Position numbers and translations under genes: made by a program. 64,000 nucleotides of DNA from Gemmata massiliana (GTDB lineage Bacteria > Planctomycetota > Planctomycetia > Gemmatales > Gemmataceae). The DNA is taken from contig NZ_LR593886.1 of NCBI RefSeq assembly GCF_901538265.1, positions 2,108,001-2,172,000 of the forward strand. The letters run 5' to 3'. A model generated the notes under the pieces. The model was not told where the DNA came from. It worked only from the letters and a program-made list of their open reading frames with translations, and made no database searches. Shown one piece after another: positions 1-64,000 of this stretch; positions within the stretch are counted from its first letter, which is position 1, and each line of letters opens with the position of its first letter.

Positions 1-113
1 TGGACGGTCGGTAAAAGTAGCCCGATCAGAACGGCGATAATGCCAATCACCACTAACAGCTCGACAAGTGTCATGCCACTCCGCGGCCGCGGAGCGAGAG
101 CCTGAAGTGTCAA
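1..113 (-). CDS. Type II pseudopilin / DUF1559-like protein, N-terminal fragment
   Basis: Only the first 37 codons are inside the window; the gene runs off the left edge. Translation of the minus strand gives a short basic leader (MTLQALAPRPRSG) followed by MTLVELLVVIGIIAVLIGLL. This is the prepilin peptidase site plus the hydrophobic N-terminal helix of type II pseudopilins and of the DUF1559 proteins that are very abundant in planctomycetes. A TTG start at 113 is chosen because a GGAGGG ribosome binding site lies just upstream and the leader then has the usual length. The family is processed after the Gly and held in or exported across the inner membrane. DUF1559 is inferred from the lineage and the LLLPTVQ-type end of the helix; a genuine pilin cannot be excluded. 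Confidence 0.8.
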   Translation of the reverse strand, partial: MTLQALAPRPRSGMTLVELLVVIGIIAVLIGLLLPTV

Positions 114-253
114 AGCCAACCCTCCAGAAAGCAAGAGAAATATGTTACGGCCTGATCGCTCAGGAGGGATAGATATTATGCGTGGTTATAATGTAAGGCT
201 TATGCCGTATCGGCCTTTCAAGCCGGCTCAATGGATTCCACCAGGATAAACAG

Positions 254-1459
254 CAGGGCCGGCGCACTTCATTTAGTCGTCAGAATCTTAAGCACTTTGA
301 GCAGGTATTGATCGTCCCAGGCGGCCTTCATGCGTCGAGTACGAATGCTGCCCTTGGTGTCCGCCCGCTGGAGCAGGGACAGGGCAACCCGGCGAATCAT
401 GCCCAGGTTGGCCCCGGCGTGTCCGGCCCGAGCCCGGCTGTCGTCTTCCCGGAACGCGATGTCCAGACACCAATGGAGCCCGTTCTCAATGCCCCAATGG
501 TTGCGGATGTACCCCGCCAGCTCGACCGCCCCGATCCGCAAGCTGGTGAGGTAGTAATGGGCGGTGCTCTCATTCGGCTTCCCGTTCACCACCCGCTCCC
601 GGCACACCAGGGCCACGGCCCCAACATCGGCCCACCCGCTCGGTAGCCCTTCCGGATCTTCAACCACCGTCACGTACCGCTCTTCCTCGCGCCCGTGCCC
701 GTCCTCGACCGCGGACCCCATGTCACACCCGGCGAACGCGTCCTCCCCGGCCCGCGCGAACACCTCCGCCACCGCGCCGCGCAACCCCTTCTGGTTCCCC
801 TTCACGCACACCACGTAATGCCCGCCCTGGGTGCGGATCTGGGACACCAACTCCTTCTGGCAAAAGGCCGCGTCGACGGTCACCACCGCGCCCGTCAGAT
901 CCAGGGCGCCCAACAGATCTGGGGCCGTGGTGATCTCGTGTCCGCCCTCGGGCACGGACCGCTGGCCCAGGATCAACCGGTTCTCCACGGCCCACGCCTC
1001 GACCAGATGCAAGCACCCGGTGAACGTGTTCTTGGTGGACCGCCGGGCGCTCTTACCATCGATCGCCACGTGCACCAGGCCGGTACTCTCGCATGCGGCT
1101 GCCATCCAGCGCCCGAACCGGTCCGCGAACGCGTCCGGGTCCAGCTTGGCGAACACGCGCTCGAACGTGTCCGGGCTCGGAACCCCGTGGGGCAACCGCA
1201 GGTACGGGGCGAACAACGTTTGCTTGGCCCGACCGAACGCGGCCACCTGGTCCCACCCGTCGGCCCCGGCGATCACCGCACACGTGGCCAACGTGAGGAT
1301 ATCCACCAGCTCATGCAACTTGTTCTTCGTTTCGCGGCGCGGGTCTGGCACATCCGCAAACACCGCCAGCAGCGGAATACTCATCGGGGTTCCTCCATAA
1401 CAACCCCGATATAGACGTAAATGCGGCTGCCGTCACGGGTTCATAGTGCGCCAACCCTG
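254..1459 (-). mobile_element. ISAs1-family insertion sequence, copy 1
   Basis: Complete element of 1206 bp. The ends are imperfect inverted repeats: CAGGGCCGGCGCACT at 254 and the complement of CAGGGTTGGCGCACT ending at 1459. It is flanked by a perfect 10-bp target duplication GGATAAACAG at 244-253 and 1460-1469. Length, termini beginning CAGGG and the target duplication size agree with the ISAs1 family. The element looks sequence-identical to the copy at 13169-14374, so transposition is recent. It sits between the prepilin fragment and the broken glycosyltransferase and interrupts no recognisable gene. Confidence 0.95.
269..1384 (-). CDS. ISAs1-family transposase (copy 1)
   Basis: 371 residues, full length for the family. 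The DDE-type catalytic fold is recognisable: AIDGKSARRS near residue 107 (first Asp), TVDAAFCQK near 168 (second Asp) and NHWGIENGLHWCLDIAF near 293 (catalytic Glu region). The N-terminal half carries the family-typical FADVPDPR and GVPSPDTFERVFAKLDP stretches. The ATG at 1384 is preceded by GGAGG at good spacing. The protein is identical to that of 13244-14359 and clearly diverged from the one at 54223-55335. It catalyses cut-and-paste movement of its own element. The frame is intact, so it is probably active. Confidence 0.96.
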   Translation of the reverse strand: MSIPLLAVFADVPDPRRETKNKLHELVDILTLATCAVIAGADGWDQVAAFGRAKQTLFAPYLRLPHGVPSPDTFERVFAKLDPDAFADRFGRWMAAACESTGLVHVAIDGKSARRSTKNTFTGCLHLVEAWAVENRLILGQRSVPEGGHEITTAPDLLGALDLTGAVVTVDAAFCQKELVSQIRTQGGHYVVCVKGNQKGLRGAVAEVFARAGEDAFAGCDMGSAVEDGHGREEERYVTVVEDPEGLPSGWADVGAVALVCRERVVNGKPNESTAHYYLTSLRIGAVELAGYIRNHWGIENGLHWCLDIAFREDDSRARAGHAGANLGMIRRVALSLLQRADTKGSIRTRRMKAAWDDQYLLKVLKILTTK

Positions 1460-1563
1460 GGATAAACAGAGGCCAAGCAGAACTATAGGATATTTAATCC
1501 CGCTAAACAAAGGCGTCAGAGAGGTTCGGGTGATGAAAGCGATCCTATGAGGGGCCATACTTC

Positions 1564-2757
1564 TCATGTGGATGTGGAAGCAGCAGGTTCCTTCTGAGCG
1601 GAAGGCGTGCCGACTGGTGCTCTCAACTGTTGGAGGAGGCCCAGGAACAATCCGCCGTAGGCCGTCTGCACGCCTACTACCATCTCCGTCAGGCCCCACA
1701 GGGCGTGTCGCAGGGTGTGTCTGAGCTCCAATTCTCCGAGAGCAACATCCCACCATTCCTTCACCAGCCACAGATTCATTCCGGCGCCACACAAGAAGGC
1801 AATTGCACCGAGAATAAGAGTTCGTTCGACTGATAGCCACTCAATAAGTCGCCCGGCGATCGGGTCAGTCGGCAGTGTCGCGACCAATGTGCCGTACAAC
1901 TTGCCGAAAAGACCCAGCCAGAGCGTCTGGTGTCCGAGCAGGATACACAGCGTGCCAAGAAGCATCGTGTGCACGTCGAATCCGATTCCGGCGACGGATC
2001 GCTGCCCCCCGGTCAGCCATGTCATGAGGCCCAGGCCACCAAACAAGAGGAGCGCAGCCGGGACCAGAAACAACCAAAACGGGCAAAAAGGAGGAGGAGT
2101 CTCAGATGTCGCCATCCGTCGCGGAAGCTTCGTAGGTGCGGCGGGCGGTCCCGACCGTCGGAGTGGAGCACAGCCGGCACCTCGCCGATGCGCAATCCGT
2201 GGAGGGCGGCTTTCACGACCATTTCGCTGGCGAATTCCATCCCCGGAGCCACCAGCGCCAAACGATCGTATGCGTCTCTCCGGAAGGCCCGGAGCCCACA
2301 GTGCGCGTCGCCGACGTCGGCGTGGAAAAACAGGTTCAGAAGGCCGGTGAGGAGAGGGTTGCCCACGTACCGGTGGTGCCAGGGCATGGCACCGGACCTA
2401 ATGTCGCCCTGGAACCGGTTGCCCATCACGAGTTCATCGCCTGCCCGGAGTCGCGTAACGAACCCATCGACACGCGAGAAGTCGTAACTGTCGTCCGCAT
2501 CACCCACAAGAATGTAACGCCCGCATGCAACGCCCCCCCCCTGGATGGCCGCCCCGTAGCGGGTTACGCAAACAACCCGCGCACCGGCCCCTGAAGCGAT
2601 TGCCTGCGAGCCATCAATGCTGCCGTTGTCGGCGACGATAACCTCGCCAACTAGCCCGAGTTGGCGAAAGGCCTGCAGGGTCTTCGAGACGCACGCCCCC
2701 ACTGTTCGTGCCTCGTTTAGGCAGGGCAACCGACAGTTCCACCGGTGAGTTCGCCAT
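1564..2757 (-). pseudogene. Polyprenol-phosphate glycosyltransferase (GT2, DPM/DPG-like), frameshifted
   Basis: The reading frame around 2090-2729 encodes a GT2 catalytic domain of the dolichol/polyprenol-phosphate sugar synthase type: PCLNEARTVGACV, IVADNGSIDGS, then the DADDSYDFS metal-binding stretch, MGNRFQG and DAHCGLRAFRRD. After a -1/+1 shift near 2085, in a run of A and G bases, the frame 1564-2100 continues with a hydrophobic C-terminal part of three to four membrane segments (PFWLFLVPAALLLFGGLGLM, TLILGAIAFLCGAGMN), as in family members that carry a membrane anchor. A second shift near 2715 separates MANSPVELSV from PCLNEA. With two breaks the gene is scored as a pseudogene, although homopolymer sequencing errors could produce the same picture. 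The intact enzyme would load a sugar on a lipid carrier at the inner membrane. Confidence 0.8.
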
Positions 2758-3175
2758 CTCGACGGCTCGCATTTGTGGACAACAGATCTCGGTGTAATCC
2801 ACGGCCGGTTCTCAAAAAATTGGTTTGCGTGTAATAATTTATCAGTAACCTAGTGCGATAAGAAGTGACGTCTCATAGGTGGAATTAATTTCGTCACCAG
2901 ATAAAGTAAATATGCGCGACAAACTATAAGAAAATTACACTAAAAGCATTTGCCAGATTAGTCAAATTATTTTTCGCTTAAATCCAATATATATTTCCGA
3001 CGTTTCGACCGGTAGCCGAGCTGCCGTTGTCGGGACCAAACGATCAAAGCCCCCCCCCCTGCGCCAAGCGATGGGTGAACGTCGATCAAGCGTTGCGGAA
3101 GGGATTACGCGGCGCCTGTGAGGTGGCCCCTCGATATATCCCGCTTGCTGCTACAGCAATTGCTGTGATTCCCGA
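2758..3175. other. AT-rich intergenic region
   Basis: About 420 bp of low GC, clearly unlike the surrounding genes, particularly 2810-3010. No open frame with a convincing start, no tRNA and no strong hairpin was seen. It lies upstream of the leftward glycosyltransferase and downstream of the leftward gene at 3176-4240, so it may hold the promoter of the former. A run of C at 3049-3058 is the only simple repeat. Confidence 0.5.
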
Positions 3176-4240
3176 TCAAGGCGATCGGCGCATCCGTCGA
3201 AGGACGACAATCGCAACAGCGATACTTCCAAAAATGATCGCCGTGATAATAAGGTAAAGTCTTCGCTGTGGATTTCGCTCCGAATCTACATGATCAACAA
3301 GGTCTTCGGAATTTACCAACCCAGGAATAGGGACAACTACTCCTTTGCGAAGTACGCCCGTTTCGTCACTATGGGGAGAAACAATATACGTGTTGTCTTT
3401 CAGTTTTAGTCCCGCAAGTGTGAAAATTTCAGAGGGAATTGGTTGATTAATCTGCACCTCTTTGACATCTACAGTTTCCTCAATGGTCGGCACTGAGCCA
3501 TTAAATTGTTGAAAGACCACCTGACGAGGATACCATATATTCGTGCCGTCAACTTTCGCCAATTGCGATTGAAGAATAGCTTTCCAACGTGCAGTTGATT
3601 GCGGAGTTTCCGGCGAGAGCGTCTCGATGCGCGTCACGTTCCAACCTTTGGCCGGTGAAATCCAAACCGATATCTGAACTTTTCGATGTGATGTCCAGCG
3701 AATTAACAATGAATCGGCACCATCGGACTGAGACTGCGTAACAATAGGCTCGTCGCGGTCTGCACTTCCGACGATTGTATCAACCCTCCTGTCGCACAAG
3801 GTATCAACAATCATTGGGCAGTAGCCCAGGATACGAGGATCAAATACATTTCTAAATTCAGCTTCCTTGCCTTTTTCAATCGGAACAATGTTGGTCGCAT
3901 TGTTTGGAATCTGATTGGCACTAATTGCCCAACCTGCTTTGCCGCAATTAAGACAATCAGAGAAACGGATGCTGGCATAAGGCCCTGAATTGCGAACAAT
4001 ATCACCACGGCTATGCTCGCCGTCTAACCAAAGAGTACGCTCAGATATCTGCAATTCAGGACTGTCAGGCGATCTACGAAAAGCACGAGTGGCAATCATT
4101 AACTTAACTGTAATAGTCTTAATTTGCGTCCGGGCGGAGAGCGCAGACCGCTCAATCTCAGCACAGGGAGGAGCGCTACCTTGACCTCTGCACAAGCCGA
4201 CAATTGCTAAGCAAATAACCAATGAAAAGAAGCTCTTCAT
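3176..4240 (-). CDS. Secreted/membrane-anchored hypothetical protein
   Basis: 354 residues from the ATG at 4240, which begins an N-terminal signal peptide (MKSFFSLVICLAIVGLCRG); an in-frame start eight codons upstream would put extra residues before it. The long middle part is hydrophilic and contains a CLNCGKAGW cysteine pair. The C-terminus has a single hydrophobic segment (LYLIITAIIFGSIAVAIVVL) followed by RRMRRSP, so the protein is predicted to be a periplasmic/extracytoplasmic domain held by a C-terminal membrane anchor. I do not recognise the family. Base composition is markedly more AT-rich than neighbouring genes, which may reflect transfer. It stands alone, with no operon partner. 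Confidence 0.75.
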   Translation of the reverse strand: MKSFFSLVICLAIVGLCRGQGSAPPCAEIERSALSARTQIKTITVKLMIATRAFRRSPDSPELQISERTLWLDGEHSRGDIVRNSGPYASIRFSDCLNCGKAGWAISANQIPNNATNIVPIEKGKEAEFRNVFDPRILGYCPMIVDTLCDRRVDTIVGSADRDEPIVTQSQSDGADSLLIRWTSHRKVQISVWISPAKGWNVTRIETLSPETPQSTARWKAILQSQLAKVDGTNIWYPRQVVFQQFNGSVPTIEETVDVKEVQINQPIPSEIFTLAGLKLKDNTYIVSPHSDETGVLRKGVVVPIPGLVNSEDLVDHVDSERNPQRRLYLIITAIIFGSIAVAIVVLRRMRRSP

Positions 4241-4483
4241 TGCAGAATCCACAGTAGGAAGCAAGATACATTGGTAATTAACGAGGCTATCTTGGCATCA
4301 ACAGTTATCGTCAATCAATAATAACAGCAGCCGAAAATCACAAATAGGGACCGTAATTGACTGAAGCCGGGTCGCGGCCGCATGATCTTGATGCCGAACC
4401 AGTCTCGGCTGAGTCTTAGCCCCTCGGCTGACGGAGCCGTCGCTATTCTTCGCGCCCGCCGCGGACGCACGAACTGTCGGAGC

Positions 4484-4813
4484 TCAGGCACTCCGTGTCG
4501 TCGCCGAGCTCCGCGACGACGACACGCGCCGGGACGCCCCGCTAGCACCAGCCGTTGTACCGCTGCCACAGACTGTTGACTTGCCTGGCAGCCGAACCGG
4601 TCTGCCCGCGCAATCCCGGCTTGGCCAAGTAACGGATGGTACTGACGAGCAACCGATCGTCATTCTAGACATCATCATGATTGTCTGTTTGTCTGGGAAC
4701 AGGTGGCGAGACGGTTCCAAGGTCGTCGCTGATGTCATGCCGACCGAGCGTGGCTGCCTCCAGGTGGGGAATTGCCCCTCTCTGGCTATCGCGGCCCACC
4801 CTGCCTCAGTCAT
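4484..4813 (-). pseudogene. Degraded IS5-family transposase N-terminus
   Basis: No single frame is intact, but pieces in adjacent frames resemble the N-terminal helix-rich domain of IS5-type transposases: MTEAGWAAIA at the start (compare LTDEQWAxIxPLLP), then VNSLWQRYNGWC and RGVPARVVVAELGDD in another frame (compare the family stretch xWNSVYxRFNRWxxRGVWxRVFxxL). The catalytic part is missing. The region ends about 30 bp before the IS630 element at 4846. This is a remnant only, and identification rests on short similarity read by eye. Confidence 0.45.
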
Positions 4814-4842
4814 AAGGCCTACTGTCCGGAAGGTAAGAAAAG

Positions 4843-5908
4843 CTACTCGTTTGGGGGTTCTGGGAACGGGAGTTCGGATCCGTCCCAGAGCGCTCTCAAC
4901 AAGGTGGGGTTACACTTCAATCGGATGAGCCGGTCGAGGATCTGGTCGTCCAGATGGTCCGTGTCCCGGGGAACGAAGTTGGACAGTTGGGCGTACTTCA
5001 ACCAACTCCATACGAGCTCGACCGGGTTCAACGCGGGTGCGTCGGGCGGGAGTCGCTCCCGGTGCACCCGCGTGTTGCGGCGCAAGAACACGCGGACCAC
5101 CGGGCCCTTGTGATTGGGGCCACCGTCCCACACCACGAGCACCTTCCCCGGGACCGACCACAGTCGGTTCCGGAGGAACGCGACCACAGTCGGTTCCGGA
5201 GGAACGCGACCACCTCACCAGCCCCGAAGTACCCGTCGATGCGGTTGGCGAAGTGCAACCGCATCGACGGGTCCGGGGCGACACGGTCACGGCCCCGATC
5301 ACCGACACCTTGTGGCGCCGCCCACCGTCCCCACGGATCACCGGGGGGGGCGCCCGCGTGGAGCCCAACTCCGGCGCACCAGCGGGTTGAGGAACAAACC
5401 GGTCTTGTCGATCAGGACGAGGTGGGCGCGTGCGTCCCGGGCCTTTTTTGAATCCGCTCCCAATCCCGGGCCACCCACCGATCGATCCCCGGTTGGTCCC
5501 GTTGCCGGGCCGGGTGCGCGGGCTTTTGTGGGGAGTCGTTGCGCGCCGAGAGCCAGTCGCGCAGGTCGCTCGGGTGGAACCGGACCCCGAACCGCGTGTG
5601 GATCCGCTCGGCCACCCTGCGCGCGGTCCACAGGTCCGTATCGAACCCGTACGCGGTCGGGGACCGATCGAGCCACCCGAGCACCTAGCACTCCTGGGCA
5701 TCGGTCAAGAACCGCGGGCGACCGGGCGTGGGCTTGGCCTTCAGGCCGCGATCCCCGTGGCCCCGGTGCCGGGCCACCCACTTGGCCACGGTGACCCGGT
5801 GCACACCTCGGAACGCGGCCACGTCCTTCTGCGACACCCCTCGGAGACACGCTGCACCGCCAGCACGCGACGCGCCTCCAACTCCACCGCCGTTCCTTTG
5901 CTCCTCAT
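4843..5908 (-). pseudogene. IS630-family transposase, multiply frameshifted
   Basis: Starts at the ATG at 5908 (MRSKGTAVELEARRV) and reads into a winged-helix DNA-binding part (AAFRGVHRVTVAKWVARH), then in other frames a second helical part (LGWLDRSPTAYGFDTDLW, VRFHPSDLRDWLSA). The DDE domain follows: HLVLIDKTGLFLNPLVRRSW (first Asp), LVVWDGGPNHKG (second Asp) and APALNPVELVWSWLK (catalytic Glu), characteristic of IS630/Tc1-mariner transposases. At least three frame changes are needed to join these parts, one caused by the 26-bp tandem duplication at 5157-5208. The product cannot be made. Confidence 0.8.
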
Positions 5909-5941
5909 ACCCAACAACTTACTACTACGCACTCAACTGAG
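4846..5941 (-). mobile_element. IS630-family insertion sequence (decayed)
   Basis: About 1.1 kb, the usual size for IS630. Weak inverted ends are visible: CTCGTTTGGGGGTTC at 4846 and the complement of CTCAGTTGAGTGCGT ending at 5941. They are bordered by TA on both sides (4844-4845 and 5942-5943), the duplication expected for this family. The left TA forms part of the transposase stop codon TAG. Frameshifts and a tandem duplication in the transposase show that the element is dead. Confidence 0.65.
5157..5208. repeat. Perfect 26-bp tandem duplication
   Basis: Two back-to-back identical copies of a 26-bp unit beginning ACCACAGTCGGTTCCGG (5157-5182 and 5183-5208) lie inside the IS630 transposase, between the part encoding VVAFLRNRLWS and the part encoding VPGKVLVVWDGG. 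Because 26 is not a multiple of three, the duplication alone destroys the frame ahead of the second catalytic aspartate. It looks like a slippage event after insertion. Confidence 0.95.
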
Positions 5942-5967
5942 TAGCCTTGCGTTCCTGCGGGGCATTA

Positions 5968-6033
5968 GAGGCTCTGACAAAACCTCGAAAACGCCTTGAA
6001 AACGGCCTTAATCGGAGGTTTTGTCAGGGCCTC
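5968..6033. mobile_element. 66-bp palindromic MITE-like element with TTA duplication
   Basis: Ends are 18-bp inverted repeats with one mismatch: GAGGCTCTGACAAAACCT at the left and AGGTTTTGTCAGGGCCTC at the right. The TTA trinucleotide is present directly on both sides (5965-5967 and 6034-6036). A 3-bp TNA duplication suggests mobilisation by an IS5-group transposase. No coding capacity. The right TTA is also the complement of the TAA stop codon of the gene at 6034-6468, so the insertion sits exactly at that gene's end. It could also serve as an RNA hairpin after the gene. Confidence 0.75.
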
Positions 6034-6468
6034 TTAGCACTTAAAGCCCCAGTAGAGCTGCGAAGTGACTGTGTTTATGACTGCGCCTTGGGTGCAGGTA
6101 TTAAAAGTAGAATCATACATGCATGCATACACCGTGTAACACGTACCGGTCTGATTGACGCCGTTAATAATCACGGGCGGGCAGTAGTAGCCGGTTGCCC
6201 CTTGGCATTGGAAGTATCCGGTCTTGATGATTTGCATGTTGGGGTTTGCGCAGCCATTGTTATTGGCGTTTACGTTACACGTGGTCGAGTTTTGACCCGG
6301 GCACCCCACGGCTGTAATGGCACCCTGGTTGGTGCACACGGTGGTGCCAGCAGCATGGGCCACCGGGCCGGGGCCAAGAAGGAGTAGGAGTAGTAGGGTC
6401 GGCAAAGCGGCGATACAGATGGCGACCCGGTCTCCAGACGTCAGGCGGAGATTCAGAAGTTTCGACAT
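6034..6468 (-). CDS. Small Cys-rich secreted protein
   Basis: 144 residues. The N-terminus is a clear signal peptide with a long leucine core (ALPTLLLLLLLGPGPVAHA) and a predicted AHA|A cleavage. The mature part is about 100 residues with eleven cysteines spread evenly, many Asn, Gly and Thr, and no recognised domain. The last residue is Cys (WGFKC). The ATG at 6468 has GGAG eight bases upstream. The stop codon coincides with the MITE target duplication. Function unknown; the disulfide-rich composition suggests an extracytoplasmic structural or binding protein. Cysteine-rich short secreted proteins of this kind occur as families in planctomycetes. Confidence 0.75.
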   Translation of the reverse strand: MSKLLNLRLTSGDRVAICIAALPTLLLLLLLGPGPVAHAAGTTVCTNQGAITAVGCPGQNSTTCNVNANNNGCANPNMQIIKTGYFQCQGATGYYCPPVIINGVNQTGTCYTVYACMYDSTFNTCTQGAVINTVTSQLYWGFKC

Positions 6469-6671
6469 AGATCACTCCAGGTTCGAGGACGGGAAAATGT
6501 GACAGAGAAACCACGGACCCACGGCGAACGCATCTCGAAGGTGTGAATCTGCTTGAGTTTATGGAATGTGGGCGCTGAAAATGGGTCATTTTGGTCACCC
6601 TCGTTTCCACAACCCATGAATTCACAATAAGTTCGATATACGCCCGCCCTGCACAGAACTCCGTTGGAACA

Positions 6672-7448
6672 TTACGGGGCCCGAACAACGGAAACGGGAA
6701 CACGGATAAACGGCTCACGCTTACTGTCGGTCTCGATTTCAACATGCACTGCCGGGCCGATGCCAAAGTTGTCATTCGGTACGTATCGCACCTCAACCAC
6801 ATTGCTCTCTAAGTCATAGCTAGCTGCAATCAATTGTGAATTTGAATATACGCGCCCGATTTTAAATTCATTCATCCGACCAGGCGACAAATGCACTCGA
6901 ACCGTTTCGGGTCGACCCCGCACAAATTCGCAATGCGTAATGTCGAGTTTAATATCTGGAATGACATCAGCTTCAATCTTTAGTGCAAGCGATTTTGCTA
7001 AAGATGCGCCATCATTGTTGGCTAGCGTGTATTTGACCATGATACTCTCTTTTGCTGGGCCTCGGCGGCTTCCAACCCGCCACAGGACATTAATCGTCGC
7101 ACTCTCACCCGGCTCGAGATGGGTTTTCGACACGGACGCTTCCTGACATGAGCAGCCCACTGTAGTTGAGATGGCATCGATCGGTGTCGGGTAAGTATTC
7201 TTGAGGGAGAACGTGGCGGTGATCATTTCGCCTTGCTCGACCTCGCCAGCTGAAAACACCTCATTTTGGGGAATCAAGCCGGGCGCCGGCGCGGGGGACT
7301 TCGTTGCGTAGTACCCGGCTACTCCCGACGTGGCAAGACAAGAGAAAAACGCAATCCAAATAGCAATATCGACAAATCGCTTGCGGCGCACCCCTGGCGC
7401 GACCGATAATGGACAAGCATTATCTATTTGTTCGATTGCTCTTGCCAT
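6672..7448 (-). CDS. DUF1573 domain membrane-anchored protein
   Basis: 258 residues. One N-terminal membrane segment (IAIWIAFFSCLATSGVAGYY) is followed by a DUF1573 immunoglobulin-like region with the typical FSLKNTYPTPIDA and TTVGCSCQEASVSKTHLEPG stretches (the CSC motif after T-V-G is a family hallmark). A second beta-rich half follows (ITHCEFVRGRPETVRVHL, DNFGIGPAVHVEIETD). The protein is probably exposed to the periplasmic side. DUF1573 genes in planctomycetes often travel with MauE/DoxX-like and secreted redox genes, as with the broken gene at 11045-12005. Start ATG at 7448; only a weak purine-rich ribosome binding site is visible. Confidence 0.85.
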   Translation of the reverse strand: MARAIEQIDNACPLSVAPGVRRKRFVDIAIWIAFFSCLATSGVAGYYATKSPAPAPGLIPQNEVFSAGEVEQGEMITATFSLKNTYPTPIDAISTTVGCSCQEASVSKTHLEPGESATINVLWRVGSRRGPAKESIMVKYTLANNDGASLAKSLALKIEADVIPDIKLDITHCEFVRGRPETVRVHLSPGRMNEFKIGRVYSNSQLIAASYDLESNVVEVRYVPNDNFGIGPAVHVEIETDSKREPFIRVPVSVVRAP

Positions 7449-8663
7449 TGCTTATCTCTAACGACTATGAATAAAGCTTTTTAGTTGCCTCAAACAACGA
7501 ACTGCATAAGGCTCTTGGCAATCTGAGTGCGCCCAGCGATTGGCAATGACAATAATAAATTCCACAGTTGCCAGTGCAAATTATCACAAGCAAACTTGAT
7601 CTTAATTGCAATTGAATTATTGCGGTTGAGAAATATTGTCCCGCTTGACAATGCGATAGCTGACAAACAAAGTAATCGCCTAGGATACCTGTGCTGTTCA
7701 CTATGTCAACTCAAATTTGCCACGCGGGTGTTTTTTTTTTCGCTCACTTCACCACGATGCTGAGGCGTTGTGGCTGGCTCACCTTGCCATGAGTGTTTTT
7801 GCAACTTACTGGTGATGAACAACTTCTGTTCCACCGACAGCAGCTCCGGCAAGTGAGTTTCGCTCTAGCAGGTTTCGGTATTTTTTACGTCGCGGAATAC
7901 GAGTTTACCTGATTCAGCACGTCCGGTGGTTTGTGAGTGATGGCTGGAGGGCCGAAGAATGCATCGCTCATCGGTCTGTTGAGCTCTGAATACCGGTCAA
8001 TGCGTACGAGCTGGGCTACCTCCTGCGGATTGTTCAATGGCGCATCCCTCTAAATGGACGAGGAATTCGACGAACCAGATGAGATTCCCACGCTAGCCTC
8101 GCGTTGGTTGCATGTTTCTACCATCCTGTTCAAATCTTTGACAGTATCGGGGAAAACACTACCGGCCCTCGGATCGGATATGAGGGCTCAATCCCGCGCT
8201 GTAGCCCAGGTGTGCTGTCAGCCCAGCCCCAAGCCGTCCTGAGTTACGATCCGCAGGCCCTCGCGGCGGGCCGGAAGACCGTCGAACTGGGTGTAGGTTA
8301 TGTCTGGAGCGTTGAACGCGAAGCGACCTTCGGCCGGTCGCGGCGCGGTCTGACCCGGTCCCCTCGATCACACCTCGGTACGGGACGATAAAGACCCGGG
8401 CGCCACCTAACGACTTGCCGTCGGGGCCGTTCGCACGACCGCAGAAACGCCCCCCCCGAACTTCGGATCATCGGGGGTCTGGAGCAGGTGGGGCTTCTGG
8501 CATCCAGGGGCCGGACTGTGCTACGTCGACTGCTTTCGGCTCTGGCCGCCCCTCAATTAGAGCGGCGCGGGGCTGTCCGGTTTGCTCCGGCCAACAATAC
8601 ACTTGTTTTGGACAGGAACAGGAAGTCTGCGGCAATCCTTCCAACCTCTTGCGTGAGGACTGC
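7449..8663. other. Long region without a supported gene
   Basis: About 1.2 kb. The first 450 bp is AT-rich and includes an eleven-base T run around 7730-7741. On the minus strand around 7902-8075 one short frame reads NPQEVAQLVRIDRYSELN and continues to a stop, with no ATG and no visible ribosome binding site; it may be a remnant of a lost gene. The later part (8200-8660) is GC-rich and open in several frames but shows no recognisable domain. I see no RNA gene. Confidence 0.4.
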
Positions 8664-10793
8664 GTGACACTTCTACCAGATTATCTCATAGCGGTCTTCT
8701 GGTTCGCATCGACCGTCTTTCTCGGTGTGACTGGATGGGTAATCGCCGGTCGGCTCTTCCCCGCGGCACCTGTTCTGACCAGGGCTGCGCACACCATTGT
8801 GATCGGTTGGGCGCACGTGGTGGCTGTTGGGCTAGCACTCGGAGCCGTTGGCCTGCTCCTGCCGGCCGCCCTTTTGATTGGTGTCACAGCCTCCGCGGCG
8901 TTGGCCCTCATTCTCGTCACCCGGTGGGGACCCCGACCAACGCAGACTGGCGAATGTACGATCGCCGCACCGCTGAGCCAGACATCGCCGACTCCACACC
9001 GGATGTGGCTCGCGGTATGGTCCCTCGTGTTTGCATTCTGGGCGGGTCACGCGGTAACTGGCGGCCTGCTCCGATTTCCGACTGACTGGGACACTCTTAT
9101 GTACCACTTGCCTTTTGTGGATTACTGGCTGCAGGCCCATAGCCTGTACACGCCCGATGTTTTGCGCTGTGATCCGGGAAACAACGAACTGATTGCTCTC
9201 TGGCTGGTAGCCCCGTTCTCGGGCGACTTCTTGTACGCCCTGACCAACCTACCTGCTGCCATACTGTTGGCGTGCGCTTCTGTCGAACTCGGTAGCCAGT
9301 TCGGTCTTTCGGGCAGTTGGCGCAATCTCGCTGCGCTCGCGATAGTCTCGAATTATGTAATATTAAATCAATTAAATAATCTTGAGAACGATGTGGCCGT
9401 AGCTGCACTCTTTTTAGCGTGCTTGGCAAACGGGTTGCAGTATGCCGATTGTCGCCGCCCCGCCGCCCTGATTCTCGCGGTCGTTTGTTTGGGCTTGCTC
9501 GCCGGTGTCAAGTACTATGCCCTTGGGTACGCCGCCGTCGCTGTGGCGACCATAGCACCCCTGATCGCACTGCGGATGGGGTTCGGGGCGCTGGTCAGGG
9601 CCACGGTTGTGGGGGTGATCGGTTGCGCGGCGTTCGGGGGATACTGGTACGCAAGGAACTGGATCGCGGGCGGAAGCCCCTTTTATCCCCTCTGGGCTCG
9701 TGTCGAGAGCGATCTGGGGGCTTCCCAGGATATCTGGCGGTCGACGTTCCTTGGCAATGGTCGGCCAGAACTCTTCGACCTGGCGGTCGAGGCGGTTTGG
9801 GGAGTGACCGGTCCGTGCCACCTGGTCGCGTTACTCGGCCTTCCCGTGGTCGTCTCCTGGCTGTTCGTAAGCGGTGTTCGCCGCTCTCGGTGGACCGACT
9901 CGCGCGGTGAGGGCACGGCTCGGTTGGCCGCGCTGGCGGCTCTGGTAGGAGCCGGTCTCATTCTACTCATCACCCCGTTCGCTGTTGAGGACGTACCCGG
10001 CACGCTGAACCAAATGCATTGGAAATATTGTCCAGTTCGCTACGGTCTTTGCTTCCTCAGTTTGGCTGTGATCGGTCTGTCGGCCGTACTCGATGATCTC
10101 TCGCGCTGGGCGCGCCGGATCGTCGCAGCGATTGCGCGTTTGCTCCTGAGTCGGCCGGCAGGAGGTGTCTTGGGGGCGTTAGCTGGAGCGAGCATTCCCG
10201 TATTGTTTGCGGTGGGAATCGTGAATCAACTGGTGGGTGTGCGCAAAGAACAGCTGCCGGTCGAGGTGCTCGATTCCTTGTTAATCGCTTCCAACGTGGT
10301 ACTCGTTGTTGGTCTCCTGCGACTGCTGACCGTGGCGTCCTTCCGGCCCCGGTGGGCCGCCCTGCTCGCGATCAGCGTTCTGGTGCTCGGCTGCTCCGCG
10401 ACGGTGGAGTGGCTGTCCGAGCGGTGGCACCACGAGTACGCGCGGTTCTACGAGCCGCGTCTGAGAATCGAGGTACTCCAGCGCTGGGCCCGCACCGAGC
10501 CACCAGGCACCGTGGTGTGCGTACTCGACCTGCGAGTGTATCCGTTCTTCGGGTCGGCGCGCCAATTCCGTGTCTGTCAGACACACGGTACGCCCGACGA
10601 CTTCCGGTGGCGCCAGTACCTCCGAGAGCGGAACGTCCGTCTGGTCGTGATCTCAGAGGAAAGAATCCAAGCCGGGTGGGGTTGGAAAATCGCGCGGGCG
10701 TGGTGCGACGAGCACGGAGATATGTTCGAACCGGTGTGGGAATCCGTGCCGTACATAGTCTACCGGGTGAAGCCGGACACACTGCCGCGCTGA
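8664..10793 (+). CDS. Polytopic membrane glycosyltransferase-like protein (GT-C type)
   Basis: About 709 residues from the GTG at 8664, which follows GAGGA and starts directly before the first membrane segment; in-frame sequence upstream of it looks non-coding. Around twelve hydrophobic segments span residues 5-640 (for example FWFASTVFLGVTGWVIAG and LILLITPFAV). The first external loop has FPTDWDTLMYHLPFVDYW, with the acidic/His loop position seen in GT-C (PMT/ArnT, GT39-like) enzymes that use polyprenol-linked sugars. A soluble C-terminal tail of about 110 residues ends VKPDTLPR. The specific substrate is unknown. It stands alone on the plus strand between the DUF1573 gene and the broken MauE-like gene. 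Confidence 0.75.
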   Translation: MTLLPDYLIAVFWFASTVFLGVTGWVIAGRLFPAAPVLTRAAHTIVIGWAHVVAVGLALGAVGLLLPAALLIGVTASAALALILVTRWGPRPTQTGECTIAAPLSQTSPTPHRMWLAVWSLVFAFWAGHAVTGGLLRFPTDWDTLMYHLPFVDYWLQAHSLYTPDVLRCDPGNNELIALWLVAPFSGDFLYALTNLPAAILLACASVELGSQFGLSGSWRNLAALAIVSNYVILNQLNNLENDVAVAALFLACLANGLQYADCRRPAALILAVVCLGLLAGVKYYALGYAAVAVATIAPLIALRMGFGALVRATVVGVIGCAAFGGYWYARNWIAGGSPFYPLWARVESDLGASQDIWRSTFLGNGRPELFDLAVEAVWGVTGPCHLVALLGLPVVVSWLFVSGVRRSRWTDSRGEGTARLAALAALVGAGLILLITPFAVEDVPGTLNQMHWKYCPVRYGLCFLSLAVIGLSAVLDDLSRWARRIVAAIARLLLSRPAGGVLGALAGASIPVLFAVGIVNQLVGVRKEQLPVEVLDSLLIASNVVLVVGLLRLLTVASFRPRWAALLAISVLVLGCSATVEWLSERWHHEYARFYEPRLRIEVLQRWARTEPPGTVVCVLDLRVYPFFGSARQFRVCQTHGTPDDFRWRQYLRERNVRLVVISEERIQAGWGWKIARAWCDEHGDMFEPVWESVPYIVYRVKPDTLPR

Positions 10794-11044
10794 GAAGGTG
10801 CCGTGCACTGGAGCGAGAGCCATTACAGTTTCAAACTGGAGCCGGAGTCGCTCCGAATTACTCTGCCAAATCCCACTTTTTTGGAAAATAATTATTGACT
10901 TTAGGCGTTCGCACTTTATTTTCGGTGAATCATTGGCAAATGAAAGTTTGCCTGATCGGATCGAATATGATATGCAAATTGCCACTCAAATAACATGTTG
11001 GTACGTTTGAACTTTGGGCCACGGCGGCGCGTAAGCGTCTGAAA

Positions 11045-12005
11045 TTGCCCATATTCTGTGCGGGAGGGGTAACAATCGACGGCGACAAGAAACCATCTGC
11101 CTCCTCCACCCCACTCTTGGTGTTCGTGAGATGGGGCCTTGTGGCGTTCACGTTGGGGTCGATTTTGCTCTTATCGGCGACCACGAAGGGTCACGCGCTG
11201 GTCACGCAACCGATTCCGCCCAACCCCAGCCTTTTTGAGTCCCGGGCGTTTCGGTTGGCGCTGATCGAGGTCGAACTGGCGCTCGGGTTCTGGTTGTTTT
11301 CGGGGTATCGGGCGCGATCTCGCGCGCCGCATTGCACTGGCTCTGTTCAGCGCATTTTTCACCGTCGCCCTTTTCAAGATTGTCGCACACGAGGAGTTCT
11401 GCGGCTGTTTTGGGGCGGCGCTAAGAATTTCCCCCCAAACCGTGTTGGTCGTGGACGCACTCGCACTTTTCTCTCTGCTCGTGTGGCGACCGATTATTCC
11501 TGCTCCCACGGCGGGCCGGGGTTTCCCTGCGTGGCATGTGGCCGCTCTACTCCTTTTTGTCACCGCGAGTACTGCGGCGGTGAGTTCTGTGGTGATCGCT
11601 GCGGAGCGGTTCCGCAATGGATCAGTTGGACCTGGGGGGGGAGTTGGCGTGATCGGCAGTGACGACGTGGTGCTGCTTGAGCTGCAGAAATGGGTGGGGA
11701 ACCGTCTGCCCATTCTGGATTACATCGATATCGGCGACGAGTTGGCGTGGGGCGAATGGACCATCATTCTGTACCGTCACGACTGCACGAAGTGCCAGAC
11801 GGAGTTAGGCCGTTACCAAGAGGGCGCGCGGACGAACGCCGACCAACGGATCGCGTTTGTGGAGATTCCGCCCTACGGCCCGCGACCTCCGGGTTCCGAC
11901 TCCCCGGATCCGCTCCGGCGGTGGGGGAGTTTGAAGAACGTCAAGAATTGGTTCGTGACAACCCCGGCGATCGTGAACGTCAAGGACGGAGTTGTTAAGG
12001 AGTAG
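11045..12005 (+). pseudogene. MauE/DoxX-like membrane protein fused to a thioredoxin-like domain, frameshifted
   Basis: The first frame gives membrane segments (VRWGLVAFTLGSILLLSATT) and ends in LALGFWLFSG. A frame change near 11300-11320 is needed to continue with LALFSAFFTVALFKIV and the conserved EEFCGCFGA motif, typical of the planctomycete MauE/DoxX redox-associated family. Two more segments follow (VDALALFSLLVWRP, HVAALLLFVTASTAAVSSVV), then a soluble C-terminus with IILYRHDCTKC, a thioredoxin-like CxxC site. The family is thought to transfer reducing equivalents across the membrane. The ribosome binding site GGGAGGGG at about 11060 precedes ATC instead of ATG, so the original start may also be lost; a TTG at 11045 and internal GTGs are alternatives. 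Confidence 0.75.
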
Positions 12006-12084
12006 TCAAATCGCTCACGGATCTCGCTCGGATTGACTTGGGTTTGACCTCTAACCATTTAATGGAGTTAAGAGAATAAGGACC

Positions 12085-12324
12085 GTGAACTCGGTTTACC
12101 TGCTCTTCGCCACATTCACTCTCGCTGTTCTGCCTGGGACGATGGCCGTGATTGTTGATGCCGACGCGCCGAAGGGTCCGGTGGCTCAGCGGATTGCGAT
12201 GCTGAGGGTGATCCGCAGTTCGAATTCGGTAGTTCCAGCCAGCCTATGTTCGTCGGCCGGCCCAGCCCTAGGGAGCTTGGGGTTCGAGGCGCGGATGCGG
12301 TCGAGGCGGTATCGCTCCGGTTGA
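12085..12324 (+). pseudogene. Truncated secreted protein, N-terminal fragment
   Basis: Starts at a GTG with AAGGA upstream, 80 bp after the MauE-like gene. It reads MNSVYLLFATFTLAVLPGTM, a signal peptide, followed by DADAPKGPVAQRI. After about 12190 the frame no longer looks like protein and runs antisense through the gene at 12186-12476, so a recombination junction near 12190 probably cut the gene. The family cannot be identified from the few residues left. Confidence 0.45.
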
Positions 12325-12476
12325 AGAGCGACCCGCAGGGCGGCGAGTTCCCGCACGACGGTCAGGCTCACGTTGAAATCGGGCGTGTTGAGCCAGAGCG
12401 ACTCGGACCAGCCGGCGTGTGAAACCGTGTCGCGAAACTGGAAGGTGCCTTTGTAAGGCGGGCCGGGAAGAGTCAT
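12186..12476 (-). CDS. Hypothetical protein, phage-like small gene
   Basis: 96 residues from the ATG at 12476, with GAGGA four bases upstream. It begins MTLPGPPYKGTFQFRDTV and contains SESLWLNTPDFNVSLTVVRE and ASNPKLPRAGPADEHRLAG. No domain is recognised. It lies 59 bp downstream of another minus-strand small gene (12536-12772) and the two look like a pair from a mobile element. The 3' end overlaps the antisense remnant at 12085-12324 and may have been generated by the junction near 12190. Confidence 0.5.
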   Translation of the reverse strand: MTLPGPPYKGTFQFRDTVSHAGWSESLWLNTPDFNVSLTVVRELAALRVALQPERYRLDRIRASNPKLPRAGPADEHRLAGTTEFELRITLSIAIR

Positions 12477-12535
12477 AGCATCCTCAGTGCGTGTCGTCCT
12501 CGTCGCGAAGCCGCCGGTCATTGTCGCGTGGCCGG

Positions 12536-12772
12536 TCAGAGCGGCATCTCCTTCTCCAGCGCAGCGAGTTCGTCCGGCGAGAAGAGGTTGTACTCGCCGA
12601 GGGCGTGGCTCACTTGCGCGGCGGTCGGCCGGTTCAGCCCGATCTCGGCCGCCGTTTCGCGAAGCACGTCCGCGATGTGCGGCAGACACTCCTTCGGGCG
12701 CTTGGGCGGGCGGTGGCCGACGTACTCCAGCGGCCCGGTGACAGGTATCGCCGGTGAGACCTGGAACGCCAT
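12536..12772 (-). CDS. Hypothetical protein, phage-like small gene
   Basis: 78 residues counted from the ATG at 12772 (MAFQVSPAIPVTGPLEYVG); an in-frame start at 12814 adds 14 residues. A likely helical C-terminal half reads HIADVLRETAAEIGLN and QVSHALGEYNLFSPDELAAL. The FSPDELAALEKEMP ending resembles short C-terminal tails of phage-type proteins, but no family is recognised. It is probably cotranscribed with 12186-12476. Confidence 0.45.
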   Translation of the reverse strand: MAFQVSPAIPVTGPLEYVGHRPPKRPKECLPHIADVLRETAAEIGLNRPTAAQVSHALGEYNLFSPDELAALEKEMPL

Positions 12773-12934
12773 AGACAACGCGCTCAGAAAGGGGCGGCGA
12801 GGACTGCCCGGCAACTCGTCAGTGGCGCAAGTGGTGCGGGAGTGCCGGGGTGGGTGATGTCAATTCTCACGCTTCCGCCGGCGGAAAATCACCTCGGTCA
12901 CCCCAACGTAGTTTGATCCTCGTCAGCGCCGTGG

Positions 12935-13158
12935 TTAGCCCTGCCCCGGGCAGTCACTCATACGCCACAGCCGCTGCCCCCGGCGTCCCCAGGTGTAGCC
13001 CAAGTCCCGGTCGCGGTGGACATGCACCTCGTCCACGTAGATCAGGATAACCTCGCCGGCGCACACGCCAGCGAACAGCGTGAGCAACAGTTGGACGTGG
13101 GCCGCCCGCTTCTCCGGCCGGGCCTTGCCCAGCAACTTCTCCACCTTCTTCCACGTCA
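12935..13158 (-). pseudogene. IS630-family transposase fragment, interrupted by ISAs1 copy 2
   Basis: The frame reads LTWKKVEKLLGKARPEKRAA, then GEVILIYVDEVHVHRDRDLG and YTWGRRGQRLW. This is the central part of an IS630 DDE domain (the D-E-x-H-x-H stretch is typical). Removing the ISAs1 element and one target copy joins this to 14385-14440 (complement), which supplies ASRNCIRRVLRQAR, in the same frame. Both ends of the transposase are missing: the helix-turn-helix side at the junction with the glycosyltransferase and the C-terminal side at SDCPGQG. Confidence 0.75.
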
Positions 13159-13168
13159 GCCTCGCCTG

Positions 13169-14374
13169 CAGGGTTGGCGCACTATGAACCCGTGACGGCA
13201 GCCGCATTTACGTCTATATCGGGGTTGTTATGGAGGAACCCCGATGAGTATTCCGCTGCTGGCGGTGTTTGCGGATGTGCCAGACCCGCGCCGCGAAACG
13301 AAGAACAAGTTGCATGAGCTGGTGGATATCCTCACGTTGGCCACGTGTGCGGTGATCGCCGGGGCCGACGGGTGGGACCAGGTGGCCGCGTTCGGTCGGG
13401 CCAAGCAAACGTTGTTCGCCCCGTACCTGCGGTTGCCCCACGGGGTTCCGAGCCCGGACACGTTCGAGCGCGTGTTCGCCAAGCTGGACCCGGACGCGTT
13501 CGCGGACCGGTTCGGGCGCTGGATGGCAGCCGCATGCGAGAGTACCGGCCTGGTGCACGTGGCGATCGATGGTAAGAGCGCCCGGCGGTCCACCAAGAAC
13601 ACGTTCACCGGGTGCTTGCATCTGGTCGAGGCGTGGGCCGTGGAGAACCGGTTGATCCTGGGCCAGCGGTCCGTGCCCGAGGGCGGACACGAGATCACCA
13701 CGGCCCCAGATCTGTTGGGCGCCCTGGATCTGACGGGCGCGGTGGTGACCGTCGACGCGGCCTTTTGCCAGAAGGAGTTGGTGTCCCAGATCCGCACCCA
13801 GGGCGGGCATTACGTGGTGTGCGTGAAGGGGAACCAGAAGGGGTTGCGCGGCGCGGTGGCGGAGGTGTTCGCGCGGGCCGGGGAGGACGCGTTCGCCGGG
13901 TGTGACATGGGGTCCGCGGTCGAGGACGGGCACGGGCGCGAGGAAGAGCGGTACGTGACGGTGGTTGAAGATCCGGAAGGGCTACCGAGCGGGTGGGCCG
14001 ATGTTGGGGCCGTGGCCCTGGTGTGCCGGGAGCGGGTGGTGAACGGGAAGCCGAATGAGAGCACCGCCCATTACTACCTCACCAGCTTGCGGATCGGGGC
14101 GGTCGAGCTGGCGGGGTACATCCGCAACCATTGGGGCATTGAGAACGGGCTCCATTGGTGTCTGGACATCGCGTTCCGGGAAGACGACAGCCGGGCTCGG
14201 GCCGGACACGCCGGGGCCAACCTGGGCATGATTCGCCGGGTTGCCCTGTCCCTGCTCCAGCGGGCGGACACCAAGGGCAGCATTCGTACTCGACGCATGA
14301 AGGCCGCCTGGGACGATCAATACCTGCTCAAAGTGCTTAAGATTCTGACGACTAAATGAAGTGCGCCGGCCCTG
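13169..14374 (+). mobile_element. ISAs1-family insertion sequence, copy 2
   Basis: 1206 bp, apparently identical in sequence to the copy at 254-1459 but in the opposite orientation. Termini CAGGGTTGGCGCACT (13169) and the complement of CAGGGCCGGCGCACT (ending 14374). Perfect 10-bp target duplication GCCTCGCCTG at 13159-13168 and 14375-14384. The target is an older IS630 transposase fragment, so this is a nested insertion. Confidence 0.95.
13244..14359 (+). CDS. ISAs1-family transposase (copy 2)
   Basis: 371 residues, identical at protein level to the transposase at 269-1384, with the same ATG preceded by GGAGG. DDE motifs as in copy 1 (AIDGKSARRS, TVDAAFCQK, NHWGIENGLHW). The intact frame and perfect target duplications of both copies suggest that the element is still mobile in this genome. 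Confidence 0.96.
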   Translation: MSIPLLAVFADVPDPRRETKNKLHELVDILTLATCAVIAGADGWDQVAAFGRAKQTLFAPYLRLPHGVPSPDTFERVFAKLDPDAFADRFGRWMAAACESTGLVHVAIDGKSARRSTKNTFTGCLHLVEAWAVENRLILGQRSVPEGGHEITTAPDLLGALDLTGAVVTVDAAFCQKELVSQIRTQGGHYVVCVKGNQKGLRGAVAEVFARAGEDAFAGCDMGSAVEDGHGREEERYVTVVEDPEGLPSGWADVGAVALVCRERVVNGKPNESTAHYYLTSLRIGAVELAGYIRNHWGIENGLHWCLDIAFREDDSRARAGHAGANLGMIRRVALSLLQRADTKGSIRTRRMKAAWDDQYLLKVLKILTTK

Positions 14375-14439
14375 GCCTCGCCTGTCGCAACACGCGGCGG
14401 ATGCAGTTCCGTGAGGCGACGCGGCTGAGGATCCGGACT

Positions 14440-16490
14440 GGACGGGCTCGTCGGGGTCCCCGGGCCCGCGCGCGTGGCCGTGGTCCACAACCCCGAGAAC
14501 CGCGGGTACCCGGCCGGGGTCAACCAGGGGCTCGGGCCGCGCGCGGCGCGTTCCTGGTGCTCCTCAACAACGACGTCGTCGTGACCCCCGGGTGGCTCGA
14601 CCGGCTGGTCCGGTGCGCGACCGCCGGGCCGCGCCCGGGCCTGGCCGGCGCGGTCACCAACTACGCCCCGCCCCCAGTGCGTCGAATCCGGGTACACCGA
14701 CCTGACCGAGCTCGACGCGTTCGCCGCGGCCCGGGCGACCGCGTTCGCGGGCCGGACCCTGGAGGTTCCGCGCCTGACCGGGTTCTGCCTGCTCGTGCCG
14801 CGCCCCGTGTTCGAGCACGTCGGACGCCTCGACGAGGGGTTCGGGCTCGGGTTCTTCGACGACGACGACCTGTGCCTGCGCGCGCGCCGGGCCGGGTTCC
14901 CGCTGGGCGTGGCCCTGGACTGCTACGTGCACCACTTCGGGAGCACCACGTTCCGCGGCCTCGGGGTCGACACCGGGAAACAACTGGCCGAGAACCTGGC
15001 CCGGTACCGGGCCAAGTGGGGCGCCGACGAGGCCGGCAAGTACGGCGCGCCGGCCGCACCGTCGAACGCCCCCCGTGGTCCCGGCGGTGACGGGCCGGAA
15101 GCCCCGGGTCTCGCTCACCATGATCGTCAAGAACGAGGAGCACCACCTCGGGGCGTGTTTGGAGAGCGTCCGGGACCTCGTGGACGAGGCCATGGTGATC
15201 GACACCGGGTCGACCGACCGGACTGCCGAGATCGCCCGGTCGTTCGAGTGCATGGTCGGCGCGTTCCCGTGGGTCGACCACTTCGCCGCGGCCCGGAACG
15301 CGGCCCTCGAGGCCGCCACCGGGGACTACGCGCTCTGGATGGACGCCGCCGACCGACTCGATGCGGAGAACCGGGACAAGCTCAGGGCCCTGCTCGCGGG
15401 CCTGTCGGGCGCGAACGAGGCGTTCGTCATGAAGTGCCTGTGCGTCGCGGACCGGCCCGGAGCCGGGGCCACCGCCGTGGACCACGTGCGCCTGTTCCGA
15501 CTCCACCCGGCGCACCGGTGGACGTACCGGGCCCACGAGCAGATCCTCCCGGCCCTGCGCGCCCCCGGGGCCGAGGTGAAATGGTCCGAGATGTGCGGGG
15601 TCCCCGTCGGGTACGTGGCCCCCGCGGGCCGGCGCCGCAAGCTGGACCGGGACCTGCGCCTGCTCAAGCTCGACGCGGCCGAGAAGCCCGGAACCCGTTC
15701 ACCCTGTTCAACCTGGGGAGCATCTACCACGAGACCGGGGACGTTGCCGCGGCCGCGGCCGCGCTCGAGCAGAGCCTGGCCGGGTCGCACGTGAATGGCT
15801 CGATCGTGCGCAAGACGTACGCGCGGCTCGCGCGGTGCCAGCACCGGGGCGGGGACCCGAAGAAGGCCGGGGCCGCGGGCCTGGCGCGCGAGACCGGGGG
15901 ACCCGCGGGCCGCCGAGGGCCTGTACCGGAAGCTCATCGACGGGACCGAGGCCCCGCACTTCGCGAGCGTGGACACGGGGCTCCGCGCGGTCAAGGGGCG
16001 CCGCAACCTGGCGGTCCTGCTGCTGGAACAGGACCGGTTCTCGGAGGCCGAGGGGCTGTGGCGCGCGGCCCTGGTCCACGACCCGCACTTCCTGCCCGCG
16101 CAAGTGGGGCTCGGCGAGGTGTGCGTCAAGGCCGGGAACGAGGCGGGCCTGGCGCGCCAGCTCGCGGCCCTCGAGGACGCCGGTGAGGGCGGGGCGGCCG
16201 AGGCCGCGGTCCTGTCCGCGCGGTGGAAGGGCGCGCGCGGGGACCACCCGGGCGCGATCGCCACCTTGGAGGAGGCCGTCGCCCGGCTCCCGAACGCGCT
16301 GGGACCGCGGATGGCCATGTCCCACGCCCGGATCGCGGCCGACGCGGCGCCCGAGGCCCGAGAGGCCGCGTTCCGCGGGATCCTGGAACTGGACCCGACC
16401 AACGAACAGGCCAAGCGCAACCTCGAGGTTCTGTACCGCAAGACCGGGCGCTGGGTCGAGGGCGTCCTCGACGGGACCGCGCGCGCGTGA
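14440..16490 (+). pseudogene. Two-domain GT2 glycosyltransferase with TPR tail, many frameshifts
   Basis: Parts of one large protein appear in order but in alternating frames. First GT2 domain: VVHNPENRGYPAGVNQGL, FLVLLNNDVVVTPGWLDRLV, then LTGFCLLVPRPVFEHVG and FFDDDDLCLRARRAG. Second GT2 domain of the WaaE/TPR-linked type: VSLTMIVKNEEHHLGACLES, VIDTGSTDRTAEIARSF, HFAAARNAALEAATGDYALW. TPR repeats follow: NPFTLFNLGSIYHETGDVAA, RNLAVLLLEQDRFSEAEGLW and ILELDPTNEQAKRNLEVLYR. Shifts occur near 14540, 14675, 15075, 15690 and 15860, mostly in G/C runs. The N-terminus is cut off by the IS630/ISAs1 insertion complex. The intact form would transfer sugars, probably to surface polysaccharide or protein. 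Confidence 0.8.
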
Positions 16491-16537
16491 CGCGCGTCGA
16501 TAGGGGGTGCGCTCCCACCCGCGCGCCCCGGTACGCT

Positions 16538-16867
16538 CTAAGGGACCCATGTGCCCCACCCCCCGGCACCGCCGCCGCCGGGCACCGGGAGCTCGGGCCC
16601 GAGCAGCGTTCGCAGGAGCGCGAGGATACGGTTCAGCTGCTCGTCGGACAGGCGCGTGAGTTCGTGTCCGGTGCGCCCGCACCGGGGGCACGGCGGAGTA
16701 GTCAGCGCGCGGATCAGCGATTCCAGCTCCTCGCGTTCGGCCCGACTCAGCAACGCGAAATCGGGCTCCGCAGCGTTTGGGATCGACGGCTTGTCGATAC
16801 GCCCGCACTCCGGGCACGGGCGCTCACGGACAACGCGCTCGAGCTTGGCCACGCGATTCCGCTTCAC
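16538..16867 (-). CDS. Zinc-ribbon small protein with N-terminal RVxKLE motif
   Basis: 109 residues, start ATG at 16867 (MKRNRVAKLERVVRERPCPE). It contains two CxxC pairs, CPECGR near residue 18 and PPCPRCGRTGHELTRL near residue 58, separated by an acidic helix (AEREELESLIRAL), then a Gly/Pro-rich tail. It is a paralogue of 17204-17491 (95 aa), which has the same N-terminus, two CxxCGR knuckles and the same spacing. Probably a metal-binding DNA or protein interaction module of the phage-like module; function unknown. Last gene of the leftward module A operon, convergent with the glycosyltransferase pseudogene. Confidence 0.7.
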   Translation of the reverse strand: MKRNRVAKLERVVRERPCPECGRIDKPSIPNAAEPDFALLSRAEREELESLIRALTTPPCPRCGRTGHELTRLSDEQLNRILALLRTLLGPELPVPGGGGAGGWGTWVP

Positions 16868-16918
16868 GACCGCACCTCGTGGCAGAACTGATGCGAATGG
16901 ACACCCGAGTGCCGAGTT

Positions 16919-17158
16919 TCAGGACGGCCCAATCCGAGCGTTAAGGGTCCGCACGCGCTGGACATCCGCCCGAGTTTCGACGACGATCTCGTGGACCACC
17001 AGGATGTGATGAGCACCGCACTTCGGGCACCAGTCCGCGTCCGGCGCGGGTTGCTCGCCGCGAACGAACCGGATGAGCCCCGGTTCACAGGTGGGCGCCG
17101 TCGCTTCCAGTTTCTTCAACCGCCCCGCGATTCGCACGGCTCGATCCTCGGTCGTCAT
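16919..17158 (-). CDS. Small protein with CPKCGAHH motif
   Basis: 79 residues (MTTEDRAVRIAGRLKKLEAT). Near the middle it has DADWCPKCGAHHILVVHEIV, a Cys2His2-like knuckle, then a beta/helix ending. It is a paralogue of 17488-17685, which has DADRCHRCGGCHVLVIEEEI at the corresponding place. The pair 16919/16538 therefore repeats the pair 17488/17204, pointing to tandem duplication of a two-gene unit. Function unknown. Confidence 0.65.
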   Translation of the reverse strand: MTTEDRAVRIAGRLKKLEATAPTCEPGLIRFVRGEQPAPDADWCPKCGAHHILVVHEIVVETRADVQRVRTLNARIGPS

Positions 17159-17203
17159 CGGTGGCTTCAGGCGTCTGGTCGCGCCGGAGCCCGGATGCGC
17201 GTA

Positions 17204-17491
17204 TCAACCCGGCTTCGGACCGTCACCAACCAGGCTTTTGCGGAACAGCGACGCCACGCGGCGCTTCTGGTCGTCTGTCAGTAGCGTCGGATCATGCCCG
17301 ACTCGGCCGCAGCGGGTACACGGGAGCGTCACCCCGTACCGCAGAATCTCGCTCAGTTCCTCGCGCTCCTCGGGGCTCAAGCGCACAAACGGGTCCGCGC
17401 CGCTCGTACCCGAATGTTCGACGCGCCCGCACCCCGGGCACGGGTTCTCGCGGGCGTGGCGCTCGAGTTTGGCCACTCGGCTCCGGTTCAC
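17204..17491 (-). CDS. Zinc-ribbon small protein with N-terminal RVxKLE motif
   Basis: 95 residues from a GTG at 17491 (MNRSRVAKLERHARENPCPG). Two zinc knuckles, CPGCGRVEH and CTRCGRVGH, surround an acidic helix (SPEEREELSEILRYG). The GTG overlaps the TGA of 17488-17685 in a GTGA arrangement, so translation is probably coupled. Paralogue of 16538-16867. Confidence 0.7.
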   Translation of the reverse strand: MNRSRVAKLERHARENPCPGCGRVEHSGTSGADPFVRLSPEEREELSEILRYGVTLPCTRCGRVGHDPTLLTDDQKRRVASLFRKSLVGDGPKPG

Positions 17492-17685
17492 GATCGCACC
17501 TCCGGTCCGCTCTCAAGTGGTTCCGCGGCCTCAACGATTTCCTCTTCGATGACGAGCACGTGGCACCCGCCGCACCGATGGCACCGGTCCGCGTCACTCG
17601 GCACGTGCCCCTCGGGCGCGAGCCGGAACCGGTTCGGGTCGCACCGGGGTCCGGCGTCCTCTAACTTCTGCACCCGCGCCGACAA
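17488..17685 (-). CDS. Small protein with CHRCGGCH motif
   Basis: 65 residues, probably from a TTG at 17685 (MSARVQKLEDAGPRC); a GAGAGGGG ribosome binding site lies a little further upstream. It has the N-terminal RVxKLE motif and a CHRCGGCH knuckle followed by an acidic tail. Coupled by overlap to 17204-17491. Paralogue of 16919-17158. Confidence 0.6.
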   Translation of the reverse strand: MSARVQKLEDAGPRCDPNRFRLAPEGHVPSDADRCHRCGGCHVLVIEEEIVEAAEPLESGPEVRS

Positions 17686-17706
17686 TCGCAGAACATCCCC
17701 TCTCGT

Positions 17707-18033
17707 TCAGCCCCGGCGCATCACGATATCAAGCGCGTCCAGGATCTGCTCGTCGGACGCCGGGAGGAGGATCTGGCCCGGGTACGCGCCCGGGTGGCGC
17801 TCGTGTACGAGTCGGAGCCACGCTTGGTGCTCGGGCCTGAGCGTCTGAAGGAACGCGCTCATCTGGGCCAGCCATCCCGTGTGGTTCGGGTTCGTGCGGT
17901 CCAGGTCGTCCACCCCGAACGCGCCGGCCAGGAACCCGCGCGCGAACGCCACCGGGTCATCCGGCACGGCCGCGGACGCGCGCCGCACCGGGATCTGGTG
18001 TTCGAGCTTGTGCACGCGGTTCCCGAGGTTCAT
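17707..18033 (-). CDS. Conserved phage-module protein with N-terminal RVxKLE motif
   Basis: 108 residues. The ATG at 18033 overlaps the stop of the upstream HTH gene (ATGA), which fixes the start. N-terminus MNLGNRVHKLEHQIPVRR, then DDPVAFARGFLAGAFGVDDL and LRPEHQAWLRLVHERHPGAY. The gene at 45978-46394 in module B is homologous over the middle (FARGLLTGAFEIEDIDRAS, MSPEHQAWEAATG), which supports a real conserved protein. No enzymatic motif is recognised. Confidence 0.7.
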   Translation of the reverse strand: MNLGNRVHKLEHQIPVRRASAAVPDDPVAFARGFLAGAFGVDDLDRTNPNHTGWLAQMSAFLQTLRPEHQAWLRLVHERHPGAYPGQILLPASDEQILDALDIVMRRG

Positions 18034-18418
18034 ATGTGGTTGCCACCCTCGGGGAGCCCGGCCCGGTGCTCGAGTTCCGCGATCCGCGTTTCCAGGTCCG
18101 ACAACTCGCGCACCTTGATCCCGAGTTCCAAAATGGCCCGCGCCGCACCAAGTCGCACCGCGGGCGGGCCGAGTCCTTTTGGAGCGACAGGAGCGTTCGC
18201 ACGGCCTCACCCGCGGCCGCCGTGAGCAGCCCCGCGGCCCGGCGCCCCATGTCGGCCCGGAGCGCCTGCAAGCGGCCCCGGAACGCGGGCTCGGCGAGTC
18301 TGCGGTAGATGGTCCGGTCCGTGAGCCCGCACTGCTTCGCGGCCGCGTCCACCGTGGCCCCGCACGCCAGGGCCAACAGCAACTGGTCCTCGTTCTTCTT
18401 CACCCGGCCCGCGCCCAT
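18030..18418 (-). pseudogene. HTH protein of phage terminase-small-subunit/homeodomain type, frameshifted
   Basis: Start ATG at 18418 with GGGAGG five bases upstream. The first part reads KKNEDQLLLALACGATVDAA and KQCGLTDRTIYRRLAEPAF, a helix-turn-helix as in terminase small subunits and homeodomain-like regulators, then LLTAAAGEAVRTLLSLQKDS. A single base change near 18165 (in CCCGCCCGCGG) shifts to the frame AVRLGAARAILELGIKVREL followed by a coiled coil (ETRIAELEHRAG), ending at an ATGA overlap with the next gene. The homologue in module B (44578-45033) is uninterrupted and has the same layout (VAEAATTAGVSEATAYRRQR, RLRAADRLLEIGVKVVDLQE). Confidence 0.7.
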
Positions 18419-18429
18419 ACGCACCTCCC

Positions 18430-18705
18430 TCACGCCACGTCATCCGGCGGCTCGATGTACTCGGGCCCGCACACGATTATGAGCCCGAACGGGGCCAGTT
18501 TGCCCTCGGGTACCACGGGATCGCCCTTCGCGGGGTCGTACACGAGGCGCCCGACGAGCGAGCCCTCGGGTCCGTCCCGATACAGGCCCGGTTTGCGCCC
18601 CTCGGCGCGCGACACGGGCACGGCCTCAATGATGTGGAACTGGTCCGGGGGGAGTCGGTCGGCGAGCACCTTCGCGACCTTACCGAGTCGGTTCGAGAGC
18701 TTCAT
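18430..18705 (-). CDS. Hypothetical phage-module protein
   Basis: 91 residues from the ATG at 18705 (MKLSNRLGKVAKVLADRLPP), preceded by GAGAGGGG. The N-terminus again resembles the RLxK signature of its neighbours. The rest is beta-rich with Gly/Pro turns (LVGRLVYDPAKGDPVVPEGK) and ends with ECGP-like VCGPEYIEPPDDVA. No known domain. Located between the ParB-methyltransferase and the HTH gene in the same operon. Confidence 0.6.
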   Translation of the reverse strand: MKLSNRLGKVAKVLADRLPPDQFHIIEAVPVSRAEGRKPGLYRDGPEGSLVGRLVYDPAKGDPVVPEGKLAPFGLIIVCGPEYIEPPDDVA

Positions 18706-18747
18706 TGCCACCCCTCTCGTCACCTTTATTCCGCGTTCCGTCAGGGT

Positions 18748-19932
18748 TTACGCGGCCACACGCTCGGCCGACCTCCCGGTCACGGACTCGAACCGGGAGA
18801 CGATCACGTCACAGTACCGCGGGTCCAACTCCACGAGCGCCGCCGTGCGCCCCGTTTGCTCGGCCGCGACGAGCGTGGTCCCGCTCCCCGCGAATGGGTC
18901 CAGGACCACACCACTTTTTGGACACGAGTTATTGATCAGGTACTCGAACAGGGCCACGGGCTTGGGGGTCGGGTGGTCCGCGTTCTTCGCGGGCTTGTCG
19001 AACTCGAGCACCGTGGTCTGGGCGCGATCGGAAAGCCACGTGTGGGGAGCCCCGTCGGCCCACCCGTACAGGCACGGCTCGTGCCTCCACTGGTAATCCT
19101 GGCGCCCGAGCACGAGCGCGGATTTGACCCACACGAGGCACTGGCGCACGGCCAGCCCGGCGGATGCACACGCGAGTCGCACGTCGAGCCCGGCCAGGTC
19201 CGCGTGCCACACGTAGAACGCACCGCCCGGGCTCAGGTGACGCAGCGCGGTGCCCAGCGCGGACGCGAGGAACGTGCGGTACTGCTCTGCCGTCATGTCG
19301 TCGTTAGCGATCGTGAGCGCGTCGGCGGTCTTGCCCGAGTACGCGACGTTGTACGGCGGGTCCGTGAGCAACGTGTCGGCCGGTCCGTCGGGCAGGAGCC
19401 GGGCCAGGTCCTCGAGTTTGGTGGCGTCGCCGCACAACAAGCGGTGGCGCCCGAGGAGCCACAGGTCGCCGGGTCGGGTGGCGGGGTCGGCGGGCGGTTC
19501 GGGCACGTCGTCGGGATCGCCGGCGGGTTCGGCGGGCGGTGCGGTGAGGAGTCGGAGCAGCTCGTCCTCGGGGAACCCGGTGAGCGACACGTCGTAATCG
19601 GCGCCCTGGAGCGCGACGAGCTCTTGGGCGAGCCGGTCGTCGTCCCAGGTCGCGAGCGTGGCCGTTTGGTTGTCCGCGAGCCGGTACGCGCGGGCCTGTT
19701 CGGGTGTGAGCCCGCGGGCCACGTGAACCGGTACTTCGGTGAGCCCGAGTTGGAGTGCGGCTTTGTACCGGGTGTGACCCACGATGATCACGTCGGACTC
19801 GTCCACGACAACGGGCTGGCGAAACCCGAACGCCCTTATCGAGGCGACAACAGCGGTGACCGCCGTGTCGTTGGATCGCGGGTTGTTCTCGTAGGGCCGG
19901 ATCGACCCGATCGGGCGCATCTCCACGTCCAT
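18748..19932 (-). CDS. ParB-like nuclease domain fused to DNA methyltransferase
   Basis: 394 residues, start ATG at 19932. Residues 1-110 form a ParB/Sulfiredoxin-type N-terminal domain: IGSIRPYENNPRSND, FRQPVVVDESDVIIVGHTRY, ARAYRLADNQTA. After a Pro-rich linker comes an adenine/cytosine-N4 type DNA methyltransferase: RLLCGDATKLEDL, the catalytic TDPPYNVAYSG (DPPY), GAFYVWH, HPTPKPVALFEYLI and the AdoMet-binding VVLDPFAGSGTTL. The order DPPY before FAGSGTT is the beta class. Such ParB-methyltransferase fusions are common in prophages, where they modify phage DNA against host restriction. Part of phage-like module A, transcribed towards the HTH and zinc-ribbon genes. Confidence 0.92.
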   Translation of the reverse strand: MDVEMRPIGSIRPYENNPRSNDTAVTAVVASIRAFGFRQPVVVDESDVIIVGHTRYKAALQLGLTEVPVHVARGLTPEQARAYRLADNQTATLATWDDDRLAQELVALQGADYDVSLTGFPEDELLRLLTAPPAEPAGDPDDVPEPPADPATRPGDLWLLGRHRLLCGDATKLEDLARLLPDGPADTLLTDPPYNVAYSGKTADALTIANDDMTAEQYRTFLASALGTALRHLSPGGAFYVWHADLAGLDVRLACASAGLAVRQCLVWVKSALVLGRQDYQWRHEPCLYGWADGAPHTWLSDRAQTTVLEFDKPAKNADHPTPKPVALFEYLINNSCPKSGVVLDPFAGSGTTLVAAEQTGRTAALVELDPRYCDVIVSRFESVTGRSAERVAA

Positions 19933-20327
19933 TCTGTTTCTCCGCGCGTAAACGGTGTCCCTCTATGAAGGGAACTACCCCGCACGCGCGCGAAGTGTCC
20001 GGTCTCGGGCGCCCTTTTTTCTGCAATCCGGTGATGCGGTACTGTTCGTCGTGGGAAAAACGGACAGACGAATCCGATCGCTCGGAACTTCAGGGGAGCC
20101 GTTACTACCGCAACAAGACCGGGAGATAAACCGCCCGAAATTGAGCCGCGAAGCGCTCTCGCACGAGTCCGAACCACTTTCGGACCAGGCGGTTACGTAC
20201 GGTCTCGCACCCGCGCGCATGCGTTGCTCCGGCGACCCGTGAAAAGTCGCGCGAAAAATTTCCTATGCGCCGGGTTTCGGCGTGGCAATTACTCTGTGTC
20301 CGAGCGATCCCGGATGAGATCCACGCT

Positions 20328-23300
20328 ATGTCAACACCCGAAACCGGCCGACTCATGCGCGAGGTCCAGAACCTGATCGGCGACGCCCGCGAGGACGTTC
20401 CCGATGGCGATCTCGTCGCGCGGTTCGTGGACCGGCGCGACGAGTCCGCGTTCGAGTGCCTCGTGCGCCGGTACAGTCGGCTCGTGTTCGGCGTCTGCCG
20501 GCGCGTCCTGGTCGATCCGAACGCGGCCGACGACGCGTTCCAGGCCACGTTCCTTGTGCTCGTTCACCGGGCCGCGGCGATCGACCGGAGCCGCCCCGTG
20601 TCGGACTGGCTCTACACGGTCGCGTTCCGGCTCGCGTGCCGCGCACGGGCGAACGCCGCCCGGCGCCAGCGGCTCGAAGCGACCGGGGCACAGTTCCGGC
20701 CCGTGATCGCTCCCCCCTGCGCCCCCGAGGACGGGCACACCGTGCTGCACGAGGAGCTGAATCGGCTACCGGAACAGTACCGCGTGCCGCTCGTGCTGTC
20801 GTACCTGGAGGGCCGCACCTATGAGCAGGTGGCCCAGGCAATCGGGTGCCCGGTCGGGTCGGTCGGGTGGCGCCTCACCCGTGCCCGGGAAGCGCTCCGC
20901 GTGCGCCTCACGAGCCGGGGCGTCGTTTGCCCGGCCGCCGGGGTCGCCACTCTGATCGCGTCCGCCGGGACCGGCACGGCCGCGCCGGCGCCCCTCTTCG
21001 ATACCACGGTGCGCGCCGGGCTGTGGTTCGCGGGGCGCTCGGCCGACGGGACCGTACACGCCGCGCCTTCGGCGCAGGTGCTCGAACTCGCGCGAGGAAC
21101 AATCGGAACCATGACAACAAGTAAATGGGTCGCGGCCGCCGTCGTGCTGGCGGTCGGGTTGTGCGGCGGGACCGCGTGGCTGGCGCGCTCGGCCGCAATG
21201 AGCGCCCCGCCACCAACCGTTGCGGATCAGCCCGCACCAACCGCGAAACCCGCCAAACTGAGTGAAGTGCCCGACGGCGCGAGCGCCCGCATGGGCACGG
21301 CCCAGTTCCGGCACGGCGACGTGGTGTTCTTCATCGCGTACACGGCCGACGGTAAGGGGATCGTGACCGCGGGGCGTGACAACACCGTCCGGTTGTGGGA
21401 CCGCACTACGGGGCAGGTCGTGCGCCAGTTCGAGCGCGCGGAGGGGAAAAAAGAGCCGCTCGCGCAGAAACCTGCAATGCCCGCGATGTCGGGCAAAATG
21501 ATGTCAACCACGCCGCCGGACGACTTCCCGGTTGCACTGGCGCCTGACGGGAAGACGCTCGCTGCGGGCAAGGACCGAACCATCACGGTTTGGGAAACGG
21601 CGACCGGGAAGAAGCTCCCCGCCATGACCACGACCGCCGAGGTCACGGAACTGGAATTCACCCCGGACGGCAGGGCGCTCGTCTCCGCGGACGCGAACGG
21701 CGCGGTCGTGCTCTGGAACCCGGTCGAAGGGACGGCGCGGAAGACGTTCGAGCCGAAGGCCGACGGGAAGGGGGCGACAAAGACCGGGGCCGCCGTCTCG
21801 CCTACGGGAACGCACGTCGTTCAACAACTGATCGAACCCGAAACCGCGAACGGCTCGCTCCGTATTACCGAACTCGCGACCGGGACCGCGCTCCCGGACA
21901 TCAAGCTCTCGGTGGGCGGCGCCCAGAACATCGCGTTCTCGCCGGACGGTAAGTACCTCGCTTGGGCCTCGTTTACCGACGGCATCACGGTCTGGGACGT
22001 CGGGGCGCACAAAGAGGTGAACCGCTTCGGTAGCGGAACGGCCATGAAACCGCGGTTCTTCGGGAAGTCGCTGCGCATCGCGGCCGACAACAAAACGGTC
22101 GCGGTCACGCTCTCGAACGACGCGATCGAACTGTGGGACGTCACCGAGGGCAAGTTGAAGCAGACCGTCGGCGGCTACACGGCCGAGCCGTCGGGCCGGG
22201 TCGCGGTTCGCATCGTGCGCGGTGGAGGGAACCGTATGATCAGCACGGACCTCGCGCTCGCCCCGGACGGGAAAACGGTCGCGGTCAGCCTCGGCAGCGC
22301 GGCCGTGCGGCAGTTCGACGTCGAAACGGGGAAGGAAATCGCGGCGACGCCCGGGCACCTCTCGGGAATCATGGCGGTCGGTTCGGACGGGAAGACGGTC
22401 GTCACCGTGAGCCGCGAATCGGTCCGCGTGTGGGATCTCGCCGGCGGGGCGGTCCGGCACTGGGCGCTGACCCCGCCCGCGACCTCGGTCGCCGTCGCGC
22501 CCGACGCGAAGTTCGTGGCCACCTCGTCCGGAAAAGGCGTTATTCGGATGTGGGACGCCGCGCGGGGCGAGCCGGTCCGCGAGATCGACACGAAGCGCGG
22601 GGACGTCGCGGGGATCGCGTTCTCGCCCGACGGTAAACGGCTCGCAACGAAGGCCGAGCTGAATTCCGCGGTGAACCTCTGGGACGCGACCACCGGCGCC
22701 CACGTCCGCACGATCGGTCAGGACGGCGAGCCGGTGTTCAGCGGCGGGCGCGTCACCCTCGACATCTCCGGTATGCAGACGCCCGTGATACGGTTCTCAC
22801 CGGACGGGCGCCTGATCGCGGCCGCGAGCGACAAAAAACAGCTCCGCGTGTGGGACGCGGCCACCGGAACCGTGGTGTGCGACATCGCGGCCCCCAAGTC
22901 GCTGGGCGTCGCGTTCGAGTTCTCCGCGAACGGGCACGTGCTCGCGCTCCTGACGCAGGACGGAACGGTGACCGGGTACGAAATCGCTACCGGGGAGAAG
23001 CGGTTCGTGACGCGGGGTGCGGGCGACGGGTCCGCGGCGAACCACCCGCGCGACATCGCCGGGGGCACGGCCGCGATTAGCGCGCTGGGGCGCGGGTTCG
23101 CGAACGCCGGCGCGATCGGGTTCACCGCGGACGGGCGGTTCCTGTTCTCCGCCGCGGGCACCTCCGGGCTCCGCGCCTGGGACACGCTCACCGGTCAGGA
23201 AATCGGGCACCTGAAGGGCCACAGTGGGAGCGTGTCACACCTGTGCGTTGCGAACGGGGGCGTGCTCGTCACCGGGAGCGTGGACACGACCGCGCTGACG

Positions 23301-23852
23301 TGGAACCTGTCGAAACTGGCCCGGGTCGAGCTCACACGCGACACGCCCCTCCCGGCGGGCGACCTGGACCAACTCTGGGCCGATCTCGCGAAACCCGACC
23401 CGGCGGTCGCGCTCACCGCAGCGCGCAAGCTCCTGACCGGCCGCAAGCAAGCAGTGACCTACCTGAGCGAACGGCTCCGCCCGGTACCGGTGGTGGAAGA
23501 CGCTCGGATCACGGAACTGGTGACCGACCTCGGGGGCAACTTCAACGCCCGGCGCAAGGCGACCGCCGAACTGGAGCGCCTCGGTGCGGTCGCGGCCCCG
23601 CACTTGCGTAAGGCACTCGAAGGAACCCCGCCCCTGGACCTGAAACAGCGGGTGGAAGCTCTTCTGCAAAAGGCCATCGTGAGCAAACTTACCGAGGACC
23701 AGCTCCGGGACCTGCGCACGGTCGAAGTCCTCGAGCAAGCCGCGACGCCCGAAGCGACGCGCGTCCTGGAAACGCTCGCCAAGGGGGCCAAAGGCGCCCG
23801 ACTCACGCTCGAAGCGTCCGCGGCCCTCGCGCGACTGACCGCCACGAAGTAA
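20328..23852 (+). CDS. ECF sigma factor fused to membrane segment and WD40 repeats
   Basis: 1174 residues from the ATG at 20328; an in-frame start 63 bases upstream is possible. Sigma region 2 lies at about residues 30-100 (FECLVRRYSRLVFGVCRRVL, AADDAFQATFLVLVHRA) and region 4 at about 140-190 (LPEQYRVPLVLSYLEGRTYE, CPVGSVGWRLTRAREALRVR). A single membrane helix follows (KWVAAAVVLAVGLCGGTAWL), then an extracytoplasmic region of at least ten WD40-type repeats (NTVRLWDRTTG, ITVWETATGK, SAVNLWDATTG). The C-terminal helical part (residues about 1030-1170, RRKATAELERLGAVAAPHLR) is the HEAT-like ending typical of Gemmata proteins. It probably senses an envelope signal and is linked to transcription, perhaps after cleavage. 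First gene of a rightward chromosomal cassette. Confidence 0.9.
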   Translation: MSTPETGRLMREVQNLIGDAREDVPDGDLVARFVDRRDESAFECLVRRYSRLVFGVCRRVLVDPNAADDAFQATFLVLVHRAAAIDRSRPVSDWLYTVAFRLACRARANAARRQRLEATGAQFRPVIAPPCAPEDGHTVLHEELNRLPEQYRVPLVLSYLEGRTYEQVAQAIGCPVGSVGWRLTRAREALRVRLTSRGVVCPAAGVATLIASAGTGTAAPAPLFDTTVRAGLWFAGRSADGTVHAAPSAQVLELARGTIGTMTTSKWVAAAVVLAVGLCGGTAWLARSAAMSAPPPTVADQPAPTAKPAKLSEVPDGASARMGTAQFRHGDVVFFIAYTADGKGIVTAGRDNTVRLWDRTTGQVVRQFERAEGKKEPLAQKPAMPAMSGKMMSTTPPDDFPVALAPDGKTLAAGKDRTITVWETATGKKLPAMTTTAEVTELEFTPDGRALVSADANGAVVLWNPVEGTARKTFEPKADGKGATKTGAAVSPTGTHVVQQLIEPETANGSLRITELATGTALPDIKLSVGGAQNIAFSPDGKYLAWASFTDGITVWDVGAHKEVNRFGSGTAMKPRFFGKSLRIAADNKTVAVTLSNDAIELWDVTEGKLKQTVGGYTAEPSGRVAVRIVRGGGNRMISTDLALAPDGKTVAVSLGSAAVRQFDVETGKEIAATPGHLSGIMAVGSDGKTVVTVSRESVRVWDLAGGAVRHWALTPPATSVAVAPDAKFVATSSGKGVIRMWDAARGEPVREIDTKRGDVAGIAFSPDGKRLATKAELNSAVNLWDATTGAHVRTIGQDGEPVFSGGRVTLDISGMQTPVIRFSPDGRLIAAASDKKQLRVWDAATGTVVCDIAAPKSLGVAFEFSANGHVLALLTQDGTVTGYEIATGEKRFVTRGAGDGSAANHPRDIAGGTAAISALGRGFANAGAIGFTADGRFLFSAAGTSGLRAWDTLTGQEIGHLKGHSGSVSHLCVANGGVLVTGSVDTTALTWNLSKLARVELTRDTPLPAGDLDQLWADLAKPDPAVALTAARKLLTGRKQAVTYLSERLRPVPVVEDARITELVTDLGGNFNARRKATAELERLGAVAAPHLRKALEGTPPLDLKQRVEALLQKAIVSKLTEDQLRDLRTVEVLEQAATPEATRVLETLAKGAKGARLTLEASAALARLTATK

Positions 23853-23916
23853 CCCCACATCCGATCGGTTCACCGCCGCGCCCCGACCTGGGGCGCGGCG
23901 CGACGAGAGCATTCCC

Positions 23917-25425
23917 ATGCGATACGCACTGACCCTACTGTTGCTCCCGTTCGGCTACTGCGCGCTCGGGGCCGACGACGCGGCGCGGATCTCGGAGCGC
24001 ATCGACGCCCGGATCGACGAGAAACTGGCGAAGGCGAAAGTCGAACCCGCGCCGGCGGCGGGCGACGCGGAGTTCTTCCGCCGGCTCAGTCTCGACCTCA
24101 ACGGGCGCGTCCCGCCACTGTCGCTCGTGCGCGACTTTCTTGATGACGACCGCCCCAACAAGCGCCAGCTCTGGGCGCAGGAGTTGACCGAGGGCGACTT
24201 CGGTGACCGCTACGCGGCGCACTTCGCGAACTACTGGCGGGCCGTGCTGCTCGCACAAGCGAACGCACAGGTCGCGCGCCCCGGGCGGCTCGAAGACTAC
24301 CTCCGCAAGCAGTTCCGGGCGAACGTCCCTTACGACAAGCTCGTCCGCGACCTGCTCACGAGTGCGGACGCGGCCGACTATTTCTCGGCCTACGAGAACA
24401 AGCCCGAGAACGTCGCCGGGAGCACCTCGCGCGTGTTCCTGGGGGTGCGACTGGAGTGCGCCCAGTGCCACGCCGACCGCGGCGGCGGAACCTGGAGCCG
24501 CGAGCAGTTCTGGCAGTTCGCGGCGTTCTTCTCGCGCCTGCCCGGGGCGCGGGCGGATCAACCCGCACCCAAAGGCCCGCCCCGGATCAAACTGCCCGAA
24601 AAAGAAGAGTACGTCACCGCCGAGTCCCTCGACGGCCGCGCGCTGAACTGGGTGGACGGCGCCGACCCGCGCGCGGTGCTCGCGGAGTGGGCCACGCGGG
24701 CGGACAACAAGTGGTTCGCGCGAGCCGCGGTCAACCGTATGTGGGGCTACTTCTTCGGTACCGGGCTCGTCGACCCGGTTGACGGGCTGGGCATAGCCGA
24801 CAACGTCCCGAGTCACCCCGAACTGCTGGACGAACTGAGTCGCGCGTTCGCCGAAAACAAGTTCGATCTGAAATTTCTCGCCCGCGCCATCACCGGAACG
24901 AAGGCGTACCAGCGCACGAGCCAGCAGACGCTCGCGACTCAAGCCGATCCGCGGTTGTTCGCCCGGGTGCCGGTACGCGGGCTGAGCGGCGAGCAACTCT
25001 ACGACAGTTTGATCGAGGCCACTGGGTACGCGCCGCCGACCGAGAACGCGAGCGACGCCTTGCTCGTCGCGACCACACCGCGGGCCAAGTTTCTCGCGAA
25101 GTTCCAAACACAGCCCGACCAGCCGGTCGACGCGGCCACGTCCATTCAACAGGCGCTCTACCTGATGAACGGTGCGTACACGACCACGGCCACGAGCCTG
25201 GAGAAGAGCCCGACCCTCCGCGCGATCGCCACCGGTCCCGGGTCGGTCGCGGATCAGGTCGAACAGTTGTTCCTGGTGGCGCTGGCGCGCAAGCCCACCG
25301 CGCCCGAGCTGAAACGTATGACAGCGTTCGTCGGTCCCGACCGACCGGCAATGGACCGACAAACCGCGCTCGCGGACGTGTTCTGGGCGCTGCTCAACAG
25401 CACCGAGTTCGCGGTAAATCATTAA
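23917..25425 (+). CDS. DUF1549/DUF1553 secreted protein (short form)
   Basis: 502 residues with a signal peptide (MRYALTLLLLPFGYCALG). DUF1549 lies at about residues 35-230: FFRRLSLDLNGRVPPLSLVR, YAAHFANYWRAVL, SRVFLGVRLECAQCHADRGG, the last being a CxxCH heme-like motif. DUF1553 occupies the C-terminal half: WFARAAVNRMWGYFFGTGLV, HPELLDELSRAFAENKFDLK, and LNSTEFAVNH at the end. These proteins occur in large paralogous sets in planctomycetes, usually beside a DUF1501 gene, and are predicted to act together outside the cytoplasm, possibly in polysaccharide breakdown. 65 bp downstream of the sigma-WD40 gene; next gene is DUF1501. Confidence 0.93.
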   Translation: MRYALTLLLLPFGYCALGADDAARISERIDARIDEKLAKAKVEPAPAAGDAEFFRRLSLDLNGRVPPLSLVRDFLDDDRPNKRQLWAQELTEGDFGDRYAAHFANYWRAVLLAQANAQVARPGRLEDYLRKQFRANVPYDKLVRDLLTSADAADYFSAYENKPENVAGSTSRVFLGVRLECAQCHADRGGGTWSREQFWQFAAFFSRLPGARADQPAPKGPPRIKLPEKEEYVTAESLDGRALNWVDGADPRAVLAEWATRADNKWFARAAVNRMWGYFFGTGLVDPVDGLGIADNVPSHPELLDELSRAFAENKFDLKFLARAITGTKAYQRTSQQTLATQADPRLFARVPVRGLSGEQLYDSLIEATGYAPPTENASDALLVATTPRAKFLAKFQTQPDQPVDAATSIQQALYLMNGAYTTTATSLEKSPTLRAIATGPGSVADQVEQLFLVALARKPTAPELKRMTAFVGPDRPAMDRQTALADVFWALLNSTEFAVNH

Positions 25426-25536
25426 TTTTTTGCGGCGGCAGGCTCGGACTCACAAGAGCCCGGACCGCTCCCACGCACGTACCCGAAATCAACAAACCTT
25501 GACCGCCCGTCGGTCGGTATCAAACACGGAGTTCCC

Positions 25537-26859
25537 ATGCGCCCCATCGACCGCCGCTACTTCCTTCGCGCCGGCGCGCTGAGCGTCGGGACCAGCATGT
25601 CCGGCTGGCTTGCGCCGCTCGCTACCGCCGCCGCGAAGGAACCGGCTCGCAAGCGCGCGTGCATTCTGCTGTGGATGAACGGCGGACCGAGCACCATCGA
25701 CCTGTGGGATCTGAAGCCGGGCCACGACAACGGCGGGCCATTCAAAGAGATCGGTACCGCCGCACCCGGTGTGAAGATCAGCGAGCACCTGCCGAAGATC
25801 GCGGCCCGCATAAAGCACGTGGCCCTCGTGCGCTCGATGACCAGTAAAGAAGGCGACCACGGGCTCGCCACGTACTTCGCGCACACCGGGTACTCGTCGC
25901 GCGGGCCGATCCGCTACCCGTCGCTCGGTTCGGTGGTGGCCAAGGAACTCGGGTCTGACGACGCGGCGCTACCGAACTTCGTGAGTGTCGCGCCGTTCCG
26001 GGCGTTCAGCCCGGCCGCCCACGAGCCGGGGTTCCTCGGCCCGCGGTACGCGCCGCTCGCGGTGGGCGAATCGCGGCCGCTCGCCCCGCAACCGGGCGGC
26101 GCGAACCAGGCAATGGAGGTCGAAGACCTCGCGCTGCCCGGCGGGATCGCCACAGACCGGTTCGACGCGCGCTGGAAGCTGGCGGCCGAACTCCAGCATG
26201 AGTTCGCCGCGGACCGCCCCGACCCCGCGGCCAAGAGCCACCACACCGCCTACGACCGCGCCGCGAAGCTGATGCGCTCGGCCGCGGCGAAAGCGCTCAA
26301 GCTCGACGACGAACCGGCCAAGCTCCGCGACACCTACGGGCGAGACGTCTTTGGTCAGGGGTGCCTGCTCGCCCGCCGGCTCGTCGAGAGCGGGGTACCG
26401 TTTGTGGAAGTGGCGCTCGGCGGGGCGGGCGGGGTGGGCTGGGACACGCACACCGACAACTTCGAGCGCGTCAAACAACTGAGCCAAACGCTCGACGCCG
26501 GGTGGTCCGCGTTACTGGACGATTTGAAGGACCGGGGGCTGCTCGATACGACCACGATCGTCTGGATGGGCGAGTTCGGGCGCACACCGAAAATCAACGG
26601 CAGCAAGGGACGCGATCACTACCCGTATGCGTGGTCCGCGGCGCTGGCGGGCGGTGGGATCAACGGGGGACAGGCGTTCGGTAAGACGAGCAAGGACGGC
26701 ACCGCGGTCGACGAGCGCCCGGTCACCGTTCCGAACTTCCTCGCGACCGTGTGCAAGGCACTCGGTATCGATCCGCAAACGCAAAACGTATCGAACACCG
26801 GGCGCCCGATCCCGATCATCGATTCCGCCGCCAAACCAGTTGCCGAGTTACTCGGGTAG
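25537..26859 (+). CDS. DUF1501 protein with Tat signal
   Basis: 440 residues. N-terminus MRPIDRRYFLRAGALSVGTS is a twin-arginine signal. The sulfatase-like DUF1501 fold is recognised by CILLWMNGGPSTIDLWDLKP, HVALVRSMTSKEGDHGLATY, GVPFVEVALGGAGGVGWDTH and TTTIVWMGEFGRTPKINGSK followed by GRDHYPYAWSA. GGAG precedes the ATG at 25537. It forms the usual pair with the DUF1549/DUF1553 gene upstream. Confidence 0.95.
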   Translation: MRPIDRRYFLRAGALSVGTSMSGWLAPLATAAAKEPARKRACILLWMNGGPSTIDLWDLKPGHDNGGPFKEIGTAAPGVKISEHLPKIAARIKHVALVRSMTSKEGDHGLATYFAHTGYSSRGPIRYPSLGSVVAKELGSDDAALPNFVSVAPFRAFSPAAHEPGFLGPRYAPLAVGESRPLAPQPGGANQAMEVEDLALPGGIATDRFDARWKLAAELQHEFAADRPDPAAKSHHTAYDRAAKLMRSAAAKALKLDDEPAKLRDTYGRDVFGQGCLLARRLVESGVPFVEVALGGAGGVGWDTHTDNFERVKQLSQTLDAGWSALLDDLKDRGLLDTTTIVWMGEFGRTPKINGSKGRDHYPYAWSAALAGGGINGGQAFGKTSKDGTAVDERPVTVPNFLATVCKALGIDPQTQNVSNTGRPIPIIDSAAKPVAELLG

Positions 26860-26932
26860 TTGCTGTCGCGCCTCGTTACGGGCGCGCCTTTGAGAGGCGC
26901 CGACACCCGAATCGCGTGGCTATACCAACTGT

Positions 26933-26970
26933 ACCCGGTCACGAGAGTGCCCGTGCTCTCGTGACCGGGT
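26933..26970. terminator. Perfect 15-bp stem hairpin between convergent genes
   Basis: Left arm ACCCGGTCACGAGAG (26933-26947), loop of 8 bases, right arm CTCTCGTGACCGGGT (26956-26970). It lies between the stop of DUF1501 (rightward) and the stop of the module A polymerase (leftward), the place expected for a bidirectional terminator. No T run follows on either side, so it may instead act as an mRNA-stabilising or Rho-dependent structure. Confidence 0.6.
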
Positions 26971-27103
26971 CGACAGTAAATCCTCCAATGTGGTTCGATC
27001 CCTGTACCCCATGAGCTCGCTCTGAAACAAACTGTGTCCCGAGGCCCGACGGTTCCCGGTGCCCGCCCCCCGAAATCAGCGCCGGAAGGATCCGCGGCCC
27101 CGG

Positions 27104-28696
27104 TCACCCAGCCCAGGTCGCGCCGACCTTCACCTCGACCTCGACGGGTACGGGATCGATGAGCGGGGCCATCCCATCGATCATGCAGCCAGACAACCAC
27201 GTCTTCGCGGCTTCGCGCTCGGGTTCGGGAACCTCGAGCACGATCTCGTCGTGGACCGCCAGCACGACCTCGGCATTCGGGCACTGGTCCCGGCACTCCC
27301 ACAACAGCGCCAGGGCGCGCTTGAGCCCGTCCCCGCCGGTACCCTGCACGACGTAATTCGCCTTGGCCCCGAAGAACTGGTCCGGCTCGACCCCGATCCG
27401 GCGCCCGCCGAGCGTTCGCACCTCGGTGGCGCGGTCGCGCTTCAATCGGTTGTGCCACGCGCGGACGGCGGGGAACTGGGCGAAGAACGCGTCCAAGAAC
27501 CCGCGCGCCTGGTCCTCGGTCATGTCCTTGCCGTAGTCGGCCTGGGCCTTGAGGCGTAGGGACCGGGGGCCGAGCCCGTAAATGGCCCCGAAGTTGACCG
27601 GCTTGGCCATCTGCCGGGCTTCCTTGGTGACCACATCGACCTGGGAGCCCAGGAACCGGGCCGCGGTGAGGGTGTGCAGGTCCTCGCCTTCTGATAGGCC
27701 CCCAGCATGCGCGTCGCCGGTCACCTTGGCCGCGATGCGGAGCTCGATCTGACTGAAGTCGCACTTGACCAGCACGTGCCCGGAGCGGGCGGTGAAGCAC
27801 CGCCGGTACCGCGGGTTCCGAGGGAGCTGCTGCAAGTTGGGCTCCTTACAGCTCATGCGCCCGGTCTTCGCCTGGCACGGGTTCCACGACGCGCGCACGC
27901 GCCCGTCGGTCACGTGCTCCGCGACCCACTCGCGCCCGTACGTGCCCGCGCGCTTGGCGGCCTCGCGGTACTCGAGCAGGAGCCGGGCGAGCGGGTGGGC
28001 GATCCCGGCGAGCGTTTCCTCCTTGGTGTCGGGGAGCGCGATCCCGACCGCTTCGAACGCCGCGGGGACGTCGACCGTGGTGCTGTTCCACGCCCCGAGC
28101 CCGGGCAGGCAGTTCGGGTTCGGGACCAGCGCGTCCATCTCGGTCGCGAGCGTGACCCGGCGTTCGGCCGCGGCGTCGGCCAGGGCCAACCACGTGCCCG
28201 TGTCGAACCCGACCCCGGTGGCGGCCATTCGGGCGACGGGCACCCCGCACCGCATCTCCAGGTCCAGGACCGCCGTGAGGTTGCGCGCGGCGGCCTTCGT
28301 GCGAAGTGTGTCGGCCAGGGGCACGAGCACCGCCGCGTCGGTCGCAGCATACTCCAGTTGTGCGCGTGGCAGCACCGGGCGGGACCACTCACCGGCTTGT
28401 TCGGTCTTGTCGAGTTCCCGGTTCATCTCCCGCTTGACGACCGAGGCGAGATCGTGATCGGCGCGCTCGCCGGCATAAACGACACGGGAAGCCAACGCGG
28501 TGTCGAACACGCGGGCCAGCGCGAACCCGAGCCGGGCCAGGAACGGGAGGTCGAAGGAGACGATGTTGTGCCCGACGAGCTCCTTCTCGGCCAGGACCGC
28601 GAACAGTGGGGCCAGTGCGGTCGCGGGGGCATCGAGCGCGAACAGGTCGACGAGGAACGTGCCGATCGAGGTGGCCAGTGACAGGAGCGCACCCGG
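27104..28696 (-). CDS. Family A DNA polymerase with 3'-5' exonuclease part (module A)
   Basis: The frame runs about 530 residues to a frameshift near 28696, beyond which the exonuclease motif I (GLDLETTGLNP) is found in the frame of the DUF3987 part; the two were evidently one protein. An isolated start could be the GTG at 28510. Exonuclease motif II is GHNIVSFDLPFL and motif III YAATDAAVLVPL. Polymerase motifs: A VKCDFSQIELRIAA, B RQMAKPVNFGAIYGLG, C VLAVHDEIVLEV. There is no 5' nuclease domain, as in phage-type PolA. It replicates the element's DNA. Similar throughout to 42415-44181 in module B. Confidence 0.88.
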   Translation of the reverse strand, partial: PGALLSLATSIGTFLVDLFALDAPATALAPLFAVLAEKELVGHNIVSFDLPFLARLGFALARVFDTALASRVVYAGERADHDLASVVKREMNRELDKTEQAGEWSRPVLPRAQLEYAATDAAVLVPLADTLRTKAAARNLTAVLDLEMRCGVPVARMAATGVGFDTGTWLALADAAAERRVTLATEMDALVPNPNCLPGLGAWNSTTVDVPAAFEAVGIALPDTKEETLAGIAHPLARLLLEYREAAKRAGTYGREWVAEHVTDGRVRASWNPCQAKTGRMSCKEPNLQQLPRNPRYRRCFTARSGHVLVKCDFSQIELRIAAKVTGDAHAGGLSEGEDLHTLTAARFLGSQVDVVTKEARQMAKPVNFGAIYGLGPRSLRLKAQADYGKDMTEDQARGFLDAFFAQFPAVRAWHNRLKRDRATEVRTLGGRRIGVEPDQFFGAKANYVVQGTGGDGLKRALALLWECRDQCPNAEVVLAVHDEIVLEVPEPEREAAKTWLSGCMIDGMAPLIDPVPVEVEVKVGATWAG

Positions 28697-30774
28697 TCTC
28701 GGACCGGGTTGAGACCCGTCGTTTCCAGATCCAAGCCGACCGGCCCGACCTCCCCTTTAATCAGGGCAACGAGGTGAGCCAAGCCGGCCGCGTTACGGAC
28801 GAGCGCGTGCGCGTCGGGTTCCCCGGGGCGCACGACACTCGGTACCTCCGCCGCACGACACTCGGGAGTGGCACCGACGACGGGCGGCGCGGGCTCGTTT
28901 TGTTCCTCATGGACTTGCACCCCGCACGACACTTCAGACACTCGCCCCGCGCCCGGCGGGGCGCCTGGACCACATGTCCTCGCGGGATCAGCACTTGCGT
29001 CGGCGGAACCGGTGGCGTCGCCCGGCGGTTCTGCGGGCGCATCGGGGCGCGTGTCGTGCGGTTCCGTACCGCGCTCGGGTGCGCCCGGCCCGTCGGGCGC
29101 GGGTCGAGTGTCTGAAGTGTCGTGCGGCGTGCACGGGACAAAGAACCGGACCCGGTGGCCCCCGTGTTGGGGCACCGGGCCGTCCTCCCAGCGCCCCAAC
29201 CCGAGCGCGACCAGGGACTCCAGGGCCGCTTCGGCGGCGCCCGAGGTCCGGTACTTCCGGTTGTTCGACTTCTGCAGGTGCCGTGCGGTCAGGCGCCCGC
29301 CGTGGCGCGCCGCCAGGCCCCCGACGACCTCGACCAGTTTGCGCGCCTCCTGTTCCCCGGCTTCTTCGCCGAGCATCTGGTACACGCGCTCGGCCTCGGC
29401 CGTGAACCACTCGGCCAGTGCGATGCCCGCGCGCACGCTCGCGAGGCCGACGGGTTCCCGCGCGCCCGACCCGGCCGCCTGGCACACGTGGTGCACCAGG
29501 GCCAGGCGCGCCGCGTACCCCTCCAATTTCGAGAACGCGGCGGCCAGTTCGCCCTCGGTTTCGGACTGCTTGAGCGCGAACCGGGCGTAGAATCGGACCC
29601 ACTCGGCCTTGGCGTCCGGTGCCAACCCGAGCGCCACCGGGTACGAGTTCCCGTCGGCGTCGGCGCCGGGTTCCAGTTCGGCCAGTTCTTTGACGAGCCG
29701 GTGGTACCCGGCTTCGGCGTTTGCGTCGATGTCGTCCTCGGTCCACTCCTTGGGCCGGCGCGGCGGGTACGCGAACAGGAGCCGGGCGGGCACCCCGGCG
29801 CTGAAGTGCTGGGGCGTCAGGGCCAGGCGCAGGACCCCGGGCTGGATCCCGCCGCACAGGCTGACCCCGACGTCGGGGACGAAGGTGGTCCGGGGCTCGC
29901 CCGTCTTGCGGTTCACGCACAGGGTCCCGAGCCCGTGGAGCTCGAGCCAGTTGACCAGGTCCGATCCGCCCTTGGCCTTGTACTGGTTGAACGAGGTGAG
30001 CCACCCGGACAGCTCGTCCCGGCCCACCAGGAACCGGGTCCGGTTGTCCACCAGTAACCCACCGAGGGCCTCGATCGTGGTGTCCCGGGAGTAGATCCGG
30101 GTGCACACGGGCGGCTCGGGCGGCCCCCCGGGATCGTCGTCCTTGCTCCGGCGCTTCTGCCGCTCGTAGTCGCGGAGCTCGGCCCGATGGGCCTCGGCCC
30201 GGTGCGCCTTGAGGTGCGCGGCCTGCATGGCGACCACGGGCGACGGCGCGCTTGTACGGCGGGGTCTTGAGGGTGCCCGAGTCCCCGACGACCGCGGCCC
30301 AGATCATGGCGGGCTCGGCCCACGAGTTCTTGAGGCGGACCGTGCACGTGGCCCCGATCATCCCGCTGCACACGGCCAGGGCCGGGAGCGCCACGAACGT
30401 GGGGTCGCACCGCATGGCCCGGGACACGGTGAGGACGAGCGCACCGAGTTGGTCCGGGTCGTGCGCCCGCTGCACCCGAACGCGGCGCGGGTGGCGGGGA
30501 GCAGGTACGGTCCCGCGGCGACCGCTTCGGCGCAGTCGAGGTCCACGTCGGCCAGGTGGCCCGAGACCGGGCCCAGCTTGATCCCGAGGTTGCGCCCGAC
30601 GAAGTGCTCGGGCGCGGCACTACCGTCGGGCCAGAACCGGGCGTCCGGATGCTTGCCGGGTTTGGCACAATCGGCCCTCCCGCACGAGCACGTGCCCGCG
30701 TCGGGGGCGGGCCGGTGTACCGGGACCATGCACCACCCGCGTGCCCGGTACCGCTCGACGGCTTCGGTGATCAC
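28697..30774 (-). pseudogene. PrimPol remnant-DUF3987 primase/helicase, frameshifted (module A)
   Basis: Starts at a GTG at 30774 with a bifunctional primase-polymerase N-terminus: VERYRARGWCMVPVHRP, CSCGRADCAKPGKHPDARFW, GNLGIKLGPVSGHLADVDLD-like (catalytic DVDLD). That domain stops abruptly near 30470, so most of PrimPol is deleted. A frame change leads to the DUF3987 part: CDPTFVALPALAVCSGMIGA, VVGDSGTLKTPPYKRA (P-loop-like), then after another shift near 30240 IYSRDTTIEALGGLLVDNRT, FLVGRDELSGWLTSFNQYKA (Walker B-like) and SAGVPARLLFAYPPRRPKEW. A Pro/Thr/Asp-rich linker containing the inverted repeat 28916-29133 joins it to the polymerase exonuclease motif GLDLETTGLNP. Module B has the same order. 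Confidence 0.82.
28916..29133. repeat. Inverted repeat with internal direct repeat in the replication-gene linker (module A)
   Basis: The arms 28916-28944 and 29105-29133 are 29 bp with one mismatch (core CGCACGACACTTCAGACACT). Similarity continues inward for about 15 more bp, giving arms of about 44 bp with three mismatches. A direct partial copy GTGTCGTGCGG occurs at 29051 and 29117, 66 bp apart and so in phase with codons. The whole lies in the coding sequence between DUF3987 and the polymerase; the arms encode PHDTSDTRPAP and, on return, GRVSEVSCGVQ. Module B has an equivalent structure of different sequence at 42112-42327. Candidate replication origin or mRNA structure. Confidence 0.85.
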
Positions 30775-30947
30775 GTTCGTCGCTCACCCCCTTCCGCACC
30801 GAACAGGAGCGCGAGATCGGCGCGGGCCCAGCACCGCATGCCGTCGTGGCCGGTCGTTTCAGTGGCCTACGGGCGCAGGATTCTCACGAGCGCCGGATCG
30901 ACACCCAGTGCTTTCAAATCGCATTCGCTCACGTAGTCCTCGGGCAC
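30771..30947 (-). pseudogene. Small DNA-binding-like protein, frameshifted
   Basis: The GTG at 30947 has GGAGGA nine bases upstream and reads VPEDYVSECDLKALGVDPAL, VRILRP, then a TAG. Two bases further the frame continues as ATETTGHDGMRCWARADLAL, LFGAEGGERRT, and its TGA overlaps the GTG of the PrimPol gene. Together this would be a protein of about 58 residues with the pattern of a short winged-helix/excisionase-like protein (helix, then RCWxRxDLxxL). Short and broken, so the assignment is tentative. Confidence 0.4.
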
Positions 30948-31027
30948 GGGATCGCTCCTCCATGCGCGCACCGTCCCCGGCCCCGCCGGTGGCAGGTCGC
31001 TTCGGGTGCGCCGCGTTATGTATGTGG

Positions 31028-31345
31028 TTATGTGGTTACCGTTTCGACCCGCGTGTGCGGACTCGGTTCGGGTTCGTGTGCGACGCGCTCGACGCGGAAG
31101 CTACCGGTTCCGAACTCACGGGTGAGAAATCCGATAAACAGGCGACTCAGGTCGCGCCCCACCGCGGTACCCGCGTCGATTACTACGACGCGCCTCTTGG
31201 GGTCGAACGCGTGTCCCGCGTCGAGCCGGGTTTGGGCCTCGCCGTGGAGCGCTTCGGCCCCGAGGATCGACAGGATCAGCGTGGCTTCGACCTCGGCGGC
31301 CGGGATCTCGGATTGGAAGTGGTACCGGTACGCGTCACTCGACAT
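31028..31345 (-). CDS. Hypothetical protein of phage-like module A
   Basis: 105 residues. ATG at 31345 with GAGGA seven bases upstream, overlapping the 3' end of the sigma-like gene by eleven bases. Sequence has an alpha/beta look: AYRYHFQSEIPAAEVEATLI, LSILGAEALHGEAQTRLD, RRVVVIDAGTAVGRDLSRLF, IGFLTREFGTGSFRVERV. No known domain is recognised. Its overlap with the neighbouring frame and its place before the replication gene suggest a role in replication or regulation of the element. Confidence 0.65.
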   Translation of the reverse strand: MSSDAYRYHFQSEIPAAEVEATLILSILGAEALHGEAQTRLDAGHAFDPKRRVVVIDAGTAVGRDLSRLFIGFLTREFGTGSFRVERVAHEPEPSPHTRVETVTT

Positions 31346-31975
31346 CGCTCGTCCTCGCGGTGGCCTTCCCCTGAAGAACTACCCCGGGCGTGCGCCGAGT
31401 GTCCGCGCGGGGCGCACAAAATATTTCCAGCCCGGCCCCCGCGAACGCCGCGCGCAAGGACCCGAGGCGCCGGTACAGGGCCGTTCGGGATAATCCCAGG
31501 TGGCGCGCGGCGGCGGCCACGGGCCGGGTCTTGAGGGCCTCGGCCACGCGCCGGAGCGGCCCCGGCAGGGTGGCCAGCACGGCCGCGACGTCCAGGGACA
31601 GGGCACGTGCGTGCTCGGTCCGTGGGCCGGATCCCGGGGCCGCCGGCTCGTCCGGGCCGTTGGGGCATCGGGCGGCCCGGAGCAGCGCGTCGAGGGACCG
31701 GGGCGCGTGCCGGGTGCGGCGCACGCGGGTGCGGAACGCGGTGGCCGCGGCGTGCCCCACGAGCATGCGCACGAACGCCCGTGGTTTGGTTGGCAGTTCG
31801 GGTCGGAATGGTCGAGCCGGGACCACACGTGTAACGCGAGGTCCTGTTCGAGGTCCGGTACGTCGGTGGGTGGGAGCCGGAACCGGTGCGCGAGCTGTCG
31901 GGCCTTGACGCGAATCAGGGCGCGCGTGGCGTCGTCGAGGGAAACTGGTGCGGGGGGCTGGGGAATGGGACGCAC
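31335..31975 (-). pseudogene. Sigma-70-like / HTH transcription factor of phage type, frameshifted
   Basis: Start GTG at 31975, seven bases after the DUF2924 stop. The first frame carries a region-2-like part (IRVKARQLAHRFRLPPTDVP, DLEQDLALHVWSRLDH). A shift near 31800 leads to PRAFVRMLVGHAAATAFRTR and a region-4-like part: VLATLPGPLRRVAEALKTRP and AAAARHLGLSRTALYRRLGS (helix-turn-helix). Phage-like elements of planctomycetes often carry such small sigma-like proteins, which would direct host RNA polymerase to element promoters. Confidence 0.65.
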
Positions 31976-31981
31976 AATGTG

Positions 31982-32465
31982 TCACGCGGCACCTGCCTTG
32001 TTGAGCTTGAAGAAGTGGAATCCGTTGCCGTGCGAGCCGGTGACGGCCTTGGCCGCGGCGCTGAGCGAGGGGAACGTTCGCGCGTCGTACTCGAACCCGG
32101 CCGCGAGCACCTTCACGTGGATCGTGGTGCCCTTGTACACGCAGGTGGTGACGCGGCCCGATGGCGGGAGCCGGTCGTCGCTCACGAACCTGGTCTCGGG
32201 CGCAACCACGCGCAAGCTCGCGGTCTCGGCCCGGCCCCGGGCGAGATCACGCGCAGGTCCGCGTCCCGGGCCAGCTCCGCGGCCCGCGCTCGCGCTCCCT
32301 CCGAGAGGTCGCCCTCGGCGAGTGCCTGGATGCGCCACGCGATGCGGCGCGCGAGCCACGTGCGGTTCCCGGTCGTGGTCGGCTCCCCTCGGCGTACCGG
32401 GCGCACAACTCGGCGATCGTGAGGCGCACGAGCGCGGCGAGTTCCCTGGTGACGTTGATCTGCAC
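31982..32465 (-). pseudogene. DUF2924 protein, frameshifted
   Basis: The GTG at 32465 follows GAGGAGG and reads MQINVTRELAALVRLTIAEL. After a shift it continues as GNRTWLARRIAWRIQALAEG and ARARAAELARDADLRVI, and after a second shift as DDRLPPSGRVTTCVYKGTTI, GFEYDARTFPSLSAAAKAVT and GNGFHFFKLN. The last part is the DUF2924 signature (G-x-x-L-x-R-x-Y-K-G ... GFxY ... SLSxxAxxxTG ... NGxxFFxL). DUF2924 proteins are found with phage and serine-recombinase islands; biochemical role unknown. Confidence 0.75.
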
Positions 32466-32510
32466 CCGTATCCTCCTCGGAAATCCCGTGGGATCGTGTC
32501 CTCGGCGGTG

Positions 32511-32720
32511 TTAACCGGCGGTCCCAGTGACGCTCTTCTGGGGCCCCGCAGTAAGTCCATTCGCGGCAGATTCTGAAGATTTTTCTGAGGTTTGAGTTGG
32601 GTCGACGGGTGGCGCGAAGAGTTCCGAGCCGAGGCGCACGAGCCCGGTGGCGAGGAGGCGCGCGAGTTCGGCGGTGCGCGCGGCGGGTGTGAGGGTGGAC
32701 GGATCGCGTGTGGACGGCAT
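32511..32720 (-). CDS. Small hypothetical protein upstream of DUF2924
   Basis: 69 residues, MPSTRDPSTLTPAARTAELA then RLLATGLVRLGSELFAPPVD and a Ser/Thr/Pro-rich end. A small protein of this pattern often sits next to DUF2924 in mobile islands, which is the main support for the call. First gene of the leftward module A operon. Upstream of it GC drops, and the promoter should lie at 32730-32850. Confidence 0.5.
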   Translation of the reverse strand: MPSTRDPSTLTPAARTAELARLLATGLVRLGSELFAPPVDPTQTSEKSSESAANGLTAGPQKSVTGTAG

Positions 32721-32729
32721 CGGGGCACC

Positions 32730-33371
32730 TCGTGGGTGAGCCCCAGCGCCCTTCGTGTCGCGACCGGCGAGCTGGCAGATGAACAGCAGAAAAGTCTCTA
32801 CCGGCTAACTACACCGAACGCGACCGAAGTGTTCAAAGAAGTGCGATCGAGTCAAAGACCTCACTAAATGGAGACTTTTGAGGACCACCGAACTAGTGCG
32901 GGATCGGATGCAACCTGAGAACTCAGGAGCGGAGCTTTGTTCCCCTCGAGGTCGGCACCGGCCCGACAACTGCGGCCATTTTCACTGCAAATTGGTCGTA
33001 CCGTCGCCTTCCGCATTCTGTCGCTGAGAATCATTCGCAAGAATTGCTCGGGTAATAAGTGACCGAGCAATCAGGAAATTGGCCATCAGGTCGGATCGGA
33101 CGCTGCCATTTGTATTCGTCGTCCGAATCAGGCGACATATTACTATTTCACGTTTGCAACAAATAGGCCCCAGAGCGCCCGGCTTTCCCAATCAATCTGC
33201 CTCGAAATTCGCACCCGAGCGGAACTGCGACTTAGCATATAGCGTGAATCGCGAGCGCCCCGTCGAGTTCACACGGATCATAACGCTTGCACCTGTAACC
33301 GTTTATACGGCGGGCGCGAGGGAACGAGCGGCCCCGCTACGATTCGGGCCGGCTGAGAAAGGTGAGCGACG
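32730..33371. other. Intergenic region between module A and the glycosyltransferase
   Basis: About 640 bp, GC lower than in the flanks. It contains divergent upstream regions of module A (left) and of the GT-B gene (right). No convincing gene: the open frames here lack ribosome binding sites and protein-like composition. No attachment site or tRNA seen. Confidence 0.45.
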
Positions 33372-34559
33372 GTGAGCGGAACAGCCCGCGGACGAACCGT
33401 TCTGTTTAGTTGGGAACTGGGCGGCGGGTTCGGGCACGCGAACTCCTTGCTGAGGGTGGCGCGTGCGCTGGCGGTGGACGGCCACCGGCCGGTCTTCGCC
33501 GTTCGGGAAGCGGTGGTCTCGTGGCCGATCATGCGGGACATCCCGTTCCCCGTGCTCCCAATCCCGGTGTGGTCCGAGCCGTCGCCGCCGGGGTTTCTCG
33601 CCGCCTCCTTCGCCGACATTCTCGGAACACACGGGTACGCGTCCGAGCGGACCCTGCTCCCACTCCTGCGGCAGTGGGACGGCATTCTGGACGTCGTTCG
33701 CCCGGACCTCGCCGTTCTTGACTACGCGCCGACGCTCGCGCTCGCGGCCGCCGGGCGTGTGCCGGTCCTGGACATCGGGAGCGGGTTCTGCCAGCCGCCG
33801 GCGCACCTCCCATCGTTCCCGCGGTACTTGCCGAACCAACCGGACCCGGCCCCGACGTATGTTGAAGCGGATCTGCTGGCCGTGATTCGCGCTTCTCAGG
33901 CCGCTCGCGGCCGGCCCGCGCCCGATACGGTGCCAGGCATTACGGCAGGAGCCGAGTCGTTCGTCACGACCGTTTCGGAACTGGACCCGTTCTGCGAGGT
34001 CCGGGGGCGGCCGACGGCCGGCCCGCTCGTCCTCCCGACGTCGTCAGGAGAGCCGGCCCCGCGGCGGTTCTTTGCGTATTTGAGCGCGCCCGTTGCGAGC
34101 ACCGAACCGGCTCTGACACTGCTGGCGACCGCCGGCTTTGAAGGCGAGGCCTACGTGCGCGGTTCGACAGCCGAGCAGCGAGACCGGCTCCGCGGGCGCG
34201 GGCTGACCGTCCACGACGCCCCTCCGCCGATGTCCGAGGTGCTCTCGCGGGTGCGCGCGGTGGCCCACCAAGGCGGGCTCGGGATTACGACCGAGGCCCT
34301 TATGGCCGGGCGCCCACAGTTGCTGTTCCCGGAACACCTCGAGCACCAGTTGAACGCGTCCGCCGTCCACCGGCTCGGGGGCGCGCACTACCTCTCCGGA
34401 ACCTACCCGGCGTCGGACGTGACGGAGGGAATGCGGCAACTGCTCGACGACCCGGCGTTCGCTCGTCGGGCGGGCGAGCTGGCCGCCGACCTCCGCCGGC
34501 GGTGGCCCGACGGCTCGCTCGGGGCGATCGTCGGCCGCTGTCACGAGCTGCTTGCCTGA
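33372..34559 (+). CDS. GT-B glycosyltransferase (GT1/UGT-like)
   Basis: 395 residues from a GTG at 33372 that follows AAAGGTGA. The N-terminal Rossmann part has TVLFSWELGGGFGHANSLLR, the Gly-rich/GHAxP-type loop of UGT-like enzymes, and VRPDLAVLDYAPTLALAAAG. The C-terminal nucleotide-sugar site is visible as HDAPPPMSEVLSRVRAVAHQ, GGLGITTEALMAGRPQLLFP and EHLEHQLNASAVHRLGG (HxGxGxxxExLxxGxPxLxxPxxxxQ pattern). Cytoplasmic or peripheral enzyme that moves a sugar from a nucleotide donor to an unknown acceptor. The surface protein that follows in the same direction could be a substrate, but that is inference. Confidence 0.85.
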   Translation: MSGTARGRTVLFSWELGGGFGHANSLLRVARALAVDGHRPVFAVREAVVSWPIMRDIPFPVLPIPVWSEPSPPGFLAASFADILGTHGYASERTLLPLLRQWDGILDVVRPDLAVLDYAPTLALAAAGRVPVLDIGSGFCQPPAHLPSFPRYLPNQPDPAPTYVEADLLAVIRASQAARGRPAPDTVPGITAGAESFVTTVSELDPFCEVRGRPTAGPLVLPTSSGEPAPRRFFAYLSAPVASTEPALTLLATAGFEGEAYVRGSTAEQRDRLRGRGLTVHDAPPPMSEVLSRVRAVAHQGGLGITTEALMAGRPQLLFPEHLEHQLNASAVHRLGGAHYLSGTYPASDVTEGMRQLLDDPAFARRAGELAADLRRRWPDGSLGAIVGRCHELLA

Positions 34560-34574
34560 TCGCCTGTGGCGATG

Positions 34575-34591
34575 CTCCGAACGATTCGGAG
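34575..34591 (+). terminator. Hairpin after glycosyltransferase gene
   Basis: CTCCGAA (34575-34581), loop CGA, TTCGGAG (34585-34591), followed by TCTTTC. Placed 15 bp after the stop of the GT-B gene and 145 bp before the next ATG. Short stem and weak T run, so a modest intrinsic terminator. Confidence 0.5.
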
Positions 34592-34735
34592 TCTTTCGGC
34601 CCACGGTGCAAAAAGTGCCGGATCGATCCGGACGGAATCGGCTTGACGGATGCGGCCACTTGAGTACGGGCCGCAGTCCGGTGTTGCCCGCTGCAACCGT
34701 TTTACGTCCCAATAAGTTCGAAGAGACAACAGACC

Positions 34736-37600
34736 ATGCCGACCTACAGCAGCCGTTCGGTTCGCAAGAGCTTGCTCACCCGCCTGGGGCTCGAGCGGAT
34801 GGAAGAACGGGACGTGCCAGCGTTCTACCTCGTGACCGGGACCACGGACATCGTCGCGCCGACCCCGACCCTCGGGGACGGGTCGGCGGGCGCCCCGATC
34901 CAGGTCGCCAGCCTTCGCTCCGCGGTCGCGCTCGCCAACGCGAGCTCGGATAACGACACCATTATCCTTCAGGCCGACAGCACGTACCAACTCACCGATA
35001 CTACGAATTACAACCTGGAGATCGCCGACGCATCCACCGCAGGGGCGCTCACCATCACGGGGGCCGGGGAGACGGCGACGACGATCCAGGCCGCCTTCGC
35101 CGCGCCGGGGTCGGAAGGCCGGATCTTCAGCGTTCTGGACGGGGCCAATCTGACGCTTTCCAACGTGACGCTGACCGGTGGGAACGCGAGCGCCGGCGGC
35201 GCGATTCTAGCTTACGCGGAGACGACGACGACGCAGTTGACGCTCTCCAACGTCACCCTCACCGGCAACAGCGCGAGCTCGTACGGTGGGGCGATCAGGC
35301 TTAGTGCATTCGACGGCGGTGCCATCGCTGCCGTTATGACAGACGTTACGCTGACCAACAACACCGCGGGCTACGGCGGGGCGCTCGCCGTACTCGGGTA
35401 CGGGGGGGCCGTCACCGCCACTCTGACGAACGCCACCATGTCCGGCAACACGGCGACCGTTTACGGCGGCGCGGTCACGATGTTCGCGTTCGGGTACGGG
35501 GGTGTCTTCACCTCCACCCTGACGAACTCTACGGTATCGGAGAACACCGCCGTGTACGGCGGCGGCGGGATTTCCGTGAGCGGGTACGGGGGTATTACCC
35601 TGACGAACTCCACGGTCTCGGGGAACACCGCTATGTACGGCAGCGGTGGCGGGATTGCGGCGGTGTACGGCGGAACGCTGGCCATCAGCAACAGCACGAT
35701 CTCCGGCAACACCGCGGCCGCGTACGGCGGTGGGATTGCTGTGATCCAAGACTTATACGATGGGGAACTGACCGTCACTAACAGCACGGTGAGCGGAAAT
35801 AGGGCCGGTTTCGGCGGTGGGGTCGCGATCCTTTTTGACGCCGGCGGGGCGAACACGCTGACCAACAGCACGGTGAGCGGGAACATCGGCACGTACGGCG
35901 GCGGGGGCCTGTTACTCAGTAGCTCCCAACCCGCGGCGCCGCTCGATCTCGTGAACAGCACAGTGAGCGGAAACAGTACTAACAGTTACGGCGGCGGGAT
36001 TGCCTTCAACGGTGGTGACGGGTCGCTCCTCAACTCGACCGTGACCAGAAATTTGGGATACGGGGGCGGGGTCGCGGCGGGCTCGGGAACGGTCGAAATC
36101 CAGAACGCGATCGTGGCCGGCAACTTCGACCCGGCGGGGACCACCGCGGACGATCTCCGGGCGCACTCGGGCACCCCGTTTGTCGTCACTTACTCGCTCA
36201 TCGGAGCGACCGACGGCGCACCGCTAGACCCGACCAGCGCGAACAACCTGACCGGGACGGTCGCGAGTCCGCTCGACCCGCGGCTCGGGGCGCTGGCGAA
36301 CAACGGCGGACCGACCCGGACGCACGCCCTTCTGGCCAACAGCCCGGCCCGCAACACGGGCAACCCGAACTTCACCGCGCCCACCGTGGACCAGCGGGGG
36401 CAAGCCCGGGTACTCGACGGTCGGTTGGACGTCGGGGCGTTCGAGGCTCAAACGATCACCGTCGGCCCAGGCGTCTTCCCGACGAGCGCGGCCGGCCGCG
36501 CGTATACGGCGACGCTGACCGCGTCCGGCGCGAGCGGCCCGTTCGCGTACATCGTCACCGCCGGGGCGCTGCCCCCCGGCCTAACCCTGAGCCCGACCGG
36601 GGAACTGGCCGGCACCCCGACGGCGTCCGGGACGTACACGTTTACCGTTGGTGTGACCGGCGCGGCCGGGGCCGACGGGGCGCACGAGTTCTCCCTCACG
36701 GTCGCCGCGAGCGCCACGCCGCCCAAGTTCGTGTTGGGGGCCGGGAGCAACGGCCGTATCCAGATCGCCGGCGTCGCCGGCACTTCGATCCCGGCGTTTA
36801 ACGGGTTCCAGGGCGAGGTACGGGTGGCCACCGCGGATCTGAACGGCGATGGGGTTCTGGACGTCATCGCCGGGGCCGGCGCGGGTGCGTCCGGCGGGCA
36901 CGTGAAGGTGTTCGACGGGAGCACCGGGGCCGAGATCCGTTCGTTCTTCGCGTTCGGCGGATACACAGGCGGCGTGTACGTCAGCACCGGCGACATCAAC
37001 GGGGACGGCGTCGCCGACATCATCGTTGGGGCCGGCGCGGGTGCGTCCGGCGGGCACGTGAAGGTGTTCGACGGCAAGACCGGTGATCTGGTCCGCTCGT
37101 TCTTCGCGTTCGACGGGTTCGCCGGCGGCGCCCGGGTCGCGAGTGGTGACGTCAACGGGGACGGCGTCGCCGACATCATCGTCGGGGCCGGCGCGGGTGC
37201 GTCCGGCGGGCACGTGAAGGTGTTCGACGGCAAGACCGGTGATCTGGTCCGCTCGTTCTTCGCGTTCGCCGAGTTCGCCGGTGGCGTGTTCGTGGGAGCC
37301 GCTGACCTGGACGGGGACGGCACCGATGAGATTCTGGCTGGGGCGGACGCGGGGGCCGACCCACAGGTGCGGGTCTTCGGCGCTACGAACATGCCGCGGC
37401 TCAGCTTCCTGGCATACGCCCCGACGTTCCGCGGTGGAGTCCGGGTGGCGGGCTTCGACGTGAACGGCGACGGCTGGGACGAGATCATTACCGGCAGTGG
37501 GCCCGGGGCAGCGGGCGACGGGCGCGTGTTTGATTCGGCGGGGCAACTCCTCAGCTCCCAAGTCGTCCCCGATACGCTCACGGGCATCTTCGTCGGCTGA
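34736..37600 (+). CDS. Large surface protein: beta-helix (Pmp-like) repeats, Ig-like domain, FG-GAP/VCBS repeats
   Basis: 954 residues. The N-terminus SLLTRLGLERMEERDVPAFY is the planctomycete surface-protein leader (LE-x-x-E/R-R-x-VPA). Residues about 40-560 form a right-handed beta helix with many STVSGNTA-x-YGGGI repeats like polymorphic outer-membrane proteins, with a choice-of-anchor type ending (NNGGPTRTHALLANSPARNT, VDQRGQARV). A putative Ig/He_PIG domain follows (GPFAYIVTAGALPPGLTLSP). The C-terminal 240 residues are FG-GAP repeats with calcium-binding DLNGDGVLDV and DVNGDGVADI loops, the last two repeats nearly identical at DNA level. Predicted extracellular, for adhesion or as a wall component. 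Start ATG at 34736. Confidence 0.9.
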   Translation: MPTYSSRSVRKSLLTRLGLERMEERDVPAFYLVTGTTDIVAPTPTLGDGSAGAPIQVASLRSAVALANASSDNDTIILQADSTYQLTDTTNYNLEIADASTAGALTITGAGETATTIQAAFAAPGSEGRIFSVLDGANLTLSNVTLTGGNASAGGAILAYAETTTTQLTLSNVTLTGNSASSYGGAIRLSAFDGGAIAAVMTDVTLTNNTAGYGGALAVLGYGGAVTATLTNATMSGNTATVYGGAVTMFAFGYGGVFTSTLTNSTVSENTAVYGGGGISVSGYGGITLTNSTVSGNTAMYGSGGGIAAVYGGTLAISNSTISGNTAAAYGGGIAVIQDLYDGELTVTNSTVSGNRAGFGGGVAILFDAGGANTLTNSTVSGNIGTYGGGGLLLSSSQPAAPLDLVNSTVSGNSTNSYGGGIAFNGGDGSLLNSTVTRNLGYGGGVAAGSGTVEIQNAIVAGNFDPAGTTADDLRAHSGTPFVVTYSLIGATDGAPLDPTSANNLTGTVASPLDPRLGALANNGGPTRTHALLANSPARNTGNPNFTAPTVDQRGQARVLDGRLDVGAFEAQTITVGPGVFPTSAAGRAYTATLTASGASGPFAYIVTAGALPPGLTLSPTGELAGTPTASGTYTFTVGVTGAAGADGAHEFSLTVAASATPPKFVLGAGSNGRIQIAGVAGTSIPAFNGFQGEVRVATADLNGDGVLDVIAGAGAGASGGHVKVFDGSTGAEIRSFFAFGGYTGGVYVSTGDINGDGVADIIVGAGAGASGGHVKVFDGKTGDLVRSFFAFDGFAGGARVASGDVNGDGVADIIVGAGAGASGGHVKVFDGKTGDLVRSFFAFAEFAGGVFVGAADLDGDGTDEILAGADAGADPQVRVFGATNMPRLSFLAYAPTFRGGVRVAGFDVNGDGWDEIITGSGPGAAGDGRVFDSAGQLLSSQVVPDTLTGIFVG
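36997..37266 (+). repeat. Near-identical 156-bp coding repeats (FG-GAP)
   Basis: About 115 bp starting CAACGGGGACGGCGTCGCCG at 36997 recurs at 37153 with a single visible difference (T/C at 37026/37182). The period of 156 bp equals 52 codons. An earlier repeat around 36841 is similar but more diverged. The near identity indicates recent duplication or gene conversion of an FG-GAP unit. Confidence 0.85.
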
Positions 37601-37922
37601 TATCGCTCCGACGGGCGGCGCGGATTCGCACGTACCGCCCGTTGATAGCGCGGTTTGGTTTTCTGCGCCCCGGCGACGGGATTTTTCGTGCGCGTTTGCA
37701 GAATTCGGTTCGGGGTGCGAGGCGAACCCGGTGTTAACTGCTGTGTTGGTCTCGGCGAGACTCTGAGACTTTTCTGGAGAGAAATTCGGGGTCCGAGACG
37801 AAACGCTAGGGTTCGGCTCGCACCCCGAGATGTCTCGCTCGAACCCGAGATTTTTGCCGCAATCGGAATATGGGCCAAAGTGCCTGAAAACGTGCAGAAA
37901 ATGACAGCAGCCGGGAGCACTC
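37601..37922. other. Intergenic region after surface-protein gene
   Basis: About 320 bp. A stem ACGGGCGG / CCGCCCGT at roughly 37612-37643 could terminate transcription of the surface-protein gene. Nothing else is recognised before the insertion-sequence end at 37923. The missing 5' part of the GT87 fragment on the other side of the element is not here. Confidence 0.45.
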
Positions 37923-39174
37923 CAGTAGTTTCAAGGCGTTACCGCGCGTGTAAGTGTATTGTGGGTCAGTGTGATACATCGTGTGCGTGGGTATCGTGAG
38001 CGGATCCGTTGTGTGAGCCAGTCGAGCATCTCGGCCAGCGGGAGTTCATGCACCCACGCATTCCGGTTCTGGGCGCGTGCGATCCGGAGTGCCAAGCACA
38101 CCCACACCTGGCGCAACAGCAACGCCACACCCTCCAGTAACAACCGGTACTCGGGGTTGGTGCTGGTGGTCCACCCGCGGGCCTGGTTCTTCTGCCGGTA
38201 ACTGGTTTCGATCCCGAACCGCTCCCGGTACCGGCGCCGCCCGAGCCACGCGCGCTTCGCCTCGGATACGGCCCCCGCATCACCCCAACCCGAGAACGCA
38301 TATACCCGCGCGTGCGATTCACCCGGGCGGCGCCACACGAGCACCCGGGTGGACACCGACCGGCGCGTCTTCTCGGTCACCCATTCCATCGTGGCGACGG
38401 TGCCCGACGGCGTGGTGTAGCACTCGTTGCGCCGGTTCATGCCTTTCCCCTTCTTGCGGATCGGCACCGCGTAGTACAGATCCCATTGCTGCAACAGCAG
38501 CAGCGCGTCCCCGCTGTCGAACCCGGCGTCCAGCACCACTCCACCAACCGTGAGCCCACGAGCCGCCACGTGGTCCAGCAGCGCTCGTACCTGCTGATGT
38601 GGCTTGTCCCCTTTGTGCACCGTGACCAACCCGACCGTGTATCGCCGGTGCTTGTGGATCAGGACACACGTGGCGTAGGCGTGGAAGAACGAGGTCCCGG
38701 CCTTCTTGGGTCCGCCGATGATCCCCGGGGTCGAGCGGTCCCCGTAGAACGGCACGTAATGCACGTCGATGGCGCACGTCCACCGGCGCCTCCGGTCCCG
38801 GCGCGTGAACCGGGCCACGTCATGAAGGGCATCAACCAACCGGGCCGTGAGGTGGTCCTCGGAGCCCAGGTTCGCACGAACGCCCTGTCGCGCGGTCTCG
38901 TGCGAGAAGTGGAAGTACCGGGTCGCCACCGCGAACAGGGTTCGCGTGGTGCTCGCGACCAGCAGTATCAGGTCGAACAACTGGGTGCTCGTGATCGACG
39001 TCTTGTAGTCGGTCCAATCGAGGGTCCGTTCCAAGGGCCGGCGCGTCAGCGCGTGGACCACCGCCGGGGTGATCGTAGAGTAACCACGTCGCATGGGAGG
39101 TTCCCGTTCAAGTGCCTGAGAACCTTGAACTTAGGAACTCCCATGCGGCACTGCCAAATCCCTTGAAACTACTG
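37923..39174 (-). mobile_element. IS4-superfamily (ISH3-like) insertion sequence
   Basis: 1252 bp. Terminal inverted repeats CAGTAGTTTCAAGG at 37923-37936 and its complement at 39161-39174. One transposase gene fills the element. No target duplication is visible: CACTC on the left does not match TTTCG on the right. This, together with the truncated GT87 gene starting exactly at 39175, suggests a deletion or recombination at the element end. Confidence 0.8.
37931..39094 (-). CDS. IS4-superfamily (ISH3-like) transposase
   Basis: 387 residues, intact. DDE motifs: AIDVHYVPFYGDRSTPGIIG (first Asp, with D-x-H-Y-V-P-x-x-G typical of ISH3-like enzymes), GGVVLDAGFDSGDALLLL (second Asp), and RERFGIETSYRQKNQARGWT (Y-x-x-x-F-x-I-E-x-x-Y-R-Q signature with catalytic Glu). 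The C-terminal helix region LLLEGVALLLRQVWVCLALR is as in the family. Start near 39094 (MRRGYSTITPAVVHALTRRP). Confidence 0.85.
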   Translation of the reverse strand: MRRGYSTITPAVVHALTRRPLERTLDWTDYKTSITSTQLFDLILLVASTTRTLFAVATRYFHFSHETARQGVRANLGSEDHLTARLVDALHDVARFTRRDRRRRWTCAIDVHYVPFYGDRSTPGIIGGPKKAGTSFFHAYATCVLIHKHRRYTVGLVTVHKGDKPHQQVRALLDHVAARGLTVGGVVLDAGFDSGDALLLLQQWDLYYAVPIRKKGKGMNRRNECYTTPSGTVATMEWVTEKTRRSVSTRVLVWRRPGESHARVYAFSGWGDAGAVSEAKRAWLGRRRYRERFGIETSYRQKNQARGWTTSTNPEYRLLLEGVALLLRQVWVCLALRIARAQNRNAWVHELPLAEMLDWLTQRIRSRYPRTRCITLTHNTLTRAVTP

Positions 39175-39485
39175 TTTCGCTTACGGTTGTAGCGATGCTG
39201 TTGCTCTCGCCGATCTGCTGGGTCGATTACTGTTTGATGCTCGTCTTACCCATCGCTTGGCTCTGGTGCCGCGTGCCGAGGATCTGGTTCCGGCTCGTAC
39301 TTGTAGCCATCCTGCTACCGCTTTGGCCGCCGTGGGACGCGGTCTATTACGCCGGCACGGGCTTCGATAGTAGTCGGCTGGCGGCGTTTCTACAGAAGCG
39401 GGTTGCGACCCCGAGAGAGGCCCTGACCCTGCTATCGTACCAGACCTACGCCCTCCTCGTCCTCTTCGGGGTTCAGACCGTGCTG
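39175..39485 (+). pseudogene. GT87/DUF2029-like membrane mannosyltransferase, C-terminal fragment
   Basis: About 103 codons between two insertion sequences. It opens directly at the left element's end with VVAMLLLSPICWVDYCLMLV and LPIAWLWCRV, matching the LLLSPxSWxHY motif and membrane helices near the C-terminus of GT87 (DUF2029) glycosyltransferases, then RLVLVAILLPLWPPWD and LLSYQTYALLVLFGVQTVL. Both ends are replaced by insertion sequence. It cannot be functional. Confidence 0.65.
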
Positions 39486-40470
39486 TGCTCTGTTGAATCC
39501 ATCGGCGGTGGCAAGCCTCTAAACTGGTATGAAGACCTCAACCCCAATGAGCAAATCCCCGCGAGCCGTTGCCAAGGAGGCTTTCCGCTTGGCGAAAGAG
39601 GGTCTGGAGACGTACTCGTCAGCACGCAGTCGCAAGGACTTCACCCAGCACCAGTTGTTCGCCGTCCTCGCTCTCAAGACGTTCTTCAAGACCGACTACC
39701 GCGGCATCGCCCAGCTCCTCACCGACTTCGCCGAGCTGCGCGAGGAACTCGGACTGACCAAGGTTCCCCACTACTCCACCCTCTGCTACGCCGCCGGACG
39801 GCTGTTAAAAAGGGGGAGGTCGTTTGCCTCCTCGTGTGTGCCACCACGTCCGCAACCGAACGCGGCCTGATTGGTGACAAGCCGACCGCGGCCGTGGACG
39901 GCACGGGTTTGGAAAGTCGGCACACCTCGCGATACTTCTTCGAGCGGGCCGGACGCAAGCACACCTCTCGACTCTGGACCAAGCTCACCGTCGCCTGCGA
40001 CACCAAGAGCCATTTCTTTGCCGGGGCCACCGTCACCACAGGCCCGAGTAACGACTCGCCTCAGTTCCGCCCGGTCCTACTCCAGGCATCGTTGGCCGTG
40101 AGATGGGATCGGGTGTTGGCCGACTCCGCGTTCGACAGCGAGGCCCACCACGCCTACGCCCGAGAGGACCGGGGCATCCGGTCGTCGGTCATCCCACTGA
40201 ACCGCCGCAACCAGGGCCGGAAGTGGCCCAAGACCACCTATCGGCGTCAGATGGTCAAGCGATTCCGGAAGAAACGTCGTGGGAGCCAACACAAGCGAGT
40301 CTATGGCCAGAGGTGGCAAGCGGAGTCTGCGTTCAGCCGACACAAACGTCGGCTCGGTAGTTCACTCGGTGGTCGTTCCGATGCCTCACGAGAGCGAGAA
40401 TGTCGGCTTCGAGTGCTAACACACAACATCATGCTGCTTGCTGCCACTGGATAATGGTTTCAACAGAGCA
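39486..40470 (+). mobile_element. IS4/IS5-superfamily insertion sequence with frameshifted transposase
   Basis: 985 bp. Inverted ends of 17 bp with one mismatch: TGCTCTGTTGAATCCAT at 39486-39502 and the complement of TGCTCTGTTGAAACCAT at 40454-40470. No clear target duplication. It cuts the GT87 fragment on the left and lies at the beginning of the phage-like module B on the right, where the usual PrimPol domain of the replication gene is missing. Confidence 0.75.
39529..40454 (+). pseudogene. IS4/IS5-superfamily transposase, one frameshift
   Basis: The first frame (39529-39810) reads KSPRAVAKEAFRLAKEGLET and HQLFAVLALKTFFKTDYRGI, then HYSTLCYAAGRLLK. After a shift in the A run near 39810 it continues GDKPTAAVDGTGLESRHTSR (first Asp), LADSAFDSEAHHAYA (second Asp) and YGQRWQAESAFSRHKRRLGS (catalytic Glu, in the family's Y-x-x-R-W-x-x-E-x-x-F-S-x-x-K-R pattern). 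Total length about 308 residues if repaired. The shift is in a homopolymer, so programmed frameshifting, usual in some IS families, is an alternative to inactivation. Confidence 0.75.
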
Positions 40471-40477
40471 ACGAGCC

Positions 40478-42400
40478 GTGTGTGCAGCCGCTCGCGACGA
40501 AGAGGTCGAGCACCGGGGCCGCGACGTTCACGACACCAACGAGAAGTTGCAGTGCGGGGAGGCCGTCACCGGCCTCCCCGCACTGCTGAAGGAACTCGGC
40601 GAGAACGGGCGCGCGATTCTCAGCGCCGTGACGGCGTGGCTCGAGCTTCCCCAAAAGGAGCCGGACGGGCCGAAGGTCGCGTTCGGACGCCCGGCCCCAA
40701 AGGTACCACCCGCGCCGCCGTTCACCCCCTTACCCGAGTGGCGACCGTTCCCGGTCGATCTGCTCCCCGGAGCCGTCCGCGAGTTCGTTACGACGGTTTC
40801 GACGGCGATGCGGTGCGACCTGACTTACGTCGCCCTGCCCGCTCTGGCGGTGTGCTCCGGGATGATCGGGGCGACCCGCACGATCCGGCTGAAGAAGTCG
40901 TGGTCGGAGCCCGCCATGCTTTGGACCGCCGTGGTCGGCGAGTCGGGCACGCTCAAAACGCCGCCCTATAAACGTGCGATTGCTCCCGTGGTTGCGATGC
41001 AGACCGAGCAACTCCGGGGGTACAAGGTTGTTCACGAGCAGTACCGTGCCGACTTGCGCGAGTACGAGCGAGCCAAGCGCCGGGCCAAGGACGACGACCC
41101 GGGTGATCCGCCCGCCGAGCCGGTGTGCCCTCGGATTTATTCAAGGGACGTCACGGTCGAGGCCCTGGCCGGGATCTTGACCCACAACCGGACCCGTTTC
41201 CTCATAGGGCGGGACGAACTGTCCGGGTGGCTGGCGAGTTTTAATCAGTACAAGTCAAAAGGCGGATCCGACCTGGCGAACTGGCTGGAACTCCACGGGC
41301 TCGGCACCCTGAGCGTGGACCGCAAAACGGGTGAACAGAAGACGATTCTCGTGTCGGGGGTCGGGGTCAGTTTGTGTGGCGGCATACAGCCCGGGGTGCT
41401 CCGCGGCGCGCTCTCGGCCCAGCACTTTAGCGCGGGCATCCCGGCCCGCCTCCTGTTCGCGTACCCGCCCCGGCACCCGAAGCAGTGGACCGAGGACGAC
41501 CTCGACGAGCACGTTGAGGAGCGCTACACCCGACTCGTCCGCGCACTAGCGGAGTTGCAACCGAACACGGACGAGAGTGGCGAGCCGTACCCGGTCCCGC
41601 TCGGATTGGCCCCGGACGCGAAAGCCGAGTGGGTCCGATTCTACACCCGGTTCGCGCTCAAGCAGTCGGAAACCGAGGGCGAGCTGGCCGCGGCGTTCTC
41701 CAAGTTGGAGGGGTACGCCGCGCGCCTGGCGCTGGTGCACCACGTGTGCCTGTCGGTCGACGCGGGGCTCGAGGCCCGTGACCCGATCCCGCTCGCCAGC
41801 GTGCGGGCCGGGATCGCACTGGCCGAGTGGTTCGCGCACGAGGCTCAGCGCGTCTACCAGATGCTCCGGGAGGATCGCGGGAGCACGGAAGCCCGTGACC
41901 TGTTCGAGCGCGCCTGCCAGTTGGCCGCGCGCCACGGCGGGCGCGTCACGGCCCGGGAACTGGCCAAGTCGAACAAAATAAAGTACCCCCAGGCGGCGGC
42001 CGCCGAGGCCGCACTCGAAGGGCTGGTCGCTCAGGGACTGGGGGACTGGATCGATCTCGACACCGGCCCCAAGGGCGGGCGCCCGACGCACGGATTCGTG
42101 CCGCGTCTCTTAAGCGGCGAAACCGGCGAAACCCCCGAAACCCCTGATGCCCCGGACGACGATCCCCCTCCACCGCCAGGGCCTAGCGCCCCCCGAAGCG
42201 GCGAAACCCGCCCGCACCGACCGGCCCTCATGCCGGCGGAAACGACGCAAGTGACTGCGAATACAACACATCCGCCTCTAGCGACGTCCCACCAGCCGGG
42301 GTTTCGGGGGTTTCGCCGGTTTCGCCGAAGGCGAAAGAAACCCCACCGTCGGGTGAACAGCAAGGTTCTGCTCCGCACCGCGGGGGGGACGACCCGGTAG
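40478..42400 (+). CDS. DUF3987 primase/helicase-like replication protein (module B)
   Basis: About 640 residues from the GTG just after the insertion-sequence end; the first 70 residues are not family-like, and any PrimPol domain has been lost. DUF3987 core: LTYVALPALAVCSGMIGATR, VVGESGTLKTPPYKRAI (P-loop-like), IYSRDVTVEALAGILTHNRT, FLIGRDELSGWLASFNQYKS (Walker B-like), SAGIPARLLFAYPPRHPKQW, SKLEGYAARLALVHHVC. A C-terminal winged-helix-like part follows (HGGRVTARELAKSNKIKYPQ). The linker (SGETGETPETPDAPDDD) contains the inverted repeat 42112-42327. The frame leaves the polymerase reading frame between 42187 and 42400, so the gene was probably fused to 42415-44181 as in module A. Confidence 0.87.
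   Translation: MCAAARDEEVEHRGRDVHDTNEKLQCGEAVTGLPALLKELGENGRAILSAVTAWLELPQKEPDGPKVAFGRPAPKVPPAPPFTPLPEWRPFPVDLLPGAVREFVTTVSTAMRCDLTYVALPALAVCSGMIGATRTIRLKKSWSEPAMLWTAVVGESGTLKTPPYKRAIAPVVAMQTEQLRGYKVVHEQYRADLREYERAKRRAKDDDPGDPPAEPVCPRIYSRDVTVEALAGILTHNRTRFLIGRDELSGWLASFNQYKSKGGSDLANWLELHGLGTLSVDRKTGEQKTILVSGVGVSLCGGIQPGVLRGALSAQHFSAGIPARLLFAYPPRHPKQWTEDDLDEHVEERYTRLVRALAELQPNTDESGEPYPVPLGLAPDAKAEWVRFYTRFALKQSETEGELAAAFSKLEGYAARLALVHHVCLSVDAGLEARDPIPLASVRAGIALAEWFAHEAQRVYQMLREDRGSTEARDLFERACQLAARHGGRVTARELAKSNKIKYPQAAAAEAALEGLVAQGLGDWIDLDTGPKGGRPTHGFVPRLLSGETGETPETPDAPDDDPPPPPGPSAPRSGETRPHRPALMPAETTQVTANTTHPPLATSHQPGFRGFRRFRRRRKKPHRRVNSKVLLRTAGGTTR
42112..42327. repeat. Perfect 30-bp inverted repeat with direct repeat in replication-gene linker (module B)
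   Basis: Arms 42115-42144 and 42298-42327 are perfectly complementary over 30 bp (arm begins CGGCGAAACCGGCGAAACCC), spacer 153 bp. A 13-bp direct copy AAGCGGCGAAACC is at 42112 and 42196, 84 bp apart and so in codon phase; a third copy stands just after the polymerase stop at 44197. The arms encode SGETGETPETP and, on return, GVSGVSPVSP. Same location and layout as the module A structure at 28916-29133, but with unrelated nucleotide sequence. Candidate origin of replication inside the replication gene. Confidence 0.88.
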
Positions 42401-42414
42401 GGGTTTCGCCGCAC

Positions 42415-44181
42415 GTGGTGAAAACGGCGGCCGGGGTGGAGGTGATCGCCGCAGCGGTCGCAGAGTGGAGCGGCCCGGTTGCCCTCGAAACGACCGAGTT
42501 GGACCCGACCCGGGACCGGGTGCGCCTCGTGCAGATCGGGATCGGGGACGAGGTCGCACTCATCGACCTGTTCGCGCTCTCCGACCCGTCGGCGGACCTG
42601 GCCCCGTTGTTCGCCGCGCTCGCGGGCAAGGAGGTCGTCGGCCACAACGTACAGTTCGACCTGCGGATGCTCGCCCCGCTCGGGTTCGTGCCCGGTCGGG
42701 TGTACGACACGATGCTCGCCAGCAAGGTGCTCCACGCCGGCGGGCGCGAGGAAACCAACGCGCGCCTCAAGCACGGGCTGGCAGACGTGGCCGAGCGGGA
42801 ACTGGGGCGCGAACTCGACAAGGGCGAACAGGGGTCCGACTGGTCCGGGCAACTGAGCGCGAAGCAACTGGTGTACACGGCAACAGACGCCGCGGTGCTC
42901 CTCCCACTCGCGGCCGTACTCACGGAGCGGCTCGCGGCTGCGAAGTTGACCGAAACCGCGGATCGCGAGATGCGGGCGCTCCCGGGGATCGCGTGGGCGG
43001 AGCTGATCGCCGTTGACACGAGGGGCTGGCTCGCACTCGCCGCCGCGGCCGAAACCGAGCGGGCGAGTTTGGCGACCGCGATGGATACCACCGCCCCGAA
43101 CCCCGCCGGCCTACCCGGAATGGAAACGCGGAACTGGGACAGCCCGACCCAGGTGAAGGACGCGTTCGCGCAGGTGGGAGTAACAATCGGGGCGACCGAC
43201 GACGACACGCTCGCGGGGGTGCCTCACCCGCTCGCCGGGATGCTCTGTGATTACCGGGCCGCGGCCAAGCGGGTCGGAACCTACGGGCGCGCGTGGGTCG
43301 AGAAGCACGTCGGGGCGAACGATCTCGTGTTGCCGTCGTGGAACCAACTCGGGGCCGAGAGCGGGCGCATGAGCTGCTCCGACCCGAACCTGCAGCAGAT
43401 CCCGCGCGGGTCCGAGTACCGGCGTTGCTTCGTCGCCCGCCCGGGCCGTGTGTTGCTCAAGGCCGACTATTCGCAAGTCGAGTTGCGGATCGCCGCGAAG
43501 GTGGCGAACGAGGGGGTGATGATCGCCGCGTACCGAGACGGGCGCGACCTCCACACACTCACTGCGGCGCGGGTGCTCAATAAGCCCGAGGCCGACGTCA
43601 CAAAAGCCGACCGCCAGTTGGCGAAGGCCGTGAACTTCGGGTTGCTCTACGGCGTGGGGTGGCGGGGCCTGAAGCAGTACGCCCAGGCGAACTACGGGGT
43701 CGCACTGACTGATACCCAGGCCCGGGGGTACCGCGAGGCGTTCTTCCGAGCGTACCCGGCATTCCGGGCGTGGCACGCGCGAACCGAGGCGCACGTGAAA
43801 AAGCTGTTCGACGCGACCCTGGAGGGCGTTCACCCGGTTCATACGCTCGGCGGGCGCCGGCGCCTCCTGCCCGTGTCCAAGACGGGCGCCGACGGCACCC
43901 GGTACCCGAACAAGACGGACGCGCTGAACACCCCGGTTCAGGGGACCGGGGCGGACGGGCTCAAGGTCGCAATCGCGCTCTTGTGGGAGCGCAGGGACTG
44001 CTCCGGGGCACCAGTCCCGGTCATCTTCTGTCACGACGAAATCGTGCTGGAGGTGCCCGAGGCGCATGCGGAGCAGGGTGCGGACTGGTTGCGCGGGTGC
44101 ATGATCGAGGCCGTTGCCCCGCTCATCGACTCGGTACCGGTCGAGGTCGAGGTGACGACCGGGTGCCTCAGGTGCGGGTGA
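42415..44181 (+). CDS. Family A DNA polymerase (module B) with altered exonuclease motif I
   Basis: 588 residues. Exonuclease region: motif I reads GPVALETTELDP, two residues shorter than module A (GPVGLDLETTGLNP) and lacking the catalytic Asp; motif II GHNVQFDLRMLAPLG and motif III YTATDAAVLLPL are present. Polymerase motifs are complete: A LLKADYSQVELRIAAKV, B RQLAKAVNFGLLYGVG, C PVIFCHDEIVLEV. No 5' nuclease domain. The GTG at 42415 is the first start, but the frame is open from 42187 and continues the linker of DUF3987, so a fusion interrupted by a frameshift is likely. It replicates the element's DNA, probably without proofreading. Confidence 0.9.
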   Translation: MVKTAAGVEVIAAAVAEWSGPVALETTELDPTRDRVRLVQIGIGDEVALIDLFALSDPSADLAPLFAALAGKEVVGHNVQFDLRMLAPLGFVPGRVYDTMLASKVLHAGGREETNARLKHGLADVAERELGRELDKGEQGSDWSGQLSAKQLVYTATDAAVLLPLAAVLTERLAAAKLTETADREMRALPGIAWAELIAVDTRGWLALAAAAETERASLATAMDTTAPNPAGLPGMETRNWDSPTQVKDAFAQVGVTIGATDDDTLAGVPHPLAGMLCDYRAAAKRVGTYGRAWVEKHVGANDLVLPSWNQLGAESGRMSCSDPNLQQIPRGSEYRRCFVARPGRVLLKADYSQVELRIAAKVANEGVMIAAYRDGRDLHTLTAARVLNKPEADVTKADRQLAKAVNFGLLYGVGWRGLKQYAQANYGVALTDTQARGYREAFFRAYPAFRAWHARTEAHVKKLFDATLEGVHPVHTLGGRRRLLPVSKTGADGTRYPNKTDALNTPVQGTGADGLKVAIALLWERRDCSGAPVPVIFCHDEIVLEVPEAHAEQGADWLRGCMIEAVAPLIDSVPVEVEVTTGCLRCG

Positions 44182-44325
44182 GGAGCGAACGCGTGCAAGC
44201 GGCGAAACCCCGAAAACCCCGAAACCGGTCCGGTTCATGGTCCGGTGGGTCGCGGAACTGTGCGACGAGCGCCTGAACGGTCGGACGGGTTCCCCGGATA
44301 CCCGACACATTGAGGAGAACTGCCC

Positions 44326-44556
44326 ATGAACTCGAACGGCCTGAGCGACGCGATCGAGCGGTCGGCGAAAGAAGCAACCGAGCTGCTCCGCGGTGTGGCC
44401 GCGGCGGCACCTGAGTGCGGGGTGACGGACCAGATCCACAGCCTGCTCGTCATGGCGCGCGTCTTGGCCATGTTGAAGTCGAAGAAATTGAAACGCCGGG
44501 CGCTGTTGCCCGCCACGAACTCGCCCCGACCGGCGCGCAACAAGGCGAACGGCTAA
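44326..44556 (+). CDS. Small helical protein of module B
   Basis: 76 residues, ATG at 44326 with TGAGGAG upstream. MNSNGLSDAIERSAKEATEL then LLVMARVLAMLKSKKLKRRA and a basic tail (TNSPRPARNKANG). Mostly helical, basic C-terminus; may bind nucleic acid. No counterpart was found in module A. Located between the polymerase and the HTH gene. Confidence 0.6.
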   Translation: MNSNGLSDAIERSAKEATELLRGVAAAAPECGVTDQIHSLLVMARVLAMLKSKKLKRRALLPATNSPRPARNKANG

Positions 44557-44577
44557 CGCTCATGACCGAGGCCCGAC

Positions 44578-45033
44578 ATGGAACCCGAAGACACCAAACC
44601 GGACCCTCCGGACCCCGAGAACCTGCCCAAAACCTCTCACCGACGCGCACGGACTGCCGCGGCGAAGGGGCAGACCGGTGCCGACGATGCGCTCGCGACC
44701 GCGCTCGCGGCGGGTAAGACCGTTGCCGAGGCCGCCACGACCGCCGGGGTCAGTGAGGCCACGGCGTACCGGCGTCAGCGCGACGAGGCGTTCATCGCCC
44801 GTGTGCGCGAGCTCCGTGCCGGGTTCGTGACCGCAGCGGCCGGGCGCCTGGCCTCCACGATGACGACTGCCGCAGATGTGCTGGGGGATTTGCTCGGGAG
44901 CGCGAGTGAGAACGTTCGGCTGAGGGCCGCCGACCGGTTGCTCGAAATCGGCGTGAAGGTGGTGGACCTCCAAGAGTTGCAACAGCGCGTCGAGGACCTG
45001 GAGCGGCGCCTGAGCGAGGAGGATGAGCGATGA
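44578..45033 (+). CDS. HTH protein of terminase-small-subunit/homeodomain type (module B)
   Basis: 151 residues. Disordered acidic/Pro-rich start (MEPEDTKPDPPDPENLPKTS), then a helix-turn-helix (TVAEAATTAGVSEATAYRRQ) and a long helical part ending in a coiled coil (LQQRVEDLERRLSEEDER). It aligns with the frameshifted gene 18030-18418 in module A. The TGA overlaps the next ATG (ATGA). Such proteins resemble phage terminase small subunits and resolvase-type HTH proteins; DNA binding is the likely role. Confidence 0.75.
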   Translation: MEPEDTKPDPPDPENLPKTSHRRARTAAAKGQTGADDALATALAAGKTVAEAATTAGVSEATAYRRQRDEAFIARVRELRAGFVTAAAGRLASTMTTAADVLGDLLGSASENVRLRAADRLLEIGVKVVDLQELQQRVEDLERRLSEEDER

Positions 45034-45505
45034 GGCTCGACGGGCGAGTCAAGAAACTGGCCAAGCAGATGCGGGTCGATCAGCGCCTGCCCTCGTGGCT
45101 CGAGGAATCCATTGTCGCACATCAGGAGCGGCACGAGCGGTTTCTGGCGCGCATTCCCACGGACCTGCGATCAGCCATCGAAGAGCAACTGCGTCACCCG
45201 CGCTGGAGTGGGACGCTGTGGGCGTGGGAATCGACGCCGTTTGCGAAATGGGCACCCGAGCCAAGGCCGGGTTATCTCCGCGGGCGCTGGTCGAGTTCTG
45301 GGTGAACCCGTCGCGCTCGTATTTTGCGGGACACAACTGCGAGCGGTGCGGGCTCACCGTGCCCCTGTTCACGACCTGGGCGAACGATCCAAGCCCGCCC
45401 CCGGAACTCCGGGCGTTCCCAATTTGTCCGGCGTGCGGCGGGCGGACCTCGTTCTCGGCCACGTCCGTGCCTGGCCCCGAATTCGTCGCGGAGGGACGTC
45501 CGTGA
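45030..45505 (+). pseudogene. Zinc-ribbon protein with N-terminal RVKKL motif, one frameshift (module B)
   Basis: The ATG at 45030 overlaps the preceding stop. Reads MRLDGRVKKLAKQMRVDQRL, ERFLARIPTDLRSAIEEQL and TPFAKWAPEPRPGYL. A shift near 45280 continues as PRALVEFWVNPSRSYFAGHN, CERCGLTVPLF and FPICPACGGRTSF. This equals the layout of the intact paralogue at 45502-45981 (two CxxCG knuckles about 35 residues apart), so one gene broken by one indel. The stop overlaps the next GTG. Confidence 0.7.
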
Positions 45506-45981
45506 GTCTCGACAAGCGCATCAAGAAGCTCGGCGAGCGGACCCACCGCAAGAGCGTTGCGGCCCGGTTCGACGAGCGGGCCGCCGCGGAATGGGCGGCC
45601 CAGGTCGAGGCGTTCTTGGTCTACATCCCGGCCGATCTGCGCGACGCGATCCGGGTGCGGCTCGAGTCGGACGACTACGAGATCGCTGAGGGCGCCGCGG
45701 ATTGGCTTTTCAGTCCGGCCGCACGATGGGCGCTCCCGTTTCCCAAGGGTTACCAGTTCCCGCGCGCGATGGTCGAGTGGATCGCGACCGCACCGGCGGA
45801 ATTCAATTGCGGCAACTGCTGCGAGGGATGTGGGTTACGGGTGCCGCGCCTCTGGGAGTGGGGCAAGGCCGCCCCGGACCGGAGCGCGTTCCCGGTGTGT
45901 CCCCAGTGCGGTGGGAAACCGACCTACGAGGCGTACTACGCGAAGGGGCCGAAGCCTGTCCCAGAGGAGCCACGGTCGTGA
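45502..45981 (+). CDS. Zinc-ribbon protein with N-terminal RIKKL motif (module B)
   Basis: 159 residues. The GTG at 45502 overlaps the previous stop (GTGA). N-terminus MSLDKRIKKLGERTHRKSVA; middle FLVYIPADLRDAIRVRLESD and DWLFSPAARWALPFPKGYQF; zinc knuckles CEGCGLRVPRLWEWG and FPVCPQCGGKPTY. Tandem paralogue of 45030-45505. Probably metal-binding; function unknown. Next start overlaps its stop (GTGA), so the block is translationally coupled. Confidence 0.72.
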   Translation: MSLDKRIKKLGERTHRKSVAARFDERAAAEWAAQVEAFLVYIPADLRDAIRVRLESDDYEIAEGAADWLFSPAARWALPFPKGYQFPRAMVEWIATAPAEFNCGNCCEGCGLRVPRLWEWGKAAPDRSAFPVCPQCGGKPTYEAYYAKGPKPVPEEPRS

Positions 45982-46394
45982 GCATGCGGAATCGCCTCTC
46001 GAAACTGGAGCAGCTCGCCCCCGAGCGCCGAGCACGCCGACGGCACGTACCCACCGAATCCCTCAGTGCCTTCGCGCGAGGGTTGCTGACCGGGGCGTTC
46101 GAGATCGAGGACATCGACCGAGCCAGCATCGATCAGACGAGTTTGCTGGCCGAATTGAGCGCGTGCTTGCTCGTGATGTCGCCCGAGCACCAGGCGTGGG
46201 AGGCCGCGACGGGGTGGACGTGTCGGTCCGACCGGGACTGGGCACGCGCGAAGTTCGACGGGCTGACCCCGGAAGAACTGGACGCGCTGTGGGCGTCGGC
46301 CGCGAATTTCACCTACGCGCGTCGACCGAGCGAAGAAACCCGAACCACATTCCCCGACGGAGTAACAACCGATGCCGAAGATCAAAACCCCTGA
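45978..46394 (+). CDS. Conserved phage-module protein with N-terminal RLSKLE motif (module B)
   Basis: 138 residues from the GTG at 45978 (overlap GTGA); the ATG at 45984 is an alternative. MRNRLSKLEQLAPERRARRR, then LSAFARGLLTGAFEIEDIDR, LLVMSPEHQAWEAATGWTCR and KFDGLTPEELDALWASAANF. Homologous to 17707-18033 in module A in the FARGxLxGAFxxxDxDR and PEHQAW stretches. The stop lies 22 bp inside the next gene. Confidence 0.7.
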   Translation: MSMRNRLSKLEQLAPERRARRRHVPTESLSAFARGLLTGAFEIEDIDRASIDQTSLLAELSACLLVMSPEHQAWEAATGWTCRSDRDWARAKFDGLTPEELDALWASAANFTYARRPSEETRTTFPDGVTTDAEDQNP

Positions 46395-47098
46395 ATCCGC
46401 ACCCGAAGTACCGGACCCGGTGACCTCGTGGGTTACCGAGGTCATGTTCCTACTCGATGAGCTCGAGGGTGGCTCGCTCCGCAAGCTCGACGCGATGTCC
46501 ACGTCGGTCCCGGATGGGGGGGACTTCTTCGGCGCGTTCAACCGGGTCATGGCCCGGCTCGGGGTCGCGGACGCGGTCACCTCGGCTTACGACGCGCAAC
46601 GGGGGTTCGGGTATCGCGCCGGGAACCGCGCGGACGCGACCGGGAGTTCGGCCGCGCTGCTCGTGAACCGGATGCTGGAGCGGGTGGGCGCGCTACTCAC
46701 GTCGGGCACGAACGATCCGGCGGACCCGATCGTCCGACGGGAGGACTTCACGCACGTGGTGGTCCTCAACCGGGGCGTACTCGCGGGGCGGGTTCCGGGC
46801 ATGTCACCCGCGTGCCCGCTCCGGGACGTGGAGCCGGTCAACCTGGGCATCGAGGGGCACGGGTACCTGCTCGGGGACGAGCGGTGCCCGTGGTTCCGTA
46901 AGTCTCAGGTGAAGGCCCTCAACGACGCGGAGAACGAGCGCGTGCGGCGCGACCGCGAGGAGCGCGAGCGGGTCGCGCGGTACGAGGACGAGCGCGCCCG
47001 GACCGGTGGCTCGCGTCACCCGAGGGCCAGCGCCAGCGCATCGCCGAACTCGAGGCCCAGATCCAGCGGCTGACCGCGGCCGGCGCGCCGGCTCCGTG
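46372..47098 (+). CDS. Hypothetical protein of module B, C-terminal frameshift
   Basis: About 235 residues. MPKIKTPESAPEVPDPVTSW, FLLDELEGGSLRKLDAMSTS, FGAFNRVMARLGVADAVTSA, and DFTHVVVLNRGVLAGRVPGM with CPLRDVEPVNLGIEGHGYLL. An Arg/Glu-rich coiled coil follows (RDREERERVARYEDERAR). Near 47005 the protein-like frame changes and continues SPEGQRQRIAELEAQIQRLT to a stop at 47098; without the shift the frame ends at 47073 in non-protein-like sequence. Last gene of module B. No domain recognised. Confidence 0.65.
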
Positions 47099-47104
47099 AT
47101 CCCG

Positions 47105-48097
47105 TTACGGGTGATAGATCCAGACGCGCACGGTTCCGTCCTCGCTCGCGCTCATGAGCACCTCGTCGGACGCGAACGATAGCGCGGTGATTCCCCGCGC
47201 GTGCCCCTTGAGGGCGTGCTCCTGTTCCCCGGTCCACGGGTTCCACAGGCGCACGGCCCCGTCCGCACCCCCGGTCGCCACCAGTCCCGAGTCCGGGGAG
47301 AACGCGACGATCCCGTTCGGCCCCAACCGGCCGATGAGCCGAACGACTTCCCGCCCCTTCTTACCGTCCAGGATGTCCACGTCCCCGTTGGAGCCCGCGA
47401 CCGCGACCATCGAACTGTCCGGGGACACGGTGAGCGCGGTCAACCCCGGGCGGGCCAGGTCCACCGACCAGTCCGCGTGCTCGATCGACCACTCGTCGCG
47501 AACCTTCCACCCGCGTACCGTACCGCGCCCGTCGATCGTTACGGTCAAGCGCGGGGTGGCCGCGGCCAGTTGGACCGGGGCCGGGTGCCGGTGGTATCGC
47601 ACCGTGCCCGTGCTGTACCCGTTGCTCTGGAACCCCATCTGGAGCAGGTGAACCATGTTGGGGTCGCTCTCGGGTCCGGGGGGCCGGCGCGCCAACCAGA
47701 GGTCACCCCCGAACCCGGTGCAGTCCATCCCGAAGTACGGGCCGCGCACCTCGGGCCCGTTCGCCTCCCACACGATTTGGCCGGGGCGCCCGCCGGCGAT
47801 GAGGTCCAACTGTTTCCCGTCGGGTGACGGGCGCAGGAACCGGAGCTGCTTCGTCGCCTCGTTGGTGCCGTCGAGGAGCGTTTCGCGCCGCTTCCCGGTC
47901 TTCGCGTCCCAGAGCACCAGCACCCCGTCCACGTCGCCCGTGACGAACGCACCGCGGGTCGCCGCCAGCGCGCGGACCGGGGCCTTATGGGTGAACGTGT
48001 GCTCCACGCGCCACCCGCGGACCGGGCGCGGTGCCGGAGCTTGCGTGGGTACCGGCGGGGCGCTGGTGAGTAGGAAAACGGTGAGAACTGTCAGCAC
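47105..48097 (-). CDS. Secreted WD40-repeat protein
   Basis: 330 residues from a GTG at 48097 with GGAGG upstream. Signal peptide MLTVLTVFLLTSAPPVPTQA. WD40 blades: VRALAATRGAFVTGDVDGVL, VLWDAKTGKRRE, LTALTVSPDSSMVAVAGSNG, IVAFSPDSGLVATGGADGAV, RLWNPWTGEQEHALKGHARG, LMSASEDGTVRVWIYHP. A beta propeller exposed outside the cytoplasm, a type abundant in Gemmata. Convergent with module B; its stop is 7 bp from the end of 46372-47098. Confidence 0.88.
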   Translation of the reverse strand: MLTVLTVFLLTSAPPVPTQAPAPRPVRGWRVEHTFTHKAPVRALAATRGAFVTGDVDGVLVLWDAKTGKRRETLLDGTNEATKQLRFLRPSPDGKQLDLIAGGRPGQIVWEANGPEVRGPYFGMDCTGFGGDLWLARRPPGPESDPNMVHLLQMGFQSNGYSTGTVRYHRHPAPVQLAAATPRLTVTIDGRGTVRGWKVRDEWSIEHADWSVDLARPGLTALTVSPDSSMVAVAGSNGDVDILDGKKGREVVRLIGRLGPNGIVAFSPDSGLVATGGADGAVRLWNPWTGEQEHALKGHARGITALSFASDEVLMSASEDGTVRVWIYHP

Positions 48098-48309
48098 GGT
48101 GTGATCCTCCCTGAAGACCGAGGGAGGACAGAATAACCCGGCGGCTCCAGAACTCGCAAGCGCCGACTGGCGCGTCTCATACCAGAGGAAAGCGGTTCGC
48201 TAACGCGGCCAGTTCGTGTCTCGAGATTCCACCCCAGCGCCGCGCAAGTCGGCCGCACCTTGGTAGCTCGTGGCTTCGTCGCCACGTGCATCCTCACCGC
48301 GCGGCAGCA

Positions 48310-48996
48310 CTACTCAACCTTTCCGCAGTCGCTGATGGTGACCTTGGCCGACGTCTTCCCACTCCGCGAACCGACGGCTTCAATCTTCTTGACCACGTCG
48401 TAACCCTTCACGACCTGCCCGAACACGACGTGCTTACCGTTGAGGTGTGGTGTTGCCGCGGTGCACAGGAAGAACTGAGAACCGTTCGTGTTCCGCCCGG
48501 CATTCGCCATCGAAAGGGTACCGGGGCCGAAGTGCTTGCCGGCCTTACCTTCAAAGGTTTCGTCGTCGAACGTTTCGCCGTAGATCGATTCGCCGCCCGT
48601 ACCGTCACCGGACGTGAAGTCACCCCCTTGGCACATGAAGCCCGGGATCACGCGGTGGAACGGCGAGCCCTTGTAGGCCAGTGCTTTCCCCGTCTTACTC
48701 TTGGTGCCGACGCACAGTTGCAGGAAGTTCTCGGCGGTCTTGGGGCACGTGTCGGCGAACAGCTCCATTTCGATCCGCCCGGCCGCCTTGCCGTCGATGG
48801 CAACGTCGAAGAACACTTTGGGGTTCTTGGGGTTCACGGCGTGGAACGGCTTGTAATCGTCAGCCGCCGGAGCTCTCCGATCGGGTGCCGTGGGTTGACC
48901 GCTCTCGGCGTCCGGCCGGTTCGCCGAGCACGCGGGTAGCGCAATGCCGGTCAACAGAACGATCCCACGCAGGAGAAACACGGGCCGGCGAATCAT
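48310..48996 (-). CDS. Cyclophilin-type peptidyl-prolyl cis-trans isomerase, lipoprotein
   Basis: 228 residues. The ATG at 48996 ([17 protein letters not shown]) is preferred because GGAG lies six bases upstream; an in-frame ATG at 49008 overlaps that site. Signal peptide with a lipobox-like ALPACSA, so probably lipid-anchored. Cyclophilin domain: [96 protein letters not shown], with FHRVIPxFMxQGGDF and catalytic Arg/Phe/Gln residues present. Assists folding of exported proteins. Confidence 0.95.
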
Positions 48997-49282
48997 AATG
49001 GTCTCCATTGGAAATCAGGTGAAGAGATTAACGGCGCGTCATATGGGGGCGGCAAAGAAGCTGCACCCGTGAGGTCGCAGACTGTACGGCTTGGCGAAAG
49101 GGTGGTCAAGCGTAGAGCTGCGGCACCTGCACCGGTGTCCCGGAGGGTGGTCACGGCGGAACTCCGCGATTCGCGCCTGAAGACGGTTGCAGTCCGCAAC
49201 GTTCAGCGAATCGAGTGACTCCTCGCCCCCCGTCGGTGCATGACGAAAGTGGGAGTCTCGTCGGGTTAACGGGAGGGCGGCT

Positions 49283-49537
49283 TCACAGGCGACCCATCGT
49301 GCGTCGGAACATCAGCACCGCGTTTTTGGCCTTTGTTCCACCGCCAGCATTCACGGCTTTGGCTAGTTCGTCCTCGAACACTTTGCGGTGAACGCCCTTC
49401 TTGCGCTCTTCCTTGTCTCGCGTTTCGGTGAAAACAGCCTGCCAGTGACGGGAGAACGAGTCGTGAGAGATTGCGAGTGCGTGGCAGGCTTCACGAAGTT
49501 TCACCAGGCGGGTCGTGAGTTTGGGCCGGCGGAGCAT
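49283..49537 (-). CDS. Small basic helical protein
   Basis: 84 residues, MLRRPKLTTRLVKLREACHA, then LAISHDSFSRHWQAVFTETR, DKEERKKGVHRKVFEDELAK and AKNAVLMFRRTMGRL. ATG at 49537 with GGAG eight bases upstream. Basic and helical, possibly DNA-binding. No known domain. First of three small leftward genes between the cyclophilin and the palindrome cluster. Confidence 0.6.
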   Translation of the reverse strand: MLRRPKLTTRLVKLREACHALAISHDSFSRHWQAVFTETRDKEERKKGVHRKVFEDELAKAVNAGGGTKAKNAVLMFRRTMGRL

Positions 49538-49642
49538 GGGTTGAACTCCATTCGCGGGTTTGGATGTTGTCGCCGCGGGAGCTTCACGTGTTCAGAGCGA
49601 ACCGTCAATCTCTGGTTGACGGTTCAGCTGTGGGGTTCTCCT

Positions 49643-49984
49643 CTACGACTGGCTCGCTGCGGTAACGCGGGCGCGAAGTTCTGGGTCTGCTTCGAGCAGC
49701 AAGAAATACGGTTGGAGCCGCGGACGAGTATTCTCGAAGGCCTCTTTTAAAAGGTCGCGTGCGCTATCCAAGTCTTTGTAGATCTGGACGTGGCTAGATC
49801 CTACCGCCTTAGACAAGGGGCTATCGTTAGGCTCAAGGGCGTGAAGCACCGCATCCAATTCGGAAATGCGGTCCAGGAGCCACTCCTGAAACCCGTCGCG
49901 CAATCGCACTTTTGCCGCACCCTGCTCGACGAGTTGTTCGACTTGCTGGCGGACACTGTTAGCCTTCTTTCGCGTGTCAGCCAC
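49643..49984 (-). CDS. Small hypothetical coiled-coil protein
   Basis: 113 residues from a GTG at 49984 (MADTRKKANSVRQQVEQLVE), which overlaps the 3' end of the upstream gene by eight bases. Continues AAKVRLRDGFQEWLLDRISE, LDAVLHALEPNDSPLSKAVG, LDSARDLLKEAFENTRPRLQ, PYFLLLEADPELRARVTAAS. Mostly helical. Probably cotranscribed with 49977-50372. Function unknown. Confidence 0.6.
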   Translation of the reverse strand: MADTRKKANSVRQQVEQLVEQGAAKVRLRDGFQEWLLDRISELDAVLHALEPNDSPLSKAVGSSHVQIYKDLDSARDLLKEAFENTRPRLQPYFLLLEADPELRARVTAASQS

Positions 49985-50372
49985 GGGTAGACTCCTTTTG
50001 AGCGGTGGCGATGTGGGGAGGTGCGGCGTCGGTGTCGTCGGGAACACCGTAATCGTGCTGCTCAATCGATAGAGAGTCGGCGGTCGCCTTGAATGAGTCG
50101 ACCGCCCACATGAAGCCGGATGCGCACCAGGAGCAGTAATTCACGTCTTCGAGGATGTCGGAGAACTCACTTGCGCTGTAGTCTTCTGGGCGCACGCCCA
50201 TCGTCGCGAGTTCGGCCGTAACGCTTTCCTCATTGTGCTGGGTGAAGTCGCTCAGGATCACCTCGAGGTTCTCCAACGCGCCGAGAATCGCGAGCAGGTC
50301 GGCGTTGAACTTTGTACGACTCAGAGCCCGGTGCGCGATACGCATCCCCAGGCGCGGTACCTTGACAGCCAT
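49977..50372 (-). CDS. Small hypothetical protein
   Basis: 131 residues. The ATG at 50372 (MAVKVPRLGMRIAHRALSRT) follows GAGGG; an in-frame start at 50423 is less likely. Contains ADLLAILGALENLEVILSDF, VTAELATMGVRPEDYSASEF and VNYCSWCASGFMWAVDSFKA (a CxxC pair). C-terminus acidic then KESTRG. No recognised family. Lies next to the palindrome cluster at 50470-50639, which could contain its promoter or operators. Confidence 0.6.
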   Translation of the reverse strand: MAVKVPRLGMRIAHRALSRTKFNADLLAILGALENLEVILSDFTQHNEESVTAELATMGVRPEDYSASEFSDILEDVNYCSWCASGFMWAVDSFKATADSLSIEQHDYGVPDDTDAAPPHIATAQKESTRG

Positions 50373-50469
50373 TGCACGTCCCTCAACGTAAATGGGTGGT
50401 GTCCGTGTGGTGGAGATCACCACACAGGTGCGGGTGCGGAACCGTGACCAAAATGAGCATGATTGCGAG

Positions 50470-50639
50470 CCAAAACGGGAATTCCCGTTTTGGGTTTAAG
50501 GCGGGTATACCCGCCTTAAACATGGGGCACGCCCGTGTTTGAAAGGCGGGAATTCCTACCTTTGGGCCGCGTGCCCCACAGGGACACAAAGGGCGTCGCC
50601 GTTCCCGACACCCTTTGGACCGAAACGGGAATTCCCGTT
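50470..50639. repeat. Cluster of perfect and near-perfect palindromes
   Basis: Within 170 bp: a perfect 24-bp palindrome at 50470-50493 with core AACGGGAATTCCCGTT; immediately next to it a perfect 26-bp palindrome at 50495-50520 with core AAGGCGGGTATACCCGCCTT; a stem TGGGGCACGC/GCGTGCCCCA (50523-50532 with 50569-50578) enclosing a near-palindrome around GGAATTCC; a stem around CAAAGGG/CCCTTTG (about 50587-50617); and a second AACGGGAATTCCCGTT at 50624-50639. The same 16-bp palindrome thus borders the block on both sides. No protein is encoded convincingly. Could be an operator array, a replication/partition site, or a palindromic mobile unit. Confidence 0.85.
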
Positions 50640-50657
50640 ACTAGATTTGCTCGGCGT

Positions 50658-50825
50658 TCACGAGTTCGAAGATGGCGGCGCGGTGCTTACAGGGGCGTAT
50701 GTGCTTGCCGCGATGGGCGCCTTTGAGCTTCCACCCCGGCGACTGAGACAAAGACCGAGCAACGGGATAGGGACGTGACTGGTGCTACAGTGGTTGACGC
50801 GGCGCACGAAAGAATTAGACTTCAT
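50658..50825 (-). CDS. Possible small protein
   Basis: 55 residues from an ATG at 50825 that has GAGGAG eight bases upstream (MKSNSFVRRVNHCSTSHVPI). After about 25 codons another frame looks more protein-like (SPGWKLKGAHRGKHIRPCKH and RAAIFELVNAEQI, ending at 50641), so the gene may carry a frameshift. The ribosome binding site is the main evidence. No family recognised. Confidence 0.35.
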   Translation of the reverse strand: MKSNSFVRRVNHCSTSHVPIPLLGLCLSRRGGSSKAPIAASTYAPVSTAPPSSNS

Positions 50826-50954
50826 GTGCGAAGTCTCCTCATAGGGGATTTGGTTGCCGGAACCGGTGGGATCTACTTGGCGGTTGACACCCACCGACTT
50901 CGGTCTTTTTGCAGAAGGGCAGTAAGCCTTACCACCGAAACAGAGTTTACAATT

Positions 50955-50999
50955 CCTACCATTTGGTTACAACCCAATTGGTAGGGTTTTCTCTTTTTT
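50955..50999 (+). terminator. Intrinsic terminator or attenuator in front of HTH gene
   Basis: Hairpin with arms CCTACCATTTGGTT (50955-50968) and AACCCAATTGGTAGG (50971-50985), about two mismatches, followed by the T-rich run GTTTTCTCTTTTTT. It ends 10-15 bases before the GGAG ribosome binding site of the HTH gene at 51015. With no clear rightward gene just upstream, it may work as a leader attenuator of that gene. Confidence 0.7.
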
Positions 51000-51014
51000 C
51001 CGTGGAGTTGGCCC

Positions 51015-51251
51015 GTGGTCACAACTTTGGCAAAAGAGAAAGATCAAACCGGTTTCGGCCTGCGACTCAAAACCCTTCGTGACGCGAAGGGTTTGAGCCA
51101 AGAGGCTCTCGGTGAGCTCTGTAACCCCAAGATGCGAGGGCAGGCGATTGCGCGCCTTGAGGGTAGCGGTCGCACCCCATCTTGGGAAACCGTCATTCGA
51201 CTGGCAAAAGCCCTGAACGTTCCTACCGACGAATTCCTTCCGAAGGACTGA
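51015..51251 (+). CDS. XRE-family HTH transcriptional regulator
   Basis: 78 residues from a GTG at 51015 with GGAG seven bases upstream. Typical Cro/CI HTH: GLRLKTLRDAKGLSQEALGE, LCNPKMRGQAIARLEGSGRT, PSWETVIRLAKALNVPTDEF. It binds DNA as a small stand-alone repressor. The hairpin with T run directly upstream suggests attenuation, and the palindromes at 51437-51452 or 50470-50639 are candidate operators (inference). Confidence 0.88.
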   Translation: MVTTLAKEKDQTGFGLRLKTLRDAKGLSQEALGELCNPKMRGQAIARLEGSGRTPSWETVIRLAKALNVPTDEFLPKD

Positions 51252-51436
51252 ATAGATCAGTAGCCGATTTACTCACCTCTTGTTCTGGCTCGCTTATCCC
51301 AGCCGCGGTGAAGTGGTTACCTCGCTACCACACAACCGTTTAGCTCGATGTTGAGCCAAATACAGTTCGGCTGCGGCACGATACACAACTCGTCGCCGCC
51401 CAAGCCTTGCCGAAATACCAGGGCTTTCAGCAGAAA

Positions 51437-51452
51437 CAAGGACCGGTCCTTG
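51437..51452. promoter_or_regulatory. Operator-like 16-bp perfect palindrome
   Basis: CAAGGACCGGTCCTTG, perfectly symmetric, about 70 bp before the start of the gene at 51524 and followed by TTGACA at 51463, which could be a -35 element. Plausible binding site for a dimeric repressor such as the neighbouring XRE protein. Confidence 0.45.
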
Positions 51453-51523
51453 AAATCTGTTTGACACCCCCCGGCGAGAGTCGACAATTTCCGGGAAGGG
51501 TTGCCAGCCCCCGGAGATCAACG

Positions 51524-51982
51524 ATGAAGGCGCCTTTCCCGATCCTGGCCGGCGCGGTCGCGGTCCTGCTGGCGGTTCCTGCCGGCGCGCAGGAGAAGAT
51601 CAACCTGCTCAATAAAGGCAAGTCCGAAGAGTCCGCTCAGAAGATCAAGGCGCTCCAGAAAGAGCGGATCGCTGCTTTGAAGGACGTGGCGGAACAAACC
51701 GCGGCCCTGTTCAAAAACGGGCGCACGACAGCCGACGAGGTGTACGAAGCGCGCCTGACGGCGCTCCGGGCAGAACTGGACGCCGCGGAGAAAGGACCGG
51801 AGCGCGTCGCGCTCCACAAGAGCGTCGTGGACGTGTTGAAGGAGTACGAGACGTGGGCCGTCGCTCAGCACGAGGCCGCACGGGCCACCGCCGCGACCGC
51901 CCTCAAGGTGAAGGCGCGGCGCCTGGAGTCCGAGATTCACTTGGAGCGGGCCACGATCGAGGCTGGCAAAGAGAACAAGTAA
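51524..51982 (+). CDS. Secreted coiled-coil hypothetical protein
   Basis: 152 residues. The ATG at 51524 has GGAG seven bases upstream; in-frame sequence upstream is not coding-like. Signal peptide MKAPFPILAGAVAVLLAVPA, cleaved near AGA|Q. The rest is one long helical region rich in Ala, Glu and Lys: IKALQKERIAALKDVAEQTA, DEVYEARLTALRAELDAAEK, LESEIHLERATIEAGKENK. It resembles the helical hairpin of outer-membrane efflux-type proteins in composition only. Periplasmic, function unknown. Confidence 0.75.
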   Translation: MKAPFPILAGAVAVLLAVPAGAQEKINLLNKGKSEESAQKIKALQKERIAALKDVAEQTAALFKNGRTTADEVYEARLTALRAELDAAEKGPERVALHKSVVDVLKEYETWAVAQHEAARATAATALKVKARRLESEIHLERATIEAGKENK

Positions 51983-52077
51983 CCAAGTCCGAACCACCAG
52001 ACGGCGATAACCGGCCCGGCGAGGGCACGTTCCCGCCGAGCCGGTTGCTTTATTCACACCACCCCGAGGGTCTCCGC

Positions 52078-52950
52078 ATGCGCCACGTCTTCCGCCTGGG
52101 GCTCGCGCTCGTCGCCGCCGGTTCGTTCCTCGCGCCGGCGCGGGCCGACGAGCCCGCCGTCCGCAAGGCGGTCACCTTTTACGCTTCGTTCGACGAGTCC
52201 GTGAAGGGCGACGCCGGCGCGGGCGCCCTCGACGCGGGCACGCGGTTCCCGCACCCGACCGAGAAGGGGCAGTTCGTCTTCGAGAAAGGGGTGGACGCGA
52301 GTGCGCTGAAGATCGCGAAGGATAAGGGTGTCGCGGGCGGGACGCTCGAAGTGAGCGGCCCGCTGCCGAAGAACGGCTGGCCGTACTTCCCGGCGAAGGG
52401 CAATTTGGCGTACAAGAAGGACGGCTGGTCCGGTTCCCTCTCGCTGTGGTGCAACACGGACCCGAACCGGCTCATCAAGGCACAGTTCTGCGACCCGGTG
52501 CAGATCACGCAGAAGGGGTACGACAACGGCGCGTTGTGGTTCGATTTCAACGACGCGAAGCCGCGCGCGTTACGGTTCGGCGCGTTCCCGACTCGCGCCA
52601 CCGGGCAGAAGGCGGTCCCCGAGTCCGACCCGAAGGTGCCGATGGTCCGCGCGGGGGTGGTGGACTGGAAAGAGGGCGAGTGGCACCACGTGGCGCTCAC
52701 GTTCCATAACCTCGACACGGGCAAACCGGACGCCGTCACCACGCTGTACATCGACGGCAAGCGGATCGGCGAAGTGAAGGACCAGGCGCTCGCGATGGGC
52801 TGGGACATCGAGAGAGCGGGCGTGTACCTCGCGCTCGGTTACATCGGGTTCCTGGACGAGTTCGCCCTCTTCGACCGCGCGTTGACGGCCGAGGAGGTGG
52901 CGCTGTTGCACAAGAAGCCCGACATGTTGGCCCCGCTCAAGAAGAAGTAG
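52078..52950 (+). CDS. Secreted LamG/concanavalin-like protein
   Basis: 290 residues from the ATG at 52078 with GAGGG upstream. Signal peptide MRHVFRLGLALVAAGSFLAP, cleaved near ARA|D. LamG-like jelly-roll fold: VTFYASFDESVKGDAG at the start, GNLAYKKDGWSGSLSLWCNT, VDWKEGEWHHVALTFHNLDT, TTLYIDGKRIGEVKDQ and GFLDEFALFDRALTAEEVAL at the end, the family's usual closing strand. Extracellular carbohydrate- or protein-binding role. 95 bp after the coiled-coil gene, possibly cotranscribed. Confidence 0.88.
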   Translation: MRHVFRLGLALVAAGSFLAPARADEPAVRKAVTFYASFDESVKGDAGAGALDAGTRFPHPTEKGQFVFEKGVDASALKIAKDKGVAGGTLEVSGPLPKNGWPYFPAKGNLAYKKDGWSGSLSLWCNTDPNRLIKAQFCDPVQITQKGYDNGALWFDFNDAKPRALRFGAFPTRATGQKAVPESDPKVPMVRAGVVDWKEGEWHHVALTFHNLDTGKPDAVTTLYIDGKRIGEVKDQALAMGWDIERAGVYLALGYIGFLDEFALFDRALTAEEVALLHKKPDMLAPLKKK

Positions 52951-53236
52951 TGGGTGGTTCGGAGGGTGCGGCCCTCTCCCGCCGAGTTACTAATGAGTCC
53001 GGCCCGAATAACGCCCCATCTGAGTACCCACTGCCCTCTTCGCGGTGATCCGCAGTTGTGGCGTCCTCCCCCACAACTGGAGCCGGCTAGCAACCGTGAC
53101 TTTCTTGTCCGTGTATGTACTGCATGCACGTCCGCGGTGTGAGGTTTAGCACCCGCAATAAGCGGGGCGCATCTGGAACACGAGCGGCCCGGCAAGTGTA
53201 CCCCGCGGATCCCTGCCGTGCCCTCCGGAGTGCAAC

Positions 53237-53891
53237 GTGGACTGGCAAACGCTCCGCCTCTGTCTGAAAGTCGGCCTCGCCGTGGGCCTGTCGTACCTGC
53301 TCACCTACGGGTGAGCGGTCCCAATACGCCCTGTACGCGGTAATGACCGCCGCGCTCGTCGTCGGTGAGAACTTCGGGGACGACCTGAACCAATCGCTCG
53401 TGCGGCTGGTCGGCACGCTGTTGGGCGCGTGCGTCGGGGTCACGTTCCTGATCACCCTCGGCGTCGACATCTGGTCGGTCGTCGCCTGCGCGGTGGTCGC
53501 GGGCTTCCTCTCGCGCTTGGTGAAGTTGGAGCAACTCAGCCGGGTGACCCTCGCCGTGTGCATGGTCACGCTCCTCTTGCACCCCGACCAGGTCACGTCC
53601 TACGGGCTGTACCGGCTCGCCAACACGCTGATCGGAGCCGGGATCGGGCTCGCGGTGAGCCTCTTCGTGTGGCCCGTTCGAGCCGAGGCCGCGGCCACGC
53701 GAGCCGGGCACCACTGGGCGTCGAGGTCGATCAGGAACCGGGACCGCCAGGTGATATCGCCTCGGCCGCCCGAGCGCCCTCGACGGCAAGCCGCCGGTCC
53801 TCATCACGCTGCTCCCGCTCGGCGCGTTCCTTCACCTGAAGATCCTCATGTGGCCGAACGACACAGCTCAGCAGCGGTGGGGCGCCGGTGA
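53237..53891 (+). pseudogene. FUSC-family (aromatic acid exporter-like) membrane protein, broken
   Basis: The GTG at 53237 after CCGGAG reads MDWQTLRLCLKVGLAVGLSY and LLTYG, then a stop. In another frame it continues RSQYALYAVMTAALVVGENF, GDDLNQSLVRLVGTLLGACV, LITLGVDIWSVVACAVVAGF, TLLLHPDQVTSYGLYRLANT, LIGAGIGLAVSLFVWPVRAE, as in the N-terminal membrane half of FUSC/ArAE proteins. After about 53705 family similarity ends and the frame runs out at 53891. The gene therefore has a frameshift and lacks the C-terminal half. Confidence 0.75.
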
Positions 53892-54203
53892 GCTCGAAGT
53901 CCCAGAAGCGAATCATACCCCGTCGTCTGCTACAGCGCTTAGTTTGGCGTCCAGGGTGCAGCCAGCCCCGGCCCCACCAGAGCTACCCGCGCGAGTTCCG
54001 TTGGGCAGGGCCATCGCCGTAGAAGTCGCTGGCGTGGTACACGTTCAGCACGCCGGCCCAAGCCACGAACTCCACACACTCGCGGGGCGTTCCGAGCGAG
54101 TCATGGAATTGGAATCTCACGCCCTCGGTCAGGCCGCGCTGGTTGGTCATCCACCACCCCCACGGCGAGCGCAAACCCACGCAGTTCTGCCACAGCAGGT
54201 CGG

Positions 54204-55409
54204 CCAGGGCGTGCGCACTTTATTAGGCTGTAATTCCTTGGATAACTTGCAGTAGGTAGTTGTCATCCCACCCGGCCTTCATGCGCCGGGTTTTGATACT
54301 GCCTTTGACCTTGGTGCGCGTCAACAGGGACACGGCCACGCGCCGGAGCATCCCCAGATTCGCTGCCGCGTGTCCGGTGCGGGCGCGGCTATCGTCCTCA
54401 CGGAACGCCACGTCCAACACCCAATGCAGCCCATTCTCGATGCCCCAATGGTTCCGGATGTAACCCGCCAACACCGCCGCGCGCACGCGCAAGCTGGTGA
54501 TGTAGTAGTGCCCCGTGCCTTCGCTCTTCTGGCCTTTGGCCCGGCGCTCCCGACACACCAGTGCGACCGCGCCGACATCGGTCCACCCGCCCGGCAAGCC
54601 CTCGGGGTCTTGGACCACAGTCACGTACCGCTCTTCCTCGCGCCCGTGCCCCACCCCCGCCTCGCCCGCCATGTCGCACCCCGCGAGCTCCGCGCCCCCG
54701 GCGCGGTCGAACACGTCGGCCACGGCGTCGTGCAGCCCCTTCTGGTTCCCCTTCACGCACACCACATAGTCCCCACCCTGCTGGCGGATCTGCTCGACCG
54801 TGGCCTTCTGACACCCGGCCGCGTCCAGCGTCACCACCGCGCCGTTCAGGTTCAGCGCGGCCAACAGGTCGGGCACCGTGGTGATCTCGTGCCCGCCCTC
54901 GGGCACCGACCGCTGGCCCAGGATCAGGCGGCTCTCGGTGGCCCATGCGCTGACCAAGTGCAGGCACCCGGTGAACGTGCCTTGGGCCGAACGCCGTGCG
55001 CTCTTCCCGTCGACCGCGATGTGGACCAACCCCGTCGATTCGCACAACGCGCGCATCCCGCGCCCGAACCGGTCGGCGAACGCATCGGGATCGAGTTTGG
55101 CGAACACGCGCTCGAATGTATCGTGGCTCGGCACCCCGTTGGGCAGTTCGAGGAACCGTCGAAAGAAGTCCTCCTTGCTCTGTCCGTACTCGGCGATCTC
55201 CTCCCACCCGTCGGCCCCAGCGATCACCGCGCACGTCGCGATCACCAGGATGTCCGTCAGCGGGTGCAACTTGTTGGCAGTCTCGATCCGTGGGTCGGGC
55301 AGGTCCGCAAACACCGTGGTCAGCGCGAGGGGCATTGGATATCCTCCAGATGCCCTCGGTGTAGACATAAAACCCTACACCGTCAGCCGTTCATAGTGCG
55401 CACGCCCTG
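54204..55409 (-). mobile_element. ISAs1-family insertion sequence, copy 3 (diverged)
   Basis: 1206 bp, the same length as copies 1 and 2. Ends CAGGGCGTGCGCACT at 54204 and the complement of the same 15 bases ending at 55409. Perfect 10-bp target duplication GCAGGTCGGC at 54194-54203 and 55410-55419. The sequence differs from the other two copies, so this is a second, related ISAs1 element in the genome. Confidence 0.95.
54223..55335 (-). CDS. ISAs1-family transposase (copy 3)
   Basis: 370 residues from the ATG at 55335 with GGAGG upstream (MPLALTTVFADLPDPR); an in-frame start at 55368 is less likely. DDE motifs AVDGKSARRS, TLDAAGCQK and NHWGIENGLHWVLDVAF are intact. By eye roughly three quarters of residues match copies 1 and 2. 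Frame intact, target duplication perfect: recent insertion, probably active enzyme. Confidence 0.95.
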   Translation of the reverse strand: MPLALTTVFADLPDPRIETANKLHPLTDILVIATCAVIAGADGWEEIAEYGQSKEDFFRRFLELPNGVPSHDTFERVFAKLDPDAFADRFGRGMRALCESTGLVHIAVDGKSARRSAQGTFTGCLHLVSAWATESRLILGQRSVPEGGHEITTVPDLLAALNLNGAVVTLDAAGCQKATVEQIRQQGGDYVVCVKGNQKGLHDAVADVFDRAGGAELAGCDMAGEAGVGHGREEERYVTVVQDPEGLPGGWTDVGAVALVCRERRAKGQKSEGTGHYYITSLRVRAAVLAGYIRNHWGIENGLHWVLDVAFREDDSRARTGHAAANLGMLRRVAVSLLTRTKVKGSIKTRRMKAGWDDNYLLQVIQGITA

Positions 55410-55711
55410 GCAGGTCGGCTGAGACGTCCCGCACTACCTCGTCCGCTGGCGTCGCCACCGAACCCAACTGCAACACAATCCAGTCCGCACCGATGGTGTT
55501 CCCGGCCCGGACCACAGCGGTCAGGTGCTGATACTCCAACGCAACGGTGGTGATGACGCTCTCATCTTGCTCGGGTGTGGTGTACAGCACCCGCTGCAGT
55601 AGGCCGCCGCTCTCGCAGATGTCACGCAGCCAACCGAGCATTACGCCTCCGTGGTCAAACGACCTAGCTCGCCTGCCGACAGGGTACCAGTCAGCTAAGG
55701 GTCGCTGAATC

Positions 55712-56050
55712 TTAGTTCTCTTCCACCCGAATCTCTGTCCACGCCGGTACCAGCACCCCGTCAACGAAGGCGGCCCGGTGGTCGATCACCCAGAGTGTTC
55801 CCGTGACGGTGATCCGCGTTCCTTCGAGGTTGTAACAGTGCCCGTTGAGATGCGCACCGCGCTCAATCCCGTCCGGTAGATCAACAGCGCCGACGATGGT
55901 GCGGCCTCGCAACTGGTCGATGGGCTTGGCGACGAACATGGTGACGATGACCGGCTTACCGTTCAGGGTGCGGGCTCGCTCGACCGAGATTGTGTCGAGC
56001 GAGAGGGGAAGCGGATCAGCAGCGAGCGCAAGGAAGGCGAGGGCGAACAT
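55712..56050 (-). CDS. Small secreted hypothetical protein
   Basis: 112 residues. ATG at 56050 with AGGAG upstream. Short signal sequence MFALAFLALAADPLPLSLDT; then beta-rich sequence: LNGKPVIVTMFVAKPIDQLR, RTIVGAVDLPDGIERGAHLN, RITVTGTLWVIDHRAAFVDG, VPAWTEIRVEEN. The alternating strands suggest a small beta barrel (OB-like), but this is only an impression. Extracytoplasmic. Confidence 0.65.
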   Translation of the reverse strand: MFALAFLALAADPLPLSLDTISVERARTLNGKPVIVTMFVAKPIDQLRGRTIVGAVDLPDGIERGAHLNGHCYNLEGTRITVTGTLWVIDHRAAFVDGVLVPAWTEIRVEEN

Positions 56051-56104
56051 GGGAAACTCCTAAAGTCTACATGCGGACCGGGTCCGGTGCGGCCTAGTTC
56101 GGCG

Positions 56105-56602
56105 CTACGCCACCAGTCCACAGCGAACGCCGGATAGGTCGGCGACCCGCTCAGCGACCGTAGTGAACGACTCGCCGCACAGACACGCCTCCGACAACTG
56201 CCTCCGAACCCATTCCGGTAACTCGGCGAGGGACACCGGTGCCACGGGTCGTGCGACCAGCCGATAGCCGGCCGGCCGCCCGCGGTCATACTCGTAGTTG
56301 AACGCGAACAGCCCGCGCTCGGCCGCTCGCTGCCAAACGGCCGTCCGCTTGTAGCGGATGAGCAACTCCGGCCGCCCGACCACCGGCAGGCCGCGCAAGT
56401 GCTGGCCGAGTGCGTTGTAGGCATCGAGATCGAGGAACACGGCCCGCGGGATCGGCCCTGGCCCGCCGGACGTGAACATGCCGACCCGACCGTCCGCGTC
56501 CACTCCGTACCACATTACGTCGGCCCAGTCCGGGCGGTCGCCTGCGGCCCCGGCCGCCCAGATGGCCTCGTCCCACTCACGACCGCCAGGCTTCGCCACC
56601 AC
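56105..56602 (-). CDS. Hypothetical protein
   Basis: 165 residues from a GTG at 56602 with GGAGG upstream. MVAKPGGREWDEAIWAAGAA, DWADVMWYGVDADGRVGMFT, SGGPGPIPRAVFLDLDAYNA, RPELLIRYKRTAVWQRAAER, GLFAFNYEYDRGRPAGYRLV, and a C-terminal AELPEWVRRQLSEACLCGES. The pattern WxGVDxDGxVGxFTSGGxGPIP is common in uncharacterised immunity-like or SMI1-unrelated bacterial proteins, but no family name is assigned. Leftward, 54 bp upstream of 55712-56050, perhaps in one unit. Confidence 0.65.
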   Translation of the reverse strand: MVAKPGGREWDEAIWAAGAAGDRPDWADVMWYGVDADGRVGMFTSGGPGPIPRAVFLDLDAYNALGQHLRGLPVVGRPELLIRYKRTAVWQRAAERGLFAFNYEYDRGRPAGYRLVARPVAPVSLAELPEWVRRQLSEACLCGESFTTVAERVADLSGVRCGLVA

Positions 56603-56804
56603 TGCGTCCTCCGCCGAACAAAAAGCGCACCGGCCCTGCCGGGATCGCAGCCAGCGCTACTCGAAGCGCGGTGGCAACAGGGAACAAATCATACGGCCGG
56701 ATCAGGTGTCGCGATCGGCTCGGCTCGCCTGTGCTACGCGGGCAGCACCTCGTTGCCCACCCGTCCTACACGCAACGTGATTCGCGGACTCATTATTCTG
56801 AGGA

Positions 56805-59678
56805 TTACTTTGCGGGCCGGGGAGGAACGGGCCACACGAGCGCGGTCGTGTCCGCGTGCCCGGTGATGAGCATTGTGCCATCGGTCGTGAAGCGCATGAC
56901 CTCGGCAAAGGAGCACACCGCGATGCCCTTCTGGGCCGGTGGCGACCGGTATCGCGCGAGCAACTCCCCCGTGTTCGTATCCCACATAGTGAGATCCGTG
57001 AGACCGGCCGCCGCCAGAACGGTGCCGTCCGAGTTCAGCGCGACCCGCCCGCCGGATCCGGCCGGTAGGTCGCACAACTTGACCCCGGTAGCCACGCCGT
57101 AGACAACCCCGCGCATGACGCCCTGCGGATCACCGTCCTCGATGTAAGTAAAGGCGATCCGGCCGCCGTCCGAGGAGAACGCACCCGCGTCGAAGCCCGG
57201 CCCCAGCGTGCGCGGTGGGAGCAGCCCCTTCGTCGGCCCGTCCGCGGTGAGAAAGACATCGCCGTGAAGCGACGCGTGGAGCGCGTTGGGAGAAAAGTTG
57301 ATGCGGTAGTGGCGGGCGCTCCACTCGAACGGGTTCAACCTCTTCGTGAATTGACGCCGACCGTTCCCGGCATCCCAAGTCGTATGCACCGGAGTGAGCG
57401 TGCCGTTCACCCGCGCAAGTGTGACACCGGTCAGAACTTTGCCGTCCTCCGTCAGTCGCACCCCAATCGTCACCGTCGGGCGCGGCTCCTTCGGATCGAC
57501 AGCGAACCGCCGGAGCTCTTTTCCCGTCGCCGCGTCCCACTGCACCACGTCACCGCCACCGGGCGCGAACAGGGTCTTGCCATCGGGGGCGAATTCCAGA
57601 TTGTGCGGCCACAGGTAGGTACTTGGGACCGTCGCGATGGGCTTCCCGGACTTCGCGTCCCAAACTCGGATCCGCGAACTCGTTCCGGTCGCGTAGCGCG
57701 TCCCGTCGGCCGATACGCCCAGCGCGGCGACCCGCCCGAAGTGGGCGCCGGCGTGAACTTCGGGGAACAACGGCTCCCCGGTCCTCGCGTCCCAACGGAA
57801 CAAGAAGCGCCCGGTGGTCGCGACCAGTACCTTCCCGTCCGGGGTAAATCGCGCCGCCGGTGTGGTGCCGTACGAAAGGTCACCCGCGGCTCCGTCGAAC
57901 CGCCGGAGCACCTTTCCCGCGATCGGATCCCACCACCGGACGCCTCGGGTGTCGCCAATTAAAACCGTCTTTCCGTCCGGGGCGAACGTGACCCAGGCGC
58001 CGCCGTCCGTACTGACCGCACCAGGCTGCACCTTTCCGGTCTTCGTTTCAAAGAACCGAACGTCGAGGTACTCTTCCGTTTCGGGCCTGTAGACGCGGAC
58101 CGCGACGGTATCGCCCGCGGTGTTCAGGGCGACCGTGGCCAGTTTGAACCCGTCCACCGACCAACGGGCCAGCTCCTTGCCGGTGCCGACATCGAACACC
58201 AGGAGTTCGTCCCACGTGTTGACGGCCACGCGCCGACCGTCCGCGGAGAACTCGACCCCGGCGACGTGGTTGAGACCGCTCCCCAGGACGTGCGACGTGC
58301 CCGCCTTGATGTCGGACAAGTGGACCGACCACTTGTCCCCTCTCGTGACGACAACGAGCCCCATACCGTTCGGAGTGAATGCGAGCGATTCGACACGGGG
58401 AAACTTGAACCTCCCGATCTCGACCGGTGGTTTTTCTCCGCGGCGCTCGTACACGATCACGGACTCGGGTACGCTGCAGGCGACACGCTTCGCGTCGGGA
58501 GAGGCACACGACTGGACGATCCCGTACCACTCTTCCGGAACCTTCACGGGCAACCGAACGGCGGGTTCCGGCGCATCCGATCCGGGGTGCCAGAGGCACA
58601 AATCGCCCTCGGACCCCACGGTCAGCACAGACCCGTCCGCGGCCACGCCGAAACTCGTAATTGTGGCGGCCCCCCGCAACGTGCCCAGGCGCATGAGCGC
58701 GCCCGCGGGGAGCGGATCGCCATAGCGGTCGGTTTTCGCGGGCGGGGCCGCCGCGAGAGGGGAGATGAGGCCCTCGGGCCGCGAATCGCCGAGCGGGTCG
58801 ATCGGTCGCGCGAACGCGGTTGCGGCTTCGGGCGGTTGTGGCGAAGACGTTTGGGGCGTCCGATTCCCGTACCCGAGCGCAGTCATGCCGCCGACCGCGA
58901 GCACCACGAGCGCAACCGCCACCGCCGACCATGTCGTGTGGAAGGGGGCCATACCCGCTGCCAGTGCCGCCACACTTGGTGGAACGGTTCCGCGTGTGGC
59001 GAGTTCGACCGCACGAGCGGACAATCGCGGCGGAACCACCGCGTGAGCCGCGCCGAAGAAGAGGCTTCCCAATCCCACCGAGAGAGTGAGGCCCCGCTGT
59101 GCCAGGCGCACGCGCAACCGCTCCCGTCCGCGTTCCAGTTGTCCCCGCACCGCTGCCACCGACCAACCCAAGCGCCGCGCGGCCTCGTCCTGGGAGAGCC
59201 CTTCCAGGCCGCACAGGATGATCGCGGCCCGACACCGGTCCGGTAGACGAGCCAGCTCCTCATCGATTGCGGAGACGAGTTCCCGGCCCGTCATCTCCGC
59301 GAGCGGGTCGGGGCTACATCGGGTCGGTAACGGGTCCGGAGTCCGTTGAGCGCGGGTGGCCGCGCCGCGCGCCTTGAGGGAGATGCGGACGGCGGCCCCG
59401 TAGAGCCATGCCGCCACGGACGCGGTTTCGCGCACCCGGTGGGCTCCCCGGATCAGCGCGAGGAACGTGGCCTGGAAGGCGTCCTCCGCGGCGTGGGCGT
59501 CCCAAAGCGTGCGGCGACAGACGCGGAGAACCATTGGCCCGTGTCGCTCGACGAGTGCCGCAAACGCGGCCCCGTCCCGGGATCGGATGAACCGGGAGAG
59601 CAGGTCGGCATCGGGTACGGGGTCCGCGGTGATCAGGTGCAAAAATCGGGCAGGCATCGCATGGTTCGACACGGTCAT
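56805..59678 (-). CDS. ECF sigma factor fused to membrane segment and WD40 repeats
   Basis: 957 residues from the ATG at 59678, with GAGGGG six bases upstream. Sigma region 2: LLSRFIRSRDGAAFAALVER, MVLRVCRRTLWDAHAAEDAF, QATFLALIRGAHRVRETASV. Region 4: LARLPDRCRAAIILCGLEGL, SQDEAARRLGWSVAAVRGQL. Membrane helix: HTTWSAVAVALVVLAVGGMT. Then WD40 repeats to the end: VGSEGDLCLWHPGSD, WVTFAPDGKTVLIGDTRGVR, TSSRIRVWDAKSGKPIATVP, VVQWDAATGKELRRFAVDPK, LTDLTMWDTNTGELLARYRS. Same architecture as 20328-23852 but without the HEAT-like tail, so a separate paralogue. Predicted envelope-signal-responsive regulator. Confidence 0.9.
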   Translation of the reverse strand: MTVSNHAMPARFLHLITADPVPDADLLSRFIRSRDGAAFAALVERHGPMVLRVCRRTLWDAHAAEDAFQATFLALIRGAHRVRETASVAAWLYGAAVRISLKARGAATRAQRTPDPLPTRCSPDPLAEMTGRELVSAIDEELARLPDRCRAAIILCGLEGLSQDEAARRLGWSVAAVRGQLERGRERLRVRLAQRGLTLSVGLGSLFFGAAHAVVPPRLSARAVELATRGTVPPSVAALAAGMAPFHTTWSAVAVALVVLAVGGMTALGYGNRTPQTSSPQPPEAATAFARPIDPLGDSRPEGLISPLAAAPPAKTDRYGDPLPAGALMRLGTLRGAATITSFGVAADGSVLTVGSEGDLCLWHPGSDAPEPAVRLPVKVPEEWYGIVQSCASPDAKRVACSVPESVIVYERRGEKPPVEIGRFKFPRVESLAFTPNGMGLVVVTRGDKWSVHLSDIKAGTSHVLGSGLNHVAGVEFSADGRRVAVNTWDELLVFDVGTGKELARWSVDGFKLATVALNTAGDTVAVRVYRPETEEYLDVRFFETKTGKVQPGAVSTDGGAWVTFAPDGKTVLIGDTRGVRWWDPIAGKVLRRFDGAAGDLSYGTTPAARFTPDGKVLVATTGRFLFRWDARTGEPLFPEVHAGAHFGRVAALGVSADGTRYATGTSSRIRVWDAKSGKPIATVPSTYLWPHNLEFAPDGKTLFAPGGGDVVQWDAATGKELRRFAVDPKEPRPTVTIGVRLTEDGKVLTGVTLARVNGTLTPVHTTWDAGNGRRQFTKRLNPFEWSARHYRINFSPNALHASLHGDVFLTADGPTKGLLPPRTLGPGFDAGAFSSDGGRIAFTYIEDGDPQGVMRGVVYGVATGVKLCDLPAGSGGRVALNSDGTVLAAAGLTDLTMWDTNTGELLARYRSPPAQKGIAVCSFAEVMRFTTDGTMLITGHADTTALVWPVPPRPAK

Positions 59679-59699
59679 CGATCACCCCTCGAGCTGGAC

Positions 59700-60292
59700 T
59701 CCGATCCTAACGATTCGCGAGTTGGTTCGCGAGTCCCGATCGGCTGGCTGTATGGAGTGCCGGATGCCCCAGAAACCGCACGGACTTTTCCCAGATTCTG
59801 GGTGGCAGGCGGATGTTCCGTGAGGACGGATTGGCACCGGGTGCATTCGCCATCGTAATGTCGATGGCGAATGCACCCGGTTTCTACTGCACGGAAGCGG
59901 CGCCCCGCACTCACGCAGCCGGCGAGCGGCCTTTCCGTCTTACCTACAACCGCGCGTGCGCTGAGAACCAAGCACCCCAAAAACGCCGCACATCGCTCAT
60001 ACGCTCTGACAACAGCGGAAAGCCAATTTTGGGGTGTTTTGGCCCTTCGATGTGGGCCAAACGCTGGGATTTCAAGCACTTCACCGTTCGCCAAGTTTGC
60101 TGCCTCGCACTCGGACGTTCTGACAGTAACGGTTCGCTACAACTGCCCGTATTCCTAGCCGCAAACAACCTGAAACGCTTCATTCCAAAGGGTTTCACCG
60201 TTCGCTACATCTCGTATGTGCCCGTGAACGGCGGGGGGGTGCGAAGTGAAGTCGGTTAGGTTGCTCCTGATACCGCGAGAAGAGGCAGGTGG
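59700..60292. other. Intergenic region with hairpins
   Basis: About 590 bp between two leftward genes. It contains the 20-bp hairpin at 59836-59881, an ACCCCAAAA/TTTTGGGGT pair (about 59970 and 60029) and a TTTGGCCC/GGGCCAAA stem near 60038-60061. The heptamer-like CACCGTTCGC recurs near 60083 and 60197. Open frames here have no ribosome binding sites. I see no gene. Confidence 0.5.
59836..59881. terminator. Perfect 20-bp stem hairpin
   Basis: Arm ACCGGGTGCATTCGCCATCG (59836-59855), 6-base loop, perfectly complementary arm at 59862-59881, then TTTCTACT. Located about 160 bp upstream of the sigma-WD40 start and 410 bp downstream of the TIGR03067 gene. Leftward transcription would need a T run on the other side, which is absent, so an intrinsic terminator is only one reading; an operator or repetitive extragenic palindrome is the other. 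Confidence 0.5.
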
Positions 60293-60760
60293 CTATTCCT
60301 TGACGCGCTTCATGACCCACACGATGATGCGCCCGTCGGTGGGCTTCTCAACGCTGGCCGGGCGCAGTTTACCGTCCTTGGGAGCAGCCATCGCGAGGTG
60401 GAGCGTATCCCCGTCCAGCTTGAACACACCTTCGGTGACGCGCTCGGGTCTGCCCGGCCGAGATTCTGTCAGGTCGATACACTTCGGGTCCGCACCGGGG
60501 TCCAAGGCCGTGACCTCCGCCACCTCGGTCTTCGTTCCCCGGGTGAACGTCAATTTGGTCCCCGCGATCGCGCAGAACGCATCGAGTTCCTTCACATCGG
60601 CTTCCCCTTCCGAGCCGAGCGCTTTCACGATCTGCCACTTGCCCTCGAGCTTCTTCAGCTCCTTTTTCGCTTCGGCCGACAGTTCCGGCGCCTTCTTGTC
60701 TTCCTTCGGCGGTTGACCCGGCGCAAGCGCTAGTGAAACCGCGAGCAACGAAGCGAGCAT
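60293..60760 (-). CDS. TIGR03067 family secreted protein
   Basis: 155 residues from the ATG at 60760 with GGGAGG upstream. Signal peptide MLASLLAVSLALAPG. Family marks: KKLEGKWQIVKALGSEGEAD, GTKLTFTRG, ALDPGADPKCIDLTESRPGR and GVFKLDGDTLHLAMAAP, i.e. LxGxWxxV ... DPxxxPKxIDL ... GxFKLDGDTLxL, followed by RPASVEKPTD. TIGR03067 proteins are planctomycete-typical, extracytoplasmic and of unknown function (lipocalin-like fold suspected). Confidence 0.92.
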   Translation of the reverse strand: MLASLLAVSLALAPGQPPKEDKKAPELSAEAKKELKKLEGKWQIVKALGSEGEADVKELDAFCAIAGTKLTFTRGTKTEVAEVTALDPGADPKCIDLTESRPGRPERVTEGVFKLDGDTLHLAMAAPKDGKLRPASVEKPTDGRIIVWVMKRVKE

Positions 60761-60883
60761 CGCGCATCCTCCCGAGGTTCGGAACACTCCCCGCGGTGAT
60801 GACGATTCTCGACCCGTGGAATTTCGTGCGAGCCGGAATTCGGTACCGGGTCGTTGGCGAACAGAAGTTGGTTAGGGCCACTC

Positions 60884-61210
60884 TCACGAGGTTGTGGTCG
60901 CGGGCGCGCCCATCGTCGGCCCGTGCGCCGGCGCAGTTGCGGCGGGGCGGTAAAGAGCGAAGAGCGCGCCCGCCAGCGCCGTCACGCAAACCACTTCAGC
61001 AAGGAGCATCCAAGCCGCGATTGCTTGCGTTTGCGGGCTCACGATCCTGTTGCCGATCGTAAGCCGGTAGTCCGAGGGCGGGGAAAAGAAAAACGCGAAG
61101 GCGATCCGCTCGTACCCGTCCTCGAATTCCAGTTTCCAGGGCGGGTACAGGAGCAAAAGGAGAACGGCAACGACGGCACCAACCCCGATCTGCTGCTGCT
61201 GTTTGGTCAC
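60884..61210 (-). CDS. Small membrane protein
   Basis: 108 residues from a GTG at 61210 with GGAGGG upstream. MTKQQQQIGVGAVVAVLLLL as first membrane helix, then YPPWKLEFEDGYERIAFAFF and FSPPSDYRLTIGNRIV outside, a second helix AAWMLLAEVVCVTALAGALF, and a low-complexity Ala/Thr/Pro tail. The YPPW-x(20)-FxFxxxPP pattern occurs in small uncharacterised bacterial membrane proteins. Divergent from 61304-61507. Confidence 0.7.
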   Translation of the reverse strand: MTKQQQQIGVGAVVAVLLLLLYPPWKLEFEDGYERIAFAFFFSPPSDYRLTIGNRIVSPQTQAIAAWMLLAEVVCVTALAGALFALYRPAATAPAHGPTMGAPATTTS

Positions 61211-61303
61211 GGTGCTCGCCCTCCGCCGAAAGATGTGAGGTCGAATGGCTTCATCGCGGGCGAAAGCAGTCGGTTGAACAGCGTACCACGATCGCCACGT
61301 GAT

Positions 61304-61507
61304 ATGCAAGCGACTGTCACTCCTTCCCCATCACCAAGTCTACGACCCAGCCCCCGCGCACGTGCGGCCCCGTTTGACTGCCCCACGTGCGGCGCGGTCT
61401 TGATGTGGGCACACTCGCGACTGTCCGTCGGGTGCGATCGGTGCGGATTGCGGGTCCGGGCGGGTGAATTATGCCCCTCTAACTGCGCCCCATTTCGGCA
61501 ACAATAA
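61304..61507 (+). CDS. Small zinc-ribbon protein
   Basis: 67 residues from an ATG at 61304; no strong ribosome binding site. Pro/Ser-rich start (MQATVTPSPSPSLRPSPRAR), then a zinc ribbon FDCPTCGAVLMWAHSRLSVG, CDRCGLRVRAGELCPSNC with two CxxCG knuckles 18 residues apart. Divergently arranged to the small membrane protein gene. Likely real because the Cys pattern is complete, but short and without a family. Confidence 0.5.
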   Translation: MQATVTPSPSPSLRPSPRARAAPFDCPTCGAVLMWAHSRLSVGCDRCGLRVRAGELCPSNCAPFRQQ

Positions 61508-61883
61508 GCTCGCCCCATCCGGATAAAGTGCCGAGCCCGCGCATTCGGAGCGTCGTCTCTTCGCCCGCTTGAACTCACGAGCACAGTACGTGGCCGGCAG
61601 ATCACGTCATTCGCGAGTGATCTTGTGGTGGATACCATGTGACCCACGGCAGCGGACTCTCGACTCGATGGTGCCGGTCGGCCATCATGGTTGGTGAAGC
61701 GGTGATTGCCGTCACAGGTGGGAACCGCTCCCCCACACTTCACCGCATACCTCTGGCTACGAGAGCCGGTCATGACTCTACGGATCACAACAGACGCGCT
61801 TAGCCCGAGGATTACCCTGAGTAGCAGTGCAGTGCTTGGGGCAAGCCCGGTCTGGGGGCGTGCCCATTCTCATATCGATCAAA
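61508..61883. other. Intergenic region
   Basis: About 375 bp between the zinc-ribbon gene and the stop of the HSP90-like gene. No gene, repeat or strong hairpin recognised. Confidence 0.45.
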
Positions 61884-64000
61884 TCAACCCTTCAATACGT
61901 CGAAAGCCATCCCTTTGATTGTCGCGTCGTTGACCAGATTACTGATTTCTCCTCGGAGCGCATCCCAACGCTTACGTGCCACTCCGACCCGCTCCTGTTC
62001 CACGACGCCATCGAAAAAGCCGTCCAGTGTTAGTTGCATGATGCGGATTTGCTCCTCGGATATGCTCCCAGAAGCAGCAGCGTACTTGTCGAGGGAAACG
62101 ACAGGGGGGTGCTGCGCATTGAGGAGCACCCGAGCGGGGCAATGTTCGGATACAGCGAACCGCCGATGGGAGGCGGCTTCGCCTCGCTGCCATGAGCCGG
62201 GAAGGTTGGCCGGCAGGCAGATGTAAGCGGCTTTAGAAAATATGTCATTGTCAATCACCGCATAATCGCCACGAATAAACTTGGAGAGTGGGGTGCCGGG
62301 CTTCTCTGCAAACAGCTCCCGTCGATCAACAAAGATGTCGCGGTCTTCCCGAATACTTTTCCATTCCTCTCCACCGAATAGGTGTTGCATGAGCGCGAAC
62401 TCTTCGGCCGAATCCGCCACTAGCCACTCCAATATCTTCTTGGCCCGGATATAGACTCGGAACAGACTTGTCTCTGCCATCTGTTTGAGTACGAATACGC
62501 GAATAGTACCAGTGCGCACCCCCTCGTACGACAGATACCGGATCTCTCCCTGCTCCGTGTTGGCACTTAGAGGGCAGTGACTGCGATATAGCTCCCCCAC
62601 AGCAGAGAAGATGGTGGGATGCGCCGGCGGAGAAGTCCAGCGAACTCGGCGGCGAGAGTGGCGCGATGCGGGGATGGCGAAATTGGATTCCGTCAGGCAG
62701 GCCAAGATGTGCTGCCGCCGGGCCTTATCGTCAGTCACAGACGAGCTAATTTCAGTGACAGCTTGACGTAATGCTGTTACGAATGCTTCATGTATAGCTG
62801 CCTGCAGTCCAGCGGAAAAATCAGGAGTGATCTCGATTTCATTACGCGACGGCAGAATTGGAGAATAACCTTTTTCAAAGTCGATGATGATGTAGAAGTG
62901 ACGGATCGCGTTGGTGTCCCTATCGTAGTGTGTCCGCCCACTCGACTCTTCCACCTCCTTCACGACATATCGCTTGCCTGGCTTAAGGTACTCCGAGGTC
63001 TGCTCGAACACCCTCACACCAGCGTTGCTTACCAGCAGATAAGAGGCTGGAGCAGGATCCTTCTTGCGGTCCCCTCGAAGCGAAAGCAGAAAGGCCGCGC
63101 GAACGCGGAATCGGAATGAGCCGACCGCGTGTTCGGAATTAATTTCTCGGAGATCGACAAAGTGAACCGTATTTGCAGCGACCAATTGAACTTCATCCAG
63201 TGACTTCGGAAGGTTGACTGGCGGGTTCACCTCCAGAGTGTCACTTGCGTAGATGAAGAATCGCCGCACCATATCTGAGAATTGCGTCGCAGTCAGTGGC
63301 TTCTTTAGTTGGACGCGAATCTCCGTTCCTACCTCGCACGAAAAACGCTCAACGAAAAATGGCTTATCCACAGAGGTAAAGTCGACCTGCCAGCCGCCTT
63401 CACCGATCTCCCTGAAGAATCGCGTATAGACGTGAACACGGTCGGCGTGTTGAAAGACTGACGCGAAACCAATCCCGAACTGACCGATCGCTTGGTTAAC
63501 TTTCGTCTTGTTCGGCTTCGCCTCATCCAACTCGTCGCTCGCCCAGATCGACCGCCCAAGCGTAGTCAGATAGCGAGTAATATGCTGGCTCGACATCCCG
63601 ATGCCGTTGTCACGTATCGAGCACACACCCGGGGCCAGTAGCTGAATGGTAATTCTAGATTCGAACCCTTCACGGCTTAGACCTCGGCGGGTGGCGTTTG
63701 CATCAAGTGCGTTTTGAACGAGTTCACGAAACCAGACGTGTTCGGTGTCGCCATACAAGCCTTTCCCCATCAATAGCCTGATAATGGGGGTTGCCTCCAC
63801 TGTCAGGTATTCACCCCGAATGTTCGGTGATGTCCACTGGGGATAATAGAGTGTAATCGCGAACGGCGGAAACACCCGATAGTGTCTCCTCCATAGATCC
63901 GTCAGTTCGCGGATGAAAGTATCCGCGAAATGCTTGACCGTACTCACGAGCAAGAATCCGTCTCGATCGGCTACGCGCAATTCCGCAACAATCTGGCTTG
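61884..64000 (-). CDS. HSP90-like ATPase domain protein, N-terminus outside the window
   Basis: At least 705 residues; the frame is open at the right edge (SQIVAELRVADRDGFL), so the start lies beyond 64000. A GHKL/HSP90-type ATPase is clear: HVWFRELVQNALDANATRRG (E-x-x-x-N, N box), CSIRDNGIGMSSQHITRYLT (DxGxGM) and IGQFGIGFASVFQHADRVHV (G2 box). The middle and C-terminal parts (FYIIIDFEKGYSPILPSRNE, LQAAIHEAFVTALRQAVTEI) follow the HSP90-like protein family that is not HtpG. Such stand-alone HSP90-like NTPases occur near metabolic or defence genes in bacteria, but the neighbours here give no clue. GC content is lower than in the surroundings, which suggests acquisition. Confidence 0.8.
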   Translation of the reverse strand, partial: SQIVAELRVADRDGFLLVSTVKHFADTFIRELTDLWRRHYRVFPPFAITLYYPQWTSPNIRGEYLTVEATPIIRLLMGKGLYGDTEHVWFRELVQNALDANATRRGLSREGFESRITIQLLAPGVCSIRDNGIGMSSQHITRYLTTLGRSIWASDELDEAKPNKTKVNQAIGQFGIGFASVFQHADRVHVYTRFFREIGEGGWQVDFTSVDKPFFVERFSCEVGTEIRVQLKKPLTATQFSDMVRRFFIYASDTLEVNPPVNLPKSLDEVQLVAANTVHFVDLREINSEHAVGSFRFRVRAAFLLSLRGDRKKDPAPASYLLVSNAGVRVFEQTSEYLKPGKRYVVKEVEESSGRTHYDRDTNAIRHFYIIIDFEKGYSPILPSRNEIEITPDFSAGLQAAIHEAFVTALRQAVTEISSSVTDDKARRQHILACLTESNFAIPASRHSRRRVRWTSPPAHPTIFSAVGELYRSHCPLSANTEQGEIRYLSYEGVRTGTIRVFVLKQMAETSLFRVYIRAKKILEWLVADSAEEFALMQHLFGGEEWKSIREDRDIFVDRRELFAEKPGTPLSKFIRGDYAVIDNDIFSKAAYICLPANLPGSWQRGEAASHRRFAVSEHCPARVLLNAQHPPVVSLDKYAAASGSISEEQIRIMQLTLDGFFDGVVEQERVGVARKRWDALRGEISNLVNDATIKGMAFDVLKG

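Follow-up and report, generated by a model that had tools for sequence, protein, structure and literature searches.

In a window of 64,000 nucleotides from Gemmata massiliana (contig NZ_LR593886.1, positions 2,108,001 to 2,172,000), two modules, A and B, each carry a DUF3987 gene followed by a DNA polymerase gene, with a block of repeats between them. Why should the DNA joining two replication enzymes contain long inverted arms, and why should the sequence of these arms differ from one module to the other? Judged from comparisons of sequences, the block is probably an iteron-type replication origin, or the initiator-binding core, of a mobile element, lying inside the element's own replication gene.

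The original prediction for module B described perfect 30-nt inverted arms, in-phase direct copies of AAGCGGCGAAACC at 42112 and 42196, a third copy at 44197 and a block of 216 nt, compared with 218 nt in module A. All of these were found: positions 42115-42144 are the reverse complement of 42298-42327, the first two direct copies are 84 nt apart, and the third lies shortly 3' of the polymerase stop, which ends at 44181. The proposed contrast between homologous flanks (DUF3987 71%, polymerase 55%) and unlike repeats in the two modules held as well. The forward cluster (42112-42144, plus strand) consists of three 9-nt units (CGGCGAAAC, CGGCGAAAC and CCCCGAAAC) and a C-rich tail; the arm at 42298-42327 is the reverse cluster (minus strand). 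Isolated single copies are present in forward orientation at 42196-42208 (AAGCGGCGAAACC, plus strand) and in reverse orientation at 42402-42410 (GGTTTCGCC, minus strand). The AT-richest 40 nt of the linker, 42241-42280 (50% AT versus 33% in the surrounding 12 kb), may be regarded, on weak evidence, as a candidate unwinding region. An extra tandem cluster is located 3' of the polymerase stop (44197-44229, plus strand); exact copies of the top 8-mer after the polymerase stop were found in none of the other modules scanned. The counterpart in module A, between DUF3987 and polymerase, extends over 28916-29133 on the minus strand, with arms at 28916-28963 and 29086-29133 and further partial copies at 28829, 28852 and 29049.

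Among perfect inverted arms not more than 400 nt apart in the window, those of module B ranked first by length and those of module A second (23 nt perfect; 48 nt at 92%), while block-shuffled versions of the window (n = 20) yielded at most 16 nt. The third longest, with 20-nt perfect arms and a 6-nt loop at 59836-59881, is possibly a terminator. In the whole genome (10,135,216 bases) the exact 13-mer AAGCGGCGAAACC occurred three times in forward orientation, always in module B; the same pattern read backwards, which served as control, occurred once. The top repeated 8-mer of the module B linker was present in six copies, a number found in none of 200 codon shuffles, and 35 control windows of the locus contained three copies at most. 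A chance origin of arms and repeats was ruled out by the shuffles.

The DUF3987 frame of module B (40361-42400, plus strand) matched profile PF13148 with 211.8 bits (cut-off 27), the helicase domain occupying about 40814-41860 on the same strand. Codons of a predicted winged-helix domain, which is putatively origin-binding, follow at 41876-42103 (plus strand, AlphaFold model) and stop a few codons 5' of the first repeat. Downstream, 42415-44181 (plus strand, first listed start GTG at 42415) encodes a 3'-5' exonuclease (PF01612, 79.4 bits, cut-off 23.6) and a family-A DNA polymerase (PF00476, 235.4 bits, cut-off 34.3). The AlphaFold model of the DUF3987 protein of the window was obtained with 11 sequences and had a mean pLDDT of 85. 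Its residues 22-384 were aligned with the MCM ATPase 6mii_E by VIA-align (Z 15.9, rmsd 4.0, 265 residues), and Foldseek matched the helicase part to 5v8f_4 (E 6.7e-5). By the predicted fold, the DUF3987 helicase core is MCM-like AAA+; DUF3987 was the sole Pfam match in this part, and the fold lists, which were headed by MCM, are compatible with SF3 too. A sequence search of the PDB gave no significant match, and a PADLOC search returned matches of polymerase or exonuclease type only. The C-terminal part is a winged helix in the model, and the first repeat starts a few codons past the end of its last strand; when this domain was modelled alone, winged-helix proteins, repressors included, were matched again.

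Homologues were searched at several levels. The DUF3987 query matched 41 of 95 genomes of the family, and the polymerase query at least 98 of 102 genomes of the order; the latter matches were mostly weak (about 30-38% identity) and presumably represent the ordinary chromosomal polymerase. Among 392 genomes of the phylum, 68 had a match to the DUF3987 profile; further matches were obtained at 17 loci in viral contigs, in 36 plasmid records and in four phage records. Paired modules, defined as DUF3987 and polymerase with a gap of <1200 nt, numbered 25 in the family, module A being counted in both of its copies. With a gap of <700 nt, helicase and polymerase shared one open frame without a stop in 16 of 23 modules. 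The fused protein of L080 (1486 residues) showed, in this order, matches to Prim-Pol (22.1 bits against a cut-off of 22.8), DUF3987, exonuclease and polymerase; that of L078 matched DUF3987, exonuclease and polymerase, without a Prim-Pol match.

The linker repeats differ from element to element: CGGCGAAAC in module B, TCCGACACTT in L078, TGTGACACG in L080, CCCGACTTG in L082 and GTGACGAAA in L094. Helicases and polymerases are roughly 50-77% identical among modules with such differing repeats. In 17 of the 25 paired linkers the repeated 8-mer count was above that of every control window of the same locus, and 16 of 25 were better than all 200 codon shuffles (module A counted twice). Eight linkers were equalled by one or more control windows, with clear failures in L087, L095 and the decayed L097. 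Among unpaired DUF3987 loci, nine of 34 exceeded all their own controls and 25 did not. A duplication-inversion private to this strain had been considered as a source of the arms; it was checked, and since homologues carry equally placed, element-specific repeats, the arms are not of that kind.

Forward copies occupied the first 145 nt or so and reverse copies the part beyond in 100 of 103 copies from 21 modules, where the first copy of each module set the forward direction, the rule was fixed after looking and module A was counted twice. GAC cores 3' of the winged helix were spaced by 7 nt in 22 and by 9 nt in 26 of 85 cases (controls 4% and 6%, respectively), and a 7-nt followed by a 9-nt spacing was seen in 9 of 46 regions just past the winged helix compared with 5 of 7380 control windows. 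Mean AT content was about 0.36-0.39 in the middle of the linker, 0.27-0.29 before it and 0.30-0.34 after it, with 0.40 in the first bin, so that the rise was modest; in several modules the AT-richest 40-mer was outside the middle. In L114 (G002:C109) the same type of repeat forms an expanded array 194-579 nt past the DUF3987 domain, with 20 copies of GTCTACGAA, eight forward and then 12 reverse, at spacings of about 16-39 nt.

Selection for structure or for element-specific recognition, and not for the peptide, had been suggested, and this is supported by third codon positions, by non-coding versions of the repeats and by the layout in homologues. Conservation of sites was tested with a motif-defined mask in two pairs, L089/L096 and L092/L084, and was clear both ways. 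Between L089 and L096, six GTGTGAC sites were identical at 42 of 42 positions, including 15 of 15 third codon positions, while outside these sites 172 of 279 positions and 54 of 92 third codon positions agreed. The comparison of L084 with L092 gave 42/42 in the sites versus 140/274 elsewhere, and with sites defined by L092 44/49 versus 138/281. With a k-mer mask the result was weaker: for synonymous sites of L089/L096 it was borderline in one direction (p 0.05) and clear in the opposite one (p 5e-10), and the same test was not significant for L087/L095 (0.18), L092/L084 (0.09) and L080/L098 (0.36). In the unfused L126 and L131 the repeats are situated in non-coding DNA 3' of the DUF3987 stop, at several unpaired loci this stop is inside or 5' of the arms, and module B and L094 keep an intact reverse cluster although it is not read in the frame of DUF3987 (by eye). 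The linker is proline- and acid-rich and poorly conserved as a peptide, which would suit a low-complexity spacer or a chance local duplication with no function of the DNA; but the peptides encoded by forward and reverse copies are unlike, two pairs show conservation at third codon positions, non-coding versions occur and many homologues have the layout in common, so that such an explanation is hardly credible.

A role of the arms in the mRNA, as a hairpin between helicase and polymerase that causes frameshifting, pausing or termination, is very unlikely, although the fold itself is strong: when the proposed check by RNA folding was carried out, the 216-nt RNA proved much more stable than its shuffled versions (z -9.0). 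Besides module B, some further modules also shift frame in or near the linker. Yet 16 of 23 paired modules have one frame throughout, which leaves no shift to be made, and a stem requires neither single copies nor tandem units; moreover, arms are found 3' of the stop in some plasmids and unfused modules, and the repeat sequence follows the winged helix. The single copies, the non-coding versions and the frames that run through in fused modules led to the rejection of an RNA hairpin as the main function. Element-specific recognition of DNA fits these sequences better than RNA structure or peptide.

For 47 DUF3987 genes, repeat similarity was correlated with winged-helix identity (0.366, p 0.001), compared with 0.098 (p 0.088) and 0.160 (p 0.007) for the helicase core. 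Partial Mantel tests gave 0.345 (p 0.0005) for repeats and winged helix given the core, with the highest value at residues 390-449, and -0.10 (p 0.95) for repeats and core given the winged helix. In 18 paired modules the value for the polymerase (0.223, p 0.052) nearly equalled that for the winged helix (0.247, p 0.039). The winged helix adjoins the repeats, and linkage alone could therefore yield part of the correlation. In three natural chimeras the repeats go with the helicase and not with the polymerase. The polymerase of L096, in the part read, is 94% similar to that of L095 from the same genome and its helicase is 94% L089-like; its repeats are those of L089 at the same positions, and high similarity to L095 begins only past the last repeat. 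In L079 and L084 the repeats likewise resemble those of the nearest relatives of the helicase and not those of the polymerase, although the winged helix of L084 is closest to that of L078 (66%), whose repeats differ.

By eye, certain residues appeared to go with certain repeats: xNQ with GTGAC, SNS with CCGAC and QQGCR with GTCTAC. The pairing of xNQ with GTGAC was seen by eye in 10 of 10 elements, and a Priestia plasmid with LQRGIR and GTCTAC agrees with the scheme. Automatic labels assigned TGAC to eight of 12 NQ elements, GGAC to L087, L091 and L095, and none to L160; L170 has QQGCR but was labelled CGAC, not GTCTAC. When the columns of 18 non-redundant elements were scanned without bias, the code column ranked third. 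The three-class column scan (mean z 0.42 for the winged helix versus 0.40 for the helicase) and the T-against-C scan (0.01 versus 0.20) did not favour the winged helix. In the model the code residue is situated in the turn between two helices, outside the classical recognition helix. A single-residue recognition code was rejected as proven because of the label exceptions and the weak unbiased scan; the pattern is suggestive only.

The repeats could also be a site for recombination or integration of the att, res or dif-like type. At several unfused loci, translated starts judged by eye point to an integrase-like frame downstream of the DUF3987 gene, and integrases are annotated on some plasmids. 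However, integration at this place would split the fused replicase, and because most fused modules (16 of 23) are in frame across the linker, such a site is disfavoured; repeats which follow the winged helix of the helicase also speak against it. The probability of this explanation seems minimal.

Of the 36 plasmid records, 14, mostly the smaller ones, were analysed. In 6 of 14 the 700-nt zone 3' of the DUF3987 match surpassed all other zones in repeats (combined rank p 2e-8 over the 14 plasmids); L204, L207, L210 and L212 showed no repeat signal by zone count, and in L204 and L207 inverted arms were seen by eye directly after the stop. A forward-then-reverse order was found with 4 and 4 copies in Microcoleus, with 5 and 3 in Streptomyces and with 7 and 4 on one plasmid from Crinalium; repeat orientations were mixed in the other Crinalium plasmid and in an Anabaena plasmid. 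All counted copies were inside the DUF3987 gene in 7 of 14 plasmids, all of them cyanobacterial (L206, L208, L209, L213, L214, L215 and L217), where the arrays are within a C-terminal extension of the gene. By ungapped arithmetic from match ends and copy positions, the first copy of these seven falls near query residue 457-469, the winged helix ending at 468, and that of the plasmids from Priestia, Bartonella and Streptomyces near 471-479. Another annotated initiator gene is present on some plasmids (L212, L216 and a short one in L210), and DUF3987 therefore need not be the sole replicon. Plasmid pAQ1 was dismissed as an experimental example, since its protein belongs to a different family (DUF3854).

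Several short direct repeats are thus found near the putative initiator gene, as in iteron origins. From the position and layout of the repeats, their element specificity, their conservation at the DNA level, their association with the winged helix and their presence on plasmids, we infer binding, helicase loading and origin activity. The winged-helix domain would bind the short repeats next to the codons which encode it. Helicase rings would then be loaded face to face by the forward and reverse clusters across the somewhat AT-richer middle, and the element's own polymerase would copy the DNA once it is opened. It is proposed that repeat sequence and winged helix change together, with layout and enzymes remaining constant, because each initiator reads its own repeats only.

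Alternatively, the repeats could be binding sites of the element's own initiator for regulation, i.e., autorepression, copy-number control or incompatibility, while replication starts elsewhere. Iteron arrays can work in copy control, winged-helix proteins commonly control transcription, the fold matches include repressors, and module B has the extra cluster 3' of its polymerase stop. Against this, the sites are 3' of the winged-helix codons and not at the start of the gene in fused, unfused and plasmid cases, and two opposed clusters resemble the organisation of PICI origins; regulation as the sole function is considered unlikely.

The frame of module B is split in the linker: the forward arms are read in the frame of DUF3987, the reverse arm in that of the polymerase, like in relatives (by eye), which places the frame change between about 42210 and 42298. 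A programmed frameshift was rejected since 16 of 23 paired modules do without one; the change may be a sequencing error or decay. A DDE transposase ORF (PF01609, 39195-40454) overlaps the 5' end of the DUF3987 frame, and in the fused relatives L078 and L080 the protein is longer at its N-terminus than in module B, by about 110 and 210 residues, respectively. Because of the frame break and the adjoining transposase ORF, the origin may be inactive in module B. In the same neighbourhood, a second DDE-type ORF (37931-39094, minus strand), which was below the Pfam cut-off, is flanked by imperfect 29-nt inverted arms (76%; 37908-39189), possibly an insertion sequence, and three tandem 156-nt repeats (36785-37356), 73-75% alike, are contained in an ORF of 954 residues (34736-37600). 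Module A is also frame-broken and exists in two copies, at 27059-30458 of the window and as L098 (G000:C1, about 2086424-2089824), which lie about 45 kb apart in opposite orientation and share 99.7% identity over 3401 nt; 2.4 kb of neighbouring DNA are duplicated as well, with 88% identity. A fourth module at 5.29 Mb has a stop inside the match and frame breaks and looks decayed. Since the copies in this genome are broken or decayed, the argument for an origin rests on the family and not on module B.

A wider reading may be offered tentatively, with a chance of being correct that is somewhat below even. The fused protein would be a near-complete replisome polypeptide, consisting of Prim-Pol, MCM-like helicase, origin-binding winged helix and proofreading family-A polymerase, with the origin in the codons which join winged helix to polymerase; in general, DUF3987 replicons across phyla would encode their origin right 3' of the winged-helix codons, with a protein-readable code (xNQ/GTGAC, QQGCR-type/GTCTAC). 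Should such a code be true, the pairing of initiator and origin could be predicted from sequence. If the origin reading itself is right, DUF3987 replicons, whose helicase is still named as of unknown function, would gain an origin, its layout and a likely reader protein. Coding DNA would bear a fast-changing binding array while the enzymes of the same gene stay conserved, and dozens of natural protein-DNA pairs could be used for the study of initiator specificity evolution and of the avoidance of plasmid incompatibility.

Several known systems can be compared. The alpha protein of P4, with ori and crr, is a helicase whose C-terminal winged helix binds short repeats; the helicase is a different one, and the P4 repeats are not between helicase and polymerase. 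The origin of phage lambda is located inside gene O, the coding sequence of its own initiator, and initiator-bound repeats within initiator coding DNA are the likeness to the modules described here, where binding is predicted. In lambda, four 19-bp iterons are bound by the initiator (PMC3985674). The lambda protein is unrelated, and no polymerase is part of it.

Kazlauskas et al. (2018) regarded DUF3987 as a predicted helicase and suggested that the WH domain may recognise the origin (PMC5862659). Their PrimPol-DUF3987 proteins are of the same class as those described here; neither an origin sequence nor a family-A fusion is named in the available sections of that paper. PICMI satellites were sought partly by means of a DUF3987-modelled primase, the deletion of which lowers copy number (PMC10803314). 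Our literature search, with subscription journals mostly outside its coverage, yielded no paper containing both DUF3987 and iteron.

Closer in arrangement is pRN1, where a 100-nt inverted structure 3' of the gene for primase, helicase and winged helix is required for replication, and where the origins of different plasmids agree in structure and place but not in sequence (PMC4234260). Here, too, an inverted-repeat structure is found just past the helicase-winged-helix codons, its sequence varying and its place being kept. In contrast, pRN1 has an SF3 helicase and a non-coding origin without polymerase fusion, and tandem iterons are not described in the accessible text of that report. The origins of PICIs, including SaPIs, are directly 3' of the initiator, with two sets of iterons around an AT-rich stretch (PMC6092414), and two opposed iteron sets right 3' of the winged-helix codons are the corresponding feature of the DUF3987 modules. 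These differ from the PICI systems, as far as described there, by a DUF3987 MCM-like initiator, by repeats which are often in coding DNA, by a polymerase which is often fused downstream and, in fused modules, by iteron sets within the gene and not after it. What is new, compared with these systems, is the placement of the putative origin between the helicase and the polymerase of one polypeptide.
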